64,000 bases of DNA from Streptomyces globisporus (GTDB taxonomy: Bacteria; Actinomycetota; Actinomycetes; Streptomycetales; Streptomycetaceae). The position numbers were made by a program, and so were the translations under genes. Below are positions 1 through 64,000 of the stretch, piece after piece. Where the stretch lies: assembly GCA_014649555.1 (NCBI GenBank), contig BMTG01000001.1, positions 930,001 through 994,000 of the forward strand. Reading direction: 5' to 3'. Below the pieces are notes generated by a model. That model saw only the letters and a program-made list of their open reading frames with translations. It did not search any database and was not told the origin of the DNA. Within the stretch, counting starts at the first letter, position 1; each line of letters begins with the position of its first letter.

Positions 1-468
1 GAACAGCGGGGCGCCCGCGAGCACCAGCGGCAGCCACGCCACCAGGTAGGGCAGGTCGTTGCCGTAGTAGTACGGGGTGGCCTGCCAGCTCACGGTCAGC
101 CAGAGGCTCAGCGAGATCAGCGCACCGCCGAGCGCCGCGAGCCGGGCCCAGAGGCCGACGAGGGTGCCGAGGCCGACGAGGAGTTCGCCGATCGCGATGG
201 CGTAACCGAAGCCCTCGGGGCTCTTCAGGGCCAGGTCGACGAGGGCGGGGATCGCGGAGGAGTCGCGCACTCCGCGCATCATCTCGCCGATGGACCCGTT
301 GCCGCTCGCGGACAGGAACGCGCTGTCGGTGAGCTTGTCGAGGCCCGCGTAGACGAAGGTGACGCCGAGGAAGATCCGCAGCGGCAGCAGGGCGTGGACA
401 CCTGCCTGCTCCTTCAGTGTCCTGCGCTCGCCCAGTCCGTACGAACCCCGCTCGCCGTAACCGTTCAT
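1..468 (-). CDS. DoxX family membrane protein (partial, runs off the left edge)
   Basis: The frame opens at an ATG at 468 and stays open to base 1, so the C-terminus lies outside the window. About 156 residues are visible. After a short polar N-terminus come the hydrophobic stretch LLPLRIFLGVTFVYAGLDKL and later membrane segments around IAIGELLVGLGTLVGLWARL and LISLSLWLTVSW. A first helix ending in a lysine, followed by GELLVGLGTLVGLWAR, is typical of DoxX/TQO-small-subunit-like four-helix proteins. Biochemical roles in this family are poorly settled; redox or quinone-linked functions have been proposed for some members. It lies on the same strand as the next gene with a gap of about 100 bases. 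The family call is confident, the function is not. Confidence 0.8.
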   Translation of the reverse strand, partial: MNGYGERGSYGLGERRTLKEQAGVHALLPLRIFLGVTFVYAGLDKLTDSAFLSASGNGSIGEMMRGVRDSSAIPALVDLALKSPEGFGYAIAIGELLVGLGTLVGLWARLAALGGALISLSLWLTVSWQATPYYYGNDLPYLVAWLPLVLAGAPLF

Positions 469-575
469 GACCGCTGCCCCACTTCCCGATGTCCCGTCAC
501 TTCGACCATACGTACGCCTTCGGCGCGCCGCTCACCAGGGTTGCGGAGCAGATCGGTGAAAGCGGGCGGCGGCGG

Positions 576-1844
576 TCAGTCGGTGACGTCGATCGGGACC
601 CGGTCGGTCTCCACCCCGGCGGCGGTGACGACCTGGACGTCCACGGTCCCCGGCTCGACCTCGACCGGGACGGGCACGGTGAGGACGGTGTCGGTGGGGT
701 TGGCGAAGCCCCCGGCGACCGGGACCAGCGGGACGTGGACGTGAACGGTCCCTATCCGCACGACGAGCCGGGCCAGCCGGTCGGGGGTGCCCGCGCCGGG
801 CGGGACGAAGCCCGCGCCCCGGATCTCGATGTCGTCGCCGGTCCGGATCGGGGCGTCCAGGTCTCCGGCCTCCCGGGCCCGGACGACGGACAGCACGACG
901 GGCCTGCCGCCCTCCGCGTACTTCCCGGCGAAGTAGGTCGCCGCCGAGACGGCCACCAGCAGCGCGAGCCCCCACGGCAGATCGGGCAGCTGCTCGGGGC
1001 GGCGGGCGAGGCGGACCGCGGCGAACAGCACGGCGACGGCGCTGACCAGGACGTACTGCACATCGGTGAACGACCCGCGTCCGGAGTCGTCGGTGAGCAG
1101 GTCGGCGGCGCGCGGCCGGTCCGCGCGCAGCTTTTGGAGCCGCCGGCCCAGCACCCGTACGGTCACGACGCGGCGCACGACGACGGCGACCGCGGACACC
1201 AGCGCCAGCACGGCCACGACCCCGGCGGAGCGCACGAGATCGAGCCCCTCGATCAGGGCGTCCCGCTCGTCCGGGTCGGAGGCACCGGCCAGTTGCAGCG
1301 CGAGGACGAGGACGGCGAAGACGGCGAGCAGCACCCAGGAGGCGGCGACCGTCCGGGAGGTGGAGAGCCGGTTGTCCTCACCGATCAGCGGGGCGAGGAG
1401 GCCGCCGCGGGCACGGTGGAAGCGAGCAGCGGCGGTGAGCAGCCCCGCGGTGACGAGGGCGGCGAGCAGGGCGGCGGTCCGGGCGGTGGACCAGCCGGCC
1501 CCGATCGCGGTGACGCAGACCCCGACGAGGAGCGCCCCGGCCGCGCCCCAGACGGTGAACAGGGTGGACCGCCAGACCTGGTGCGGCCAGGCGTCCCCGG
1601 CCTCCCGGGCGCGTTCGGCGACGGCGCGGGCGGACCCGGTCAGCTCGTCGGAGACCCACTGCCGGGAGGCGGAGGGAGACTGGGCGACCCCGGCGGGCAG
1701 CCCGTTGCCCGCGGCGAGTTCGTCGCGCTTGGCGAGGAACGCGGCGACCGCGTTCCGGTGTCCGCGCCGCGCTCCGTGCGGGCAGTCGCCGCAGGTACAG
1801 CCGCCGCTGTGCGTGCCGCTCGTCCTGGTTTCGTCCAACGCCAC
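576..1844 (-). CDS. Polytopic membrane protein with C-terminal Ig-like domain, unknown function
   Basis: A 422-residue protein I cannot assign to a named family. The N-terminus carries a cysteine motif, HSGGCTCGDCPHG (about residues 12-24), which could bind a metal. It is followed by a charged region and about six hydrophobic segments in two groups (roughly 95-145 and 180-310), for example WVLLAVFAVLVLALQL and YVLVSAVAVLFAAVRL. The last 100 residues are beta-rich and look like an IPT/TIG or Ig-type fold, with GDDIEIRGAGFVPPG at its start. No catalytic motif is visible. It is probably transcribed alone; the next upstream gene on the same strand begins about 110 bases away. The reading frame is secure from codon bias and the membrane pattern. 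Confidence 0.75.
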   Translation of the reverse strand: MALDETRTSGTHSGGCTCGDCPHGARRGHRNAVAAFLAKRDELAAGNGLPAGVAQSPSASRQWVSDELTGSARAVAERAREAGDAWPHQVWRSTLFTVWGAAGALLVGVCVTAIGAGWSTARTAALLAALVTAGLLTAAARFHRARGGLLAPLIGEDNRLSTSRTVAASWVLLAVFAVLVLALQLAGASDPDERDALIEGLDLVRSAGVVAVLALVSAVAVVVRRVVTVRVLGRRLQKLRADRPRAADLLTDDSGRGSFTDVQYVLVSAVAVLFAAVRLARRPEQLPDLPWGLALLVAVSAATYFAGKYAEGGRPVVLSVVRAREAGDLDAPIRTGDDIEIRGAGFVPPGAGTPDRLARLVVRIGTVHVHVPLVPVAGGFANPTDTVLTVPVPVEVEPGTVDVQVVTAAGVETDRVPIDVTD

Positions 1845-1957
1845 GGAGGATTACGCCCTTTCCCGCCCCGGTACAGCCAACTCACTTGCGATATCAGCGA
1901 ATTGTGCCGTACCGGGCGGCCGGTCCCCGCATCGGGGCGGGCCGGGGGCGGGTGTCG

Positions 1958-2746
1958 TCAGAACGTTCGACTGATCCGCTGCCACAGGGGCTGGTAGTTG
2001 ATCCAGGCCACCAGGTCGCTGCCGAGGTGGTCGCGGGTGGTGAGGGCGTCCCGGTGCGAGATGAGCACGGGCTTCCCGGCGGCCCGCGCCAGCAGTTGCA
2101 CCTGGCAGGCGCGCTCGAGGGTCAGGAACCACCAGGCGGCCGCGTCCACGGAGTCCCCGACGGTCAGCAGCCCGTGGTTGCGGAGGATCACCGCCTTGTG
2201 CGGCCCGAGCGCGGCGGCGATCCGCCGGCCCTCGTCCTCGTCGACAACCACCCCGGAGTAGTGGTCGTAGAGCGCATGGTCCTCGTAGAAGGCGCAGGAC
2301 TCCTGGGTGATCGGCTCGATCGGCTCCCCGAGCGCGGCGAGCGCCCGGCCGTGCGTGGAGTGGGTGTGCGCGACGGCCACCGTGTCCGGGCGGGCCCGGT
2401 GCACCGCCGCGTGCACGGCGAACGCAGCCTGGTTGACGTGGAAGCGGCCCTGGACGACCTGGCCGTCGCCGTTGACGAGGATCAGGTCGCCGGGGGCGAT
2501 GTCGGCGAAGGGCGCGCCGAACGGGTTGACCCAGAAGCAGTCCGCCAGTTCGGGGTCGCGCACGGTGATGTGCCCGGAGACCCCGTCCTCGTACCCGAGC
2601 TGCCCGAACAGCCGCAGCGCGCCCGCCAGCCGTTCTCTGCGGTACGTGCGTTCCTCGGCCGGTGAGGCGTGCACGGGCGGCATCGCGAACTGGAGCTGCT
2701 CGACGGGGATCGGGGCGGGGTCGGACACGGCGATCTGCTCGGACAC
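1958..2746 (-). CDS. Class II aldolase/adducin family protein
   Basis: A 262-residue protein with the class II aldolase (AraD/FucA) fold. The motif VAHTHSTHGRALAAL supplies the zinc-binding histidine pair, and RNHGLLTVG holds a further conserved histidine. DGVSGHITVRDPE near residue 55 is the usual substrate-pocket loop. Family members cleave or epimerise sugar phosphates such as L-fuculose-1-phosphate, but this longer subfamily, with PIPVEQLQFAMPP at the N-terminus, is mostly uncharacterised in actinobacteria. It is cytoplasmic, with no signal peptide. No sugar kinase or isomerase gene lies beside it, so a pathway cannot be inferred. The end overlaps nothing, and the ATG start fits the family length. 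Confidence 0.88.
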   Translation of the reverse strand: MSEQIAVSDPAPIPVEQLQFAMPPVHASPAEERTYRRERLAGALRLFGQLGYEDGVSGHITVRDPELADCFWVNPFGAPFADIAPGDLILVNGDGQVVQGRFHVNQAAFAVHAAVHRARPDTVAVAHTHSTHGRALAALGEPIEPITQESCAFYEDHALYDHYSGVVVDEDEGRRIAAALGPHKAVILRNHGLLTVGDSVDAAAWWFLTLERACQVQLLARAAGKPVLISHRDALTTRDHLGSDLVAWINYQPLWQRISRTF

Positions 2747-2826
2747 GGCGGCTCCTCACGTTCCCAGAGGCGTACAGGACCGGAAGTTACCGCCGGGTGG
2801 GGTCGGTGAGAAGGGGTGGGCCCGGG

Positions 2827-3615
2827 TCAGGTGCTGAGCACCAGATAGGCGAGGGTGAAGGAGGAGCGGTAGCCGCCGTAGTAGCCGGTACGGCGGGCGT
2901 CGACCTCGGCCGTCACCTCGGCGTGCAGCGGATGGTCCGGGTTCGCCAGAGCCCAGCGCTGGCCGCGTCCGATCGGGCCCTCGGACTCGAAGAGGTCCCA
3001 TTCGCGCTCGTCGGCGCAGGTGACCTGGAGGGCGCGCAGCCCGACGGACTCCGCAAGCCGGATCAGCTCCAGCAGCGAGCCGAAGTCCCCGGGCTCGGCA
3101 CCGACACCCTCCAGCGCGGCGGGCGTGGGCTCCCTCAGCCAGATCCCCTCGCCGAACAGCACCCGTCCGCCGGGGCGTACGGCGGCGGCGAGGGCGGTGA
3201 GGGCGTTTCGCGTCGACTCCCGGGCGGTGGCGCCGGGCCAGGCGTGCGAGGAGCCGATGGAGACGGCGAGGTCGTAGCCGCCCCCGGTCCACTCGGCGGC
3301 GGGCGTCGGGTGGAACCGCACCCGGTCCGCGAGCCCCCGCTCCCCGGCGAGCTTCCGCCCGCGCGCCACGGCGTCCGAGTCGGTCTCGACGCCGTCCCCG
3401 GTGGCCCCGGGCGCGGCCTCCACGAGCCGCATCAGCAGTTCCCCCCAGCCGGAGCCGAGGTCGGCGATCCGCGCTCCGGGGGCGGGGTCGCAGGCGGCGA
3501 TCAGCCGGGCCGCGTGTTCCTCGGAGAGCGGGGTGTTCCAGATGAGGCGGTCGTTCCCGGGGGCGGCGACGATGGCGCGGACTTCTGCGGCGGACATGGG
3601 GCGGGAGCCTGCCAC
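2827..3615 (-). CDS. SAM-dependent class I methyltransferase
   Basis: A 262-residue protein. ARIADLGSGWGELLMRLVE (about residues 48-66) is the glycine-rich SAM-binding motif I, GDGVETDSDAVARGRKLA holds the acidic residue that binds the ribose of SAM, and GYDLAVSIGSSHAWPG is the motif IV region. The fold is the ordinary Rossmann-type methyltransferase; the substrate is unknown. An internal ATG at the seventh codon is an alternative start. The gene follows guaA on the same strand, but a strong hairpin separates them (3657-3694), so it is probably expressed separately. Confidence 0.85.
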   Translation of the reverse strand: MAGSRPMSAAEVRAIVAAPGNDRLIWNTPLSEEHAARLIAACDPAPGARIADLGSGWGELLMRLVEAAPGATGDGVETDSDAVARGRKLAGERGLADRVRFHPTPAAEWTGGGYDLAVSIGSSHAWPGATARESTRNALTALAAAVRPGGRVLFGEGIWLREPTPAALEGVGAEPGDFGSLLELIRLAESVGLRALQVTCADEREWDLFESEGPIGRGQRWALANPDHPLHAEVTAEVDARRTGYYGGYRSSFTLAYLVLST

Positions 3616-3656
3616 GGCAGGTGGGGCGGTGCCAGTGGATTACGGCCCCGGACGCG

Positions 3657-3694
3657 CCGATGCCGCCGCCCGGAGGATCGGGCGACGGCATCGG
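3657..3694 (-). terminator. Hairpin terminator downstream of guaA
   Basis: A stem of about 16 base pairs with one internal mismatch (GATGCCG/CGGCATC outer part, CGCCCG/CGGGCG inner part) encloses a six-base loop, about 37 bases past the guaA stop codon. There is no U-run, as is common for GC-rich actinobacterial terminators. Confidence 0.6.
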
Positions 3695-3730
3695 TGTCGG
3701 GCCTGAGGGCTCAGCCGAGCCCGGGCGGGG

Positions 3731-5317
3731 TCACTCCCACTCGATGGTCCCCGGCGGCTTGCTCGTCACGTCGAGGACGACGCGGTTGACGTCGGCGACC
3801 TCGTTGGTGATGCGGGTGGAGATCTTCGCCAGCGTGTCGTACGGCAGGCGCGACCAGTCGGCCGTCATGGCGTCCTCGGAGGAGACCGGGCGCAGCACGA
3901 TCGGGTGGCCGTAGGTGCGGCCGTCGCCCTGGACGCCGACCGAGCGGACGTCGGCGAGGAGGACCACCGGGCACTGCCAGATGTCGCGGTCCAGGCCGGC
4001 CGCCGTCAGCTCCTCGCGGGCGATGGCGTCGGCGTCGCGGAGCAGGTCGAGGCGGTCCTTGGTGACCTCGCCGACGATGCGGATGCCGAGGCCGGGGCCG
4101 GGGAACGGCTGGCGCTGGACGATCTCCTCGGGGAGGCCCAGCTCCTGGCCGACCATGCGGACCTCGTCCTTGAACAGCTGGCGCAGCGGCTCGACGAGCT
4201 GGAACTCGATGTCGTCGGGGAGACCGCCGACGTTGTGGTGGGACTTGATGTTGGCGGTGCCGGTGCCGCCGCCGGACTCCACCACGTCCGGGTAGAGCGT
4301 GCCCTGGACGAGGAAGGCGACCTCGGGTCCCTCCTCCTGGAGGATCTCCAGCTGGGCCTGCTCGAAGACGCGGATGAACTCGCGGCCGATGATCTTCCGC
4401 TTCTCCTCGGGGTCGGAGACCCCGGCGAGGGCGTCGAGGAAGCGCTTCTCCGCGTCGACGACCTTCAGCTTCGCGCCGGTCGCGGCGACGAAGTCCTTCT
4501 CGACCTGCTCGGTCTCGCCCTTGCGCATCAGGCCGTGGTCGACGTAGACGCAGGTGAGCTGGGAGCCGATGGCCTTCTGGACGAGCGCGGCCGCGACGGC
4601 GGAGTCGACACCGCCGGAGAGACCGCAGATGGCGCGCTTGTCGCCGACCTGCTCGCGGATGAGGGCGACCTGCTCCTCGACCACGTTGGTGGTGGTCCAG
4701 TTCGGCTCGATGCCCGCGCCGCGGTAGAGGAAGTGCTCCAGGACCTGCTGGCCGTGGGTGGAGTGCATGACCTCGGGGTGGTACTGGACGCCGTAGAGCT
4801 TCTTCTCGTCGTTCTCGAAGGCGGCGACCGGGACCACGTCGGTGGAGGCGGTGACCGTGAAGCCCTCGGGGGCTGCCGAGCAGGCGTCGCCGTGCGACAT
4901 CCACACCGGCTGCTCGGTGGGCGTGCCCTCGAAGAGCGTCGAGCCCGCCTTGGTGACGTGCAGCGGGGTACGGCCGTACTCACGGGCCCCGTTGTCGTCG
5001 ACCGTGCCGCCGAGCGTCGTCGCCATCAGCTGGAAGCCGTAGCACATGCCGAAGACCGGCACCCCTGCCTCGAACAGCGAGCGGTCCAGGGACGGCGCGC
5101 CCTCGGCGTACACCGACGAAGGACCGCCGGAGAGGATGATCGCGCGGGGGTTCTTGGCCAGCATCTCCGCCACCGGCATGGTGGACGGGACGATCTCGCT
5201 GTAGACCCGGGCCTCACGGACGCGGCGGGCGATGAGCTGGGCGTACTGCGCGCCGAAGTCGACGACGAGGACCACGTCGGCCGTGGCGTCGGGGGCGGCG
5301 GGGGGTGCTGCTGGCAC
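3731..5317 (-). CDS. guaA: GMP synthase (glutamine-hydrolysing)
   Basis: A 528-residue enzyme that converts XMP to GMP using ATP and the amide of glutamine. The N-terminal class I amidotransferase domain (about 15-210) has the nucleophile cysteine in [12 protein letters not shown] and the histidine/glutamate in [10 protein letters not shown]. The ATP-pyrophosphatase domain has the PP-loop [13 protein letters not shown]. The C-terminal dimerisation domain ends in the canonical PPGTIEWE. Length and ending match GuaA from other bacteria. Together with guaB and guaB3 further along, it makes this window a guanine-nucleotide hub. It is read away from the aromatic leader region at 5445-5667, so its promoter lies in the shared 5.3-5.45 kb gap. 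Confidence 0.98.
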
Positions 5318-5444
5318 GGGGCGGCCTTCCGGCGGTGGTGAAGGGGGTCGGTTCTTCCGATTCTACCGGCCGTGCGCGGACCCTCCGCCGGGCCGGTGGC
5401 GGGGGTGCTCCCGCCCTGTCGTGTCTCACGATCCGGGCCTCGTT

Positions 5445-5474
5445 TTGTCGGGGCGACGGAAACAGGGCCATACT
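5445..5474 (+). promoter_or_regulatory. Promoter for the leader peptide / chorismate mutase transcript
   Basis: TTGTCG at 5445-5450 and CATACT at 5469-5474 are separated by 18 bases, a reasonable match to a housekeeping sigma-70 type promoter. The expected transcription start falls at about 5480-5482, on or next to the ATG at 5482, so the leader peptide would be translated from a leaderless mRNA. This is inferred from sequence only. Confidence 0.55.
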
Positions 5475-5481
5475 GTCCGCC

Positions 5482-5553
5482 ATGCGTCAGCACACGACCT
5501 TCCTCTTTACCTATGGCATCCGGCCCGCCGGCTGCCATGGTCGTGCTGCTTGA
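5482..5553 (+). CDS. Putative Phe/Tyr leader peptide (23 aa)
   Basis: A 23-codon frame beginning MRQHTTFLFTYGIRP lies 114 bases upstream of the chorismate mutase gene. Its sixth to eleventh codons are ACC TTC CTC TTT ACC TAT, with two Phe and one Tyr. The TTT and TAT codons are rare in this GC-rich genome, which suits a regulatory read-out. A 26-base hairpin (5513-5538) begins inside the TAT codon, and a strong terminator-like stem follows at 5578-5603. This is the layout of a ribosome-mediated attenuator sensing Phe or Tyr charging. There is no Shine-Dalgarno sequence; the predicted transcript starts at the ATG. The peptide itself probably has no function after synthesis. Confidence 0.6.
   Translation: MRQHTTFLFTYGIRPAGCHGRAA
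5513..5538 (+). promoter_or_regulatory. Pause-type hairpin within the leader peptide
   Basis: ATGGCA (5513-5518) pairs with TGCCAT (5533-5538) and CCGGC (5520-5524) with GCCGG (5527-5531), leaving a single mismatch and a two-base loop. The 5' arm would be covered by a ribosome stalled on the TTT or TAT codon. An antiterminator pairing is not obvious: the best candidate is GGCCCG (5522-5527) with CGGGCC (5583-5588), which would need the left part of this hairpin open. Confidence 0.45.
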
Positions 5554-5577
5554 GCTACTGACAAGCAACGTTCCAGG

Positions 5578-5603
5578 CGCCCCGGGCCAGCAGGCCCGGG
5601 GCG
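5578..5603 (+). terminator. Attenuator terminator stem upstream of chorismate mutase
   Basis: A perfect 11-base-pair GC stem (CGCCCCGGGCC with GGCCCGGGGCG) around the tetraloop AGCA ends 64 bases before the chorismate mutase ATG and is followed by TTCTG. Its place between a short aromatic-residue leader frame and the structural gene suggests conditional termination. Confidence 0.6.
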
Positions 5604-5667
5604 TTCTGCGTATCCGGGCCCGTTCGCCCCGGGGGCGTCACCGACCGACCCACCGGGAGTCACCACC

Positions 5668-5970
5668 ATGAGCAGCAGCACCACCGCCACGGACACCACC
5701 ACCGCCACCGGCGCCCACACCGACGAGGCCGCCGCCCTGATCGGCGGGGCCCGGGAGCGTATCGACGCCCTGGACGACCGGATCATCGGTCTCGTCCAGG
5801 AACGGATGGCCGTCTCGGCGGTGATCCAGGAGGCCCGGATCACCTCGGGCGGCCGCCGGGTCAACCTCTCCCGTGAGACGGCCGTGCTCGGCCACTACAG
5901 GGACGCGCTGGGCAAGCCGGGCACCGCGCTGGCGATGACGCTCCTGGAGCTGTGCCGCGGGCGGGTCTGA
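5668..5970 (+). CDS. Chorismate mutase (AroQ class)
   Basis: A 100-residue all-helical chorismate mutase that converts chorismate to prephenate, the branch point to phenylalanine and tyrosine. The motif ARERIDALDDRIIGLVQERM (about 30-49) is the typical first helix with its active-site arginine. RRVNLSRETAVLGHY supplies the second catalytic region, and LLELCRGRV closes the domain. A Thr/Ala-rich N-terminal tail of about 20 residues precedes the domain; no signal peptide is visible, so it is the cytoplasmic monofunctional type. GGGAG lies seven bases before the ATG. It is the only gene behind the candidate aromatic attenuator and is followed by a strong terminator. Confidence 0.92.
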   Translation: MSSSTTATDTTTATGAHTDEAAALIGGARERIDALDDRIIGLVQERMAVSAVIQEARITSGGRRVNLSRETAVLGHYRDALGKPGTALAMTLLELCRGRV

Positions 5971-6236
5971 GGCCTGGTGGGCGGCGCGCGGACGGAACGG
6001 TTCTCCGCCCGCGCCGCACCGGCCGTATCTGCGTTCGGGGCCCGTCTCACCCGTACGGCGCGTGACCAGGAGCGCGGTGCCTTCGTTGGTCCTGATGTCC
6101 GTGCCAACCAGGGGCGGCATCGGTAGGAAACCACGCGTGGCTCCGCCGGGGAGTGTGACGTACTGCAGGTGCGTCGTGGGACCACGACCCGGCGTATGTG
6201 ACCGGTCCGCAGGGGACAGCAGCCCGGTCACCCCAT

Positions 6237-6273
6237 ATGCGGCCGATCCCGGGGACGCCCGGGTCGGCCGCAT
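6237..6273. terminator. Bidirectional terminator between chorismate mutase and the surface protein
   Basis: ATGCGGCCGA (6237-6246) pairs perfectly with TCGGCCGCAT (6264-6273), and CCCGGG pairs with CCCGGG inside it, giving about 16 base pairs with one bulged base. It lies in the 362-base gap between two converging genes; apart from this stem I see nothing convincing in 5971-6332. Confidence 0.7.
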
Positions 6274-6332
6274 CGGATACGCATCCGGGCGGAGGCCCGC
6301 TCCCTCCTCCGCCGCTTTTCGCTCCCTGCTTC

Positions 6333-8078
6333 TCAGGTGTGGCGCGCGGCCCGTCGCCGTGCCGCCGTGAACAGCACCAGGCCCGCCGCCAGCGCCGCGG
6401 CCGCCGTGCCCGAGGCGATCAGCGCGACCGACCCCGTCGAGGCGAGTCCGCCGCCGGAGCCCCCGGCCGTGCCCGACGAGGAGCCGCCGGAGGTGCTGGA
6501 GCCGGAGGTGCCGGACGGGCTCTCCTCCGGGTCCGGGGCCGAGGTCGGCGGGGTGGACGGCTCGCCGGAGCCGCCGTCGCCGCCCTCCGTCGCACCGCCG
6601 GAGTCGGAGCCGTCGCCGCCGCCCTCACCGTTCAGGATCAGGTAGGCCGTGTTGTTGGCGGGCTTCGGGTCGAACGGGAGCTTCGGGTTCTTCAGGAAGG
6701 TGTTGCGTACGGTCACCGCGCCGCTCGCGCCGACCATGGCCTTGTCGACCCGCAGCTCGAAGCGCAGGTCGAGGCCGCCCCCGTCCCGCACGGTCATCGA
6801 GGTGTTGCAGAAGTAGCGCGGCGCGGGGGTGTTCTGGTTCTCGCGGTACTGGCCGTCGGCCGTCACCGCGCGGCAGCTCTCCGGCTTCGTCGCGACCGAG
6901 GCGCCCTGGGGGACGGTGAAGTCGACGGTGGCGACGTCCTCGCCGGAGCGGATGTGGCCGATCCACGCCGGGCCCTCGTTGCGGAAGCCGAGGTCGGCCG
7001 TGACGAAGGAGCCCTCGGACCCGGCCACCTGGTCGCCGTACGCCACGAAGTCGGCCGTGTTCTCCGTACGGAAGTCGGCCTCCTGCTGGTTGTCGTACGG
7101 GTCGAGGTCGGTGCTCCTCGCCGCGGCGCCCTTCTTCACCGGGACCGCCTTCAGCACGCCGCCGGTGCCCCGCTCGAAGGGGGCGCCAGCGCGCTGGGCG
7201 GTGCGCTGGGCGGCGCTGTTCTCGTGGATGCCGTAGAGGAAGGTGTCGTAGTGGGCGCGCTCGGTGGCCTCCAGCGTCAGCGGAGTCGCCAGCGTGTACG
7301 TCGCGCCCGCCTCGAAGGCTCCTTCGACGGAGCAGAGCGCCGTGGTCCAGCCGAAGTCGGGCAGGTCCGGGTCGTCCACGGTGTACTCGCAGTTGGAGTA
7401 GCGCTGCGGGATGTCCAGGCCGCGTGAGTACCGCAGGGTGAGCAGGACGCCGTCGGCGTCCCTGGAGCCTCGGTTGGCGAAAGTGATCGGGGCCTGCTGC
7501 TTGTCCCCCGGGGTCAGCTCCGTCTTGAACGGCAGCCGCTCCATCACGAGGTCGGGGCCGCCGACCGTGAGCCGGGTGGTGAACGGCGTGAAGGTGGCGC
7601 CGTCCGCCTGGCCGGTCACCTTGATCGTGCCGGTGGCGCCGTTCTCACTGCCCTTGGCGGCGGTGACGACGAAGTCGGCGGCCGACTGGGAGCCGGGCCA
7701 GATGCCCCAGTCCTCGCAGACGGCCTTGGTGCCGGTGATCCTGCAGTCCGGGCTCGCCTCGCCGTCGATCTTCACGTCGGCGACGCCCGCGACGCCGCTG
7801 AGGTCGAAGGTGAGGGTGAAGTCGCCGTCGAAGCCGCCGTTCTCCTCGTCCTCGGACGGGTTGTACAGCGTGATCCCGACCTTGGAGGACTTCGGCTTGC
7901 CGCTCTCCGGATACGGGTGCAGGGCCGTCTCGGCCGGGCCGCCGAACGCGAACACCGGCGTGTCCGCGGCCTGTGCCGGGGCGGCCGCCCCGGCGAGCGA
8001 GGCCGCGGCCAGCAGGCCTGCGGCGGCGAACGAACCGGCTGCGCGGTGCAGCACGGTTCTCGGGGTGGAACGTGTCAT
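6333..8078 (-). CDS. Secreted surface protein with C-terminal LAxTG sortase signal
   Basis: A 581-residue exported protein. The ATG at 8078 opens a clear signal peptide (Arg-rich start, then AAGLLAAASLAGAAAPAQA, with cleavage after AQA). The mature part (about 40-500) is a set of beta-rich, probably Ig-like or DUF11-like repeats without enzyme motifs. Next comes a Gly/Ser/Glu-rich linker, then LASTG, a hydrophobic helix and the tail RRRAARHT. LAxTG is the motif used by class E sortases of Streptomyces, so the protein is probably anchored to peptidoglycan and exposed on the cell surface. The frame remains open far upstream in antisense to the next gene, but that part is not coding. The ligand or role is unknown. 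Confidence 0.85.
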   Translation of the reverse strand: MTRSTPRTVLHRAAGSFAAAGLLAAASLAGAAAPAQAADTPVFAFGGPAETALHPYPESGKPKSSKVGITLYNPSEDEENGGFDGDFTLTFDLSGVAGVADVKIDGEASPDCRITGTKAVCEDWGIWPGSQSAADFVVTAAKGSENGATGTIKVTGQADGATFTPFTTRLTVGGPDLVMERLPFKTELTPGDKQQAPITFANRGSRDADGVLLTLRYSRGLDIPQRYSNCEYTVDDPDLPDFGWTTALCSVEGAFEAGATYTLATPLTLEATERAHYDTFLYGIHENSAAQRTAQRAGAPFERGTGGVLKAVPVKKGAAARSTDLDPYDNQQEADFRTENTADFVAYGDQVAGSEGSFVTADLGFRNEGPAWIGHIRSGEDVATVDFTVPQGASVATKPESCRAVTADGQYRENQNTPAPRYFCNTSMTVRDGGGLDLRFELRVDKAMVGASGAVTVRNTFLKNPKLPFDPKPANNTAYLILNGEGGGDGSDSGGATEGGDGGSGEPSTPPTSAPDPEESPSGTSGSSTSGGSSSGTAGGSGGGLASTGSVALIASGTAAAALAAGLVLFTAARRRAARHT

Positions 8079-8179
8079 CGGGGACCTCAGGGACTCGGCG
8101 GGAGCTGTGGGGCTGCTGTGACGGATGTCGCGGTACGGGTTGGACCGCACAGCTTCCCGAACAGTTGCCCTCCCCAAGA

Positions 8180-10060
8180 TCACGGATTGGGTACGGGGGT
8201 GTTCCCGACGCCCTTCACGTCCGCCCCGGCCTCCGCCGTGTCCTTCGGCGGCACCACGGGGATCCCCAGGAACGGCAGCTTCAGCGCGCCGAACGCCTCC
8301 TTCGGCACGGTGGGCATGCGCGGGGCGACCGGGGCGAGCCGTTCGTAGGCCGCTTCCTGCTCCGGGCGCGGGTCCGCCTCGCCCTTGTTGGGCCACAGCG
8401 ACATCGCGCGCTCGGCCTGGGCGGTGATGGTCAGCGAGGGGTTGACGCCGAGGTTGGCGGAGACGGCGGAGCCGTCGACGACGCTGATGCCGGGGTGGCC
8501 GTAGAGGCGGTGGTAAGGGTCGATGACGCCTTCCTCGGCGCTCGCGCCGATCGGGCAGCCGCCGAGGAAGTGGGCGGTGAGCGGGGTGCCCATCAGCTCG
8601 CCGACGTTGGACCCGGCGAAGCCGTTGATCTCCTCGGCGAGCAGGCTCGCGCCGAGGGTCGCCTCCGGGATCTGCGTCGGGTTGGGGGCGCCGTGGCCCT
8701 GGCGGGCGGTGAGCAGGCCCTTCCCGACGCCGCCCGGTTTGCGGTACGTGGTCAGGGAGTTGTCCAGGGACTGCATGACCAGGCCGATGATGGTGCGCTC
8801 GGACCAGCGGCGGTTGGAGAGCGAACGGGCCGCGAGCGTGGGGTGCTTGATCATGTTGGCGATCCAGCCGCGCACCCGGTGGGCCCCGTAGGGGACCTGG
8901 AGGATCGTCATCGCGCCCATGGCGTTGGAACCCTTGCCGTAGCGGACGGGCTCGATGTGGGTGTTGTCGTCGGGGTGGATCGACGAGGTGATCGCGACGC
9001 CCCGGGTGAAGTCGGCCTTGGCCGTGCCGTGCTTCCTGCGGTAGCGGCGGTCGCTGGTCTGGGCGCCCACCAGGCCCTCGGAGTTGGTCCGGGTCAGCTC
9101 GCCGAGCTTCGCGGAGAGCCGGGGCAGCAGCCCCCGGTCCTTCATGGTGTGCAGGAGGGTCTGGGTGCCGTACGTCCCGGCGGCGATGACGACCTTGCGG
9201 GCGCGCAGCTTCGTGGGCTTCGCCCGGCGGCGGCGGTCGGTGGGGACGGTCAGGACCCGGTGGCCACCCTCGGGGTCCTCGGTGACGGCGACGACGGAGG
9301 TCATCGGGTGGATGACCGCTCCGGCCTGCTCGGCGAGGTAGAGGTAGTTCTCGTTGAGGGTGTTCTTCGCACCGTGGCGGCAGCCCGTCATGCACTCGCC
9401 GCACTCGGTGCAGGCCTTGCGGTCGGGGCCCGCGCCGCCGAAGTACGGGTCGGGGACGGTGCCGCCGGCCTTGGCCCTCGCGGTGCCGTCGGCGTCCTTG
9501 CCGTCGCCGAAGAAGACCCCGACCGGGGTCATGTGGAAGGTGTCGCCTACGCCCATGGTCTGCGCGACGGCCTTGAGGTGGATGTCGGACGGGGTCATGG
9601 TCGGGTTGAGACGGACCCCGAGCATCCGGCGCGCCTGGTCGTAGTACGGCTTCAGCTCGTCCTGCCAGTCGGTGATCGAGGCCCACTGGCGGTCCTCGAA
9701 GAACGGGGCGGGCGGCACGTACAGGGTGTTGGCGTAGTTGAGCGACCCGCCGCCGACTCCGGCCCCGGCGAGCACCATGACGTTGCCGAGGAGGTGGATG
9801 CGCTGGAGGCCGAAGAGCCCGAGGGCGGGCGCCCAGAGGTAGTTCTTCAGGTCCCAGGAGGTCTTGGGGAGCGTGCCGGGGGTGAAGCGGCGGCCCGCCT
9901 CCAGGACGCCGACGCGGTAGCCCTTCTCGGTGAGCCGGAGCGCCGACACGGCGCCCCCGAAGCCCGAGCCGACGACCAGGACGTCGTAGTCGTAGGTGGC
10001 GTCGTCCTCGGCCGGGACATGGCTCACGGCCTGTTTCTGGGCAGGGCTGTCCTGGGACAT
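8180..10060 (-). CDS. GMC-family FAD oxidoreductase, ChoD-like
   Basis: A 626-residue flavoprotein. The N-terminal dinucleotide-binding motif VVGSGFGG (about 29-36) with Glu54 binds FAD. LAGAGVGGGSLNYANTLY is the GMC signature region, and VVDGSAVSANLGVNPSLTI, near the C-terminus, carries the conserved Asn and Pro. It resembles mycobacterial ChoD, often labelled cholesterol oxidase, and its place near guaB3/guaB matches the choD locus as I remember it. Sterol oxidation is therefore a family-based guess; the substrate could be another alcohol. Four cysteines (217, 220, 223, 227) form a C-x2-C-x2-C-x3-C pattern like a [4Fe-4S] ferredoxin motif. It lies 65 bases downstream of the aldehyde dehydrogenase gene and may share its transcript. 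Confidence 0.88.
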   Translation of the reverse strand: MSQDSPAQKQAVSHVPAEDDATYDYDVLVVGSGFGGAVSALRLTEKGYRVGVLEAGRRFTPGTLPKTSWDLKNYLWAPALGLFGLQRIHLLGNVMVLAGAGVGGGSLNYANTLYVPPAPFFEDRQWASITDWQDELKPYYDQARRMLGVRLNPTMTPSDIHLKAVAQTMGVGDTFHMTPVGVFFGDGKDADGTARAKAGGTVPDPYFGGAGPDRKACTECGECMTGCRHGAKNTLNENYLYLAEQAGAVIHPMTSVVAVTEDPEGGHRVLTVPTDRRRRAKPTKLRARKVVIAAGTYGTQTLLHTMKDRGLLPRLSAKLGELTRTNSEGLVGAQTSDRRYRRKHGTAKADFTRGVAITSSIHPDDNTHIEPVRYGKGSNAMGAMTILQVPYGAHRVRGWIANMIKHPTLAARSLSNRRWSERTIIGLVMQSLDNSLTTYRKPGGVGKGLLTARQGHGAPNPTQIPEATLGASLLAEEINGFAGSNVGELMGTPLTAHFLGGCPIGASAEEGVIDPYHRLYGHPGISVVDGSAVSANLGVNPSLTITAQAERAMSLWPNKGEADPRPEQEAAYERLAPVAPRMPTVPKEAFGALKLPFLGIPVVPPKDTAEAGADVKGVGNTPVPNP

Positions 10061-10125
10061 GGCACTCCTCGGAACGGAATCGGTACGAAAAGGGCGGAAG
10101 CCGCTACGGCGTCGGCATCGGCGGC

Positions 10126-11742
10126 TCAGCGCAGCCGGAACGCCTTCATCACCTTGAGGCTGCTCGTCATGAACGCGGCGTACTTCTCGTCGTCCATCCC
10201 GAAGGCGGGCGCGAGCGGAATCAGCCGCTGCTGGGCGACGGTCTGGGCCTCGGTGTACTTGAGGATGCCCTCGGAGCCGTGCCGCCGGCCGAGGCCGGAG
10301 TCCTTCATGCCGCCCATCGGGGACTGGACGCTGCCGTAGGCGGGGGCGTACCCCTCGTTGATGTTGACGGTGCCGGTGCGCAGCCGGGCGGCGACCTCGT
10401 GGCCGCGCCGGGAGTCGGTGGTCCAGACACTGGAGTTGAGGCCGTACGGGGTGGCGTTGGCCAGCGCGATCACCTCGTCCTCGTCACTGAAGCGGTAGAT
10501 CGCGACGACCGGGCCGAAGGTCTCCTCGCCGCAGACGGCCATGGGGGCCTCCACACCGTCGAGGATGGTCGGTTCGTAGAACAGCGGGCCGATGTCGGGG
10601 CGGGCGACGCCGCCGGCGACGAGGGTCGCGCCCTTCTCGACGGCCTCGTCGACATGGCGCGCGACGGTCTCCAGCTGGCGTTCACCGACGAGGGAGCCCA
10701 TGTCGGCCCCGTACGCCAGGGAGCTGCCGAGCCGCATGGCCTTCGTCCGGGTGGCGAAGCGCTGCACGAAGTCGTCGGCGATCGACTCGTGGACGTACAG
10801 CCGCTCGATGGAGATGCAGAGCTGTCCGGCGGAGGAGAAGCAGGCGCGGACGGCGCCCGCGGCGGCCTTCTCGACGTCGGCGTCCTTGAGGACGAGCATC
10901 GCGTTCTTGCCGCCGAGCTCCAGGGAGACGCCGACCAGGCGGGAGGCGGCGCCCACGGCGACCTCGCGGCCGGTGCGGGTGGAACCGGTGAAGGAGACGT
11001 AGTCGGCGCGGCTGACGACCTCGGGGCCGACGACCGGACCCTCGCCGAGGACGATCTGGAAGACCTCGGCGGGCAGTCCGGCCTCGATCAGCAGGTCGCG
11101 GGCCCACAGGGCGGTGAGCGCGGTCTCCGTGTCGGGCTTCATCACGACGGCGTTGCCGGAGACGAAGGCGGGCAGCGCGTCGCCCACGGAGAGTTCGAGC
11201 GGGTAGTTCCAGGGCGCGATCTGGCCGACGACACCGCGCGGCTGGCGCAGTTCGGTGACCTTGGTGAGGGTCGGGACGACGCCCGTGTGGCGACGGGGCT
11301 TGAGGTAGGAGGCGGCCTTGCGCCCGTAGTGGCGGGCGGCGACGGCGACGGCCTGCACCTCCTCGTGGGCGTGCAGACGGGCCTTGCCGGTCTCCAGCTG
11401 GATGAGGTCGAGGACCTCGGACTGGCGGCTCAGGACGAGGTCGTGGAAGCGCAGCAGCACGGCGGCCCGCTGCCGTACGGGGACGGCGGCCCAGACGGAC
11501 TGGGCGGCGCGGGCCCGGTCGAAGGCGGTGGCGACGTCCTCGGGGGTGGACTCGGGCAGGTCGGCCAGCTTCTCCCCGGTGAAGGGGGTGTGGTTGGCCG
11601 TTCGGCCCGACCCGACGACTCCTCGGATCAGCTGGGCGATCACCTCGGGGGTGACCACATCGGCGGCCGTGCGCACCCCGGCGGGGGCGACCGCCACGGG
11701 GTTCGTACCGAGAGGGGCGTCAGGGGCCTGCGAGTCCGTCAT
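10126..11742 (-). CDS. NAD(P)-dependent succinic semialdehyde dehydrogenase
   Basis: A 538-residue aldehyde dehydrogenase superfamily enzyme. VSLELGGKNAML holds the general-base glutamate, FSSAGQLCISIERLYV the catalytic cysteine, and VGQIAPWNYPLELSVGDALPA the nucleotide-binding region with the conserved Asn. The Cys-Ile-Ser-Ile-Glu-Arg context is typical of the GabD2-type succinic semialdehyde dehydrogenase group in actinobacteria, which oxidises succinic semialdehyde to succinate. Length is normal. The gene lies just upstream of the GMC oxidoreductase on the same strand, so an alcohol-to-aldehyde-to-acid pairing is possible but unproven. The exact substrate is inferred from family resemblance. 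Confidence 0.88.
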   Translation of the reverse strand: MTDSQAPDAPLGTNPVAVAPAGVRTAADVVTPEVIAQLIRGVVGSGRTANHTPFTGEKLADLPESTPEDVATAFDRARAAQSVWAAVPVRQRAAVLLRFHDLVLSRQSEVLDLIQLETGKARLHAHEEVQAVAVAARHYGRKAASYLKPRRHTGVVPTLTKVTELRQPRGVVGQIAPWNYPLELSVGDALPAFVSGNAVVMKPDTETALTALWARDLLIEAGLPAEVFQIVLGEGPVVGPEVVSRADYVSFTGSTRTGREVAVGAASRLVGVSLELGGKNAMLVLKDADVEKAAAGAVRACFSSAGQLCISIERLYVHESIADDFVQRFATRTKAMRLGSSLAYGADMGSLVGERQLETVARHVDEAVEKGATLVAGGVARPDIGPLFYEPTILDGVEAPMAVCGEETFGPVVAIYRFSDEDEVIALANATPYGLNSSVWTTDSRRGHEVAARLRTGTVNINEGYAPAYGSVQSPMGGMKDSGLGRRHGSEGILKYTEAQTVAQQRLIPLAPAFGMDDEKYAAFMTSSLKVMKAFRLR

Positions 11743-11915
11743 GGGGCCGAGAGTATGTCGGGCCGGAGCCTTTGGGTACCCGTCGGTAACAGTTTTTCAC
11801 AGGACCCGCCAGCCCTGTGCGACACCATCCTCGAACGAGCCAGTGATCGCTGGCGACATAACCGCTGATCAGTGGCGTTGCGGCCGACCGCCCGGCGGCG
11901 GCCGACCCGCGCCGC

Positions 11916-13565
11916 TCAGGAAGCGTGAATGTTCAGCCCCTCGGTCACCTCGGCGAAGATCGCGTCCCCGTCCTTCGCCGCCTCCCCCTTCGCGGGCGTC
12001 TTCACGCGCACATGCCAGTAGGGGTCGCTCTTCTTCTCGCCGGGGATCAGCAGCTCCCGGAAGCGCAGGCGCACCGGGTCGTCGTCGGACGAGGCGTAGG
12101 GGACGTACTCGGTGGTCATCTCGACCGCCTTGCGCCCCTGGTGCGTGGTGTCCTTGTACGTGACGGAGGCCTCCTCCATCTGAGTGCCGCTCGCCCCGCC
12201 CTTCTCGTAGTACGCCTTGCGGGCCACCGGGTCGGCGCCCGGGTTGTCGTCCATGGAGTCGGGGTCGCTCTTCGGGTCGCGGTGCCAGAAGTCGATCTCG
12301 AAGACGCCGCTGGGGTCCGCGTACCAGACCAGCTCGCCGTCGTCGTCCTGGACCCGCTTGTACTCCTCGGGCACCGCCACGTCCGCCGACAGGACCTCGT
12401 TCTCCGGCCGGATCTGCCAGTTCTCCGGCGGTCCGTCGCCCGAGAACGGGTTCAGCAGCACCAGCACGAGCGCGACCACCACCGCCAGCGCCCCGCCGCC
12501 GAGGGCGAACTGGGCGGCCCGGTTGCGGTGCAGCACCGGCGGCACCCACTTGCTGCCGCCGCCACTGCCCGTGGCGAGTGCGCCGTACGGGGAGGTGGCC
12601 GGGGCGGGGGCCGGTGCGGCGAGCTGCTGGAGCGTCCGGCGGACCTCGGCGGCCGGCGGGCGCGCGGCTGGGTCCTTGCGGAGCAGCTGCATGACGAGCG
12701 TGCCGAACGCGCCGGTGCCCCGGGCGGGCGTCTGCGGTTCGGCGGACAGCACGGCCTGGAGGGTGGCCGGGGTGTGCGAACGGCGGTACGGGGACATCCC
12801 CTCGACCGCCGCGTACAGCACGACGCCCAGCGACCACAGGTCCGACTCCGGTCCGGGGCGCTGTCCGAGGACCCGCTCCGGCGAGATGTACTCGGGTGAG
12901 CCGATGAACGCGCCGGTCTCGGTGAGCCGCTGCTCGCCCTCGATCTGCGCGATCCCGAAGTCGGTGAGGACGACCCGGTCGCCGGTGCCGAGCATGACGT
13001 TGTCCGGCTTGACGTCCCGGTGCAGGATGCCGAGCGCGTGCGCGGCGGTCAGCGCGTCGAGGACCGCGAGGCCGATCCTGGCCGCCTCGCGGGGGTCGAG
13101 GGTGCCTTCCTGGAGGCGGTCGCCGAGCGACGGGCCGCGCACCAGCTCCATGACGATCCACGGCTTGCCGTCCTCGATCACCACGTCGTGGACGGTGACG
13201 ACGGAGGGGTGGTCGATCCGGGCGGCGGCCCGCGCCTCGCGCTGCATGCGCTGGTGCACGGTGCTGTGTTCACGCTCGCCGAGATGGTCCGGTACGCGCG
13301 GCTCCTTGACGGCCACCTCGCGGTCGACGACCTCGTCGCGGGCCCGCCACACCGTGCCCATCCCGCCGTGCCCGAGCCGCGCGATCAGCCGGTAGCGCCC
13401 GCCGATCAGCCGGTTCGCCGCCTGGTCCGGCGCGCTCGCCGGAGGGGCCGGGGAGGGGATGTGCGCCGGGGGCGCGGGGTGCGGTGCGCCGAATCCGCCC
13501 GGAGCGTGCGGTGGCTGGAGTCCGTAGCTGGTGGGCTCGTCGGCCCGTCCCCCGTGATCTGTCAT
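11916..13565 (-). CDS. Membrane Ser/Thr protein kinase (PknB-like) with extracellular domain
   Basis: Taking the ATG at 13565 (better spaced to GGTGGG than the ATG nine bases upstream), the protein has 549 residues. A Pro/Ala-rich N-terminus precedes a complete Hanks-type kinase domain: Gly-rich loop GHGGMG 65-70, Lys87 in VAVK, HRDVKPDN from 182, DFG at 202-204, and SPEYISPER in the activation segment. After a flexible linker, one membrane helix (about 350-370) leads to an extracellular domain of roughly 170 residues with acidic and aromatic residues. All catalytic residues are present. It is the last gene of a four-member same-strand cluster, but gaps of 130-230 bases between members suggest separate promoters. 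Confidence 0.93.
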   Translation of the reverse strand: MTDHGGRADEPTSYGLQPPHAPGGFGAPHPAPPAHIPSPAPPASAPDQAANRLIGGRYRLIARLGHGGMGTVWRARDEVVDREVAVKEPRVPDHLGEREHSTVHQRMQREARAAARIDHPSVVTVHDVVIEDGKPWIVMELVRGPSLGDRLQEGTLDPREAARIGLAVLDALTAAHALGILHRDVKPDNVMLGTGDRVVLTDFGIAQIEGEQRLTETGAFIGSPEYISPERVLGQRPGPESDLWSLGVVLYAAVEGMSPYRRSHTPATLQAVLSAEPQTPARGTGAFGTLVMQLLRKDPAARPPAAEVRRTLQQLAAPAPAPATSPYGALATGSGGGSKWVPPVLHRNRAAQFALGGGALAVVVALVLVLLNPFSGDGPPENWQIRPENEVLSADVAVPEEYKRVQDDDGELVWYADPSGVFEIDFWHRDPKSDPDSMDDNPGADPVARKAYYEKGGASGTQMEEASVTYKDTTHQGRKAVEMTTEYVPYASSDDDPVRLRFRELLIPGEKKSDPYWHVRVKTPAKGEAAKDGDAIFAEVTEGLNIHAS

Positions 13566-13696
13566 GCCCACCATCCTGGTTCACGACCGGGGCCCGGCAC
13601 CACCGGGGTCGGTCACCGGGTACGGAGCCGTGACCGTACGGCAACCCGCGCCGGGTATCCGGTCGTTACGCCCGGGGTCCGCCGAACCGCCCGCCC

Positions 13697-15415
13697 TCAC
13701 TGCTGCGGCTGCGGGGCGCGCCAGCTGCGGAGCATGATGTCGAACTTCTCCCGGCTGGCCTCCCAGCCCTCCTGCGGGGCGGTCAGGTACAGCGCGTACT
13801 CGGGGCCGCCGGAGCCGCCGTAGTACATCTGGTCGATCCCGTGCCGGGGTCCCGCGTGGTCCTTGGTCTCGTTCCAGGTGAACTCCCAGAGAGCGCCCGG
13901 CCGGTCGCGGAAGGTGTTCTTCTCCATCCCGATCCGCTGGTAGCCCGGCAGCCGCGTGGAGAGCTGCTCCTCCATGTTCTCCATGTGCAGATACGGATGG
14001 TCGAAGTCCGGGTCGGGGTCGACGCTGATGCGTATCCGGTGGGCCCCGTCGTCCGGGGTGTAGTCGATCTGCCCCTCGTTCAGCTGGCGCTCCCAGCCCT
14101 TGGGCACGACGAGGCTGAAGCCGGCGGGGTCGTCGACCCGGTGCCAGCCGTCGGGTACTTCCGATGCGGGGTTGGTGGCCTCCGGGGTGGTCCCGGGCGC
14201 GGACCGCGTGCCTCCGGCGGTCGTACCGCCGGTCGCGCCGGCCGGGTTGTCCGAGCCCTCCCCGTACTTCATCGCGATCAGCCCGGCCGCGCCGCCGAGC
14301 ACGGTCGCGGCGACGACCACGACGAGCACGGTGCGCCACCGGGATCCGGCGCGCCGGGTCACCGGGGCGGAGGCGGGACCGGGGTCCGGGGCGGGGTGGG
14401 CGGACGAGGCGGTCGAGCCGGTCGCGGCGGCGGAGGCGGCCGCCCCGGGCAGCCGGGCGGTGGCACCGTCGGAGCCGGGCGGGCCGGCCGGAGTGTCGGA
14501 GCCGCTGCCGTCCCCGTAGCCGTAGCGGGACTCCTCGGGGAAGCGCTGGGTCGGCACATGCGCCTGGGCGGCCCGGGGTTCGCGGCCCTCCATGGCGTCC
14601 AGCAGCATCTGCTCGGTCTGCGCGGCCGTGGGCCGCTCGGCCGGGTCCTTGCGGAGCAGCGCGGTGATGACGGCCCCGAGCGGACCGGCGTTGACCGGGG
14701 CGGGCGGCTCCTCGGTGACGACGGCCTGCATGGTGGAGATCGGGGACGTACGGCGGAACGGGGAGGTCCCCTCGACCGCCGTGTACAGCGTGGCCCCCAG
14801 CGACCAGAGGTCGGAGGCCGGTCCCGGGTCGCCGCCGCGTACCCGCTCGGGGGCCAGGTAGTCGATGGAGCCGACCAGTTCGCCGGTACGGGTGATGGTG
14901 GAGTCGCCCTCGATCGCGGCGATCCCGAAGTCGGTCAGGAGCACCTGTCCGTCGCGGGCCAGCAGGACGTTGCCGGGCTTGACGTCGCGGTGCAGCACCC
15001 CGGCGCCGTGGGCGGCGCGCAGGGCGCTCAGCACGTGCAGCCCGATCCGGGCCGCCTCGCGCGGGGCAACTTCGCCGCTCTCCTTGGCGGCGTCGGCGAG
15101 CGAGGGGCCGTCGACGTACTGCATGACGATCCAGGGGCGGTTGTCGTACTCGATCACGTCGTGGACGGTGACGACCCCGGGGTGCGTGATGCGCGCCGCG
15201 GCCCGGGCCTCCTTCTGCGTCCGGGCGTGCAGGACGAGCCGGTCGGCCTCGGCCACGTACAGCCCGGCGGTCAACTCCTTGACGGCGACCGTGCGGTGCA
15301 GCACCTCGTCGTGGGCGCGCCAGACCTTGCCCATGCCGCCCCGGCCGAGGACGTCGCCCAGCCGGTAGCGCCCCGCCAGCACCAGTCCGGCTTCCGTGCC
15401 GTGTGATCGATCCAC
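13697..15415 (-). CDS. Membrane Ser/Thr protein kinase (PknB-like) with extracellular domain
   Basis: The GTG at 15415, with GGGGAC upstream, gives VDRSHGTEAGLVLAGRYRL and 572 residues; a longer upstream frame exists but is unlike kinase N-termini. The kinase domain is intact: GRGGMG 24-29, Lys46, HRDVKPGN from 142, DFG 162-164, and LAPER after the activation loop. A long Ala/Pro/Gly linker, a membrane helix (about 358-381, VVVVAATVLGGAAGLIA) and an outer domain follow. The outer domain begins DGWHRVDDPAGFSLVVPKGW and resembles those of the neighbouring kinase-like proteins. It should be a catalytically active transmembrane kinase; its signal is unknown. Confidence 0.93.
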   Translation of the reverse strand: MDRSHGTEAGLVLAGRYRLGDVLGRGGMGKVWRAHDEVLHRTVAVKELTAGLYVAEADRLVLHARTQKEARAAARITHPGVVTVHDVIEYDNRPWIVMQYVDGPSLADAAKESGEVAPREAARIGLHVLSALRAAHGAGVLHRDVKPGNVLLARDGQVLLTDFGIAAIEGDSTITRTGELVGSIDYLAPERVRGGDPGPASDLWSLGATLYTAVEGTSPFRRTSPISTMQAVVTEEPPAPVNAGPLGAVITALLRKDPAERPTAAQTEQMLLDAMEGREPRAAQAHVPTQRFPEESRYGYGDGSGSDTPAGPPGSDGATARLPGAAASAAATGSTASSAHPAPDPGPASAPVTRRAGSRWRTVLVVVVAATVLGGAAGLIAMKYGEGSDNPAGATGGTTAGGTRSAPGTTPEATNPASEVPDGWHRVDDPAGFSLVVPKGWERQLNEGQIDYTPDDGAHRIRISVDPDPDFDHPYLHMENMEEQLSTRLPGYQRIGMEKNTFRDRPGALWEFTWNETKDHAGPRHGIDQMYYGGSGGPEYALYLTAPQEGWEASREKFDIMLRSWRAPQPQQ

Positions 15416-15559
15416 GTGATGTCCCCGCCCCGTTCCTCGAATGGCCAGATTACGGAGGCGGGGCGCGGCGGGGATACGGGGGATCGCCCACGAGACCGCA
15501 CTGTGATGGTTGTCGGCACCGCACAACGCCCGTCAGGAGCCGGGACCGATGACGTGGGG

Positions 15560-18500
15560 TCAGCCGGCGACCCGGTACGAGGCGATGGCCTGCTCGTAGA
15601 TCTCGGTGACCTTGTCCCGGTCGTTCTCGGGGCCGATGACCTGGATGACGTGGTAGCGGCCGTCGACGATCATGGCGAGGTTACGGACGAACACCTCGCG
15701 CCCGCCGCTCTCCTGCCAGGTGAACTGCCCCTCGGCCATGGCCTGCCGGCCGACGTCGACCCGGCGCAGTCCGGACGAGGAGGACCAGCTGGAGTCCCGG
15801 AACGGCTGGAGCTCGGGCTCCTTGTCCCGCTGGTAGTCCAGCGGATCGCTGCCGCCCGACTTCACGGTGTCCCGGCCTGGCACCACGAGCAGGGTGAACC
15901 CGTCGCTGCCGTAACGGATCTGACGGTCCGCGTTGGCCGGGCTGCGCTGCCAGCCCTTCGGTACGCCTACCTCGAAGCCCTCCGCGTCCTTGCGGAGCGT
16001 GTAGCCGGGGGCGAGGGCGGCGGCGGACCGGCTGGTCTGCGGCTGCTGGGAGCCGGACCCGTCGGATCCGTCCGCCGAGCCGTCCGTCGAACCCGAGGGC
16101 TCGGGCTTCCCCGAAGCGGCGGGCGGCGCGGCGGAACCCGTGGGCGCGGGCGCCCCGTTGTCCTGGCCCGGGTCCGCCTTCGGCATGAACATCACGGCGT
16201 ACGCGACGGCGGCGGCCATCAGCAGCAGGATCAGGACGAGCAGCAGCCGGCCCAGCTTGCGCGGGGACCCCTCACCCCGGCGCGGGGGTTCCCGCAGCAC
16301 GCGGGGGCCCTTGGGAGCGCGCGGCGCGCGGGCCGGGCGCTCGTCCTCCCAGGTCTCCACGGGCCTGCGCACGGAACGGTCGGGCGGCAGCAGCGACTCG
16401 TGGCGGTCGTGCTGCTTGCCGCCGCGCTGCTTCGGCGGCTGCTGACGCTTCCCCTGACGGTGCCTGCCGGCCCCGGCACCGCCGAACCGGCCCCGGCGCC
16501 GCCGGACCAGCTCGCCACGGCGGCGTACGACGGGGAGCCGGGTGGCGTCGGGTGCGGGCAACGGCACGACGTCGGCGCCCGCCTCCGGCTCCGGCGCGGA
16601 ACGCACCAGCGAGCGCAGCCAGCCGCGCAGCTCCTCGAAGTCCGGCCGCTCGGTGGGGTCCTGGCGCAGCAGCGACTCGACGACGGGCCGTAGCGGACCG
16701 CACTCCTCCGCGAAGGCGGGCGGCTCGCCGCACACCATCTGGACGAGCTCGGCCGCGTTCTCCTCGGGGTAGGGGGCGTGGCCCTGGACGGCGCGGTAGA
16801 GCAGGGCACCGAGCGCCCACAGGTCGGTGGACGGGCCGATCGGGGGCGCGAGCTGCCAGTTCTCGTGGACCGGGCCCGCCTGCTCGGGAGCCCAGCGCTC
16901 GGTGACGGCTCCGACGACGGCGATCCGTGCCTGGCGGGCGCGTTCGGCGGCGAGCGGGGTGGCGGGACCGCGGTAGTCGGCCGGTTCGCAGCCCGCGACG
17001 GCGTCCTCCCAGGCCCGGGTGGTGGTCCGCGCGGCCGGGAGCGGCGCGGTGCGGGCCGGCTCCCTCGCGGCGGAGCCCGGTACGCCCGCTGTGCCCGGCC
17101 GCCGGGAGTCGGCGCGCAGGGCGTCCGCGCCCGATCCGCCGGCGGGGACGGACCGCCCGGCGCCGGGCCCGTCGTCCCAGGTCCCGGCGAGATGGACACG
17201 GCGGCCCGGCGGCCGGGGGCCCTCTTCGTCGTCCTCGTCGTCCTCGTCGTCATAGGGATCCTCGCCGGGGCTGCCCCAGGGGGCGGTCAGCCGGGGGGCG
17301 ACGGGGGTACCGGGGGCTCCGGTGCCGGTGGCGGAGCCGGGGGTTCCGGGAGCGCCGGGTGTGCCTGGATCCGTGGCGTCACCGGCCGCTTCGGCGGTAC
17401 CGGCGTCCGGGGCCGCTTCGCGTCCGTCCCGCGGCGGCTTCGTGAGATCGGCCGGGGCGCGGTCGGCCTGCTGGCGGTCCTCGGTGACCCGGGCGGCGGC
17501 CCGCGCGCCCGCGCGGTAGGCGGCGATCGCCCCGGCGCGGGCGGCCCGCACCTGGGCGGCGCTCGCGGCGCCGGGCTCGGCGGGGGGCGGTACGGCCGTG
17601 TAGGGAACGGCGGGGGCGGCGGGACGCGGGACGATCTCCTGCCCATCGGCCCGCTGCTCCGGGACGGGGTCGGCGTCACGGCCCGGCGGCAGGTCGTACG
17701 GGGCGTGTCCGTCGTCCTCCCGGCGCGGCGCGTACCCCTGCGGCAGCGGTGGAACGGGCAGCGCCCGGCCGTCACGGCTGCCGTGGACCTCCCGGCCGCC
17801 GTCGCCCTCGCGGTCGCTGCCGTAGACCTCCCGGCTGCCGTATTCGGCGTACTCGTCCGCGTGGTCCTGGACGTCCGCGTGGTCCTGGACGTCGGCGTAC
17901 TCCTGGACGTCCGTGTACTCCTGGACGTCCGCGTCGGTCCTGGCCGCCGGGAGCGCATAGGCGCCGCCGAGCTCCCTCGGCGGGGCGGGGTCGGGGGCCG
18001 GGATGCCGTACGTCGTCGGGCCGGGTGCCGTCGGACCGGCCACCGGATCGACGTCGGGCCGCGGTTCGGGGGCGTACCCGCAGAGGGCCTCCTCGGCGGC
18101 GCCCGCCGCGAGACCGGTGAGCATGACGCGGCCGTCGTCGCAGACCAGGACCGTGCGCACGGTGATGTTGCGGTGGGTCCAGCCGTGGGCGTGCAGCACC
18201 CGCAGGGCGGTGAGCACGTCGGAGCCGATCTCGGCGGCCCGGTAGGGGGTGAGGGGGCGCTCGGCGAGGAGCGCGGCGAGCGGCCGGGCCGCGACGAGCT
18301 CGCTGACTATCCAGAGCGAATCCGCCTCGGCGAACACGTCGAAGACCTGGTCGAGGCGGGGGTGGTCGGGCACCTGGGCGGCAGCCTGCGCGGCCTCGAT
18401 CGCCCGCCGGACCGCGGGGTCCGTACTGCGGCGGACCGCCCGCCCGCCGGCCCGCCCGGACACCGGGGCCCGCCCGTCGGCGTCGAGCACCTCGGCGTCC

Positions 18501-18649
18501 ACGATCTCCGGCAACGGCACCTGGCGGACGAGGACTTCCTGGCCGCTGTAGGTGTCGAACGCCCGGGTCTCGGCCAGTTCGTACCCGTCGGACGGGGGCA
18601 GCGGAAGGCGGTAGCGGTCGGCAAGCACCCGACCCGCGTAGTCGTCCAC
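15560..18649 (-). CDS. Membrane pseudokinase with large disordered insertion
   Basis: The GTG at 18649 (GGGGAGG six bases upstream) gives VDDYAGRVLADRYRLPL and 1,029 residues. The protein aligns with the neighbouring kinases but has lost the catalytic set. There is no Gly-rich loop, the lysine of VAVK is Arg42 (VLVRQ), HRD is HRN (159-161) and DFG is GLA (179-181). Between the end of this N-lobe part (about 195) and the C-lobe part (about 590, with STDLWALGALLYRAVQG) lies a roughly 400-residue low-complexity insertion, including VQEY/VQDHAD repeats. One membrane helix (about 800-822) and an outer domain (about 880-1029, GFEVGVPKGWQR) follow, as in its neighbours. It is probably a scaffold or regulator rather than an enzyme. 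Confidence 0.85.
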   Translation of the reverse strand: MDDYAGRVLADRYRLPLPPSDGYELAETRAFDTYSGQEVLVRQVPLPEIVDAEVLDADGRAPVSGRAGGRAVRRSTDPAVRRAIEAAQAAAQVPDHPRLDQVFDVFAEADSLWIVSELVAARPLAALLAERPLTPYRAAEIGSDVLTALRVLHAHGWTHRNITVRTVLVCDDGRVMLTGLAAGAAEEALCGYAPEPRPDVDPVAGPTAPGPTTYGIPAPDPAPPRELGGAYALPAARTDADVQEYTDVQEYADVQDHADVQDHADEYAEYGSREVYGSDREGDGGREVHGSRDGRALPVPPLPQGYAPRREDDGHAPYDLPPGRDADPVPEQRADGQEIVPRPAAPAVPYTAVPPPAEPGAASAAQVRAARAGAIAAYRAGARAAARVTEDRQQADRAPADLTKPPRDGREAAPDAGTAEAAGDATDPGTPGAPGTPGSATGTGAPGTPVAPRLTAPWGSPGEDPYDDEDDEDDEEGPRPPGRRVHLAGTWDDGPGAGRSVPAGGSGADALRADSRRPGTAGVPGSAAREPARTAPLPAARTTTRAWEDAVAGCEPADYRGPATPLAAERARQARIAVVGAVTERWAPEQAGPVHENWQLAPPIGPSTDLWALGALLYRAVQGHAPYPEENAAELVQMVCGEPPAFAEECGPLRPVVESLLRQDPTERPDFEELRGWLRSLVRSAPEPEAGADVVPLPAPDATRLPVVRRRGELVRRRRGRFGGAGAGRHRQGKRQQPPKQRGGKQHDRHESLLPPDRSVRRPVETWEDERPARAPRAPKGPRVLREPPRRGEGSPRKLGRLLLVLILLLMAAAVAYAVMFMPKADPGQDNGAPAPTGSAAPPAASGKPEPSGSTDGSADGSDGSGSQQPQTSRSAAALAPGYTLRKDAEGFEVGVPKGWQRSPANADRQIRYGSDGFTLLVVPGRDTVKSGGSDPLDYQRDKEPELQPFRDSSWSSSSGLRRVDVGRQAMAEGQFTWQESGGREVFVRNLAMIVDGRYHVIQVIGPENDRDKVTEIYEQAIASYRVAG
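17865..17936 (-). repeat. Four 18-base tandem repeats in the pseudokinase gene
   Basis: Four copies of an 18-base unit (plus-strand consensus tcctggacgtccgcgtgg, with one to three changes per copy) encode repeated six-residue units of the form VQ-E/D-Y/H-A/T-D in the disordered insertion. A fifth, diverged copy precedes them at about 17851. Copy number may vary between strains. Confidence 0.75.
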
Positions 18650-18881
18650 GACGCCTCCCCAGAGCGCGCTGTTCCCCCGGCCATCAGAGCTGCACGATTC
18701 CGTCATTTACGGTCGTCCGGCGGGCAATTGACCCGCCGTTCCGGCTGCGTACGGTCTCCGTCCTCTTACGATACGTGGCAACGCGGGCCGACGGGACGGG
18801 TCGCGCCAACCCGGCCCGCACAAACGTTTCACACCGGCCCGGATCGGGCGCGCCCGGGAGTCTCGGGGCGCGCCCCGGCGG

Positions 18882-21020
18882 TCACTTCGTGGGCGTGAAG
18901 GTGGCGAACGCCGTCTCGCGCAGCGTCCGGCACGCGTCGCCGTCCCACTCGTCCGCCTTGCAGCTGATCATGATGGAGTAGCCGCGCTTGGCGTCCACCT
19001 TGAAGCCGCGGTTGAGCACCTTGACCCGGACGCCGTTGTGGCTGCGCTCGAACGTCCAGTCGGCGACGGTCGGATAACCGTTGTACTCGACCTTCTTTAT
19101 GCTGCCGTGCTTGTAGCCGTCGCTGAGGACCTTGGCGCTGGCGACGGCCCCACGCCAGGCGGCCGCGGCGTCGTCCTTGGGCGAACTGTTGAAGTCGACC
19201 TGGACCCGGGGGAAGCTGCCCTGCCCGGCGTTGTAGATGCCTCCGGAGTTGGTGCCCGCGATGGCGGTACGCCGGAAGTCCTCGGGCATCCCCATCGTGA
19301 AGTGGAACCGGGTGTCGGCGACCTCCTTGTAACCGGCGGGCAGGGAGTCGCCGGCCGGCTTGTCTCCGCCCTCGCCCTCGTCACCCTTGGGGTCGTCGGT
19401 CTTCGGGTCGTCGGAGCCCTCACCGGACGGGTCCTCGGAGGCCCGGCCGTCCTCCGTGCCCTGGCCCTCCTTCTGGCCGTCGCCCTTCCCGCCGGACGAA
19501 CCGCCGCCCGTGTCGTCGCCCTTGCCGTCGGCGCCGCCGGTCGCGGCTCCGGCCGACGCGGCGGTGTCGCCCTTGCCGCTCTTGTCCCCGTCGTCGCCGC
19601 CGAGGGCGATCGCCAGGACCGTGCCGAGGATGGCCAGCGCGATGACGGCCGCGATGATCGCGAGGGTGCGGCGGGGCACCACGTCGGTGATCGAGGCGCG
19701 CATGGAGGAGGCCGAGGACGGTGGGCGCTGTCCGGGCACGGAAGCGTTCGCCGTCACCGCGGACTTCGGGGCGGCGGGGGCCGCGACGGCTCCCTGCGCG
19801 CCCGCGGAGGCGGATCCGGCCGCCGCTCCGGACTTCGTGGCCGGGGCCGGAGTCCCGGGCGGGGACGGCGGCTTGGGCGGGGTGACGGGCGAGCCGGTGG
19901 CCGCGGCGGCGGGAGAGCCCTTCGACGCTGCCGCGCCTGCGGCGGCCCCGGCGGCCACCGCCGGGGTCTTCGCGTTGCGCACGGACCGCAGGGCTCCGCG
20001 CAGCCGGTCGCGGGCGCCTTCGCCGGACTCGCCCGTACCCGTGGACTGCTTCGGCGGCTTCGAGGCCTTGGGCTGCTTCGGCGTCCGCTTGACGAGGGGG
20101 TCGGCGGCGGGGGCCGGCGGGATGGCCATGATCTGGGTGGAGTCCGCCGGGGCGGGCGCGGGCACGTCCGGGGCGTTGATGACGTCGTTGAGCAACGCCC
20201 GCGCCCCGGCGTCGTCGAGTCGCTGCTCGGGGTCGCGGGCGAGCAGCCCGTAGATGACCTCGGTGAGCGGACCGGCGTTCTTCGGCGGGTCGAGCGGTTC
20301 GGTCATCACGGCCGTGAGCGTGGCGATGGCCGAGCCCTTGTCGTACGGCGGGCAGCCCTCGACGCTCGCGTACAGCAGTCCGCCGAGCGACCACAGGTCG
20401 GCGGGCGGACCGGGCTTGTGGCCACGGGCCCGCTCGGGCGAGATGTACGAGGGGGCGCCGACGAGCATGCCGGTGGAGGTGACCGAAGGGTCGCCCTCGA
20501 CCTGGGCGATGCCGAAGTCGGTGAGGACGACGCGCCCGTCCTCGGCGATCAGCACGTTGGACGGCTTCACGTCACGGTGCAGGATGCCCTCGCGGTGCGC
20601 CGAGCGCAGCACGTCGAGGATGGCGAGCCCGACCTCGGCGGCCCGCTTCGGCGTCAGCGTGCCGTCCTCGCGGATCGCCTCTGCGAGCGACTTGCCCTCG
20701 ACCAGCTCCATGACGATCCACGGGCGGTCGTCCTCGTCGACCACGTCGTAGACGGTCACCGCGCTGTTGTTGCGGATCCGTGCGATCGCCTTGGCCTCGC
20801 GCAGGGTGCGCGTGATCAGTCGGCGCTTCTCGTCCTCGTCGATCGCCGAGGGGAACCGCAGTTCCTTCACGGCGACCGTGCGGCCGAGCGTCTCGTCGTC
20901 GGCGCGCCAGACCGTACCCATGCCGCCCCGGCCGAGCACTCCCCCGAGCCGGTAGCGCCCCGCGAGGAGACGACCGTTCTTGTCCCCTTGGGGCTCCCGT
21001 GCCTGCTCCGCCTCCGACAT
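18882..21020 (-). CDS. Membrane Ser/Thr protein kinase (PknB-like) with extracellular domain
   Basis: A 712-residue protein. The kinase domain is complete: GRGGMG 30-35, Lys52 in VAVKEL, HRDVKPSN from 148, DFG 168-170, and APSYISPER after the activation loop. An Ala/Pro-rich juxtamembrane linker of about 180 residues with basic patches follows, then a membrane helix (about 452-474, IIAAVIALAILGTVLAIAL), a Gly/Asp/Lys-rich spacer, and an outer domain starting PAGYKEVADTRFHFTMGMPEDF. The outer domain has two cysteines near the C-terminus (CKADEWDGDAC) that could form a disulphide. It is the first gene of the kinase cluster and starts about 250 bases downstream of glpD, so read-through from glpD is possible. 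Confidence 0.93.
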   Translation of the reverse strand: MSEAEQAREPQGDKNGRLLAGRYRLGGVLGRGGMGTVWRADDETLGRTVAVKELRFPSAIDEDEKRRLITRTLREAKAIARIRNNSAVTVYDVVDEDDRPWIVMELVEGKSLAEAIREDGTLTPKRAAEVGLAILDVLRSAHREGILHRDVKPSNVLIAEDGRVVLTDFGIAQVEGDPSVTSTGMLVGAPSYISPERARGHKPGPPADLWSLGGLLYASVEGCPPYDKGSAIATLTAVMTEPLDPPKNAGPLTEVIYGLLARDPEQRLDDAGARALLNDVINAPDVPAPAPADSTQIMAIPPAPAADPLVKRTPKQPKASKPPKQSTGTGESGEGARDRLRGALRSVRNAKTPAVAAGAAAGAAASKGSPAAAATGSPVTPPKPPSPPGTPAPATKSGAAAGSASAGAQGAVAAPAAPKSAVTANASVPGQRPPSSASSMRASITDVVPRRTLAIIAAVIALAILGTVLAIALGGDDGDKSGKGDTAASAGAATGGADGKGDDTGGGSSGGKGDGQKEGQGTEDGRASEDPSGEGSDDPKTDDPKGDEGEGGDKPAGDSLPAGYKEVADTRFHFTMGMPEDFRRTAIAGTNSGGIYNAGQGSFPRVQVDFNSSPKDDAAAAWRGAVASAKVLSDGYKHGSIKKVEYNGYPTVADWTFERSHNGVRVKVLNRGFKVDAKRGYSIMISCKADEWDGDACRTLRETAFATFTPTK

Positions 21021-21268
21021 GCGTCCCCTCTGCGATCAACCCGCCCTGGCAGAGCGTTCATTGTCCCTCACCCCGGGACCGGTCCTGGTGCCGGGTCCGG
21101 GTCCGCCGCACCGCGGCCCGCGGAGGGAATCTCCCACAGCCTCCTACCAACCGGGCCTCCCCGTCCAGGCCGGTCCGGCCCGCCGCCCCGCCTCACGGGG
21201 CAGGCGGGCCCCAACTGCCCCGGAGGCAACAGGCGGTGGCCGCCGTCCGGGGCTCTGCGCGGCACTCC

Positions 21269-22975
21269 TCAGGTGGACACGATGTCCGGTGCGCCCAGCC
21301 GGGCCGCGTCGGCCGTGAGGTCGTCGGGCTGCCGCTGCGACTCGCGCTCGGCCTCCACCCGCTTCTCGTAGTGCTCGACCTCCCGGTCGATCCGCCCCTG
21401 GTCCCAGCCCAGCACCGGCGCGATCAGCTCCGCGCAGAGCCGGGCGCTGCGGGCGCCCCGGTCGAAGGTCTCGATGGAGATCCGGGTGCGCCGGGTCAGC
21501 ACGTCGTCCAGATGGCGGGCGCCCTCGTGGGAAGCCGCGTAGACGATCTCGGCGCGCAGATAGTCGTCGGCGGCGGGCAGCGGTTCGCCCAGGGTGGGGT
21601 CGGCGAGGATCAGTTCCAGAATTTCCTCGGTCATTGAGCCGTACCGGTTGAGCAGATGCTCCACCCGGGCGACATGGAGTCCGGTGCGGGCCGCGATCCG
21701 GGCACGCGCGTTCCACAGGGCCTTGTACCCCTCGGCCCCCAGCAGCGGGGTGTCCTCGGTGACGCAGGCGGCGACCCGCTGGTCGAGCCCGTGCACCGCC
21801 TCGTCGACCGCGTCCTTGGCCATGACCCGGTACGTCGTGTACTTGCCGCCCGCCACGACGACCAGCCCGGGGGCGGGGTGGGCCACCGTGTGCTCGCGCG
21901 ACAGCTTGCTGGTGGCGTCCGACTCGCCGGCCAGCAGCGGGCGCAGCCCGGCATAGACACCCTGGACGTCGTCCCTGGTCAGCGGGGTGTTCAGGACGGA
22001 ATTGACGTGCTGGAGGAGATAGTCGATATCGGCGCTGGAGGCGGCCGGGTGGGCCTTGTCCAGGTCCCAGTCGGTGTCCGTGGTGCCGATGATCCAGTGC
22101 CGGCCCCAGGGGATGACGAAGAGGACGGACTTCTCGGTGCGCAGGATGAGGCCGGTGGAGGAGTGGATGCGGTCCTTGGGGACGACCAGGTGGATGCCCT
22201 TGGAGGCCCGGACGTGGAACTGTCCGCGCTCGCCGATGAGCCCCTGGGTGTCGTCGGTCCACACACCGGTGGCGTTGACCACCTGCTTGGCCCGGATCTC
22301 GTACTCCGTGCCGCTCTCGACGTCCCGGACGAGTGCGCCGACGACGCGCTCGCCCTCGCGGAGGAAGCCGACGACCCGGGCCTGGTTGGCCACGTGGGCG
22401 CCGTAGGACGCGGCGGTGCGCACCAGCTCGGTGACGAAGCGGGCGTCGTCCATCTGGGCGTCGTAGTACTGGAGGGCGCCGACCAGGGCGTCCTTCTTCA
22501 GCGCGGGGGCGACCCGCAGGGCGTGCTTGCGGGAGAGGTGGCGGTGGACGGGCAGGCCGCGTCCGTGGCCGGAGGAGACCGACATCGCGTCGTACAGCGC
22601 GACGCCGGAACCGGCGTAGAGGCGCTCCCAGCCCTTGTGCTGCAAGGGGTAGAGGAAGGGCACGGGCTTCACCAGATGCGGGGCGAGCCGTTCCAGGAGC
22701 AGCCCGCGCTCCTTGAGCGCCTCCCGGACCAGGGCGAAGTCCAGCATCTCCAGATAGCGCAAGCCGCCGTGGATCAGCTTGCTCGACCTGCTCGATGTGC
22801 CGGACGCCCAGTCGCGTGCCTCGACCAGGCCGGTCGTCAGGCCTCTGGTGGCGGCGTCCAGCGCCGTGCCCGCACCGACCACGCCCGCCCCCACGACCAG
22901 CACGTCCAGTTCGCGCTCGGCCATGGCGGCGAGCGCGAGGGTGCGCTCGGCCGGTCCCAGTGTCGCTGTCCTCAC
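21269..22975 (-). CDS. glpD: FAD-dependent glycerol-3-phosphate dehydrogenase
   Basis: The GTG at 22975, preceded by GGAGG at five bases, gives 568 residues. VLVVGAGVVGAGTALDAATRG (25 onward) is the FAD-binding motif, SSRSSKLIHGGLRYLEMLDF is the conserved GlpD substrate-loop region, and IGTTDTDWDLDKAHP is also characteristic. A C-terminal helical domain (about 430-550) is the usual GlpD cap. The enzyme oxidises glycerol-3-phosphate to dihydroxyacetone phosphate at the inner face of the membrane and passes electrons to quinone. No glycerol kinase or facilitator gene is adjacent. It is transcribed divergently from the nucleotide-sugar dehydrogenase gene, sharing a 242-base promoter region. Confidence 0.95.
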   Translation of the reverse strand: MRTATLGPAERTLALAAMAERELDVLVVGAGVVGAGTALDAATRGLTTGLVEARDWASGTSSRSSKLIHGGLRYLEMLDFALVREALKERGLLLERLAPHLVKPVPFLYPLQHKGWERLYAGSGVALYDAMSVSSGHGRGLPVHRHLSRKHALRVAPALKKDALVGALQYYDAQMDDARFVTELVRTAASYGAHVANQARVVGFLREGERVVGALVRDVESGTEYEIRAKQVVNATGVWTDDTQGLIGERGQFHVRASKGIHLVVPKDRIHSSTGLILRTEKSVLFVIPWGRHWIIGTTDTDWDLDKAHPAASSADIDYLLQHVNSVLNTPLTRDDVQGVYAGLRPLLAGESDATSKLSREHTVAHPAPGLVVVAGGKYTTYRVMAKDAVDEAVHGLDQRVAACVTEDTPLLGAEGYKALWNARARIAARTGLHVARVEHLLNRYGSMTEEILELILADPTLGEPLPAADDYLRAEIVYAASHEGARHLDDVLTRRTRISIETFDRGARSARLCAELIAPVLGWDQGRIDREVEHYEKRVEAERESQRQPDDLTADAARLGAPDIVST

Positions 22976-23217
22976 TGCTGCCTCCCGGTGGATCGGGGTG
23001 GTCGGACACGGGAGTGCCACCCGGCCGAGGGGCCGGCCACCCGTGTCCACCTCTCGATTCTGTCCGCGCTCCCCGAGTTCAGCCACCGCCTGTGGACAAC
23101 ACCCCGGTGACCGGAGCGGCACAATGCGACATATAGGTCATATTTACGCCTAGTCTGACATTGCGCTGTCCACAGCAGTTGCGATCTTCGCTCTCCGCAC
23201 TTAGGGGGTCTTCCTGT

Positions 23218-24480
23218 ATGCCCGCAGACCTCGCCGTCATCGGACTCGGTCACCTCGGCCTGCCGCTCGCCCAGGCCGCCGTGACCGCCGGAATCGACAC
23301 CGTCGGCTACGACCCCGATCCCCGCCCGTACGCGGAGCTGAGAGCGGGCCGGAGCCCCGTCGAGGGCGCTCTCACCGCCTCCGAGGTCCGCCGCATGCTC
23401 TCGGGCGGCTTCCGGCCCACGACCGACGCCGCCGAGCTGGGCCGGGTCCGTACCGCCGTGATCTGCTCCCCCACCCCGCTCGGCCCCGACCGCACCGTCG
23501 ACCTCACCGCGCTCGGCGACGCCGCCCGCGCCCTGGCCTCCCGGCTGCGCCCGCACACCACCGTGCTGCTGGAGTCCGCCGTACCGCCGGGCACCACCGA
23601 GACCTTCCTGCGCCCCCTCCTCGAAGAGGGCTCCGGGCTCGTCGCCGGACGCGACTTCCACCTCGCCTGCTCCCCCGGCCGGCTCGACCCCGGCAACCGC
23701 ACCCGCACCCTGGCCAACACGCCCAAGGTCATCGGCGGCCTCACCCCCGCCTGCACGGAGTCGGCCGCCGCCTTCTACGGACGGCTCACCGACAAGGTCG
23801 TACGGGCCCGCGGACCGCGCGAGGCGGAGATGACGAAGGTCCTGGAGACCAACTTCCGGCACGTCAACATCGCGCTGGTCAACGAGATGGCGGTGCTCTG
23901 CCACGACCTCGGCGTCGACTTCTGGGACGTCATCAGATGCGCCGAGACCAAGCCGTTCGGCTTCCAGCCCTTCCGCCCGGGACCCGGCGTCGGCGGGCAC
24001 GGCGTCCCGGTCGACCCGGGCTGCCCGCCCCCCGGCGGCCGCGCCTCGGGACACCCGCTGCGGATGGTCTCGCTGGCGCAGGAGATCAACGACCGGATGC
24101 CCAGCTACGTCATCCAGCGCTGCGCCACCCTCCTGAACGAGCACGGCAAGTCCGTCCGGGGCGCCCGTGTCCTCCTGCTCGGCGTCACCTACAAACCGGA
24201 CACCGCGGACCAGGAGGCCGCGCCCGCCCGGGAGATCGCCACCCGGCTGATGGACATGGGCGCCCAGATCGGCTTCCACGACCCGCACGTCCTGGACTGG
24301 CGGGTCCGCGAACGTCCCGTCCCGCGCGCCGACTCGCTGTACGAGGCGGCGGCCGCCGCCGACCTGACCGTACTGCTCCAGCAGCACCGCACCTACGACC
24401 TCCAGGGCCTCGCGGTCAAGGCCCAACTGCTCCTGGACACCCGGGGAGCCACACCGGCGGGGGCCGCGCACCGGCTCTGA
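23218..24480 (+). CDS. UDP-glucose/GDP-mannose dehydrogenase family protein lacking the active-site Cys
   Basis: The ATG at 23218 is preceded by AGGGGG. The 420-residue protein has the NAD-binding motif VIGLGHLGLPLAQA at the N-terminus, and EMTKVLETNFRHVNIALVNE with the catalytic lysine (Lys207). In the C-terminal UDP-binding domain, GVTYKPDTADQEAAP is typical. Family members oxidise UDP-sugars to uronic acids in two steps through a cysteine thiohemiacetal. The motif that normally reads GVGGHCIPVDP is here GVGGHGVPVDP, so residue 262 is glycine. A cysteine occurs seven residues later (269). It could therefore be inactive, do only one oxidation step, or use another residue. It may serve envelope polysaccharide synthesis, but no glycosyltransferases lie nearby. 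Confidence 0.88.
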   Translation: MPADLAVIGLGHLGLPLAQAAVTAGIDTVGYDPDPRPYAELRAGRSPVEGALTASEVRRMLSGGFRPTTDAAELGRVRTAVICSPTPLGPDRTVDLTALGDAARALASRLRPHTTVLLESAVPPGTTETFLRPLLEEGSGLVAGRDFHLACSPGRLDPGNRTRTLANTPKVIGGLTPACTESAAAFYGRLTDKVVRARGPREAEMTKVLETNFRHVNIALVNEMAVLCHDLGVDFWDVIRCAETKPFGFQPFRPGPGVGGHGVPVDPGCPPPGGRASGHPLRMVSLAQEINDRMPSYVIQRCATLLNEHGKSVRGARVLLLGVTYKPDTADQEAAPAREIATRLMDMGAQIGFHDPHVLDWRVRERPVPRADSLYEAAAAADLTVLLQQHRTYDLQGLAVKAQLLLDTRGATPAGAAHRL

Positions 24481-24522
24481 ACGCGCACGCGCACCAGGTG
24501 ACGGACCGTCGAAAGATAGTCA

Positions 24523-24552
24523 GTGACCGAAAGCAAGGGGTGCTGCTACTCT
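24523..24552 (+). promoter_or_regulatory. Possible promoter of the Pro-rich membrane protein gene
   Basis: GTGACC (24523-24528) and TACTCT (24547-24552) are 18 bases apart, about 70 bases before the GTG start of the next gene. The match is moderate and unsupported by other evidence. Confidence 0.35.
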
Positions 24553-24624
24553 GCGGCGTCACAGAGCGCACACACGTGCGTATTCCGCGCAGTAGTGCGC
24601 AGCCGCCCCAGGGGGAGTCCCACC

Positions 24625-25251
24625 GTGAGCCAGCCCGTGCAGCCGCCGAACCAGCCTCAGCAGCCCTACGGTCAGCCCGTCGACGGCAACCCGTACGCGG
24701 GCGGGCCGGGCCAGGGCGCCCCCTCCGCCCCGACCGGCAACCCGTACGGCCAGCAGCCCCCGGCCCCGACCGGCAACCCGTTCGCGGGCCAGCAGCCCGG
24801 CCAGGGCGCCCCGTTCGGCGGCGGCGCGCCGTTCACCCCGGCTCCCCCGGCCCGCAACAACGTCCTGCTCGGTGTGGCGGTCGCGCTCGGCGCGGCGATC
24901 GTCGCGGGCATCCTGTACGGCGTGATCGCGGGCTCCATCGAGCGCGAGGTCGGCTACGCGGCGGTCGGCGTCGGCTTCCTGGTCGGCTTCGCGGCGAGCA
25001 AGGTCGGCGGCTCCAACCCGGCGGTCATCGCCGCCTCGGCCGTCTTCTCCATCGGCGCCGTCTACGTCGGCCAGCTCATCGGCATCTCGATGATCCTCGC
25101 CGACGTGGCGCAGATCCCGTTCTCCGAGGTCGTCGGCGACCACTTCGACGCGGTGACCAAGGCCTGGTCGCAGGAGGCCGACTTCATGACCTACCTCTTC
25201 CTCGGCCTCGGCGCGGTCGCCGCCGTCGGTGGCGCGAAGAAGGCCGGCTGA
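24625..25251 (+). CDS. Small membrane protein with Pro/Gln/Gly-rich N-terminus
   Basis: The GTG at 24625 follows GGGGGAG at nine bases and gives 208 residues. The first 75 residues are a low-complexity cytoplasmic tail with repeated PTGNPY/F and QQPGQGAP units. Hydrophobic segments then follow: VLLGVAVALGAAIVAGILYGV, YAAVGVGFLVGFAASK, VIAASAVFSIGAVYVGQLIGI and YLFLGLGAVAAVGGAKK. Such tails are common on streptomycete membrane proteins, often of unknown function. I do not recognise a family. It is a single-gene unit closed by a strong terminator shared with guaB3. Confidence 0.8.
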   Translation: MSQPVQPPNQPQQPYGQPVDGNPYAGGPGQGAPSAPTGNPYGQQPPAPTGNPFAGQQPGQGAPFGGGAPFTPAPPARNNVLLGVAVALGAAIVAGILYGVIAGSIEREVGYAAVGVGFLVGFAASKVGGSNPAVIAASAVFSIGAVYVGQLIGISMILADVAQIPFSEVVGDHFDAVTKAWSQEADFMTYLFLGLGAVAAVGGAKKAG

Positions 25252-25267
25252 CACCCCGCAGGACATA

Positions 25268-25306
25268 CGGAAGGGCCCGGACCGCTGAGCGGTCCGGGCC
25301 CTTCCG
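25268..25306. terminator. Strong bidirectional terminator
   Basis: A perfect 18-base-pair stem (5' arm starting CGGAAGGGCCCGGACC) with a three-base TGA loop lies between converging genes, 16 bases past one stop codon and 12 bases from the other. Confidence 0.85.
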
Positions 25307-25318
25307 GTACGCGGTACG

Positions 25319-26443
25319 TCAGCGGCGGTGCTGCGAGTCCGCCACCGTCACCTCGACGCGCTGGAACTCCTTGAGGTCGCTGTAGCCGGTGGTGGCCATC
25401 GCGCGGCGCAGGGCGCCGAAGATGTTCATCGAACCGTCCGGGGTGTGCGAGGGGCCGGTGAGGACCTCCTCCGTCGTCCCGACCGAGCCGAGGTCGACCA
25501 GCTTGCCGCGCGGCACGTCCTCGTGGACGGCCTCCATGCCCCAGTGGCGGCCACGGCCCGGCGCGTCGGTGGCACGGGCCAGCGGGGAGCCCATCATCAC
25601 GGCGTCCGCACCGCAGGCGATGGCCTTCGGCAGGTCGCCGGACCAGCCGACACCGCCGTCGGCGATGACGTGCACGTACCGGCCGCCGGACTCGTCCATG
25701 TAGTCGCGGCGGGCGCCCGCGACGTCCGCGACGGCGGTGGCCATCGGGACCTGGATACCGAAGACGTTGCGCGTGGTGTGCGCGGCGCCGCCGCCGAAGC
25801 CGACGAGGACACCGGCCGCGCCGGTCCGCATCAGGTGCAGGGCGGCGGTGTACGTGGCGCAGCCGCCGACGATGACCGGGACGTCCAGCTCGTAGATGAA
25901 CTGCTTCAGGTTCAGCGGCTCGGCCGCGCCGGAGACGTGTTCGGCGGAGACCGTCGTCCCCCGGATGACGAAGATGTCGACGCCCGCGTCGACGACCGCC
26001 TTGGAGAACTGGGCGGTGCGCTGCGGGGAGAGCGCGGCGGCGGTGACGACGCCGGAGTCGCGGACCTCCTTGATGCGCTGCCCGATCAGCTCTTCCTGGA
26101 TCGGCGCGGAGTAGATCTCCTGGAGCCGGCGGGTCGCGGACTCGACGGGCATCTCGGCGATCTCGTCGAGCAGCGGCTGCGGGTCGGCGTGCCGGGTCCA
26201 GAGCCCTTCCAGGTTGAGGACGCCCAGGCCGCCCATCTCGCCGATGCGGATGGCGGTCTGCGGGGAGACCACGGAGTCCATCGGAGCGGCCAGGAACGGC
26301 AGCTCGAAGCGGTAGGCGTCGATCTGCCAGGCGATCGAGACCTCCTTCGGGTCCCGGGTGCGGCGGCTCGGAACGACAGCGATGTCGTCGAATGCGTAAG
26401 CCCGGCGGCCGCGCTTGCCGCGCCCGATCTCGATCTCAGTCAC
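25319..26443 (-). CDS. guaB3: GuaB3-family IMP dehydrogenase-related protein
   Basis: A 374-residue TIM-barrel protein of the GuaB3 group, about 125 residues shorter than GuaB because the CBS pair is absent. It starts MTEIEIGRGKRGRRAYAFDD, where GuaB3 proteins have a similar head. LMRTGAAGVLVGFGGG and VIADGGVGWSGDLPKAIACG are barrel motifs that bind the IMP phosphate. The loop that carries the catalytic cysteine in true IMP dehydrogenase (GSICTTR) reads GAAHTTR here, so the cysteine is missing, as I recall for this family in general. Its reaction cannot be read from sequence. It sits 104 bases downstream of guaB on the same strand, probably in one transcript, hinting at a role in guanine-nucleotide balance. 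Confidence 0.9.
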   Translation of the reverse strand: MTEIEIGRGKRGRRAYAFDDIAVVPSRRTRDPKEVSIAWQIDAYRFELPFLAAPMDSVVSPQTAIRIGEMGGLGVLNLEGLWTRHADPQPLLDEIAEMPVESATRRLQEIYSAPIQEELIGQRIKEVRDSGVVTAAALSPQRTAQFSKAVVDAGVDIFVIRGTTVSAEHVSGAAEPLNLKQFIYELDVPVIVGGCATYTAALHLMRTGAAGVLVGFGGGAAHTTRNVFGIQVPMATAVADVAGARRDYMDESGGRYVHVIADGGVGWSGDLPKAIACGADAVMMGSPLARATDAPGRGRHWGMEAVHEDVPRGKLVDLGSVGTTEEVLTGPSHTPDGSMNIFGALRRAMATTGYSDLKEFQRVEVTVADSQHRR

Positions 26444-26547
26444 GATGTGTGGCCTTTCCCTCTACGTCTGCGCTGACCAGTATCCCCGACGCACACGTGA
26501 GGGGCGGTACCGGGAACTCCGGTCCGCCCCTCACCTGCGGTGATGCG

Positions 26548-28092
<1,545 letters not shown>

Positions 28093-28188
28093 CTAACGGC
28101 CCCGGGAGGTGTCTCATTCCACGATCAAGATCACTTGGCAGTTCTGGAGCTTCGCACGAAGCGGTCGGCGGCGGGCCCCGCCGTGCCG

Positions 28189-28854
28189 TTACTGCTCGGC
28201 GAGCGCCCGGAGCCTGCTGAGCGCGCGGTGCTGGGCGACCCGGACCGCACCCGGTGACATCCCGAGCATCCGTCCGGTCTCCTCGGCTGTCAGCCCCACC
28301 GCGACCCGCAGGACCAGCAGCTCGCGCTGGCTCTCCGGGAGGTTGGCGAGGAGCTTCTTCGCCCAGGCGGCATCGCTGCTGAGCAGGGCGCGCTCCTCCG
28401 GGCCGAGGGAGTCGTCGGGCCGCTCCGGCATCTCGTCGGAGGGGACGGCGGTCGACCCCGGGTGGCGCATCGCGGCGCGCTGGAGGTCGGCGACCTTGTG
28501 TCCGGCGATGGCGAAGACGAACGCTTCGAAGGGCCTGCCGGTGTCCTTGTAGCGCGGCAGCGCCATCAGCACCGCGACACAGACCTCCTGCGCGAGGTCC
28601 TCCACGAAGTGGCGAGCATCACCGGGGAGACGGTTCAGTCGGGAGCGGCAGTAGCGCAGGGCGAGGGGGTGGACGTGGGCCAGCAGATCGTGAGTGGCCT
28701 GCGCGTCTCCGTCGACGGCGCGGTGCACCAGGGCACCGATCACCGTGGTCTCGTCATCGCGCATCGAACCATGGTGCCCTGATGCCACTCGGTCCGCTGC
28801 ACCGCCTCCGGAGTTGTGCACCGAAGCGTTATGAGCGGGTGCGCCGGATGTCAT
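28189..28854 (-). CDS. shbA: ECF-type sigma factor (ShbA/SigD-like)
   Basis: A sigma-70 family factor with only regions 2 and 4. [32 protein letters not shown] is preceded by DLLAHVHPL (region 2), and [37 protein letters not shown] is the region 4 helix-turn-helix. Its place between guaB and bldM matches mycobacterial sigD and the streptomycete factor reported to drive transcription of the principal sigma gene hrdB (ShbA); I rely on memory for this. The ATG at 28854 is preceded by GGGGAGGG and gives 221 residues. A downstream ATG at 28764 (191 residues, [10 protein letters not shown]) begins where similarity to other factors begins and is a real alternative. No anti-sigma gene is adjacent. 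Confidence 0.85.
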
Positions 28855-29043
28855 GTCCTGCGCCCTCCCCTTCCGCTCGACCGAATCGTTCCTGAGGAAC
28901 TCCACGACTCAAGGATGCGTCATCGGCCGGGAAGCGTCACATGGCACCGCTGGGCGGGCGCCCGGATACGGGGTGTGGAGCCGGTGGCCCGCTCCGTCCC
29001 CCGTCCGCCGGTCTGCGGACGGGGCGCGGTCCGGGCCGCGTCC

Positions 29044-29655
29044 TCAGCGGACCAGGCCCCAGCGGAATCCGAGAGCCACCGCGTGGGCACGGTCCGAGGC
29101 CCCGAGCTTCTTGAACAGGCGGCGGGCGTGGGTCTTGACCGTGTCCTCGGAGAGGAAGAGCTCCCGGCCGATCTCCGCGTTGGAGCGGCCGTGACTCATG
29201 CCTTCGAGCACCTGGATCTCCCGCGCGGTGAGCGTGGGGGCCGCCCCCATCTCGGCGGACCGCAGCCGGCGCGGGGCGAGCCGCCACGTCGGGTCGGCCA
29301 GCGCCTGGGTGACGGTGGCCCGCAGCTCGGCGCGCGAGGCGTCCTTGTGCAGATAGCCGCGGGCCCCGGCGGCGACCGCGAGCGCGACCCCGTCCAGGTC
29401 CTCGGCGACGGTCAGCATGATGATCCGGGCGCCGGGGTCGGCGGAGAGCAGTCGACGGACGGTCTCCACACCTCCCAGACCGGGCATGCGTACGTCCATC
29501 AGAATCAGATCCGAACGATCGGCGCCCCAGCGGCGGAGGACTTCCTCGCCGTTGGCCGCGGTCGTCACGCGCTCGACGCCGGGCACGGTGGCCACCGCGC
29601 GACGGAGCGCTTCTCGGGCAAGCGGGGAGTCGTCGCAGACGAGGACGGATGTCAT
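29044..29655 (-). CDS. bldM: BldM, orphan response regulator of development
   Basis: A 203-residue NarL/FixJ-type response regulator. MTSVLVCDDSPLAREALRRA starts the receiver domain; Asp54 in ILMDVRMPG is the usual phosphorylation site, and HKDAS carries the conserved lysine. The C-terminal LuxR helix-turn-helix contains LTAREIQVLEGMSHGRSNAEI and TVKTHARRLFKKLG. Sequence and location next to whiD identify it as BldM, which is needed for aerial hyphae. Published work describes BldM homodimers and BldM-WhiI heterodimers acting on different gene groups, with Asp54 phosphorylation not required. No histidine kinase gene is adjacent. A promoter matching the BldN sigma consensus lies upstream at 29779-29806. 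The ATG at 29655 was chosen over an upstream start because it begins the receiver fold. Confidence 0.96.
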   Translation of the reverse strand: MTSVLVCDDSPLAREALRRAVATVPGVERVTTAANGEEVLRRWGADRSDLILMDVRMPGLGGVETVRRLLSADPGARIIMLTVAEDLDGVALAVAAGARGYLHKDASRAELRATVTQALADPTWRLAPRRLRSAEMGAAPTLTAREIQVLEGMSHGRSNAEIGRELFLSEDTVKTHARRLFKKLGASDRAHAVALGFRWGLVR

Positions 29656-29778
29656 GACCGTCCTCCGCAGCTGATGCGCGTCACCTTGAGCCTCCAGGCT
29701 GATACAAGTCGTCACCTGTGCGGTTGACCCCCTCGGACATGTGCCCGAGCCGGATATCCGTCAACCGCATCCGTTCCC

Positions 29779-29806
29779 TTAACGACGGTCACTCGAAAGA
29801 GTTACG
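29779..29806 (-). promoter_or_regulatory. BldN-type promoter of bldM
   Basis: Reading on the minus strand, CGTAAC (29806-29801) and CGTTAA (29784-29779) are 16 bases apart. This closely matches the consensus I recall for the developmental ECF sigma factor BldN (CGTAAC, then CGTTGA), which is known to drive bldM. The predicted start is about 115 bases before the bldM ATG. Confidence 0.7.
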
Positions 29807-29864
29807 GGTCGTGCGACCGGGTTCGGCACTCTACGTGAAGGCCCGAATACGGAGGAGAACGGCG

Positions 29865-29879
29865 CGGGTGATTCACCCG
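29865..29879. promoter_or_regulatory. BldD-box-like palindrome upstream of bldM and whiD
   Basis: CGGGTGATTCACCCG is a perfect palindrome with a one-base centre. Its GTGA-TCAC core resembles the BldD operator described for early developmental genes. It lies about 60 bases upstream of the BldN-type bldM promoter. It is one of several signals in the 453-base bldM-whiD gap. Confidence 0.45.
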
Positions 29880-29972
29880 TCAACCGAATCTTCACTCCCC
29901 GGCATGCCCTATTTGGCAGCTTTTCTTCCCTTTTGAGGGTGTCTGTGGCTAGATTCGCAATCAGTCATATTT

Positions 29973-29995
29973 ACATCTACTAGCACCGTAGATGT
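29973..29995. promoter_or_regulatory. Perfect inverted repeat upstream of whiD
   Basis: ACATCTAC and GTAGATGT, separated by seven bases, form a 23-base inverted repeat about 115 bases before the whiD start. It is AT-rich for this genome and is either an operator or a transcript hairpin. I could not match it to a named binding motif or place a convincing whiD promoter. Confidence 0.45.
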
Positions 29996-30108
29996 ACGGT
30001 CGAGACTTCGGTCACACCGATCAGAGACGGTCCGAACACAGCAGGCCGTCAATCACAGACGGTCGAGGATGCCGCTTCCGACGCAGCACAGCTCCGAGGG
30101 GACAAGCA

Positions 30109-30450
30109 ATGGCAGATTTCTCCCGCCTTCCCGGACCCAACGCAGACCTGTGGGACTGGCAGCTGCTCGCCGCCTGCCGAGGCGTGGACAGCTCCCTGTT
30201 CTTCCACCCGGAGGGTGAGCGCGGCGCGGCGCGGAGCGCCCGCGAGACCTCCGCGAAGGAGGTGTGCATGCGCTGCCCGGTACGGGCCGAGTGCGCGGCC
30301 CACGCCCTGGCCGTTCGGGAGCCCTACGGCGTGTGGGGCGGCCTGACGGAGGACGAGCGCGAGGAGCTGATGGGCCGGGCCAGAACCCGGCTGATCAGCG
30401 CGGCGCCCTCCGGGGTTCCCGCCGCCGGACCGGGCTCCGGCGCCACCTGA
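30109..30450 (+). CDS. whiD: WhiD, Wbl-family iron-sulphur developmental regulator
   Basis: A 113-residue WhiB-like protein. Cysteines 23, 53, 56 and 62 (LAACRGVDS; EVCMRCPVRAEC) are the four ligands of the oxygen- and NO-sensitive [4Fe-4S] cluster. GVWGG followed by LTEDEREEL is the Wbl turn motif, and a basic tail (RARTRL) ends the core. Sequence and position beside bldM identify it as WhiD, needed for late spore maturation in Streptomyces; the mycobacterial counterpart is WhiB3. Wbl proteins act by binding region 4 of the principal sigma factor. GAGGGG lies eight bases before the ATG. It is transcribed divergently from bldM. Confidence 0.96.
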   Translation: MADFSRLPGPNADLWDWQLLAACRGVDSSLFFHPEGERGAARSARETSAKEVCMRCPVRAECAAHALAVREPYGVWGGLTEDEREELMGRARTRLISAAPSGVPAAGPGSGAT

Positions 30451-30605
30451 CACCCGTACGACCCAACGCAGCGCAGAAACGTTTCTTCGACACCTTCAGC
30501 CATCCGGCCCGCGACCGGCCGCGGCGGGCGTCCACGTGCGCGACGGGCCCCGCAGGACGGGAGTGCGTCGCGCCCTCCTTAAGGACGCGTGCGCGTCGCG
30601 TGGTC

Positions 30606-31496
30606 TCAGCGGGCTGCGGTCCGCGCCAGCTGGTCCAGGGTGGCCGCCACCGCCGGGACCCGGGCCAGGTCCGGCAGGGTCAGCGCGACGATCTCCCGCT
30701 CGATCGCGGGCTCGACCGGCACCGCCCTGGCCCCCTTGGGGCGTACCGACTCGACGGCCAGCTCCGGCAGCACCGCCACGCCTAGCCCGGCCCCGACGAG
30801 GCCCATCACCGCCGGGTAGTCGTCGGTGGCGAAGTCGATGCGCGGGGCGAAGCCGGACTCCTCGCAGACCTCGACCAGCTGGCGGCGGCAGCGCGGGCAG
30901 CCCGCGATCCAGGACTCGTCGGCCAGTTCGCCGATGGACACGCTCGGCGCCTCCGCCAGCCGGTGCCCCTCCGGGAGGAGGCCGATCAGCCGGTCGGTGA
31001 GCAGCGGCCGGACCACCAGGTCGTCCCATTCGCCGCCGGTCGCCCCGTAACGGAAGGCCAGGGCGATATCGCAGTCGCCGTCGCGCAGCAGGTCCACCGA
31101 GCGCGGCGGCTCGGCCTCGACGAGCGAGACGCGGGTGCCGGGGTGGTCGGCGCGCAGGGCGGCCAGCGCGCCCGGGACCAGGGTGGAGCTGCCGCTCGGG
31201 AAGGAGACCAGCCGGACCCGGCCGGCCCGCAGTCCGGCGATGGCGGCGACCTCCTCCTCGGCGGCGGTCAGCCCCGCGAGGATGCCGGAGGCGTGCCGCA
31301 CCAGGGCCTCACCGGCCTGGGTGAGGCGCATCTCGCGTCCGGTGCGGATCAGCAGCGTGGTGCCGGCGGAGGCCTCCAGGGCCTTCATCTGCTGACTGAC
31401 GGCGGGCTGGGTGCAGCCCAGTTCGCGGGCGGCGGCGGAGAACGAGCCGGTGGTGGACACGGCGCGCAGGACACGGAGGTGGCGAGCTTCGATCAC
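30606..31496 (-). CDS. LysR-family transcriptional regulator
   Basis: A 296-residue LysR regulator. The N-terminal winged helix-turn-helix begins MIEARHLRVLRAVSTTGSFS and contains AARELGCTQPAVSQQMKALE. The effector-binding domain (about 90-296) has LVSFPSGSSTLVPGAL and the late motif GLVGAGLGVAVLPELAVE. AGCPRCRRQL near residue 195 contains two cysteines that might sense redox state, though this is only a suggestion. It is divergent from the MOSC-domain gene with 80 bases between them; an AAGAA-A-TTCTT palindrome at 31508-31518 in this gap is a possible operator. The MOSC gene is therefore its likely target besides itself. Confidence 0.9.
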   Translation of the reverse strand: MIEARHLRVLRAVSTTGSFSAAARELGCTQPAVSQQMKALEASAGTTLLIRTGREMRLTQAGEALVRHASGILAGLTAAEEEVAAIAGLRAGRVRLVSFPSGSSTLVPGALAALRADHPGTRVSLVEAEPPRSVDLLRDGDCDIALAFRYGATGGEWDDLVVRPLLTDRLIGLLPEGHRLAEAPSVSIGELADESWIAGCPRCRRQLVEVCEESGFAPRIDFATDDYPAVMGLVGAGLGVAVLPELAVESVRPKGARAVPVEPAIEREIVALTLPDLARVPAVAATLDQLARTAAR

Positions 31497-31576
31497 CCCC
31501 TCATCATAAGAAATTCTTGGAGGAGGGGCGAATTAATGATGCGTTTCTTTGGGTCAGGGGCGGTTAGCGTAGCCGC

Positions 31577-32245
31577 ATGCAGCTGCTCACCGTGAACATC
31601 GGCCGTCTCCGCCCCAACGCCCGGACCGACGGTCCGAACGGCCTCTCCGGGATCGACAAGCGCCCGGTGGAGGGCCCCGTGGAGGTGCGCGATCCCGGGC
31701 CCAAGGGCGTCGGCGGCAGCGGTCTTTCCGGTGACGCGGTGAGCGATCTGCGCCATCACGGCGGCAGCGACCAGGCGGTGTACGCCTTCGCCCGCGAGGA
31801 TCTGGACGCCTGGGAGCGGGAGCTGGGCGGCCGGACGCTGGCCAACGGGGTGTTCGGCGAGAATCTCACGACCCTGGGTCTCGACGTCAGCGGTGCGCTG
31901 ATCGGCGAGCGCTGGCGGGTGGGGGCGGACCTGGTGCTGGAGGTGACCTCCGGGCGGATCCCGTGCCGGACCTTCGCCGAGCATGTCGGGGAGCAGGGGT
32001 GGGTCAAGCGCTTCACCCAGCGGGGCGTGACCGGCGCGTATCTGCGGGTGATCGACCCGGGCACGGTCCGCGCCGGGGACCCCGTCGAGATCGTGCACCG
32101 GCCGGACCACGGGATCACCGCCGCCCTGCAGTTCCGGGCGTCGACGACCGAACGCACCCTGCTGCCCTCCCTGCTGGCGGCCGGGGAGGCGCTGCACCCC
32201 GAGGCACTGCGCAAGGCCCGGGAGTACGCGGCACAGCAGGGCTGA
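31577..32245 (+). CDS. MOSC domain protein (YiiM-like)
   Basis: A 222-residue MOSC-domain protein. RHHGGSDQAVYAF (60-72), NGVFGENLTTLGLDV (about 90) and SGRIPCRTFAEHVG with Cys130 are the family landmarks; the cysteine is the presumed sulphur or molybdenum-cofactor ligand. The C-terminal helical part (about 170-222) resembles the YiiM extension. Related proteins such as YiiM and mARC reduce N-hydroxylated compounds using molybdenum cofactor. Whether this one does so is unknown. Cytoplasmic. It is divergent from the LysR gene, which probably controls it. Confidence 0.88.
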   Translation: MQLLTVNIGRLRPNARTDGPNGLSGIDKRPVEGPVEVRDPGPKGVGGSGLSGDAVSDLRHHGGSDQAVYAFAREDLDAWERELGGRTLANGVFGENLTTLGLDVSGALIGERWRVGADLVLEVTSGRIPCRTFAEHVGEQGWVKRFTQRGVTGAYLRVIDPGTVRAGDPVEIVHRPDHGITAALQFRASTTERTLLPSLLAAGEALHPEALRKAREYAAQQG

Positions 32246-32414
32246 GGGCCGGGCGGGAAGCCTTCGGAGGAGCGGTGGGTGACACGGCGTCACCCGCGAC
32301 CCGGTTCACGGGGCGTTGACCGGGAACTGGATCGTCCGGCGACGCGTCCACCACCAGTGACCCGCGCCCGAGAATCGGGCTTCGCGCCGAGTGGCACGTC
32401 TTGAGGGGAAGACC

Positions 32415-34004
32415 ATGCCCGATCCGCAGCAGCCCTGGTACACGCCGGGCCCGCCGCAGCAGCCCGTTCCCGGTAACCCGTACGCCTCGGGGGGCGACGT
32501 GCAAGAGGGCTTCGGGTCCCAGGGGTTCGGGCCGCCGACGCCCCCGCCCCCGCGTCGCCGCTTCGGCCGGGGGCCGGTCGTCGCCGCCGTCGTCGCGCTG
32601 GCGCTCGTCATCGTGGCGGGCGGGGTGTACGGCCTCACCGACCGGGGACGGGACGAGCCCACGAAACCCGTGGCGAAGAAGTCGCCCGGCCCTTCCGGTT
32701 CGGCGTCCCCGTCCGGTACGCCCGCGGCCGGCGCTCCGGAACTGAGCCACATTCCGACGACGAAGGAGGTCGCGGCCGCGCGGAAGCCGGGCGAGGCGTC
32801 GGCGTGGATAGCCGACGACACGACCGATATCCCGAAGCAGATCAACCCGGTCCACGACCTGTGGATCGTCGGCGACACCGCTGTCCAGGCGCTGTACCGG
32901 AAGGTGACGGCCTACCGGCTCTCGGACGGCGCCGAGGTCTGGAGTGTGACGCTCCCCTCCGCCGTGTGCGAGACCCCGGCCAACCCCACGCCCGACGGCA
33001 AGGTCGTCGTCTTCCGGCACGAGAGGCCCGACAACGAGCGGGGCAATCGCTGCAACCAGATGCAGATGATCGATCTGAAGACCGGGAAGCAGGGGTGGCA
33101 GAAGAAGCTCGACGAGCCCGGTGACGAGGTCGACACGCTCATCGTCTACAGCGCCATCAGCGGCGACGTCCTCTCGGCCGCCCGGGGCCAACGGGCCGTC
33201 ACCTACCGGATGAGCGACGGGAGCAGGCTCCACAAGGTCCCCTCGGAGAAGAAGGGGGCGTGCTTCCCCACCGGAGTGGCGGGCGGCGCCGACCGGCTGC
33301 TGGTGAGTTCCGACTGCATGGTCTCCATGGACCGGAGCAAGAACTACGGCCAGCTGCGCGAGTTCGATCCCCGGACCGGCAAGCTCCTGTGGCGCTACCG
33401 GACGAAGACCGGCTGGAGCTTCGGCGCCCTGATCTCCATGGACCCGGTCGTCTTCACCGTCTACAACAACGAGGACACCGCGAAGGACTGGCGGATCACG
33501 GTCCTGGACCCCAAGGGCAAGCACCGCGTCACCTTCGACGCCCGGGACAAGGGGTTCGAGCACTGTGCCGGAGACGGGGGCGGCGATGACATCCAGCCCT
33601 GCCGGGGCGCCTCGGTCGACAAGGGCCTCATCATGCTGGGCGGCCAGGACCAGGTCGGCGCGTACGACGTGGAGACCGGGAAGTTCCTGTGGGGCGTCAA
33701 GTCCGACGATCTTCGCCACCTGTATGCGCTGCGCGCCGAGGACGGCAGGTCGATGCGCATCTACGAGGCGGCGAATTCGCGTGAGCCCGGCCGGACCTTC
33801 CTGATGGGCCCGCGCGGCGCCGGCACGGAGACCGAGGTCGTGAAGCATCCGGCGGCGACCGCCGCGTGGGAGTACGAGATGTTCATGGGGCACACGGCCT
33901 ACGTCGACGGACGGCTGGTCCTGACGTCGACGCACATGAGCGGGGACGAGAACAAGAAGCCCGTGCGCGAGGCCCGCATGCTGTCCTTCGCCGCCTCACC
34001 CTGA
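32415..34004 (+). CDS. Membrane-anchored PQQ-type beta-propeller protein
   Basis: The ATG at 32415, behind GAGGGG, gives 529 residues. A Pro/Gln-rich cytoplasmic tail (1-55) leads to one membrane helix (about 56-77, VVAAVVALALVIVAGGVYGL), so most of the protein lies outside the membrane. The outer part has repeated blades with D-x-x-T-G-K-x-x-W motifs (for example IDLKTGKQGW, FDPRTGKLLW and YDVETGKFLW), typical of PQQ-binding-like or WD-like propellers. No catalytic calcium site for PQQ dehydrogenases is obvious, so a sensing or scaffolding role is more likely than catalysis. Paired cysteines in the loops may form disulphides. It has no clear operon partner. Confidence 0.82.
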   Translation: MPDPQQPWYTPGPPQQPVPGNPYASGGDVQEGFGSQGFGPPTPPPPRRRFGRGPVVAAVVALALVIVAGGVYGLTDRGRDEPTKPVAKKSPGPSGSASPSGTPAAGAPELSHIPTTKEVAAARKPGEASAWIADDTTDIPKQINPVHDLWIVGDTAVQALYRKVTAYRLSDGAEVWSVTLPSAVCETPANPTPDGKVVVFRHERPDNERGNRCNQMQMIDLKTGKQGWQKKLDEPGDEVDTLIVYSAISGDVLSAARGQRAVTYRMSDGSRLHKVPSEKKGACFPTGVAGGADRLLVSSDCMVSMDRSKNYGQLREFDPRTGKLLWRYRTKTGWSFGALISMDPVVFTVYNNEDTAKDWRITVLDPKGKHRVTFDARDKGFEHCAGDGGGDDIQPCRGASVDKGLIMLGGQDQVGAYDVETGKFLWGVKSDDLRHLYALRAEDGRSMRIYEAANSREPGRTFLMGPRGAGTETEVVKHPAATAAWEYEMFMGHTAYVDGRLVLTSTHMSGDENKKPVREARMLSFAASP

Positions 34005-34111
34005 CCCCTGCTGGGGGTTCTCCCCCGGCCGGACCGTAGGGGCCCGGTCGGGGGCGGTTCAGGGCTCTGCCCCATGCCCGGGGGCCGCTCGCGCTGCCGA
34101 AGACGTGCGGG

Positions 34112-34849
34112 GTGGACGATCTGCCGGTGAAGGTGCAGGACGTCACCTTCGACGGCGCGACGTTCGACCACGGGCACCGGTTCCTGGCCGACACCGGCTT
34201 CCTGGGCGAGCGGACGATGGTGAACGGCACGCTCGACCCGTACGCCGAGGTCGGCGACGAGCGCGTACGGCTGCGCCTGCTCAGCGCGTCGACCGCCCGT
34301 ATCTACACCTTCGGCTTCGACGACGACCGGGCCTTCGACCTCGTGGGGACGGACGGCGGCTGCTGGCGGCGCCCCTCCCCCGGGGTGCCGGACCGGCCGG
34401 CCGTGGACCGGGGGCTTGAGCTTCCGGAGGCCGACGACGCGGTGCGCAGCCGCCACTTCGAGGTGCGCAGGTCCGGGATCAACGGGCAGCCGATGGCGAT
34501 GGACCGGATCGACGAGACGGTCACCCGGGGCACGACGGAGGTGTGGACGCTGCGCAACGGCGGCGACATGACGCACAACTTCCATGTGCACGACGTGCAG
34601 TTCCGGGTGCTGGACGTGAACGGGGAGCGGCCCGAGCCCGCGTTGCGGGACCGTAAGGACACCGTGGCGGTACCGATGGGCGCGACCGTGCGGATCGCTC
34701 TGCGGTTCGACGGCCCCGCCGATCCCGATGTCCCGTATATGTACCACTGTCATCTGCTGTCCCACGAGGACGACGGGGTGATGGGCCAGTTCGTGGTGGT
34801 GGGGAAGGGGCAGCGGGCGGGTGAGGTGCCGGACCATGCGGGGCACTAA
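34112..34849 (+). pseudogene. Multicopper oxidase remnant
   Basis: The reading frame of about 245 codons corresponds to the second half of a CueO/bilirubin-oxidase-like multicopper oxidase. Copper motifs of the last domain are intact: HNFHVHDVQF and YHCHLLSHEDDGVMGQF. The first cupredoxin domain, with its HxH copper ligands, is missing. A stretch of perhaps 60 residues also seems lost after DLVGTDGG, where the normal domain-2 strands are replaced by CWRRPSPGVPDR. Similarity continues upstream of the GTG at 34112 (LPKTCGVDDLPV, from about 34094) without a start codon or binding site, which points to a truncated gene. It cannot build a working trinuclear copper centre alone. The overlap region just precedes the SDR start. 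Confidence 0.72.
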
Positions 34850-34859
34850 CGTGCCGCGT

Positions 34860-35633
34860 ATGACGACTGCACTGATCACAGGCGCGACGGCGGGTATCGG
34901 GGCCGCGTTCGCGCGGCGGCTCGCGGCGCAGGGGCACAACCTGGTGCTGGTGGCGCGGGACACCGCTCGGCTGCGCGAACAGGCCACGGAACTGCACGAC
35001 CGGCACGGCATCGAGGCCGAGGTCCTGAGCGCCGACCTGGCCACGGACGGCGGTATCGAGGCGGTCGAGAAGCGGCTCGCGGACCGCAGGCACCCGATCG
35101 ACCTGCTGGTCAACAACGCCGGGTTCGGCAACAAGGGGCGCTTCCTGGAGGTGTCCATGGCCGATGAGCTGACGATGCTGAAGGTGCACTGCGAGGCGGT
35201 CCTGCGGCTGACCTCGGCGGCGGTCGCCGGGATGCGGGAGCGGGGCCGGGGCGGGGTCGTCAATGTGGCGTCCGTCGCGGCGTTCGTGCCGCGCGGTACA
35301 TACGGGGCGTCGAAGTCCTGGGTCGTGCAGTTCACCCAGGGCGCGGCGCGGGACCTGGCCGGGTCGGGGGTGCGGCTGATGGCGCTGTGCCCCGGGTTCG
35401 TGCGGACGGAGTTCCACGAACGGGCCGGGATGGGCACGGACAACATCCCGAACTGGATGTGGCTCGACGCGGACAAGCTGGTGGCGTCCGCGCTGACGGA
35501 TCTGACCCGGGGGAAGACGGTGTCGATCCCGGACCCGCGCTACAAGGCGCTGATGGGGCTGGTCAAGGTCGCGCCGCGGGGGCTGCTCGGCGGGGTCACC
35601 TCGCGGACGGGCCGCAAGTACGGGCCGCAGTAG
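34860..35633 (+). CDS. Short-chain dehydrogenase/reductase
   Basis: A 257-residue classical SDR. ALITGATAGIGAAFARRLA is the nucleotide-binding motif. LLVNNAGFGNKG is the conserved NNAG region, and the catalytic triad is Ser in NVASVAAF plus YGASK. The arginine after the beta2 strand (VLVARDTARL) suggests NADPH preference. RYKALMGLVKVAPRG near the C-terminus resembles the membrane-associating tail of acyl-lipid SDRs such as YqjQ/DltE-like proteins. It starts 11 bases after the multicopper oxidase remnant. The substrate is unknown. Downstream (35640-35760) are short imperfect direct repeats of CGGTACGCGG with no gene. Confidence 0.88.
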   Translation: MTTALITGATAGIGAAFARRLAAQGHNLVLVARDTARLREQATELHDRHGIEAEVLSADLATDGGIEAVEKRLADRRHPIDLLVNNAGFGNKGRFLEVSMADELTMLKVHCEAVLRLTSAAVAGMRERGRGGVVNVASVAAFVPRGTYGASKSWVVQFTQGAARDLAGSGVRLMALCPGFVRTEFHERAGMGTDNIPNWMWLDADKLVASALTDLTRGKTVSIPDPRYKALMGLVKVAPRGLLGGVTSRTGRKYGPQ

Positions 35634-35784
35634 GCGGCCTGTCCGGCTCGGTACGCGGCCTGTCCGCCTCGGTACGCGGTACGGGAGCCGTACGGGAGTT
35701 GGTCGGCCCCGCCCGTGTCCGGCCGCCTCGGTACGCGGTACGGGCGGGTCCCGCCCTCTCCCGTGTCCGGCCGCCCTGTGATCG

Positions 35785-35816
35785 AATGATCGCCCGTTGC
35801 TCAGGGTTCGATCATT
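35785..35816. promoter_or_regulatory. Candidate autoregulatory operator of the DeoR/LacI hybrid regulator
   Basis: AATGATCG (35785-35792) and CGATCATT (35809-35816) form an inverted pair separated by 16 bases, 23 bases before the regulator's GTG start. The same octamer occurs twice ahead of the transporter genes (36992-37010), linking both sites to one regulator. Confidence 0.6.
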
Positions 35817-35838
35817 TCTGCTCCAGGGGGCTGTCTCC

Positions 35839-36969
35839 GTGCGCGAAGGTGCTGCTGAACGTCATGACCGGTTGCTGAACCTGGTGCGCGAGCGCGGCAC
35901 CGTACGGGTCTCCGACCTGGCGGACCGGCTCGGCGTCGCCACCGTCACCGCCCGGCGCGACGTCGAGGCGCTGGCCTCCCGGGGGCTGCTGGAGCGGGCG
36001 CACGGTTCGGTGTCCTGGCCGGCCGAACGGGGCCCGGCCGGTACGCCGGTGGGCGGCGGCCCCGTGATCGGGATGCTGGCCCCGGCCGCCGCCTACTACT
36101 TCGCCGAGGTGATCCGGGGTGCGCACGAGGCGGCCGCCCGGCTCGGCGCGCGGCTGATTCTGCGGGTCACCGACTACCGTCCCGAGGACGACGCGGCGCA
36201 CGCGGCCGGGCTGCTGGCGGCCGGGGCGCAGGGGCTGCTGCTGGCGCCGAGCTGGACGGCGCCGGACCACCCCGAGCGGTACGGCGAGTGGATAGCCCGG
36301 CTGCCCGGCGAGAAGGTGCTGGTGGAGCGCGAGGGCGTGCCGGGCGGTCCGCTGGAGGGCCTGGACCGGGTGGTCTCCGACCACGCGCACGGGGTGCTGC
36401 TCGCCGTACGGCATCTGGTGCGGCTGGGCCATGGGACGCCGATGCTGGTGGCCCGCTCGGACAGCCCGACGGCGCAGGCGGTGCGCGCCGGGTTCACGCG
36501 GGCGCTGGCCGTGCTCGGGCTCGGGCTCGCCGGGACGGAACCGCTGATCACGACGGTCTCCGGCGACCGCGATCCGGCGCCCTTCGAGCGGTCGGCGCTG
36601 GCACTGCGTGACGCCGTGCGCGCGGGGCGGGCGAGTTCGGTGCTGGTCCACAACGACGAGGACGCCATCCGGCTGGTGCGCCGGCTGGCGGAGCTGGGCG
36701 TGCGGGTCCCGGAGGACCTGGCGCTGATCACGTACGACGACGAGGTGGCGGCGCTCGCCGACACCCCGCTGAGCGCGGTGGCCCCGCCCAAGCGGGACGT
36801 GGGGCGCAGTGCGGCGGAGCTGCTGGTGGAGCGGTTGTCGGGGCCCCGGTATCCGGGCGGGGACGGGCGGCCGCCCCGGCGGCATGTGGCGCTGCTGCCG
36901 GCGCTGCGGGTGCGGGAGTCCTGCGGTCGGCCGGGGGCGGACGACGCCGACCGTCTTACGGCGGTCTGA
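35839..36969 (+). CDS. Transcriptional regulator: DeoR-type HTH with LacI-type sensor domain
   Basis: The GTG at 35839 has AGGGGG eight bases upstream and gives 376 residues. The N-terminus (about 5-60) is a DeoR-type winged helix, RHDRLLNLVRERGTVRVSDLADRLGVATVTARRDVEAL. The rest (about 75-350) is a periplasmic-binding-protein-like sensor as in LacI/GalR, with PVIGMLAPAAAYYFAEVIRGA and LITYDDEVAALADTPLSAVAPPKRDVG. Such hybrids are known in actinobacteria as sugar-responsive repressors. The gene stands directly ahead of a sugar importer. Matching octamer sites precede both units, so it probably represses the importer and itself until a sugar binds. Confidence 0.9.
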   Translation: MREGAAERHDRLLNLVRERGTVRVSDLADRLGVATVTARRDVEALASRGLLERAHGSVSWPAERGPAGTPVGGGPVIGMLAPAAAYYFAEVIRGAHEAAARLGARLILRVTDYRPEDDAAHAAGLLAAGAQGLLLAPSWTAPDHPERYGEWIARLPGEKVLVEREGVPGGPLEGLDRVVSDHAHGVLLAVRHLVRLGHGTPMLVARSDSPTAQAVRAGFTRALAVLGLGLAGTEPLITTVSGDRDPAPFERSALALRDAVRAGRASSVLVHNDEDAIRLVRRLAELGVRVPEDLALITYDDEVAALADTPLSAVAPPKRDVGRSAAELLVERLSGPRYPGGDGRPPRRHVALLPALRVRESCGRPGADDADRLTAV

Positions 36970-36991
36970 CCCCTTTCACCCCTCCTCGAAT

Positions 36992-37010
36992 CGATCATTA
37001 TTCGATCATT
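36992..37010 (+). promoter_or_regulatory. Tandem operator half-sites before the ABC importer
   Basis: CGATCATT occurs at 36992-36999 and again at 37003-37010, an 11-base period that puts both on the same face of the helix. They lie just upstream of the candidate -35 element and match the octamers in front of the regulator gene. Confidence 0.6.
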
Positions 37011-37023
37011 CAATCTTTCGCTC

Positions 37024-37052
37024 TTGACTTCGCTCAGCCGGAATCGAAATAT
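37024..37052 (+). promoter_or_regulatory. Promoter of the ABC importer operon
   Basis: TTGACT (37024-37029) is followed after 17 bases by AAATAT (37047-37052). The -35 hexamer is strong and the -10 is weak. The start codon of the binding-protein gene is about 50 bases downstream. Confidence 0.5.
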
Positions 37053-37102
37053 CACGGCACCGGCCGGAACCCCGGCCGCCCCGCTCGCACAGGAGCCATG
37101 CC

Positions 37103-38431
37103 GTGAGCCGCAGTTGGTCCCGTTCCGTCCAGGCGCTGGTCGGCGCCGCCACCGCTCTCGCCGTCGTCACGGCGTGCGGCGGCGCCGACGACTCCCGCGC
37201 CCGAGGTACCGCCGACGACCCGGTGACCGTGTCCTTCTGGGCATGGACGAAGGGGTCCCAGGAGGTCGTGGACGCGTTCAACGCGACCCACGAAACGATC
37301 GAGGTGAAATTCGAGGAGATACCCTCGGGCGGTCTCGGCGGCTATCCCAAGATCGCCAACGCGGTGAAGGCGGGCATCGCCCCCGATCTGCTCTCCATCG
37401 AGTATCCGCAGCTGTCCGCGTTCGTCAGCCAGGGGTCGCTCCAAGACCTCAGCCCCTATCTGACCGAGGACATCAAGAAGAAGTTCCTGCCGCAGACGAT
37501 CGAGATGACCACGCTGGGCGGCCGGAACTGGGCCGTCCCCTTCGATGCCGCGCCCCAGGTCTTCTACTACCGCAAGGACTTCTTCGCCGAGCACTCCATA
37601 GAACCGCCCGCCACCTGGGGCGAGTTCCGGGACGCGGCGGAGCGGGTGCGGAAGGCCGCCCCGAAGACCCGGATCGCCACGTTCTTCCCCGACGACCCGA
37701 CGTTCTTCCAGGCCATGGCGTGGCAGGCGGGCGCGCAGTGGTTCCGGGCCGGGACGGACGCCTGGCGGATCGACACCACCGATCCCGCGTCGCAGCGCAC
37801 CGCCGCCTACTGGCAGGGGCTGATCGACGACCGGCTCGTCTCCACCGCCTCCTCGTTCAGCCCCGAGTGGACCGGCTCCCTCAAGCAGGGCACCACCGTC
37901 GGCTACCTCGGCGCGTCCTGGGGCGCGGGCGTCCTCGCGGGCATCGTGCCCGAGCAGAAGGGCAAGTGGGCAGCGGTGCGGCTGCCGAGCCAGGAGGCGG
38001 ACCGGCCGGCCAGCGGGATGCTCGGTGGCTCCACGTTCGCCGTCAGCAAGGGCAGCACCAAGACCGCGGCCGCCGTCGAGTTCGCGCTGTGGATGGCGAC
38101 GCACGAGGACGCGATCAAGGCCCGGATCGGGGCGAGTACGTCGAGCGCCCTGCCCGCGTCGCCCGCCATGGTGCCGATCGCGAAGGGGGCTTTCGACACG
38201 GGCTTCTACGGCGGTCAGGACCTGTACGGGCTGTTCGAGGAGGCGGGCCGGTCCATCGGGCCGCAGTGGGTGTGGGGCCCGAGCCCCGGTGCGACCAACG
38301 CCGCGCTGGGCGACGAGCTGGGCGAGGTCGTCGGGGGCGGCTCGACGCTGCCGCGCGCGCTCAGGAAGGCCCATGAGGCCACCGTCGCCGACCTGAGGAA
38401 GCGGGGCCTGAAGGTGGAGGAGCGGTCATGA
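37103..38431 (+). CDS. Sugar ABC transporter substrate-binding lipoprotein
   Basis: The GTG at 37103, with AGGAG seven bases upstream, gives 442 residues. The signal peptide ends in the lipobox VTAC (Cys25), so the protein is a lipoprotein on the outer face of the membrane. TVSFWAWTKGSQEVVDAFNATH and GIAPDLLSIEYPQLSAFVSQG are typical of family 1 solute-binding proteins for carbohydrates. It is the first gene of a four-gene operon with two permeases and a dehydrogenase, and overlaps the first permease by four bases (ATGA). The ligand is not predictable beyond an oligosaccharide or sugar derivative. Confidence 0.93.
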   Translation: MSRSWSRSVQALVGAATALAVVTACGGADDSRARGTADDPVTVSFWAWTKGSQEVVDAFNATHETIEVKFEEIPSGGLGGYPKIANAVKAGIAPDLLSIEYPQLSAFVSQGSLQDLSPYLTEDIKKKFLPQTIEMTTLGGRNWAVPFDAAPQVFYYRKDFFAEHSIEPPATWGEFRDAAERVRKAAPKTRIATFFPDDPTFFQAMAWQAGAQWFRAGTDAWRIDTTDPASQRTAAYWQGLIDDRLVSTASSFSPEWTGSLKQGTTVGYLGASWGAGVLAGIVPEQKGKWAAVRLPSQEADRPASGMLGGSTFAVSKGSTKTAAAVEFALWMATHEDAIKARIGASTSSALPASPAMVPIAKGAFDTGFYGGQDLYGLFEEAGRSIGPQWVWGPSPGATNAALGDELGEVVGGGSTLPRALRKAHEATVADLRKRGLKVEERS

Positions 38432-39534
38432 GCACCCACGACGCCGAAAGGGGTGCCGGGGTGCCGGGCCCACGCACCGGCCCGGCCCCGGACTCCGCCC
38501 GTACCGACGAGGGCGGCGCGAAGGCACCCGGCCTCACCGCCCGTACCGACGAGCGCGGCACGAAGGCACCCGGCCTCACCGCCCGTACCGAAGGACGCCG
38601 CCCGCAAGCCCCCGCCCCACGCCGCTCCACCGCCCTCAGCTCCCGCACCCGCACCCGGCTGGCGGCGGGCACCCTCCTCACCCCGTTCTTCGCCCTGTTC
38701 ACCGTGGCGATGATCGTCCCGGTCGGCTACGCGCTCTGGCTGAGCCTCTTCACCGAGAAGCAGTCCGGTCTCGGCTTCGACGGCCCCCGTACGGTCTTCG
38801 GCGGGCTCGGCAACTACGCGACGGCCCTGGGCGACCAGGCGTTCCGCGACGGCTTCTGGGTGCTGCTCGGCTACTGCGCGCTCTACCTCCCGCTGATGAT
38901 CGGCGGCGCGATCGCGCTGGCGCTGCTGCTGGACACCGCGCTGGCCCGGGCCCGCCGCTTCTTCCAGCTGGCGCTGTTCCTGCCGCACGCCATCCCGGGC
39001 CTGATCGCCGCACTGATCTGGATCTACCTCTACACACCGCAGCTCAGCCCGGTCGTGGCCGCCATGGAGGCCGGGGGCATCGGCTTCGACTTCTTCTCCG
39101 CCGAGGGCACGCTGCCCTCCATCGTGAACATCGCGCTGTGGCAGTGGCTCGGCTACAACGTGGTGATCTTCTACGCCGCCCTCCAGGCCGTGGACCGCTC
39201 GCTGCTGGAGGCGGCGACCGTCGACGGGGCGGGCAACTGGCGGATCGCCTTCTCCGTCAAACTCCCCCTGATCCGCTCGTCCCTGGTGATGGTGCTGCTC
39301 TTCACGGTCATCGGTTCGCTCCAGCTGTTCACCGAGCCCCTGATCCTCAGCCGTGGCTCGGGCTCGGCGGTGACCAGCACCTGGACCCCCAACATGTACG
39401 CCTACAGCGCCGCCTTCGAACGCAACGACTACGGTCTCGCCGCCGCCGCGTCCGTCCTGATCGCCCTGGTCGCCGCCGTGCTCTCGTTCGTTGTCACACG
39501 CTTCACCACCCGCAGGAAGGAGGCCCGCCCGTGA
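38428..39534 (+). CDS. Sugar ABC transporter permease (MalF-like)
   Basis: A 368-residue inner-membrane permease. The first 75 residues are an unusual Pro/Ala/Arg-rich tail with 14-residue repeats (KAPGLTARTDE). Six membrane helices follow, starting LLTPFFALFTVAMIVPVGYAL. The cytoplasmic EAA loop is EAATVDGAGNWRIAFSVKLPLI. It pairs with the next permease to form the channel. No nucleotide-binding subunit is encoded in the cluster. In Streptomyces a shared ATPase such as MsiK energises several such importers, and that is the likely solution here. It overlaps its upstream neighbour by four bases and its downstream neighbour by four bases. Confidence 0.93.
   Translation: MSTHDAERGAGVPGPRTGPAPDSARTDEGGAKAPGLTARTDERGTKAPGLTARTEGRRPQAPAPRRSTALSSRTRTRLAAGTLLTPFFALFTVAMIVPVGYALWLSLFTEKQSGLGFDGPRTVFGGLGNYATALGDQAFRDGFWVLLGYCALYLPLMIGGAIALALLLDTALARARRFFQLALFLPHAIPGLIAALIWIYLYTPQLSPVVAAMEAGGIGFDFFSAEGTLPSIVNIALWQWLGYNVVIFYAALQAVDRSLLEAATVDGAGNWRIAFSVKLPLIRSSLVMVLLFTVIGSLQLFTEPLILSRGSGSAVTSTWTPNMYAYSAAFERNDYGLAAAASVLIALVAAVLSFVVTRFTTRRKEARP
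38496..38593 (+). repeat. 42-base direct repeats in the permease N-terminal tail
   Basis: Two near-identical 42-base units (starting CGCCCGTACCGACGAG, at 38496 and 38538) and a partial third at 38580 encode 14-residue repeats in the cytoplasmic tail. Only a few bases differ between the full units, suggesting recent duplication. Confidence 0.75.
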
Positions 39535-40376
39535 TCTCCGGCAACCGATGGCTCTCCAAGTCCGCGGTCAACGTCGTCCTGCTCATCGCCGCGGTCTACA
39601 CGCTCTTCCCCCTGATCTGGCTGGTCTCGGCGGCCACCAAGGACGCGGGCAACCTGCTGGGCGGCGACGTCTTCTCCCTCCAGGGCTTCGACCTCGCGCA
39701 CAACCTCTCCGAGCTGACCGCCTACCAGGACGGCATCTACTTCCGCTGGTACGGCAACTCGCTGCTGTACGCGGGGGCCGGGGCGCTCGGCTGCTCGCTG
39801 GTCAGCGTCGCCGCCGGGTACGCCTTCGACAAGTACCGCTTCCGGGGCAAGGAGAAGCTGTTCGCCCTGGTGCTGCTGGGCGTGCTGCTGCCCTCCACGG
39901 CCCTCTCCCTGCCGCTGTACCTGCTGGCGGTCGAGACCGGCACCGTCAACACCTACTGGGCGGTGCTGATCCCGGCCCTGGTCAACCCGTTCGGCGTGTA
40001 CCTCTCCCGGATCTTCAGCGCGGGCTACATCCCCGACGAGGTCCTGGAGGCCGCCCGGATCGACGGGGCCGGTGAGCTGCGCACCTTCTGGTCGGTCGGG
40101 CTGCGGATGGTCATGCCGGGGTTCGTGACGGTGTTCCTGTTCCAGTTCACCGCGATCTGGAACAACTTCTTCCTGCCCCTGGTCATGCTCTCGGACAAGG
40201 ACCTCTACCCGCTCAGCCTCGGCCTGTACAACTGGCACAGCAACGCCAACGCCGACCCGTCCTTCTACCCGATGGTCGTCACCGGTTCCCTCCTCGCCGT
40301 CACCCCGCTGATCATCGCCTTCGTCACCCTCCAGCGGCACTGGAAGGCCGGACTCACCGCAGGAAGCGTCAAATGA
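39531..40376 (+). CDS. Sugar ABC transporter permease (MalG-like)
   Basis: The GTG at 39531 overlaps the previous stop codon and is preceded by GGAAGGAGG. The 281-residue protein has six membrane helices, beginning VNVVLLIAAVYTLFPLIWLVSAA. The EAA loop EAARIDGAGELRTFWSVGLRMVMPG contacts the ATPase. The family is CUT1 MalG-type. ATGA overlap with the following dehydrogenase gene shows tight translational coupling, so the dehydrogenase is probably part of the same sugar pathway. Confidence 0.94.
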   Translation: MISGNRWLSKSAVNVVLLIAAVYTLFPLIWLVSAATKDAGNLLGGDVFSLQGFDLAHNLSELTAYQDGIYFRWYGNSLLYAGAGALGCSLVSVAAGYAFDKYRFRGKEKLFALVLLGVLLPSTALSLPLYLLAVETGTVNTYWAVLIPALVNPFGVYLSRIFSAGYIPDEVLEAARIDGAGELRTFWSVGLRMVMPGFVTVFLFQFTAIWNNFFLPLVMLSDKDLYPLSLGLYNWHSNANADPSFYPMVVTGSLLAVTPLIIAFVTLQRHWKAGLTAGSVK

Positions 40377-41389
40377 CCACGACCCCCACCGCCCTCCTCG
40401 CCATGGGCCCCGGCATCGCGGACCGCCTCTTCACCCCCGTACGACGGGAGCGCCTCACCGCGCTCGTCGACACCGACCCCGACCTGGTCGCCCACCGGCT
40501 GACCGGCCCGACGCCCGAGGTGGCCCGGGCGCTGGCCGGGGCGGAGCTGCTCATCACCTGCTGGGGCGCGCCCCCGCTCACCGCCGACGTCCTCGCCGCG
40601 GCGCCCCGGCTGCGGGCCGTGGTGCACGCGGCCGGGAGCGTCAAGCACCACATCACCCCGGCCTGTTGGGAGCGCGGCATCCAGGTCACCTCGGCGGCCG
40701 GGGCGAACGCGCTGCCGGTCGCCGAGTACACGCTGGCCGCGATCCTGTTCGCGGGCAAGAACGTGCTGTCCGCCGCCCACCGCTACCGGGAGCTGCGCGT
40801 CCCGCACGACTGGCGGGCGGAACTGGCGGGGCACGGGAACTACCGGCACGCCGTGGGCATCGTGGGCGCCTCCCGGATCGGCCGCCGGGTGATCGAGCTG
40901 CTGCGCCCGTTCGATCTGGACGTGCTGCTCTTCGACCCGTACGTGGACGCGGGGGCGGCGGCGCGGCTCGGCGCGGTGAAGGTGGAGCTGGCGGAACTGT
41001 GCGCCCGTAGCCGGATCGTCTCCGTCCACGCGCCCGAACTGCCTGCGACCCGGCATCTGATCGGTGCCGCGCAGCTCGCGGCGATGGCGGACGGGGCGAC
41101 GCTGATCAACACCTCGCGGGGTTCGCTGATCGACGGTGACGCACTGCTGGCGGAGCTGGTGTCGGGGCGGCTGAACGCGGTGCTGGACGTGACGGAGCCG
41201 GAGGTGCCGTCCGCCGGTTCGCCGCTGTACCACCTGCCGAACGTGCTGCTGACGCCGCATGTGGCGGGTTCGCTGGGCGACGAGATCCACCGCCTGGCGG
41301 ACTTCGCGCTGGAGGAGATCGCGCGTTACACACAGGGGTTGCCGTTCGCCGACCCGGTCACCCCGGACGACCTGGCGCGCATGGCCTAG
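40373..41389 (+). CDS. D-isomer 2-hydroxyacid dehydrogenase family protein
   Basis: A 338-residue NAD-dependent dehydrogenase. The nucleotide-binding motif is VGIVGASRIGRRVIELLRPF, with serine in place of the second common glycine (GASRIG, usually GxGxIG). The catalytic residues are Arg in INTSRGSLIDGDAL, Glu in VTEPEVPSAGSPLY, and His in LTPHVAGS. Family members reduce 2-keto acids or oxidise 2-hydroxy acids, including sugar-derived ones. It is co-translated with the transporter genes and ends the operon just before a strong terminator. It may act on a sugar acid or a downstream product of the imported carbohydrate; that is inference from position. Confidence 0.88.
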   Translation: MTTTPTALLAMGPGIADRLFTPVRRERLTALVDTDPDLVAHRLTGPTPEVARALAGAELLITCWGAPPLTADVLAAAPRLRAVVHAAGSVKHHITPACWERGIQVTSAAGANALPVAEYTLAAILFAGKNVLSAAHRYRELRVPHDWRAELAGHGNYRHAVGIVGASRIGRRVIELLRPFDLDVLLFDPYVDAGAAARLGAVKVELAELCARSRIVSVHAPELPATRHLIGAAQLAAMADGATLINTSRGSLIDGDALLAELVSGRLNAVLDVTEPEVPSAGSPLYHLPNVLLTPHVAGSLGDEIHRLADFALEEIARYTQGLPFADPVTPDDLARMA

Positions 41390-41406
41390 GAACGACGCCC
41401 GGAACG

Positions 41407-41451
41407 CACCGAGGCCCGGTGCCCCCGCGACGGGGGCACCGGGCCTCGGTG
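41407..41451. terminator. Strong bidirectional terminator between importer operon and groEL1
   Basis: A perfect stem of about 21 base pairs with a CGA loop (inner part GAGGCCCGGTGCCCCCG) lies between the dehydrogenase stop and the converging groEL1 stop. Confidence 0.88.
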
Positions 41452-41466
41452 ACGTACCGGCAGGTA

Positions 41467-43143
<1,677 letters not shown>

Positions 43144-43189
43144 TTACGCAGGGGGCCAGGGGCGCAGAACACAAGCAAACGTGGGTGAA

Positions 43190-43498
43190 TTACTTCTCGA
43201 CGATCGCGAGGACGTCGCGGGCCGAGAGGACGAGGTACTCCTCGCCGTTGTACTTCACCTCGGTGCCGCCGTACTTGCTGTACAGGACGACGTCGCCGGT
43301 CTTGACGTCGAGCGGAAGCCGCTCGCCGTTCTCGAAGCGGCCCGGGCCCACGGCGAGGACGACGCCCTCCTGGGGCTTCTCCTTCGCGGTGTCCGGAATG
43401 ACCAGGCCGGAAGCCGTGGTCTGCTCGGCGTCGAGCGGCTGGACCACAATGCGGTCCTCGAGCGGCTTGATCGCAACCTTGGAGCTGGTGGTCGACAC
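43190..43498 (-). CDS. groES: Co-chaperonin GroES
   Basis: A 102-residue Gro[35 protein letters not shown] contains the start of the fold and the mobile loop that binds Gro[23 protein letters not shown] and [13 protein letters not shown] complete it. It forms the heptameric lid of the chaperonin. It is the first gene of the groES-groEL1 operon. Two CIRCE elements upstream (43608-43634, 43655-43681) show heat-shock repression by HrcA. Confidence 0.97.
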
Positions 43499-43607
43499 GA
43501 TCCGGTCTCCCCCTTCGGAGATCTCACGGGGTTTAACAGTCTGTGGGTGGCGATCGGACCGATCCGTCGTCGCGGGTGCCGGACCTGCCCTGTCGCGCAG
43601 AGTGGTG

Positions 43608-43634
43608 CTGGCACTCTCCAGGGGGGAGTGCCAG
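43608..43634. promoter_or_regulatory. CIRCE operator 1 (promoter-proximal)
   Basis: CTGGCACTC and GAGTGCCAG are separated by nine bases, matching the CIRCE consensus (TTAGCACTC-N9-GAGTGCTAA) in the core. It covers the predicted transcription start region of groES and is the HrcA-binding site. Confidence 0.9.
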
Positions 43635-43641
43635 ACCTGAG

Positions 43642-43669
43642 ACTATGACCGCGATTAGCACTCGGTCAA
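43642..43669 (-). promoter_or_regulatory. groES-groEL1 promoter
   Basis: On the minus strand TTGACC (43669-43664) and CATAGT (43647-43642) are 16 bases apart. The -35 hexamer lies inside the spacer of the distal CIRCE, and the proximal CIRCE follows the -10, so HrcA bound at both sites would cover the promoter. Confidence 0.6.
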
Positions 43670-43681
43670 GCGGAGTGCCAA
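43655..43681. promoter_or_regulatory. CIRCE operator 2 (promoter-distal)
   Basis: TTAGCACTC and GAGTGCCAA around nine bases differ from the CIRCE consensus at one position. This second copy overlaps the -35 region of the groES promoter. Confidence 0.92.
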
Positions 43682-43776
43682 TTCACCACCCGCGCGCCGT
43701 CTCGATCGGGGCTCCGTCGGATCACCGTCCGGACAACGTGGGGGCGGAGCTTCACGTTCCGTACGACGGTACGGAG

Positions 43777-44262
43777 ATGACGCACTCGGGGAGCCGCCTG
43801 CCGGGACGACCGGACGAGAGAGCCGCATCGCGACAGCCGTCGTCGGCCCCCGGCGGCTGCGCGGACCCGCTGATGGGCGTGCTGCTGGTGGTCGCGGAGG
43901 CGGCGGCCGGGGCGCTGCTGGCGCTGTGGCTGGCGGTGCGGGGCCTGACGCGGCCGCGTGAGGTACCCGAGGGCAAGGTGTCCGCGCCGTTGCCCGTGGA
44001 CCCGGGCACGGACTGGACGCCGGTCGTCGTTCTCGCCGTCCTCGCCCTCCTGGTCGCCTGCGCCGCCGTGGGGCTGCTGCGCGGCGGGTGGTACTGGTCC
44101 GGCGGGATGCAGGTGGTCGTGGCGGTGGCGCTGGGCGTGACGGTCCTGGCGTCCGCCGTGCAGGGAAGCGGCCGGGAGGCTCCGGAACCGGCCCCCACCT
44201 GGAACTCCCCGCCCTGCCGGAGCGGGGGCGACAGCGACGAGTGCGCGCGCAGCGGACGCTGA
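43777..44262 (+). CDS. Small three-helix membrane protein, unknown function
   Basis: From the ATG at 43777 the protein has 161 residues. The upstream part of the open frame runs through the CIRCE elements and is unlikely to be coding. Three hydrophobic segments are clear: LLVVAEAAAGALLALWLAV, VVVLAVLALLVACAAVGLL and VVVAVALGVTVLASAV. The C-terminal tail has two cysteines (PPCRSGGDSDEC). No Shine-Dalgarno sequence with good spacing is seen, so the start is uncertain; an ATG at about 43873 (MGVLLVVAEA) would also preserve all helices. I do not recognise the family. It is transcribed away from groES and converges with the deacetylase gene. Confidence 0.65.
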   Translation: MTHSGSRLPGRPDERAASRQPSSAPGGCADPLMGVLLVVAEAAAGALLALWLAVRGLTRPREVPEGKVSAPLPVDPGTDWTPVVVLAVLALLVACAAVGLLRGGWYWSGGMQVVVAVALGVTVLASAVQGSGREAPEPAPTWNSPPCRSGGDSDECARSGR

Positions 44263-44298
44263 GCGCGCACTCGGGGCCGGGTACGGGGAAGGGGCAGG

Positions 44299-45255
44299 TC
44301 AGACGTAGTCCTCCAGCTTCGCCACCGCGTACCCCTTGTCCGTGATGGTCTTCATGACGCGGCGGACCATGTCGGGCATCGAGCCCTTCCAGTCCTCCTT
44401 GCCCCGGAAGTGGGTGAGGACGATGTCGCCGGGGTGCAGGTCCTGGTCCCACTCGCGCCATTCCATGCGGTCGGGGAAGGCCTCGGACGACCACAGGGGT
44501 ACGGCGGTGATCCCGCAGGACTTGGCGACGACGAGGGTGTCGCGGTTGTAGTTGCCGTAGGGCGGGCGGAAGAGCGTGGGGCGCTTGCCGTAGTGCTTGA
44601 GGATCTTCTCCTGCTGGCCGCAGATCTCCCGCTTCTGCTCGGCGTGGGAGAGGCCCGGCAGATAGCGGTGGTTGAGGGTGTGGTTGCTGATGGTCACCCC
44701 GCGCCGCTGCATCTTCTTGAAGTAGCCGTAGTCGTCGTTGATGACGTAGTCGCTGACGAACGCGCTGTACGGAATGTCGAGTTCGGTCATCATCCGCAGC
44801 AGTTCGGGGTCCTTCTCGGCCCCGTCGTCCATCGTCAGGAAGACGATCTTCTCCTTGGTCGGGACGGTGGTGAAGACCGGCGGGAGCCCCTTGTCGTTCC
44901 GGACCTCGAAGCCCTTGCGGGTGGTGATGGACGGCTTGGTCTTCGGCGGCTCGGGGGCCGCGAGCGGGACCTTGGCGAGCCCCCACTTCTTCGCGGCGAC
45001 GGCCCGCGCGGCCTGCTTCTTCCTGACCGTCTCGGCGTACGTGTCCGGAGCCCGGGCGGGCCCGGCCTGCGGGGACGCGTCGCCCGACCGGCCGGCGGTG
45101 GGCTTCGCGGGTGCACCGGGAGCCCCCGTGCCACCACCGCCCGTCTCCGCCGCGCATCCGGAGGCGACGGCGGCGGCCAGCAGGGCCGCCAGCACGACGA
45201 CGCCCGACCTGTGCCGCTTTCTGGCTGATTTTTCGTTTTGTCGTACTAGCTGCAT
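44299..45255 (-). CDS. Polysaccharide deacetylase (NodB-like) lipoprotein
   Basis: A 318-residue protein with a basic N-terminus, a hydrophobic stretch and the lipobox ASGC (Cys34), so it is probably a lipoprotein outside the membrane. The NodB domain covers about 120-318. FLTMDDGAEKDPELL holds the catalytic and metal-binding aspartates (TFDDG in most members, here TMDDG), SNHTLNHRYL is the metal-binding H-x3-H, RPPYGNYNRDT is the third motif, and DIVLTHF contains the last histidine. The enzyme would remove acetyl groups from N-acetylglucosamine-containing polymers such as peptidoglycan or a surface glycan. The substrate is not known. Confidence 0.9.
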   Translation of the reverse strand: MQLVRQNEKSARKRHRSGVVVLAALLAAAVASGCAAETGGGGTGAPGAPAKPTAGRSGDASPQAGPARAPDTYAETVRKKQAARAVAAKKWGLAKVPLAAPEPPKTKPSITTRKGFEVRNDKGLPPVFTTVPTKEKIVFLTMDDGAEKDPELLRMMTELDIPYSAFVSDYVINDDYGYFKKMQRRGVTISNHTLNHRYLPGLSHAEQKREICGQQEKILKHYGKRPTLFRPPYGNYNRDTLVVAKSCGITAVPLWSSEAFPDRMEWREWDQDLHPGDIVLTHFRGKEDWKGSMPDMVRRVMKTITDKGYAVAKLEDYV

Positions 45256-45365
45256 GGCGCCGCATCCTGCCAGCCGTCACCCCGTGCTCCCTTTCCGACA
45301 CCGCGAGCGGACCGGCGCCGTCCCCCGGGCGGCCCACAGGGACCTCCACCGGCGCACCGGTCACA

Positions 45366-46592
45366 ATGGACCGGGTGAACGCAACGACCCCCTCCGCCTC
45401 CTCGGCCGACGACCCCGCCCGCGCCACCTTCGCCGCGCTGCGCAGCCCCGAGGGCGAACAGCTGCTGGCCGAGCTGCGCGACCACGACCCCGCCGACGAG
45501 CTGGCGACCGCGACCCGGCTGCGCCGGACGCACCCGGCGGAGCTGGTGTCGGCGGCCTTGGGCCAGGCCCGGCTGCGGCAGCGGGCGGCCGTCAAGTTCG
45601 GGGCCGAGGACGCGTACCGGATGTACTTCACGCCCAACGGGGTCGAGCAGGCCACCCGCACATCGGTCGCCGCCCACCGCGCCGCCCGGTTCGCCGGGCT
45701 CGGGGTGCGGAGCGTGGCCGACCTGTGCTGCGGGATCGGCGGCGACGCGATCGCCCTGGCCCGCGCCGGGATCTCCGTGCTCGCCGTGGACCGCGACCCG
45801 CTGACGGCCGAGGTGGCCCGCGCGAACGCGGAAGTCCTGGGGCTCGGGGAGCTGATCGAGGTGCGGTGCGCCGACGTCACGGAGATCGACACCGCTCCGT
45901 ACGACGCGGTGTTCGTGGACCCGGCGCGGCGCGGCGGACGCGGCAGGATCTTCGACCCGGAGGCGTACTCACCGCCGCTCTCCTGGGCCGCGACCGCCGC
46001 GCTGCAGGCCCCCAGGGCGGCGCTGAAGATCGCCCCGGGCATCCCGCACGAGGCGATCGGCCCGGAGGCGGAGGCCGAGTGGATCTCGGACGGCGGGGAC
46101 GTGAAGGAGGCGGTGCTCTGGTACGGAGAGGGCTTCGCGCCCGGTTCGTTCCGGGCCACCCTGCTGCCGTCCGGGGCGACCCTGAGCGCCCATGCCCCGC
46201 TGCCGGCCCCGCCGGTGGGCCCGGTCGGGCGCTACCTGTACGAGCCGGACGGCGCGGTGATCCGGGCCCATCTGGTGGCGGACCTCGTGGAGCGGTGCGG
46301 CGGACGGCTGGTGGACGAGACGATCGCGTACATCACGAGCGACGAGCCGTACTCCTCGCCGTACGTCGCCGGGTACGGGATCACCGACGAGCTGCCGTTC
46401 AGCATGAAGCGGCTGAAGGCGTTGCTGCGGGAGCGTCAGATCGGTGTGCTGACCGTCAAGAAGCGGGGTTCGGCGGTCGAACCGGAGGAGCTGCGGCGCC
46501 GGATGAAGCTGAGCGGTCCGGGCTCGGCGACGGTGTTCCTGACCCGGGTGGCGGGGGCTCCGACGATGCTGATCGGCCACCCGCTGGGCTGA
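45366..46592 (+). CDS. Class I SAM-dependent methyltransferase (THUMP-like domain)
   Basis: The ATG at 45366 gives 408 residues; a GTG three codons later is an alternative. The central SAM domain has VADLCCGIGGDAIALARAGISVLAVDRD (about residue 118 on), and FVDPARRGGRGRIFDPE is in the position of the DPPY-type catalytic motif. The C-terminal region (about 290-408, LKALLRERQIGVLTVKKRGSAVE) resembles the THUMP-like domain found after such methyltransferases. Relatives are thought to modify RNA, but this actinobacterial group is uncharacterised. The last 137 bases overlap the opposite-strand membrane protein gene tail to tail. Confidence 0.88.
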   Translation: MDRVNATTPSASSADDPARATFAALRSPEGEQLLAELRDHDPADELATATRLRRTHPAELVSAALGQARLRQRAAVKFGAEDAYRMYFTPNGVEQATRTSVAAHRAARFAGLGVRSVADLCCGIGGDAIALARAGISVLAVDRDPLTAEVARANAEVLGLGELIEVRCADVTEIDTAPYDAVFVDPARRGGRGRIFDPEAYSPPLSWAATAALQAPRAALKIAPGIPHEAIGPEAEAEWISDGGDVKEAVLWYGEGFAPGSFRATLLPSGATLSAHAPLPAPPVGPVGRYLYEPDGAVIRAHLVADLVERCGGRLVDETIAYITSDEPYSSPYVAGYGITDELPFSMKRLKALLRERQIGVLTVKKRGSAVEPEELRRRMKLSGPGSATVFLTRVAGAPTMLIGHPLG

Positions 46593-47238
46593 CCGGGACG
46601 GCGCCCGCCCCCGTACCGCCGCTCCCCCTCAGCACGCGCACCACCCAGCGGCGGTGGGCCAGGGCCGTCACCCCGCCGACCAGCGCGGTCAGCCAGGCGA
46701 CCATGCCGACACCCATCACCAGGGCCACCAGCCCGTACGTCTCGCGGCCCGGCCGTGCGCTCGCGGGTCCGATGACGCACAGGGCGAGCCCCACGGCGCC
46801 CAGGACGAACGACAGCAGCAGCCAGGTGAGGCTCATCCCGGGCATCCGCAGCCGCCGGTCGCGCTCCGGGTCGCGGTCCAGCGCGCCCCACGCATCGAGG
46901 AGCGAACGGACCTCGCGGTCCCGGGAGATGCCCAGGCAGGCGAAGACGACGGCCGGAATCAGGGCCGCCGCGCCGACGACCAGGCTGAAGACTCCGGCGA
47001 TGCCGCTGAAGATGTCGGACCCCTGCTCGATGAAGACGAGCCCCGAGCCCACCACGCTCCAGCCGGTCGCGGCGAGCGCCGCCCACATCCACAGCAGCCC
47101 GAGCCGCCCCGGCCCCACGTGCATCTTCACCAGCTCGCCCAGGACCACGGCCCGGTCGGCGAGCATCGCCTCGCGGTCGGGCCAGGACCGGATCTCGACG
47201 GGCGGCGGAGGCGGCGGCAGCGGGGCACGGCGTGGCAT
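46456..47238 (-). CDS. Membrane protein with Pro-rich ends, unknown function
   Basis: A 260-residue protein. After a Pro-rich head (residues 5-14) come four or five hydrophobic segments: LLWMWAALAATGWSVVGSG, FSLVVGAAALIPAVVFACL, SLTWLLLSFVLGAVGLALCV and LVALVMGVGMVAWLTALVGG. The last 50 residues (GTGAGAVPVSPAGG onward) are low-complexity Pro/Ser/Gly sequence encoded opposite the end of the methyltransferase gene. That tail may be an accidental extension from loss of an earlier stop. I recognise no family. The membrane core is well supported by codon bias, the tail is not. Confidence 0.7.
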   Translation of the reverse strand: MPRRAPLPPPPPPVEIRSWPDREAMLADRAVVLGELVKMHVGPGRLGLLWMWAALAATGWSVVGSGLVFIEQGSDIFSGIAGVFSLVVGAAALIPAVVFACLGISRDREVRSLLDAWGALDRDPERDRRLRMPGMSLTWLLLSFVLGAVGLALCVIGPASARPGRETYGLVALVMGVGMVAWLTALVGGVTALAHRRWVVRVLRGSGGTGAGAVPVSPAGGRSASSEPPPPGSGTPSPSPDRSASSGAAAPPVRPPNPAS

Positions 47239-47281
47239 GCGCAGAACACTACCGACCCGGCACCGGGGGCCGGACTGCCGG

Positions 47282-47746
47282 TCAGGCGTCGCGCAGGGCC
47301 TGGAGGTTCAGCTTGCCCATGCCGAGCATCGCCTTCATCGCCCGGCCCGCCTTCGCCGGGTCCGGGTCGGCCAGCAGGCGCGGCAGCTCGTTCGGCACGA
47401 TCTGCCAGGACACGCCGAACTTGTCCTTGAGCCAGCCGCACTGGCCCTCCTCGCCGCCCTCGGAGAGCGCGTCCCAGAACCGGTCCACCTCGGCCTGGTC
47501 GGCGCAGTCGACGGAGAGCGAGATGGCCTCGGTGAAGGGGAACTGCGGGCCGCCGTTGAGCCCCATGTAGTCCTGCCCGGCGAGCCGGAAGCCGACGGTG
47601 AGCACCGAGCCCGTCCGGCCGGGGGCCTCGTCGCCGTAGTAGGTGACGTCCAGGATCCGGGAGTCACCGCCGAAGATCGCGACGTAGTGCTCGGCCGCCT
47701 CCTCGGCCTGACCGTCGAACCAAAGACACGGGGTGATCTTCTGCAT
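47282..47746 (-). CDS. VOC-family protein (PhnB/3-demethylubiquinone-methyltransferase-like)
   Basis: The ATG at 47746, with GAGG eight bases upstream, gives 154 residues. ITPCLWFDGQAEEAAEHYVAIFGG begins the paired beta-alpha-beta-beta-beta modules of the vicinal oxygen chelate fold, and GLNGGPQFPFTEAISLSVDCADQAEVDRFWDALSEGGEEGQCGWLKDKFGVSWQIVP is covered by the PhnB-like half as two linked motifs: FTEAISLSV and DKFGVSWQIVP. The typical metal ligands are only partly present, as in many PhnB-like proteins. The role is unknown; some relatives give antibiotic or electrophile resistance. It is a single gene with no linked partner. Confidence 0.88.
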   Translation of the reverse strand: MQKITPCLWFDGQAEEAAEHYVAIFGGDSRILDVTYYGDEAPGRTGSVLTVGFRLAGQDYMGLNGGPQFPFTEAISLSVDCADQAEVDRFWDALSEGGEEGQCGWLKDKFGVSWQIVPNELPRLLADPDPAKAGRAMKAMLGMGKLNLQALRDA

Positions 47747-47860
47747 GACTTTCACCTCTTCGGGCCGTCCACACGTCCGGGCCGGGCGGTCCGGACGTCG
47801 TGGAAGGTAGACCGGGCCCGCCGCCGGAACTCATCGGACACGCGACGCGACCCCCGCGCC

Positions 47861-48133
47861 TCACCCCACGGCTTCGAACCGCCACCGGTGCACGGCCCGG
47901 GTGATCAGGGCGGCGTCGGGTTCGGGGAGTTCGGGGAGGTCGTCCCCGTACGAGGCGTCCGGCCACCAGGTCATCACGAGCACCCGGTCCTGCGGCGCGC
48001 GCAGCAGCTCGCGGCGGGCGGGCTCGCGGGACAGCTCGGCGGACCGGGCGCGGGCCCACTCCAGAAGCTCGCCGCCCCGGCCCTCCACGGCCCGGGCCTC
48101 CCACATCAGGACGATGGTCGCGTCGCCGCTCAT
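47861..48133 (-). CDS. Small protein downstream of tsaD, possibly ABM-like
   Basis: A 90-residue protein whose ATG overlaps the tsaD stop codon by four bases (ATGA), so it is translationally coupled to tsa[27 protein letters not shown] begins with a beta strand and a helix, and [10 protein letters not shown] follows. The pattern recalls the small alpha/beta barrels of antibiotic-biosynthesis-monooxygenase-like proteins, but I cannot confirm that. No catalytic motif is evident. The coupling suggests it is made along with the t6A enzymes, which does not itself prove a shared job. Confidence 0.7.
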
Positions 48134-49245
48134 GAGTACAGGTTGTCCTTGCTGATCTCGTGCACGTGATCATGGTCGTGCGCGTGGGTGTGCGCGGTCC
48201 CCGGCACGTGCGGCTCCGTCACCGGCAGCGAGGAGTCGGCCGACAGCTCCAGGTCGGAGGGGAGCCGGTTGCGGGCGACCATCTCCGCGCCGAGCGCCGC
48301 GACCATCGCGCCGTTGTCGGTGCAGAGCTTCGGGCGGGGCACCCGCAGCCGGATGCCGGCCCGCTCGCACCGCTCCTGGGCCAGGGCGCGCAGCCGGGAG
48401 TTGGCCGCGACGCCGCCGCCGATCATCAGGTGGTCGACGCCCTCGTCCTTGCAGGCCCGCACGGCCTTTCGGGTGAGCACGTCCACCACGGCCTCCTGGA
48501 AGGACGCCGCGACATCCCGTACGGGCACCTCCTCGCCCGCCGCGCGCTTCGCCTCGATCCAGCGCGCGACCGACGTCTTCAGCCCGGAGAAGGAGAAGTC
48601 GTACGGGGCGTCGCGCGGGCCGGTCAGACCGCGCGGGAACGCGATCGCCTTGGGGTCGCCCTCCCGGGCCAGCCGGTCGATGACCGGGCCGCCGGGGAAA
48701 CCGAGGTCCAGGACGCGGGCGATCTTGTCGAAGGCCTCGCCCGCCGCGTCGTCGATCGTCGCGCCGAGCGGGCGGACGTCGGCGGTGATGTCGGGGGCCA
48801 GGAGCAGGGAGGAGTGGCCGCCGCTGACCAGCAGGGCCATCGTCGGCTCGGGCAGCGGGCCGTGCTCCAGCTGGTCGACGCAGATGTGCGAGGCGAGGTG
48901 GTTGACGCCGTAGAGCGGCTTGCCGAGGGCGTACGCGTACGCCTTGGCGGCCGAGACGCCGACGAGCAGGGCCCCGGCGAGCCCGGGTCCTGAGGTGACG
49001 GCGATCCCGTCGAGGTCGCGGGCGCTGACGCCCGCCTCCTTCAGGGCGCGCTCGATGGTGGGGACCATCGCCTCCAGGTGGGCGCGGGAGGCGATCTCCG
49101 GGACGACGCCGCCGAAGCGGGCGTGGGTGTCGACGCTGGAGGCGACGGCGTCGGCGAGCAGGGTCGTGCCGCGCACGATGCCGACGCCGGTCTCGTCGCA
49201 GGAGGTCTCGATGCCGAGTACGAGGGGTTCGTCGGCAGCCATCAT
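48130..49245 (-). CDS. tsaD: tRNA N6-threonylcarbamoyladenosine transferase TsaD
   Basis: A 371-residue Kae1/Qri7/TsaD protein, the catalytic subunit that transfers threonylcarbamoyl to A37 of ANN-decoding tRNAs. [15 protein letters not shown] has the iron-binding His116 and His120, [11 protein letters not shown] and [11 protein letters not shown] bind nucleotide, and [10 protein letters not shown] holds the third metal ligand. It carries a His-rich C-terminal tail ([15 protein letters not shown], about 15 residues) not needed for the fold, perhaps a metal store or artefact of drift. The start overlaps the rimI stop. With tsaB and tsaE nearby, it forms the t6A machinery. Confidence 0.96.
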
Positions 49246-49760
49246 TCAGTCCCGGTCTCTGGTGCGTGGTCCGTTGCGTGTTCGTGCAGGGTGAGGCGCA
49301 TGACCAGGGCGTCGATGTTCCCCGGCTGGTAGTAGCCGCGCCGGAAGCCGATGGGCTCGAAGCCGAAGCGCTCGTACAGCTTCTGCGCGCGGGTGTTGTC
49401 GACCCGGACCTCCAGCAGCACGGTGGCGCATTCGAAGGCGGTCGCGGCCTTCAGGAGGTCGGTGAGGAGCTCGGAGCCGAGGCCGGTGCCCCAGGCCTCG
49501 CGGCTGACCGCGATGGTCTGGACGTCGGAGAGGTCGCCGAGGGCGGCGAGCCCCGCGTATCCGACGATACGCCCGGTGGCGGGCTCCTCGGCGACGACGT
49601 AGTGGCGGGTGGCGCCGGGGCCGCGGGCGTGGGCCAGCTCGGACCAGAACATGCCGGGCGACCAGGCGTCGTCCGGGAACAGCGCGTGTTCGAGCTCCAG
49701 CACCGGTTCGATGTCCCACCAGCGCATCTCGCGCAGGACGGCGGTGGCGGCGGCGCTCAC
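49242..49760 (-). CDS. rimI: Ribosomal-protein-alanine N-acetyltransferase RimI
   Basis: The GTG at 49760 overlaps the tsaB stop (GTGA) and gives 172 residues. It is a GNAT-fold acetyltransferase: [22 protein letters not shown] begins the domain, [20 protein letters not shown] is the acetyl-CoA-binding motif, and [29 protein letters not shown] is the conserved C-terminal part, split between LEVRVDN and [11 protein letters not shown]. RimI acetylates the N-terminus of ribosomal protein S18 and, in some bacteria, other proteins. It sits between tsaB and tsaD, the usual arrangement. Confidence 0.94.
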
Positions 49761-50419
49761 TTCGGGGTGACCACCTTGTAGTTCTTCGGGACCTGGGCGT
49801 CGGGCCGGCGCAGATACAGCGGCCGCGGCTCCAGCAGCTCCTGTCCGGCGGCGAGACGCTCGGCGGCGAGCGCGGCGAGCGCCCCGGCAGACACGTGCTC
49901 GGGGCCGCGCGCGTCCGGGAAGGACTCCGGGTAGAGCACCGCGCCCGCGCCGACGACGGGGAGCCCGGCGACGGCCTGTGCGATGTCGGCGGGCCGGTCG
50001 ACGGCGGGTTCGCCCGTACGGGTGCGGGCGTCCTCGTACCGCGCCCAGTACACCTCCTTGCGGCGGGCGTCCGTCGCCACGACGAAGGGCCCTTCCAGGC
50101 CGTCCCGCCCCGCGGCGTACGCGATCCCGTCCAGGGTGCACACACCGTGGACCGGTACGGAGAGGGCGGAGCCGAAGGTGGCGGCGGTGACCAGGCCGAC
50201 GCGCAGACCGGTGTACGGGCCGGGGCCGACGCCCACGACCACGCCCGTCACGGCGTCGATCTTCGTCCCGGCCTCGGCGAGGACCCGGTCGACGGCGGGC
50301 AGCAGCAGCTCCCCGTGCCTGCGGGCGTCGACCTGTCCGGAGGAGGCGATGACGGACGTCCCGTCGTGCAGGGCGACGGTGACGGCGGGGGTGGCGGTAT
50401 CCATGGCGAGCAAGAGCAC
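49757..50419 (-). CDS. tsaB: t6A biosynthesis protein TsaB
   Basis: A 220-residue ASKHA-fold protein starting with GTG (VLLLAMDTATPAVTVALHDG). VVVGVGPGPYTGLRVGLVTAATFG is the TsaB signature, and DARRKEVYWARYED the next conserved element. TsaB is the non-catalytic partner that binds TsaD and TsaE. It is the first gene of the tsaB-rimI-tsaD-small gene unit, each overlapping the next by four bases. In mycobacteria tsaE directly precedes it; here a 1-kb interruption separates them. Confidence 0.95.
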   Translation of the reverse strand: MLLLAMDTATPAVTVALHDGTSVIASSGQVDARRHGELLLPAVDRVLAEAGTKIDAVTGVVVGVGPGPYTGLRVGLVTAATFGSALSVPVHGVCTLDGIAYAAGRDGLEGPFVVATDARRKEVYWARYEDARTRTGEPAVDRPADIAQAVAGLPVVGAGAVLYPESFPDARGPEHVSAGALAALAAERLAAGQELLEPRPLYLRRPDAQVPKNYKVVTPK

Positions 50420-50571
50420 GCAAACAGCCTACGGCTCCGCCGACGGCGTTACGGCGTCCGTACGGCGTCCCGGCCCGCACCCGCGCTGCTGCTACCGTCA
50501 CCGGGTATCCGGGGGTACGACGTAAACGCTTGTACGACATGCGGCAGACGGCCGCCGAAAGGGGAGTTCAG

Positions 50572-51132
50572 GTGGCAAGGAGCAGCTCGGGAATCGTGGC
50601 CGGGCTCACCGCCGCGGCGGTCGCCGCGGTCGCCTTCCTCGCTTACCAGGCCTCGGCCAACGCCCCCGGCTCGGTGGCCTCCTCCCCCGGCCCCAAGGCC
50701 TCCGCCACGGCCCCGGCCAAGCCCTCCGCCAAGCCGAAGCCGGCCGACCCGCTGGCGGTCCCGGCGGCGTCCGGCACGGGCGAGCGTGTGGTGTACGCGC
50801 TGAAGGACCGCCGGGTTTGGCTGGTCAACGAGGACGGGAAGTCGATCCGGACCTTCACGGTCATGCCGAGCCCCATCAGCCCGCCGCCCGGGGTCCACAA
50901 GGTCACCTCCCGCTCCGGCACGGTCCAGGGCTCGGACGGCGTCCCGATCGAGCACGTGGTCCGCTTCGCGAACGTGGACGAGGTGGCGATCGGCTTCAGC
51001 GCCGCGCAGGACGGCTCGATGGCCAGCCCGGACCCGACGTCGAAGACCGGCGGCGTACGGATGAAGCGCGCGGACGGCAACGCGATGTGGACCTTCGCGA
51101 CGGTCGGCGCGAAGGTCGTCGTCGTCCCGTAG
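50572..51132 (+). CDS. L,D-transpeptidase-like exported protein without catalytic cysteine
   Basis: The GTG at 50572, behind GGGGAG, gives 186 residues. A hydrophobic N-terminal segment (GIVAGLTAAAVAAVAFLAYQA) acts as signal or anchor, followed by a Pro/Ala/Lys linker to about residue 65. The domain that follows (ERVVYALKDRRVWLVNEDGKS to the end) matches the YkuD L,D-transpeptidase fold: the TFTV/PPGVHKVTS region, then GGVRMKRADGNAMWTFATVGAKVVVV. YkuD enzymes carry S-H-G-C-x-R in this place; here it reads K-T-G-G-V-R. The nucleophilic cysteine and the neighbouring histidine are therefore missing. It could bind peptidoglycan without crosslinking it. It is transcribed divergently from tsaB. Confidence 0.75.
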   Translation: MARSSSGIVAGLTAAAVAAVAFLAYQASANAPGSVASSPGPKASATAPAKPSAKPKPADPLAVPAASGTGERVVYALKDRRVWLVNEDGKSIRTFTVMPSPISPPPGVHKVTSRSGTVQGSDGVPIEHVVRFANVDEVAIGFSAAQDGSMASPDPTSKTGGVRMKRADGNAMWTFATVGAKVVVVP

Positions 51133-51153
51133 CCGTCGGGCCCGCGCCTTGCT

Positions 51154-51360
51154 CTAGGCAGCGTGGGGCCGGACGGCGTCCGTGTGGCCGCCGCCCCCGT
51201 CCCGGTCCGCCGCGCCGGAGGCTTCGCGGGCCCCCGAGGTGTCGCTCGGCGGGGTGGAGACAGCGGTGGCCGCGGCGCACGAGGCCAGCAGGGCTTTCAT
51301 CGACAGGGCGGACGGAGTCGGTCGCGGCTGCGGTCGCGCTGCGCGCTCGGGCGTCGGCAT
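51154..51360 (-). CDS. Small Ala/Pro-rich protein behind an iron-box-like site
   Basis: A 68-residue open frame beginning MPTPERAARPQPRP, with a textbook AGGAGG five bases before the ATG. Residues 17-36 (SALSMKALLASCAAATAVST) include LASC, which resembles a lipobox, but the hydrophobic run is too short for a confident signal peptide. The C-terminus is Asp/Gly/Ser-rich with a few His residues. No known family. It lies head to head with an iron-box-like palindrome 32 bases upstream and converges with the L,D-transpeptidase-like gene. Expression under iron limitation is the main prediction. Confidence 0.55.
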   Translation of the reverse strand: MPTPERAARPQPRPTPSALSMKALLASCAAATAVSTPPSDTSGAREASGAADRDGGGGHTDAVRPHAA

Positions 51361-51392
51361 GGATGCCTCCTGGGGGCTCCGGTGGAGGGCGC

Positions 51393-51410
51393 GGTTAGGT
51401 AAGCCTAACC
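51393..51410 (-). promoter_or_regulatory. Iron box (DmdR/DtxR-type operator)
   Basis: GGTTAGGTAAGCCTAACC has perfect seven-base arms and matches the iron-box core TTAGGTnAGCCTAA bound by DmdR/IdeR/DtxR repressors with Fe(II). It is placed 33 bases before the ATG of the 68-residue gene, where it would cover the promoter. Confidence 0.7.
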
Positions 51411-51493
51411 ACACCTCGTACCCATGTGACCATGACCACGGTCTCCCGCGCAACAATTTACCGACGCCCTGTCGGGAAGGCCACCCCCGGGCG

Positions 51494-52063
51494 TTACGCC
51501 AGCGCCTCCCGCAGCCCCGCCCAGCGCGCCCCGATGCCCACCAGGGTCACTTCGCGCCGCTCGTCGTCGGTGTCGCCGGTCGCGCGGTCGATGAGGACCC
51601 GCAGCCGGTCCTCCGAGAGTTCCTCGACCTTGCCGTCGCCCCACTCCACGACCACCACCGACTCGGGCAGCGACACGTCCAGGTCCAGGTCCTCCATCTC
51701 GTCGAGCCCGCCGCCCAGGCGGTACGCGTCGACGTGGACCAGAGCCGGGCCCTGGACCAGCGATGGGTGGACGCGGGCGATGACGAAGGTGGGCGAGGTG
51801 ACCGCGCCGCGCACGCCGAGGCCCTCCCCCAGGCCGCGGGTCAGGGTCGTCTTCCCGGCGCCCAGCTCGCCCGTGAGCATCACGAGGTCGCCGGGGGCCA
51901 GCACGCGGGCGAGGCGGCGGCCCAGGTCCTGCATCTGTTCGGGGGACGTGACGGTGAGTGTCACGGTGACGGCCTCGGGCACAGCCCCCGGGGCGTCGGG
52001 AACGGTCGCCCCGGCGGGCTCGGGAACGGTCTCAGCGGCCGGGCTGTTGTGCGGTGCTTCCAT
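51494..52063 (-). CDS. tsaE: tRNA t6A biosynthesis ATPase TsaE
   Basis: From the ATG at 52063 the protein has 189 residues (a TTG three codons earlier is possible). A roughly 35-residue Pro/Ala tail precedes the TsaE fold. LTGELGAGKTTLTRGLGEGLG is the Walker A region, TSPTFVIARVHP the switch, VHVDAYRL the Walker B-like motif, and VVVEWGDGKVE a TsaE signature. The ATPase recycles the TsaB-TsaD complex. The gene begins inside the 3' end of the alpha/beta hydrolase gene (41-base overlap if counted from the TTG), so it is coupled to the hydrolase-alr unit rather than to tsaB. Confidence 0.93.
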   Translation of the reverse strand: MEAPHNSPAAETVPEPAGATVPDAPGAVPEAVTVTLTVTSPEQMQDLGRRLARVLAPGDLVMLTGELGAGKTTLTRGLGEGLGVRGAVTSPTFVIARVHPSLVQGPALVHVDAYRLGGGLDEMEDLDLDVSLPESVVVVEWGDGKVEELSEDRLRVLIDRATGDTDDERREVTLVGIGARWAGLREALA

Positions 52064-53282
52064 GTCCGCCAACGTTAGCGGCCGGCACCGTGCCGCTGCG
52101 TACGAGCAGGTCGGCCAGCCGGTCCGTGACGGTCTCCGGGTGCTCCAGCATCACCAGGTGCCCGGCGTCCGGCACGATCACCAGCTCGGCGTCGGGCAGG
52201 ACGTCCGCGATGGCCTCGCTGTGCGAGCTGGGCGTCACCAGGTCCTTGTCGCCGGCCAGGATCAGCACGGGCACGTCCCGGAACCCGGGCAGCGCGCCGC
52301 TCTTGTCGTGCTCGGTGAACGCAGGGTAGAACTCGGCGACCACATCGATCGGGGTGGCCTCGATCAGCCGTTCCGCGAACCGGGCGACCGCCGGGTCCAC
52401 GTCCTTCGAGCCGAACGAATACCGCTTGATCAGCCCGGCGAAGAGGTCAGCGGTGGCGCGCCGCCCCTTCTCCACCAGCTCCGCCTGCGAGCCCAGCGCC
52501 TTCAGCACGCCCGGCAGCACCCGGCGCACCGCGTTCACGCCCGCCACCGGCAGCCCGAAGTTGACCTCGCCGAGCTTGCCGCTGGAGGTGCCGATCAGGG
52601 CGACGGCGGCGACCCGGTCCCGGATCAGCGCCGGGTACTGGTCGGCCAGCGCCATCATCGTCATGCCACCCATGGAGTGCCCGGCCAGCACCACCGGGCC
52701 CTCGGGGGCCGCCGCGTCGATGACCGCCTTCAGATCGCGGCCGAGCTGGTCGATGCCGACCGGCACCCCGTCCGCCTGGGCCCGGCCGCGCTCGGAGCGG
52801 CCGTGGCTGCGCTGGTCCCAGTAGACGGCCCGGACGAGGCCGCGCAGGGCGGCCCGCTGGAAGTGCCAGGAGTCCTGGCCGAGGCAGTAGCCGTGGCTGA
52901 AGACGACGGTGACCGGGGCGGGGGCCTTGCGCCCGAAAAGCCGACGGCGACGGGAGCCGGAGGCGCCCTCGTCGCCCGTCGTCGGTGCGGCCTCCACCTC
53001 GTCGATCTCGTAGTACAGCTCGGTGCCGTCGTCGGCGACGGCCCGGCCCGGGGTGCCGCGCAGCGAGCCGTAGGGCCCGGTCGCGTCCAGCGCGAGGCGG
53101 GCCTTCTTGCGCATGCCGCGCCCGACGGTGAGCCGCTCGACGGCGACCCCGGCCGCCGCACCGGCGGCGAGCACCCCTATCGCGGCCCCGGCGATCCCGG
53201 CCCGCCGCCAGTTCGCCGCACCGGCCGCGCCGGCCACGTTCGCGGTCGCGGCCACCACGGCCTCCGCACTGCTCTCGCTCAC
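52032..53282 (-). CDS. Alpha/beta hydrolase with N-terminal membrane segment
   Basis: The GTG at 53282 overlaps the alr stop codon (GTGA) and gives 416 residues. One hydrophobic helix near the N-terminus (about 28-48, AGIAGAAIGVLAAGAAAGVAV) is followed by a basic patch and the hydrolase domain. FSHGYCLGQDSWHF provides the oxyanion region, LAGHSMGGMTMM holds the nucleophile serine, ILAGDKDLVTPSSHSEA the acid residue, and VPDAGHLVMLEHPE the histidine. The substrate is unknown. In related actinobacteria this gene is commonly found between alr and tsaE, which fits the coupling here. It probably sits on the inner or outer face of the membrane through the helix. Confidence 0.88.
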   Translation of the reverse strand: MSESSAEAVVAATANVAGAAGAANWRRAGIAGAAIGVLAAGAAAGVAVERLTVGRGMRKKARLALDATGPYGSLRGTPGRAVADDGTELYYEIDEVEAAPTTGDEGASGSRRRRLFGRKAPAPVTVVFSHGYCLGQDSWHFQRAALRGLVRAVYWDQRSHGRSERGRAQADGVPVGIDQLGRDLKAVIDAAAPEGPVVLAGHSMGGMTMMALADQYPALIRDRVAAVALIGTSSGKLGEVNFGLPVAGVNAVRRVLPGVLKALGSQAELVEKGRRATADLFAGLIKRYSFGSKDVDPAVARFAERLIEATPIDVVAEFYPAFTEHDKSGALPGFRDVPVLILAGDKDLVTPSSHSEAIADVLPDAELVIVPDAGHLVMLEHPETVTDRLADLLVRSGTVPAANVGGHGSTAQQPGR

Positions 53283-54451
53283 TGCGCCGCGCCCCCGGTC
53301 AGCTCGTCGGCCGTCTCGTTCACATACACCCGGGGCACGCGGGCGCCGATGCGGGTGACGATCTCGTACGCGATGGTGCCGGCGGCCTCCGCCCAGTCCT
53401 GCGCGGTCGGCTCGCCCCGGTCGCCCGGCCCGAACAGCACCGCTTCCGCGCCCGCCTCGGGCCGGTCGCCTTCGAGGTCGACGACGAACTGGTCCATGGC
53501 GACCCGGCCCGCGACCGTGCGCACCTTCCCGCCGACCAGGACGGGCCCGCTGCCCGACGCGTGGCGCGGGACGCCGTCCGCGTAGCCGACGGGGATCAGG
53601 CCGAGGGTCGTGTCGGCGGGAGTCGTGTAGTGGTGGCCGTAGCTGACACCGTGTCCGGCCGGGGCGTCCTTGACCAGGGCGACGGCCGCGGCGAGCGTCA
53701 TCACCGGGCGCAGCCCCAGCTCGGCCGGTGTGCCCAGCTCGGGGGCGGGCGAGATGCCGTACATCGCGATGCCGGTCCGAACGAGGTCGAAGTGCGCCTC
53801 GGGGATCGTGAGCGTGGCCGGGGAGTTGGCCAGATGCCGCACCTCGGGCTCCACACCCTCCTTCTCGGCGTACGCCACCAGGTCGCGGTAGACGGCGAGC
53901 TGGGCGGCGATCGAGGGGTGGCCGGGCTCGTCGGCGCAGGCGAAGTGGGACCAGAGTCCGGTGATCCGGAGGTGTCCGGCCCGTTCGGCGTCGCGGGCCG
54001 CGCCGACCAGTTCGGGCCAGTCGGCGGGCTGGCAGCCGCCCCGGCCGAGGCCGGTGTCGGCCTTGAGCTGGACGCGGGCCGGGCGGCCGGCGGCCTCGGC
54101 GGCGGCGACGATCTCGCGCAGCGCCCACAGGCCGCCGGCCGATACGTCGATGTCGGCCTCGATCGCCTCGCGCCAGGGCCCGCCGGGCGTCCACAGCCAG
54201 CACATGATCCGGCCGTCGAGTCCGGCCGACCGCAGCGCGAGCGCCTCGTGCGGGGTGGCGGTGCCGAGCCAGGTCGCCCCGGCCGCCCGCGCGGCCCGGG
54301 CGCAGGGCACCGCGCCGTGCCCGTACCCGTCGGACTTCACGACGGCCATGAGCTGCGCACCGGCCGCCCGCTCGCGCAGGACGCGCACATTGGCGCGCAG
54401 CGCGGCGAGGTCGATCTCGGCACGGGCTCTCAGGGACGCTGTCTCGTTCAT
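53279..54451 (-). CDS. alr: Alanine racemase
   Basis: A 390-residue PLP enzyme that supplies D-alanine for peptidoglycan. AVVKSDGYGHGAVPCARAA contains the PLP lysine (Lys39) in the canonical place (AVVKANAYGHG in most). VQLKADTGLGRGG and SHFACADEPGH belong to the barrel, and GHGVSYGHHYTTP holds the second-domain catalytic tyrosine region. RVAMDQFVVDLEGD is the conserved C-terminal motif. It lies upstream of the hydrolase and tsaE and is followed by them with four-base overlap, so alr, hydrolase and tsaE likely form one unit. Confidence 0.96.
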   Translation of the reverse strand: MNETASLRARAEIDLAALRANVRVLRERAAGAQLMAVVKSDGYGHGAVPCARAARAAGATWLGTATPHEALALRSAGLDGRIMCWLWTPGGPWREAIEADIDVSAGGLWALREIVAAAEAAGRPARVQLKADTGLGRGGCQPADWPELVGAARDAERAGHLRITGLWSHFACADEPGHPSIAAQLAVYRDLVAYAEKEGVEPEVRHLANSPATLTIPEAHFDLVRTGIAMYGISPAPELGTPAELGLRPVMTLAAAVALVKDAPAGHGVSYGHHYTTPADTTLGLIPVGYADGVPRHASGSGPVLVGGKVRTVAGRVAMDQFVVDLEGDRPEAGAEAVLFGPGDRGEPTAQDWAEAAGTIAYEIVTRIGARVPRVYVNETADELTGGAAQ

Positions 54452-54511
54452 CGCGCCCAGTCTCTCAGAGGCGTCGCCCGCCTCCTCGGCAGCGCACGCC
54501 GGTATCCGGAC

Positions 54512-54889
54512 TTATGTACGTTTCATCACATGCTTGAGGTGGTCGACCAGCACGGGCACATGGCTGTCGGCGACGTCCTTGGCGGCGGTGATCAGGGTGA
54601 CGGGCCCGCCGTCCCGCACCAGTTCCACCAGCCGCTCGACCGCCTCCGTGTGCGCGGGGTAGTCCAGTTCGGCGCGGTAACGCTCGACGAACTCCGCATG
54701 CCGGCCGGTGCGGTCGTGGTGGTACCAGGAGCGCAGCTCGTTCGAGGGCGTGAGGTCCTTGAGCCATACGTCGACGGCGGCCCGCTCCTTGGAGACGCCC
54801 CGGGGCCAGAGCCGGTCGACCAGCACCCGGGTGCCGTCGCCGTCCTCGACGGGGTCGTAGGCCCTGCGTACGCGTACGGGATCACTCAC
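54512..54889 (-). CDS. DUF488 family protein
   Basis: From the GTG at 54889 (GGGGAGC upstream) the protein has 125 residues. VRVRRAYDPVEDGDGTRVLVDRLWPRGVSKERA is the typical head, within which LVDRLWPRG is the diagnostic motif. WYHHDRTGRHAEFVERYRAEL and VTLITAAKDVADSHVPVL complete it. The family is widespread and small; its reaction is unknown. It is cytoplasmic. It lies between alr and the NAD(P)HX repair gene, all on the same strand, and is a likely member of that transcript, though alr has its own promoter-like gap of 60 bases. Confidence 0.9.
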   Translation of the reverse strand: MSDPVRVRRAYDPVEDGDGTRVLVDRLWPRGVSKERAAVDVWLKDLTPSNELRSWYHHDRTGRHAEFVERYRAELDYPAHTEAVERLVELVRDGGPVTLITAAKDVADSHVPVLVDHLKHVMKRT

Positions 54890-54910
54890 GCTCCCCACCA
54901 TCGCCCGGCC

Positions 54911-56359
54911 TCACCCCGCCCGCACGTCGCGCCAGGCCGCCGGGATGCCGTCGGCGACGTCCTGCGCGGAGACCGGAGCGCCGTCGGAGCCGTGCCGGGC
55001 GGCGAGCCCGTGCAGATAGGCGCCCACGGACGCGGCGTCGCGCGGGGCGAGCCCGGCCGCGAGCAGGGAGCCGGTGAGACCGGAGAGGACGTCGCCGCTG
55101 CCCGCCGTGGCGAGGTAGGCCGTGCCGGTCGGGTTGACCCGGACGGGGGTGTCGCGGGCCTCCGCGATCAGGGTGGTGGAGCCCTTGAGGAGCACGGTGG
55201 CGCGGTAGCGGGCGGCCAGTTCGCGCACCGCGGTGAGCCGCCCGGACTCGACCTCCTCGCGGGCCGTGCCGAGCAGCGCCGCGGCCTCCCCCGCGTGCGG
55301 GGTCAGGACGGTCGGCGCGGTCCTGGTCCGTACGGTCTCGGCGTCCAGCAGCCGCAGCCCGTCCGCGTCGACGAGCACGGGCACGTCGGCGGCGAGCACA
55401 TCGGCGACGGCGGCCTCGGCCTGCCGCCCGTCCCCGAGCCCCGGCCCGACCACCCAGGCCTGCACCCGCCCGGCCTTCGACGGCGGCCCGGCGTGCACCA
55501 GCGCCTCGGGGAACCGGGCGATCACCGCGTCCGCGCCCGGGCCGACGTACCGCACGGCACCGGCCCCGCCGCGCAGCGCGCCCGCGACGGCGAGGACGGC
55601 GGCGCCCGGGTAGCGCTCGGACCCGGCGACGACGCCGACGACGCCGCGCCGGTACTTGTCGCTCTCCGCGCCCGGCACCGGCAGCAGCGCGGCCACGTCC
55701 GCGTACTGGAGCGCCTCCAGGTCCGGCGGCTCGGGCAGTTCCGGGCCGAGCCCGATGTCCACCAGCCGCAGGGCGCCCGCGTGTTCGGCGGCCGGGTCGA
55801 TCAGGAGGCCCGGCTTGTACGTCCCGAAGGTGACGGTGGCGTCCGCCCGGACGGCCTCGCCGTGCACCTCCCCGGTGTCGGCCTCGACCCCGCTCGGCAG
55901 GTCGACGGAGATCACCGGCGTACGGTCCCGGGTCACCGTGTGCACCAGCTCGGTGGCGTCCTCGCGCAGTCCGCCGCGCCCGCCGATCCCGGTGATGCCG
56001 TCCACGACGAGGTCGAGCACGCCGAGCCCGTCCGGCCCGTCGACGACCTGTCCCCCGGCGGCACGGAACGCGGCGAGCCCGCCGGGGTGGGCCCGGTCGG
56101 GGGCGAGCAGCAGGGCGCGAACTCCCGCGCCCCGGCGGGCGAGGCGGGCGCCCGCGTACAGCGCGTCGCCACCGTTGTCGCCGCTGCCGACGAGGAGCAG
56201 GACCCGGGACCCGTACACCCGCCCGTTGCGCCGCAGCAGATCGCCGCAGGCGGCGGCGAGCCCGGCAGCGGCGCGCTGCATCAGGGCGCCCTCGGGCAGG
56301 CGCTGCATGAGGGCGGCCTCGGCGGCCCGTACGGTCTCCACGCTGTAGGCACGTCGCAT
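54911..56359 (-). CDS. nnr: Bifunctional NAD(P)HX epimerase/dehydratase
   Basis: A 482-residue fusion enzyme repairing hydrated NADH and NADPH. The N-terminal YjeF_N epimerase domain (1 to about 210) begins MRRAYSVETVRAAEAALMQR and has LLVGSGDNGGDALYAGARLA. The C-terminal ribokinase-like dehydratase domain (about 225-482) has VVAGSERYPGAAVLAVAGAL, PTVLTPHAGEAAALLG and TAYLATAGSGDVLSGLTGSL, where the GSGD aspartate is catalytic. Cytoplasmic housekeeping enzyme. It follows acpS on the same strand after 104 bases containing two copies of GTGGGGCGTGGCG. Confidence 0.95.
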   Translation of the reverse strand: MRRAYSVETVRAAEAALMQRLPEGALMQRAAAGLAAACGDLLRRNGRVYGSRVLLLVGSGDNGGDALYAGARLARRGAGVRALLLAPDRAHPGGLAAFRAAGGQVVDGPDGLGVLDLVVDGITGIGGRGGLREDATELVHTVTRDRTPVISVDLPSGVEADTGEVHGEAVRADATVTFGTYKPGLLIDPAAEHAGALRLVDIGLGPELPEPPDLEALQYADVAALLPVPGAESDKYRRGVVGVVAGSERYPGAAVLAVAGALRGGAGAVRYVGPGADAVIARFPEALVHAGPPSKAGRVQAWVVGPGLGDGRQAEAAVADVLAADVPVLVDADGLRLLDAETVRTRTAPTVLTPHAGEAAALLGTAREEVESGRLTAVRELAARYRATVLLKGSTTLIAEARDTPVRVNPTGTAYLATAGSGDVLSGLTGSLLAAGLAPRDAASVGAYLHGLAARHGSDGAPVSAQDVADGIPAAWRDVRAG

Positions 56360-56463
56360 GGGTCCAACCCTCCGCGATCAGGGGGCCGGACGCCAGCGCC
56401 GTGGGGCGTGGCGAGCCGGACTCCCGCTGCGTGGGGCGTGGCGGGGTCATCGACGCGGGCTGC

Positions 56464-56832
56464 TCACCCCTCCGCGATCACCACCGCCGACGCCACCCCC
56501 GCGTCATGGCTGAGCGAGACGTGCCAGCCCCGTACGCCCAGTTCGGCGGCGCGGGCCGCGACCGTGCCGCTGACCCGCAGCCGGGGCTGCCCGCTCTCCT
56601 CGACCCAGACCTCCGCGTCGCTCCAGAGCAGCCCGCCCGGTGCGCCGAGCGCCTTGGCCAGGGCCTCCTTCGCGGCGAACCGGGCGGCGAGCGAGGCGAT
56701 CCCGCGCCGCTCGCCGCTCGGCAGCGTCAGCTCGCTGCCGACGAAGAGCCGGTCGGCCAGCTGGGGCGTACGCTCCAGCGCCGCGCCGAAGCGCTCGATC
56801 TCGGCCACGTCGATGCCGACCCCAATGATCAC
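56464..56832 (-). CDS. acpS: Holo-[acyl-carrier-protein] synthase
   Basis: From the GTG at 56832 the protein reads [20 protein letters not shown] and has 122 residues, the normal AcpS length. [13 protein letters not shown] carries the Mg-binding aspartate and [14 protein letters not shown] the glutamate/lysine motif. The enzyme moves 4'-phosphopantetheine from CoA to the fatty-acid acyl carrier protein. The upstream GTG three codons earlier is an alternative start. It lies 27 bases downstream of glmS, and in the same orientation, so they probably share a transcript. Confidence 0.94.
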
Positions 56833-56859
56833 GGCCCCCACCCTCGTTCGCTCACTTGC

Positions 56860-58707
56860 TCACTCCACGGTCACGGACTTCGCCAGATTGCGCGGCTGGT
56901 CCACTTCGTTGCCGCGGGCCGTCGCGAGCTCGCAGGCGAAGACCTGGAGCGGCACGGTGGCGACCAGCGGCTGAAGCAGCGTAGGCGTTGCGGGGACGGT
57001 GATGAGGTGGTCGGCGTACGGGAGGACGGCGTCGTCGCCCTCCTCGGCGACGACGATCGTGAGCGCGCCCCGGGCCCGGATCTCCTGGATGTTGGAGACG
57101 ATCTTGTCGTGGAGGACGGAACGCCCGCGCGGTGAGGGGACGATGACGACGACCGGGAGGCCCTCCTCGATGAGCGCGATGGGCCCGTGCTTGAGCTCGC
57201 CCGCCGCGAACCCCTCCGCGTGCATGTAGGCGAGTTCCTTGAGCTTGAGCGCGCCTTCGAGGGCGACCGGGTAGCCGACGTGGCGTCCGACGAAGAGGAC
57301 GGTGTCGTGGTGGGCGAGGGAGCGGGCCAGGTCGCGGACGGGCTCCATGGTCGAAAGGACGCTCTCCACCTCGGCGGAGATCGCGGAGAGCTGACGCACC
57401 ACCGTACGGATCTCGTCGCCCCACTTGGTGCCGCGCACCTGGCCGAGGTAGAGAGCGACGAGATAGCAGGCGACGAGCTGGGTGAGGAAGGCCTTGGTGG
57501 AGGCGACGGCGACCTCGGGTCCGGCGTGGGTGTAGAGCACGGCGTCGGATTCCCGCGGGATCGTCGAGCCGTTGGTGTTGCAGATGGCGAGCACCTTGGC
57601 GCCCTGTTCGCGGGCGTGCCGCAGGGCCATCAGGGTGTCCATGGTCTCGCCGGACTGGGAGATGGCGACGACGAGGGTGCGCTGGTCGAGGATCGGGTCG
57701 CGGTAGCGGAACTCGCTGGCCAGCTCGGTCTCGCAGGGCAGCCGGGTCCAGTGCTCGATGGCGTACTTGGCGATCATCCCGGCGTGGAACGCGGTCCCGC
57801 AGGCGACGATGACGACCTTGTCGACCTCGCGCAGTTCGACGTCCGGGATGCGGACCTCGTCGAGGTGGAGGGCGCCTTCGCCGTCGACCCGGCCGAGGAG
57901 GGTGTCGGCGACGGCCTGGGGCTGGTCGGCGATCTCCTTGAGCATGAAGGAGGCGTAGCCGCCCTTCTCGGCGGCGGAGGCGTCCCAGTCGACGTGGTAC
58001 TCCCGGACGTCCGCGGGCTCCCCGTCGAACCCGGTGACGGTGACGCCCTCGGGGCTCAGCTCGACGACCTGGTCCTGGCCCAGCTCGATGGCGGAGCGGG
58101 TGTGGGCGATGAAGGCGGCGACGTCGGAGGCGAGGAACCACTCGTCCTGGCCGACGCCCACGACGAGCGGGGAGTTGCGCCGCGCGCCGACGACGACGTC
58201 CGGCTGGTCCGCGTGGACGGCGACGAGGGTGAAGGCCCCCTCCAGCCGTCGGCACACCTCCCGCATGGCGTCCGCGAGGTCCCCGCCCGCCGAGAACGCC
58301 TCGGCCAGCAGATGCCCGACGACCTCGGTGTCCGTCTCCGACTCCAGGGCGTGCCCGCGCCCGGTCAGCTCCCGTCGCAGGGCCGCGAAGTTCTCGATGA
58401 TCCCGTTGTGCACGACGGCGACCCGGCCCGCGTTGTCGAGATGCGGATGGGCGTTGACGTCGGTGGGCGCCCCGTGCGTCGCCCACCGGGTGTGCCCGAT
58501 CCCGGTCCGCCCGGCGGGCAGCGGCCGGTCGCCCAGCTCCTTCTCCAGATTGACGAGCTTGCCCGCCTTCTTCGCGGCGGCGAGCCCACCGTCCGCGAGC
58601 ACGGCGACACCCGCCGAGTCGTAGCCCCGGTATTCGAGGCGCTTGAGTCCCGCGACGACGACGTCCTGCGCCGACTGCGTACCGACATAACCCACAATTC
58701 CGCACAT
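56860..58707 (-). CDS. glmS: Glutamine-fructose-6-phosphate aminotransferase (isomerising)
   Basis: The ATG at 58707 begins MCGIVGYVG, giving Cys2 as the N-terminal nucleophile after Met removal, and 615 residues. The N-terminal glutaminase domain has GHTRWATHG and HNGIIENF. Two SIS domains follow: ISQSGETMDTLMALRHAREQG and the second near FVGRHVGYPVALEGALKLKELAY. The end NEVDQPRNLAKSVTVE is canonical. It makes glucosamine-6-phosphate for peptidoglycan and other aminosugars. No glmS ribozyme is visible upstream, as expected outside Firmicutes. Confidence 0.97.
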   Translation of the reverse strand: MCGIVGYVGTQSAQDVVVAGLKRLEYRGYDSAGVAVLADGGLAAAKKAGKLVNLEKELGDRPLPAGRTGIGHTRWATHGAPTDVNAHPHLDNAGRVAVVHNGIIENFAALRRELTGRGHALESETDTEVVGHLLAEAFSAGGDLADAMREVCRRLEGAFTLVAVHADQPDVVVGARRNSPLVVGVGQDEWFLASDVAAFIAHTRSAIELGQDQVVELSPEGVTVTGFDGEPADVREYHVDWDASAAEKGGYASFMLKEIADQPQAVADTLLGRVDGEGALHLDEVRIPDVELREVDKVVIVACGTAFHAGMIAKYAIEHWTRLPCETELASEFRYRDPILDQRTLVVAISQSGETMDTLMALRHAREQGAKVLAICNTNGSTIPRESDAVLYTHAGPEVAVASTKAFLTQLVACYLVALYLGQVRGTKWGDEIRTVVRQLSAISAEVESVLSTMEPVRDLARSLAHHDTVLFVGRHVGYPVALEGALKLKELAYMHAEGFAAGELKHGPIALIEEGLPVVVIVPSPRGRSVLHDKIVSNIQEIRARGALTIVVAEEGDDAVLPYADHLITVPATPTLLQPLVATVPLQVFACELATARGNEVDQPRNLAKSVTVE

Positions 58708-58746
58708 AGCGGCACCATAAGGCCGGAGGCGGCTCCACGGCAGGGC

Positions 58747-58787
58747 GGGCCGCGCCCGGCGGCATGTCACACCGCCCGGCGCGGCCC
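58747..58787 (-). terminator. Hairpin between the carboxypeptidase and glmS genes
   Basis: GGGCCGCGCCCGGCGG (58747-58762) pairs with 58772-58787 with one mismatch around a nine-base loop, downstream of the carboxypeptidase stop and upstream of glmS. It could be a terminator for the former or a structured leader for the latter. Confidence 0.5.
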
Positions 58788-58821
58788 GCTGTCCGCTCCT
58801 CGGCCTCTTACGGATCCGGGT

Positions 58822-60195
58822 CTAGGAGCAGTACTGCGCCTCCTTGCCGATCGACCGGTACATGCAGTCCGCGTTCTCGATCAGCTGCAGCACCGCGTCC
58901 CGGTTGCGGGAGGTCTCACGCTCGATGACCTCGTCGGGCGGGTAGAAGCCGCCGCCGGAGGCCGAGCGCGGGTACATCTCGAAGGTGTAGCCGAAGATCT
59001 TCTGCGCGCCCCACAGCCAGTCGTCGATCGACCCGTCGGTGATGTACAGGTCGCTGGACTGCTCGGCGGTGTAGCCGTTGCTCGCCGCCATCTTCTGGCC
59101 GACGGCGGCGAACGCGTTGCGGTCGTCGGCGGTCATGCCGGGGGCGGTGTCGTTGTACGTGTAGCCGAAGGGCCACAGCACCAGTTCGCTGTACGTGTGG
59201 AAGTCGATGGCCGCCGTGATCTGCTGCTTGCCGCCGACCACCCGGCTGCGCACGAAGTCCGCCACGACCTTCGTCTCGGGCGCGGACTCGGCCGCCCGGC
59301 CGCGGTAGGTGTCCGACGACGGGCTGGAGGAGGAGCCGCCGCAGCAGCCCCACTTGTAGGCCCAGTTGCGGTTGAGGTCGGTGCCGATCGCGCTGGAGCC
59401 GGAGTTGGGCTGCCGGTTCTTGCGCCAGCTGCGGTAAGAGCCGGAGGCGATGTCGTACTCGCCGCCGTCCGGGTTCATGTCCGGCACGATCCACAGCTCG
59501 CGGCCGTTGACCGCCTGCGTGATCCGGGAGTCGGAGCCGTAACCGGCGGTCAGCTCGCGGAGCAGGTAGAGCGACATCTCGACGGTGAGGTGCTCACGGG
59601 CGTGCTGGTGGGCGGTGAACAGGACCTCGGGTTCGGCCTCGTCGGTGCCGACGTTGTCGCTGACCTTGACCGCGATGATGTCCCGGCCCTGGTACGTCTT
59701 GCCGATGACCCGCTTGCTCATGATCGAGGGGTTCGCGGCGATGCGGGCGTCGATCGCCGCCGTCATCTCGGCGTAGTTGTGGTAGCGGGAGTCGGCGGGC
59801 GGGAAGTCCTGCACGCCGACGTCCTCCGCCCCATGCGCGTGCGCATGGGCGTCGGGCGCGGGCAGAGCCTCCAGGGTGTGCCCGCGCGCCCGGAGCTTCT
59901 TGGCCTGGGCGGCATCCGCGGTGATCACGATGCCGTGGTCGTGCACTTCGTCGATCGAGACGCCCGCGCGGGCGATGTCGGTGCGGGCGGCGGGGGTGGT
60001 GCGCCCGGTGATCTCGTACTGGAGCACCCGCTCGTCGGCGGCGACGGCCGCGTTCGGGGCGGAGGGCTCGGCGGTGGCGACGGCGGTCGCGGGGGCCGCG
60101 AGGCCGAGGGCGAGCAGAACGGCTAGGGCGGCGTTGCGGCGGGTCCTCGCCGGCCGGGTTCTCGGCCGGGAGGTCCGTGGGGTGACAAGTCGCAT
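58822..60195 (-). CDS. Secreted M14 zinc carboxypeptidase
   Basis: The ATG at 60195 follows AGGAG and gives 457 residues. A strongly basic N-terminus and hydrophobic core ([21 protein letters not shown]) form a signal peptide, perhaps Tat- or Sec-type. A pro-region of about 90 residues follows. The catalytic domain has [12 protein letters not shown] (zinc histidine and glutamate), [16 protein letters not shown] with the substrate arginine region, [16 protein letters not shown] with the third zinc ligand, and FTFEMYPRS-like GYTFEMYP with the catalytic glutamate. It resembles carboxypeptidase T/SG of actinomycetes and should degrade extracellular peptides. A CCGG/Cys motif in [11 protein letters not shown] may form a disulphide with the C-terminal [13 protein letters not shown] cysteines. 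Confidence 0.93.
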
Positions 60196-60248
60196 GCTGG
60201 CATCTCCTGGGTCCGTCGGGGTGGGGGGTGGAGCTGTGCGACGGGCAC

Positions 60249-60277
60249 AGGATGGAGCCATGTCATGTGCGGGTCAA
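60249..60277 (-). promoter_or_regulatory. Promoter of the carboxypeptidase gene
   Basis: On the minus strand TTGACC (60277-60272) and CATCCT (60254-60249) are 17 bases apart, about 55 bases before the start codon. The -35 hexamer matches well and the -10 is fair. Confidence 0.5.
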
Positions 60278-60378
60278 GATGAGACTTCCAGCCATCACGT
60301 CTCTTGTGGCCGAAGGGGACACGACAGGAAAATCGCGCGGGGAGACCGGGAAGACGGGGATGCCGGGCCCACTCCCGC

Positions 60379-61695
60379 CTACTCCCCCAGCTTCCGCCGC
60401 AGCGCCGCCCGCTCCGGCTCGGTGCCCGCCGCCTCCAGCGCCTCCCGGTACGCCACCGCAGCCTCCCCCTCCCGCCCCAGCCGGGTCAGCAGATCCCCCC
60501 GGGCCACCGCGTACGGCGCGTACGCGCGCAGCCTCGGCTCCCCCGCCAGCGCGTCCAGCAGCGCGAGCCCGGCCCCCGGCCCGTCCCGCATCGCCACCGC
60601 AACGGCGCGGTTCACCGCCACCACCGGGGACGGCGTGAGGGCGAGCAGCACGTCGTACAGGGCCACGATCTGCGCCCAGTCCGTGGACTCCACGTCCGCC
60701 GCCTCGTCGTGCAGGGCGGCGATGGCGGCCTGCACCCCGTAGGGCCCGGCCGGTCCGCCGGTCAGCGCCCGGACCACCAGGTCACGGCCCTCCTCGATCA
60801 TCGCCCGGTCCCAGCGCCCCCGGTCCTGCTCCTCCAGGAGCACCGGCTCGCCCTCCGGGCCCGTCCGGGCGTCGCGCCGGGCGTGGACGAGGAGCAGCAG
60901 CGCGAGGAGCCCGGCGGTCTCCCGCTCGGCGGGCAGCAGGCGGCGCAGTATCCGGGCGAGGCGGACCGCCTCTCCCGCCATGTCGAGCCGCTGGAGACGG
61001 GGGCCCGAGCTGGCCGCGTACCCCTCCGTGAACACCGAGTAGACGACCTGGAGCACCCCGGGCAGCCGGTCCGGCAGTTCGTCGGGTCCGGGCACCCGGA
61101 ACGGGATCCGGGCCTCGCGGATCTTCTTCTTCGCCCGCACGATGCGCTGGGCCATGGTCGCCGTCGGTACGAGGAAGGCGCGGGCCACCTCCGGTGTGGT
61201 GAGACCGGCGAGGCAGCGCAGGGTGAGGGCGGTACGGTCCTCGGCGGCGAGGGCGGGGTGGGTGCAGGTGAAGAACAACTGGAGCCGTTCGTCCGGCAGT
61301 TCACCGAGCCCAGGGTCCGAGGCGGATCCCGCGTCCGCTGCGGGCGCGACAGCCTCCGCCCTTTCCGCGTCGGCCTGGAGGACGGCGAGCCGGGCCGCGT
61401 ACGCCTGATCGCGCCGCAGCCGGTCCACGGCCTTGCGCCGCGCGGTCGTCAGCAGCCAGGCCCCCGGGCGGGCGGGGACACCCTCGGCGGGCCAGTGCCG
61501 CAGGGCCGCCTCGATCGCCTCGGAGGTCACCTCCTCGGCCAGGTCGAGGTCCCCGAACCGGCGGGTGAGGGAGGCCAGCAGCAGCCCGCGCTCCTCCCGG
61601 AACACCGCCTCGACGGCTTCGGCGGCCTCCCCCGCCGCAACGCCCTCGCCGGCCGCCGGGAGGCCCTCCCCCGCCGGGACGTCCTCGCCCGCCAC
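60379..61695 (-). CDS. ECF42-type RNA polymerase sigma factor
   Basis: A 438-residue sigma factor beginning with GTG. Regions 2 (AEAVEAVFREERGLLLASLTRRFGDLDLAEEVTSEAIEAALRHW) and 4 (TPEVARAFLVPTATMAQRIVRAKKKI) lie in the first 200 residues. The rest is a long C-terminal extension of TPR-like helices (YDVLLALTPSPVVAVNRAVAVAM; YREALEAAGTEPER). This architecture, next to a DGPF/YCII protein gene, is the hallmark of the ECF42 group, where the C-terminal domain replaces an anti-sigma factor. It starts five bases after the YCII stop codon, so both are in one transcript. Targets are unknown apart from the neighbouring promoter. Confidence 0.92.
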   Translation of the reverse strand: MAGEDVPAGEGLPAAGEGVAAGEAAEAVEAVFREERGLLLASLTRRFGDLDLAEEVTSEAIEAALRHWPAEGVPARPGAWLLTTARRKAVDRLRRDQAYAARLAVLQADAERAEAVAPAADAGSASDPGLGELPDERLQLFFTCTHPALAAEDRTALTLRCLAGLTTPEVARAFLVPTATMAQRIVRAKKKIREARIPFRVPGPDELPDRLPGVLQVVYSVFTEGYAASSGPRLQRLDMAGEAVRLARILRRLLPAERETAGLLALLLLVHARRDARTGPEGEPVLLEEQDRGRWDRAMIEEGRDLVVRALTGGPAGPYGVQAAIAALHDEAADVESTDWAQIVALYDVLLALTPSPVVAVNRAVAVAMRDGPGAGLALLDALAGEPRLRAYAPYAVARGDLLTRLGREGEAAVAYREALEAAGTEPERAALRRKLGE

Positions 61696-61700
61696 CGCTC

Positions 61701-62051
61701 TCAGGCCCCGAAGTCCGCGACCGGCCGGACGACGACCGCGCCGCCGTCACGCGAGCCGGGACAGCGCGCGGCCCAGTCGAGGGCGGCGTCGAGGTCGGGC
61801 ACGTCGATCACGAGGAACCCGCCCAGCAGTTCCCGCGTCTCGGCGAACGGCCCGTCCGTCACGGTCCGCTCCCCCGTGGGCGAGACCCGCACGGTGGTCG
61901 CGGTCACCAGGTCGGCCAGCGACTCCCCGGAGACATGGATCCCGGCGTCGCGTACGGCCTTGTCGTACGCCATCCAGTCCTCGACGGTGCACTGGGGCGC
62001 GCCGCCCTGCTCGTCGACGGCCCCGCTGTGGATCAGCAGCATGTACTTCAT
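61701..62051 (-). CDS. YCII/DGPF-domain protein
   Basis: A 116-residue protein, MKYMLLIHSGAVDEQGGAPQ, with AGGAG six bases before the ATG. TVTDGPFAETRELLGGFLVIDV contains the DGPF motif that names this YCII-related family (split here as TDGPFAETRE and LLGGFLVIDV). The fold is a ferredoxin-like alpha/beta barrel with a possible active-site histidine. DGPF genes almost always accompany ECF42 sigma factors and are thought to be their targets or modulators. A sigma-dependent promoter candidate (TGTCGA-N17-CGTCGT) lies 77 bases upstream. The biochemical function is not established. Confidence 0.92.
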   Translation of the reverse strand: MKYMLLIHSGAVDEQGGAPQCTVEDWMAYDKAVRDAGIHVSGESLADLVTATTVRVSPTGERTVTDGPFAETRELLGGFLVIDVPDLDAALDWAARCPGSRDGGAVVVRPVADFGA

Positions 62052-62127
62052 GATCGGCTCCTGTCGCCTGTCGGGACCCTTGTGCGGTCCCCTGTGGTTC
62101 CAGCCCTCTGGGCTGGCTTACACCATG

Positions 62128-62156
62128 ACGACGAACGGGGCCGGGCCCGATCGACA
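62128..62156 (-). promoter_or_regulatory. Candidate ECF42-dependent promoter of the YCII-sigma operon
   Basis: Minus-strand TGTCGA (62156-62151) and CGTCGT (62133-62128) are 17 bases apart, similar to promoters described for ECF42 factors (TGTCGA at -35, CGA/CGTC at -10) as I recall. The predicted start is about 70 bases before the YCII ATG. The rest of the 325-base gap to the LLM gene shows nothing further. Confidence 0.5.
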
Positions 62157-62376
62157 CGCCGCCGCATCCTTTTGCGCGGACGGAGCCGGCGGGGGGCGGC
62201 GAGCAGGTCCGCAGCGCGCCGGGCCACGGCGTGCAGCGGCAGCCGGAGCCCGGATCCTCCTGCCCGGGCTCTGGCCGAAACAAGGTGGCCGACGCACGGG
62301 GAGCGGGAATTACGCTCGATGTGCCCGAGCTGGACGTGAAGTTTCCCCGGGCACGATCGGCAGGAGGAGACGTCTC

Positions 62377-63273
62377 ATGCGTATCGGTTTCACACTTCCA
62401 CAGTTCGGGGCGATGGCACGCCAGGCCGAGCAAGTGCCTGAATTCGCGCGGCAGGCGGAGCTCCTCGGAGCCGACAGCCTCTGGGTCGGCGACCGGCTGC
62501 TCGCCCCCGTCCGGCCGACCGTCGGCTACGCGGGAACGGACACCATCCCGCCGGAATTCAACAGCCGCCTCGACCCCTTCGCACTGATGACCATCGCCGC
62601 CACCGTGACCGAACGGCCGCTCATCGGCAGCAACGTACTGAACGCACCCTGGTACCCCCCGGCCCTGCTGGAGCGGTCCCTCACCACCATCGATCTGCTC
62701 AGCAACGGGCGGCTGCTCGCGGGCCTGGGCATCGGCTGGTCGCCCGAGGAGTACCGGACGGTCGGTATCCCCATGGACCAGCGGGGCGCCCGGCTGGACG
62801 AGTGCCTTGAGGCCCTGGATTCCCTGTGGACCGCCAACCCCGCCGAGTACCAGGGGCGTTACTGGACCGTTCCGGCCACCCGCGCCGCCCTCCGGCCGGC
62901 CCGGCAGCCGCGACCGCCGGTCTATCTGGGCGGATGGGCGCCCGCCGCGCTGAACAGGGTCGCCCGCCGCGCCGACGGATGGCTGCCCGTCACCGTGCCC
63001 GGTGCCGGTGCGTTCGACGCCTCAGCCGTCAACGGTCCTCTGGCGCGGATCCGCGATCTCGCGGAGGAGTACGGACGCGATCCCGGCGCCATCGACACTG
63101 TGTTGCGCGTCAACCCGACAGCGACGGCTTCGCTGGACGACATCGTCACCACGATCGCCCGGACAGGGAAGGAGACCGACATCGGCCATGTCTTCGTCGA
63201 CCTGATGTACATCGCCGGGGATGTCGACCATGCGCTGGAACTGGCGGAGAAGGTCCTCAGCGCGGCCCGCTGA
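62377..63273 (+). CDS. LLM-class flavin/F420-dependent oxidoreductase
   Basis: The ATG at 62377 follows AGGAGGAG and gives 298 residues. It is a luciferase-like TIM-barrel protein: MRIGFTLPQFGAMARQAEQV, GADSLWVGDRLLAP, RPLIGSNVLNAPWYPPALLERSLTTIDLLSNGRLLAGLGIGWSPEEYRTVG is represented by NGRLLAGLGIGWSPEE, and VYLGGWAPAALNRVARRADGW closes the barrel. In actinobacteria most such enzymes use coenzyme F420 or FMN. The substrate is unknown. It has its own promoter region of about 110 bases and converges with the epoxide hydrolase gene. Confidence 0.9.
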   Translation: MRIGFTLPQFGAMARQAEQVPEFARQAELLGADSLWVGDRLLAPVRPTVGYAGTDTIPPEFNSRLDPFALMTIAATVTERPLIGSNVLNAPWYPPALLERSLTTIDLLSNGRLLAGLGIGWSPEEYRTVGIPMDQRGARLDECLEALDSLWTANPAEYQGRYWTVPATRAALRPARQPRPPVYLGGWAPAALNRVARRADGWLPVTVPGAGAFDASAVNGPLARIRDLAEEYGRDPGAIDTVLRVNPTATASLDDIVTTIARTGKETDIGHVFVDLMYIAGDVDHALELAEKVLSAAR

Positions 63274-63277
63274 GCGA

Positions 63278-64000
63278 CTACGGCACCAGAGAGTGTCCGG
63301 AAAGGCCGAGGAAGAAGTCCCGGACGTCCTCGGCCAGCAGCTCCGGCACCTCCATCGCGGCGAAGTGGCCGCCCCGGTCGAACTCCGACCAGTGCCTGAT
63401 GTCGTACAGCCGCTCGGCCAGCGGCCGCACCGACTGCGTGATGTCGTGGGCGAACACCGCCACGCCGAGCGGCACCGGACACGGCTCGTTCCGCCGGGTC
63501 GACTCCCGGTGCAGCCGTGCCGAGGAGGCCGCGGTGGCGGTGAGCCAGTACAGCGATACGTCGGTGAGCACGCGCTCGTCGTCGACCGGCGTACGGGGAT
63601 CCGTCCACCGGGCGAAGCGCTCGGCGATCCAGGCGAGTTGGCCGACGGGTGAGTCCGTCAGGGCGTAGCCGATGGTCTGCGGGGTGGTGGCCTGCAGGGC
63701 CTGGTACGGCGGCCGGTTCGCCATCAGCCGCCGGACCGTGTCCAGCCGGGCCCGGTCCTGCTCCGACAGGTCGAGCCCGGCTTCCGGATCCGGCCGGGTC
63801 GGCAGGTAGTTGACGTGCACCCCGACCACCCGTTCCGGGGCCACCGCACCGAGCGCCGTCGAGATGCCCGAGCCGAAGTCACCGCCCTGCGCGCCGTATC
63901 GCTCGTACCCGAGACGGCGCATCAGCTCGGCCCAGGCCCGCGCGACCCGGCCGACGTCCCAGCCGCGCTCATGGGTCGGCCCGGAGAATCCGTAGCCCGG
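63278..64000 (-). CDS. Epoxide hydrolase family protein (partial, runs off the right edge)
   Basis: The C-terminal 240 residues are present; the N-terminal part lies beyond base 64000. The visible part begins PGYGFSGPTHERGWDVGRVARAW, matching the region after the EHN domain. GAQGGDFGSGIS holds the nucleophile aspartate, VHVNYLPTRPDPE follows it, and FDRGGHFAAMEVPELLAEDVRDFF has the catalytic histidine. It belongs to the alpha/beta-hydrolase fold epoxide hydrolases, which open epoxides to diols. It converges with the LLM oxidoreductase gene, leaving only four bases between the stop codons. Confidence 0.9.
   Translation of the reverse strand, partial: PGYGFSGPTHERGWDVGRVARAWAELMRRLGYERYGAQGGDFGSGISTALGAVAPERVVGVHVNYLPTRPDPEAGLDLSEQDRARLDTVRRLMANRPPYQALQATTPQTIGYALTDSPVGQLAWIAERFARWTDPRTPVDDERVLTDVSLYWLTATAASSARLHRESTRRNEPCPVPLGVAVFAHDITQSVRPLAERLYDIRHWSEFDRGGHFAAMEVPELLAEDVRDFFLGLSGHSLVP

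Follow-up and report, generated by a model that had tools for sequence, protein, structure and literature searches.

A probable leaderless Phe/Tyr attenuator in front of the chorismate mutase gene of Streptomyces globisporus

Background

The pheL leader of Escherichia coli possesses a Shine-Dalgarno sequence and a run of Phe codons. It precedes pheA, the gene for chorismate mutase-prephenate dehydratase, as outlined in the part of a review that treats it (PMC11802643). The operon headed by aroR in Corynebacterium glutamicum is described, in the corresponding passages of two papers, as being raised on Phe limitation via ribosome stalling (PMC11802643, PMC4046766), and the same part of the review states that it is unaffected by Tyr availability (PMC11802643). 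For Streptomyces lividans, short leaderless leaders with hairpins before amino-acid genes have been reported (trpL, leuL and ilvL; PMC8079986), and the eight S. lividans leaders given in the relevant excerpt of that paper include none for Phe or Tyr. Phenylalanine/tyrosine operons of Actinobacteria are reported, in the pertinent passage of a 2005 survey, to be preceded by no conserved RNA regulatory structure (PMC1262725). No Phe/Tyr attenuator in front of a Streptomyces chorismate mutase gene is named in the open-licence literature that we searched.

A sequence-only reading of the window, i.e. the whole stretch of 64,000 nucleotides of Streptomyces globisporus analysed here, had pointed to such an attenuator upstream of the gene for chorismate mutase (CM). 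Comparison with related loci supports this reading. The stretch is very probably (roughly 0.88) a ribosome-mediated transcription attenuator of CM of the classical four-strand kind, with a leaderless leader. The comparison covers the constraint on the reading frame, the Phe/Tyr codons, the hairpins 1:2 and 3:4 and the position before CM, all of which favour this reading; the start site, the 2:3 pairing, stalling and read-through are what we infer in addition.

Results and discussion

Organisation of the leader region

The features of the region are collected in Table 1. The product of the CM gene scored 122 bits against NCBIfam NF005894 (cut-off 73) and also matched Pfam CM_2; by CM protein, the relatives of this genome include S. 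rubiginosohelvolus (97%) and S. griseus (94%). The leader ATG follows the end of CATACT after 7 nt. Between the leader stop codon and the 11-bp stem lie 24 nt, and another 64 nt separate the stem from the CM start. A second GC-rich fold (5606-5660, -19.7 kcal/mol) lies between the terminator and the CM start. The guaA gene, encoding GMP synthase, runs leftward from 5317. Because guaA is divergent from the leader and CM, the stem apparently does not terminate any same-strand gene lying upstream, and its natural target is CM. The stretch from 5445 to CM is probably the head of one transcription unit.

Table 1. Features of the leader region and the chorismate mutase gene (window positions)
Feature	Position	Strand	Basis
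Candidate leader promoter: TTGTCG 5445-5450, 18-nt spacer, CATACT 5469-5474	5445..5474	+	sequence reading
Leaderless leader-peptide frame, 23 codons, MRQHTTFLFTYGIRPAGCHGRAA and stop	5482..5553	+	translation and conservation
Hairpin 1:2, starting within the TAT codon	5513..5538	+	pairing and covariation, 69 sequences
Small hairpin TGCTTG / CAAGCA across the leader stop, nested in the proposed antiterminator	5547..5567	+	predicted folds
Proposed antiterminator 2:3: 5522-5527/5583-5588, 5530-5532/5579-5581, 5534-5536/5576-5578	5522..5588	+	folds, duplex energies
Terminator 3:4, 11 perfect pairs 5578-5588 / 5593-5603, loop AGCA, then GTTCTGCGT	5578..5603	+	pairing and covariation
Likely Shine-Dalgarno sequence of the CM gene, GGGAGTC	5655..5661	+	read from sequence
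Chorismate mutase (CM) gene	5668..5970	+	NCBIfam NF005894, Pfam CM_2

A -10-like hexamer was located 6-7 nt ahead of the ATG in 137 of 146 CM leaders, and a TTG of the -35 type at a distance of 17-19 nt in only 74 of the 142 unique ones. A generic sigma-70 promoter scan of 5000-6200 gave no match; the promoter here is of the CATACT type. The starts had earlier been chosen with the -10 sequence in view; an unbiased count was obtained by searching for an ATG after the hexamer regardless of frame. Exactly one turned up in 137 of the 146 leaders, none in the other nine, and all 137 starts shared the frame of the Tyr codon, at six different spacings (24, 27, 30, 33, 36 and 39 nt).

On the 5' side of the -35 sequence the block GTCTCACGATCCGGGCC occupies 5423-5439; its form TCTCA..AT.CG recurred in 72 of 142 CM leaders and is possibly a regulator site. 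When GTCTCANSATNCGRRCC from 5' of the -35 sequence was tried as such a site, the own genome contained three occurrences with up to one mismatch against one for the reversed control. At the other two GTCTCANSATNCGRRCC-like sites in the own genome a script found no short leader, and the candidate was dropped.

Distribution of the leader and its coupling to CM

Within the genus, CM was detected in 147 of 150 genomes (among the matches listed). The leader was carried by all 30 Streptomyces loci first fetched, with a mean column identity of 88%, and from these loci the RNA model R1 was built. Among the matches listed for 200 genomes of the family, R1 matched 141 at E <= 0.01 and CM was found in 131 at E <= 1e-12; 126 of these 131 CM-bearing genomes had an R1 match. 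Of the five that had none, three from a single genus revealed a leader by eye, one having His for Tyr, and the remaining two, both of genus g14, encode a CM only 41-42% identical that was taken as a paralogue. In genus g14 no orthologous CM was found and R1 matches were weak (best 3.1e-5 among the matches listed); of the 15 family genomes with a model match and no CM, one was inspected (G318), and its locus L149, from this genus, proved to be a terminator only. Eighteen g14 genomes were checked, 15 of them without a CM match and three with weak matches only. Among 28 genomes picked mostly for having no clear leader match, 22 were without CM, three had a weak CM and three had both CM and leader. 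Leader and CM gene are thus present or absent together across the family.

R1 matches were counted in 17 of 17 genera sampled from the family, but true leaders were readable only in the 16 other than g14. Every one of the 146 CM leaders that were read had CM 3' of it on its own strand, at a distance of 130-391 nt from the start of the leader. With the leader pattern, which presupposes a Phe-like and a Tyr-like core, 154 of the 158 loci were recovered; at one locus with a model match and CM nearby (L075) neither the core pattern nor a later attempt found a leader. Loci L149, L155 and L158, together with 13 of 40 loci from a second model (R2, see below), were left out as terminator-only, and many weak model matches were of the same sort.

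The leader peptide and its control codons

The sequence-only reading had named a 23-codon frame with codons for Phe-Leu-Phe-Thr-Tyr, the rarity of TTT and TAT, a hairpin that begins at TAT and, between the leader and CM, a perfectly paired 11-bp stem. All four were found again (Table 1), the hairpin starting inside TAT. The control codons are Phe7 (TTC, 5500-5502), Phe9 (TTT, 5506-5508) and Tyr11 (TAT, 5512-5514); TAT is paired within the hairpin and TTT is unpaired. Both codons are rare in the 31 long ORFs of the window: of 300 Phe codons 2 are TTT, and of 318 Tyr codons 20 are TAT.

Among the 142 unique CM leaders the core Phe was encoded by TTT in 139 and the Tyr by TAT in 140, and from codon 2 through the Tyr 468 of 1395 residues (33.5%) were Phe or Tyr against a background of 4.3%; these counts are favoured by the way the leaders were found, with models and patterns based on the same core. 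Only three of the 1395 residues were Trp. Upstream of the F-x-Y core Phe and Tyr contributed 182 of 969 residues (18.8%), and 134 of the 142 leaders carried a further Phe or Tyr 5' of the core. In a retrieval by CM only, a leader was present in all 80 named records, the 80 top-ranking of 299 relatives: 78 fitted a core pattern of a similar kind and two were read by eye, with Ile replacing Thr in the core. Exceptions at the control Tyr were L161, where the codon is CAT (His) and hairpin-like arms were seen by eye, and a CAG in one of the 142 leaders. The expectation that the short frame and its Phe/Tyr codons would be conserved was thus borne out, by these counts as well as by the in-frame starts.

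Downstream of the Tyr codon the picture is different. Indels shifted the frame in 11 of the 142 unique leaders, and the hairpin was kept in all 11. In eight of them the C-terminus was replaced a few residues past the Tyr (RLPWSCCLSY etc.), in three the last codons only; two more leaders on the list of the indel script belong to other families and were not counted as shifts. A frame that is constrained before the Tyr codon and an RNA that is constrained after it are what attenuation predicts, and the leader frame is probably translated.

Hairpin 1:2 and terminator 3:4

Stems that covary had also been anticipated, and in an alignment of 69 leaders with less than 93% identity (A2) the terminator did so strongly and the hairpin at the Tyr codon modestly. 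In terminator 3:4, 98.4% of cells were paired and 34 two-sided changes occurred, compared with a shuffled mean of 6.4; every slid version scored lower. A generic scan of 5000-6200 for U-tract terminators gave no match, and the T run after the stem is weak or poor in Streptomyces. In hairpin 1:2, at whose foot the Tyr codon lies in A2, 94.0% of cells were paired and the covariation score was matched by none of 500 shuffles. Only two pairs changed on both sides, a number reached by 75 of 500 shuffles, and versions slid by three columns had higher covariation (0.114 and 0.079 versus 0.054), yet only 49-57% of their cells were paired. The small hairpin across the leader stop codon was seen in folds with a stalled ribosome and was weak when taken alone (mean z -0.75 versus shuffles).

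A candidate antiterminator

The antiterminator had been called unclear from the sequence. This still holds for covariation, of which the family alignment showed none column by column for 2:3, but a candidate pairing can now be drawn in 69 of 69 representatives, with the qualification that the duplex program always yields some pairing. We propose that the loop and 3' arm of the hairpin pair with the 5' arm of the terminator. When the RNA between the edge of a ribosome stalled at TAT and the last base of the terminator 5' arm was folded, the 2:3 pairing appeared in those folds that were listed among 35 folded. In the alignment 86.1% of the 2:3 cells were paired, which is no more than in shuffled columns (318 of 500 reach it); slid versions gave 29-52%. 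The core letters of 2:3 also belong to the other hairpins.

Strands 2 and 3 paired slightly better with each other than with those of other species (-16.9 versus -16.6 kcal/mol, 69 leaders, p 0.0085, kinship ignored). A permutation with 44 types from 102 sequences, with a longer strand 2 and with leaders of other families and of DAHP synthase included, gave -18.7 for own and -16.7 for swapped pairs, reached by 0 of 5000 permutations, kinship again being ignored. The clearest case is L202 with nine exact pairs (GGACTCCGG/CCGGAGTCC), and other clear ones are L101 (GGTCCGG/CCGGACC), L205 (GGACCCG/CGGGTCC) and L153 (CGGCCCG/CGGGCCG). In the weakest types (such as L125 and L131) contiguous exact runs were limited to 3-4 pairs.

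Proposed mechanism and alternative explanations

The regulation could work as follows. Transcription would begin at the leader ATG and ribosomes would load onto the leaderless 5' end. With ample charged Phe- and Tyr-tRNA the ribosome would reach the leader stop codon and hairpin 1:2 would re-form behind it, leaving the 5' arm of the terminator free, so that 3:4 would form and end transcription near 5604-5610. If Phe- or Tyr-tRNA were scarce, the ribosome would stall at TTC, TTT or TAT and cover strand 1. Strand 2 (5522-5536) could then pair with strand 3 (5576-5588) and block the terminator, and the polymerase would read into the gene for CM, the maker of prephenate.

It might be argued that a riboswitch or a protein-bound RNA governs the terminator and that the short frame is incidental, for nucleotide conservation in Streptomyces is very high and extends to unpaired stretches. 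In other genera, however, the stretch between the hairpins is poorly conserved and it is the start frame and the Phe/Tyr codons that are kept. Neither the window nor the 32 related loci that were scanned gave an Rfam match at gathering score, which likewise speaks against such an element, and we regard it as very unlikely. (A permissive Rfam scan of 5300-5700 returned eight weak matches, the best to a Burkholderia sRNA with 25 bits where gathering requires 112; they were taken as chance.) Even less probable is a nascent-chain arrest peptide whose conserved GCHGRAA end acts in the exit tunnel. The C-terminal residues are indeed conserved in most Streptomyces leaders, but C-termini differ in other genera and families, and where indels replace the C-terminus (8 of 142) or the last codons (three more) the hairpin stays.

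The least probable explanation is that amino acids exert no control at all, the region being an ordinary terminator with a relic frame or a leader RNA with a trans-acting role as a small RNA. Terminators with the core GCCCCGG are common here, and several model matches consist of terminators only. However, an ordinary terminator placed ahead of a gene and behind its promoter could do no more than silence that gene unless it were overcome, and the frame with its aromatic codons is kept across families. Attenuation by a translating ribosome is the reading that we prefer for the locus.

Leaders in other families and before DAHP synthase

Searches with R1 and with R2, a model of 61 sequences used at the level of the class, showed that leaders also occur in other actinomycete families (among the matches listed). 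When 40 R2 matches were fetched, 21 were located before DAHP synthase and six before CM; the remaining 13 were the terminator-only loci mentioned above. The enzyme was named DAHP synthase from NCBIfam matches that, for a query covering part of the protein, stayed under the full-length cut-offs. In total we read 29 DAHP synthase leaders, for example MQRNFWRFYGYRP, MRTAWSFWYGDGP and MRNRFFSYGDAPE, and eight CM leaders outside the family (FFYYG, SFFYG, KFFYG etc.).

The two groups differed in Trp. Up to the first Tyr-Gly or Tyr-Asp it was present in 26 of 29 DAHP synthase leaders; close kinship among many of these 29 makes the number of independent events smaller. In CM leaders Trp was found in three of 142 through the control Tyr and in none of six further ones anywhere in the peptide, i.e. 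in three of 148 (L077 and L156 are shared by the sets of 142 and eight; the Fisher test took 150 and ignored kinship). A Trp codon anywhere in the peptide was carried by 37 of the 142 CM leaders, often in the hairpin loop, and in 34 of these 37 only after the Tyr. As judged from the leader sequences, the set of codons as far as the hairpin matches the branch of the pathway to which the enzyme belongs. There is about an even chance that all these leaders represent one ancient leaderless aromatic attenuator of actinomycetes, common to CM and DAHP synthase, whose control codons were retuned by branch (Phe/Tyr for CM, Phe/Trp/Tyr for the first, common step) with the rare TTT and TAT kept to sharpen the response.

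In the S. globisporus genome itself, a script that covered approximately 480 nt 5' of each domain match found no Phe/Tyr leader for the prephenate dehydratase gene or for the two type II DAHP synthase genes. A Trp leader, MSTQKIQISIQNWWWTAHPAAR and stop, was seen in the same genome (L316, G000 contig C4, + strand from 2929). It too has the leaderless layout, with TAAGAT 6 nt ahead of the ATG and a strong hairpin after it, and a type II DAHP synthase gene runs divergently from it.

Comparison with known systems

Aromatic precursors feed many natural products in Streptomyces. Being read in 16 of 17 genera and tracking its gene, the leader is likely to be a control point of the Phe/Tyr branch in this genus. 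The natural series of leaders with FTY, FSY, FFY, FWRFY and FWY before two enzymes would allow direct codon-by-codon tests of attenuation.

In its short leaderless frame and its hairpins the leader resembles trpL, leuL and ilvL of Streptomyces, and the present genome contains a Trp leader of like layout. It differs from pheL-pheA of E. coli in that it is leaderless, uses Tyr in addition to Phe and precedes a stand-alone CM. Judged by its description rather than by its sequence, the closest known system would be aroR of C. glutamicum, which is likewise actinobacterial and, located before aroF, has a leader with Phe-Tyr-Phe. The two part ways in their target: aroR regulates a DAHP synthase, whereas the leader described here precedes CM.
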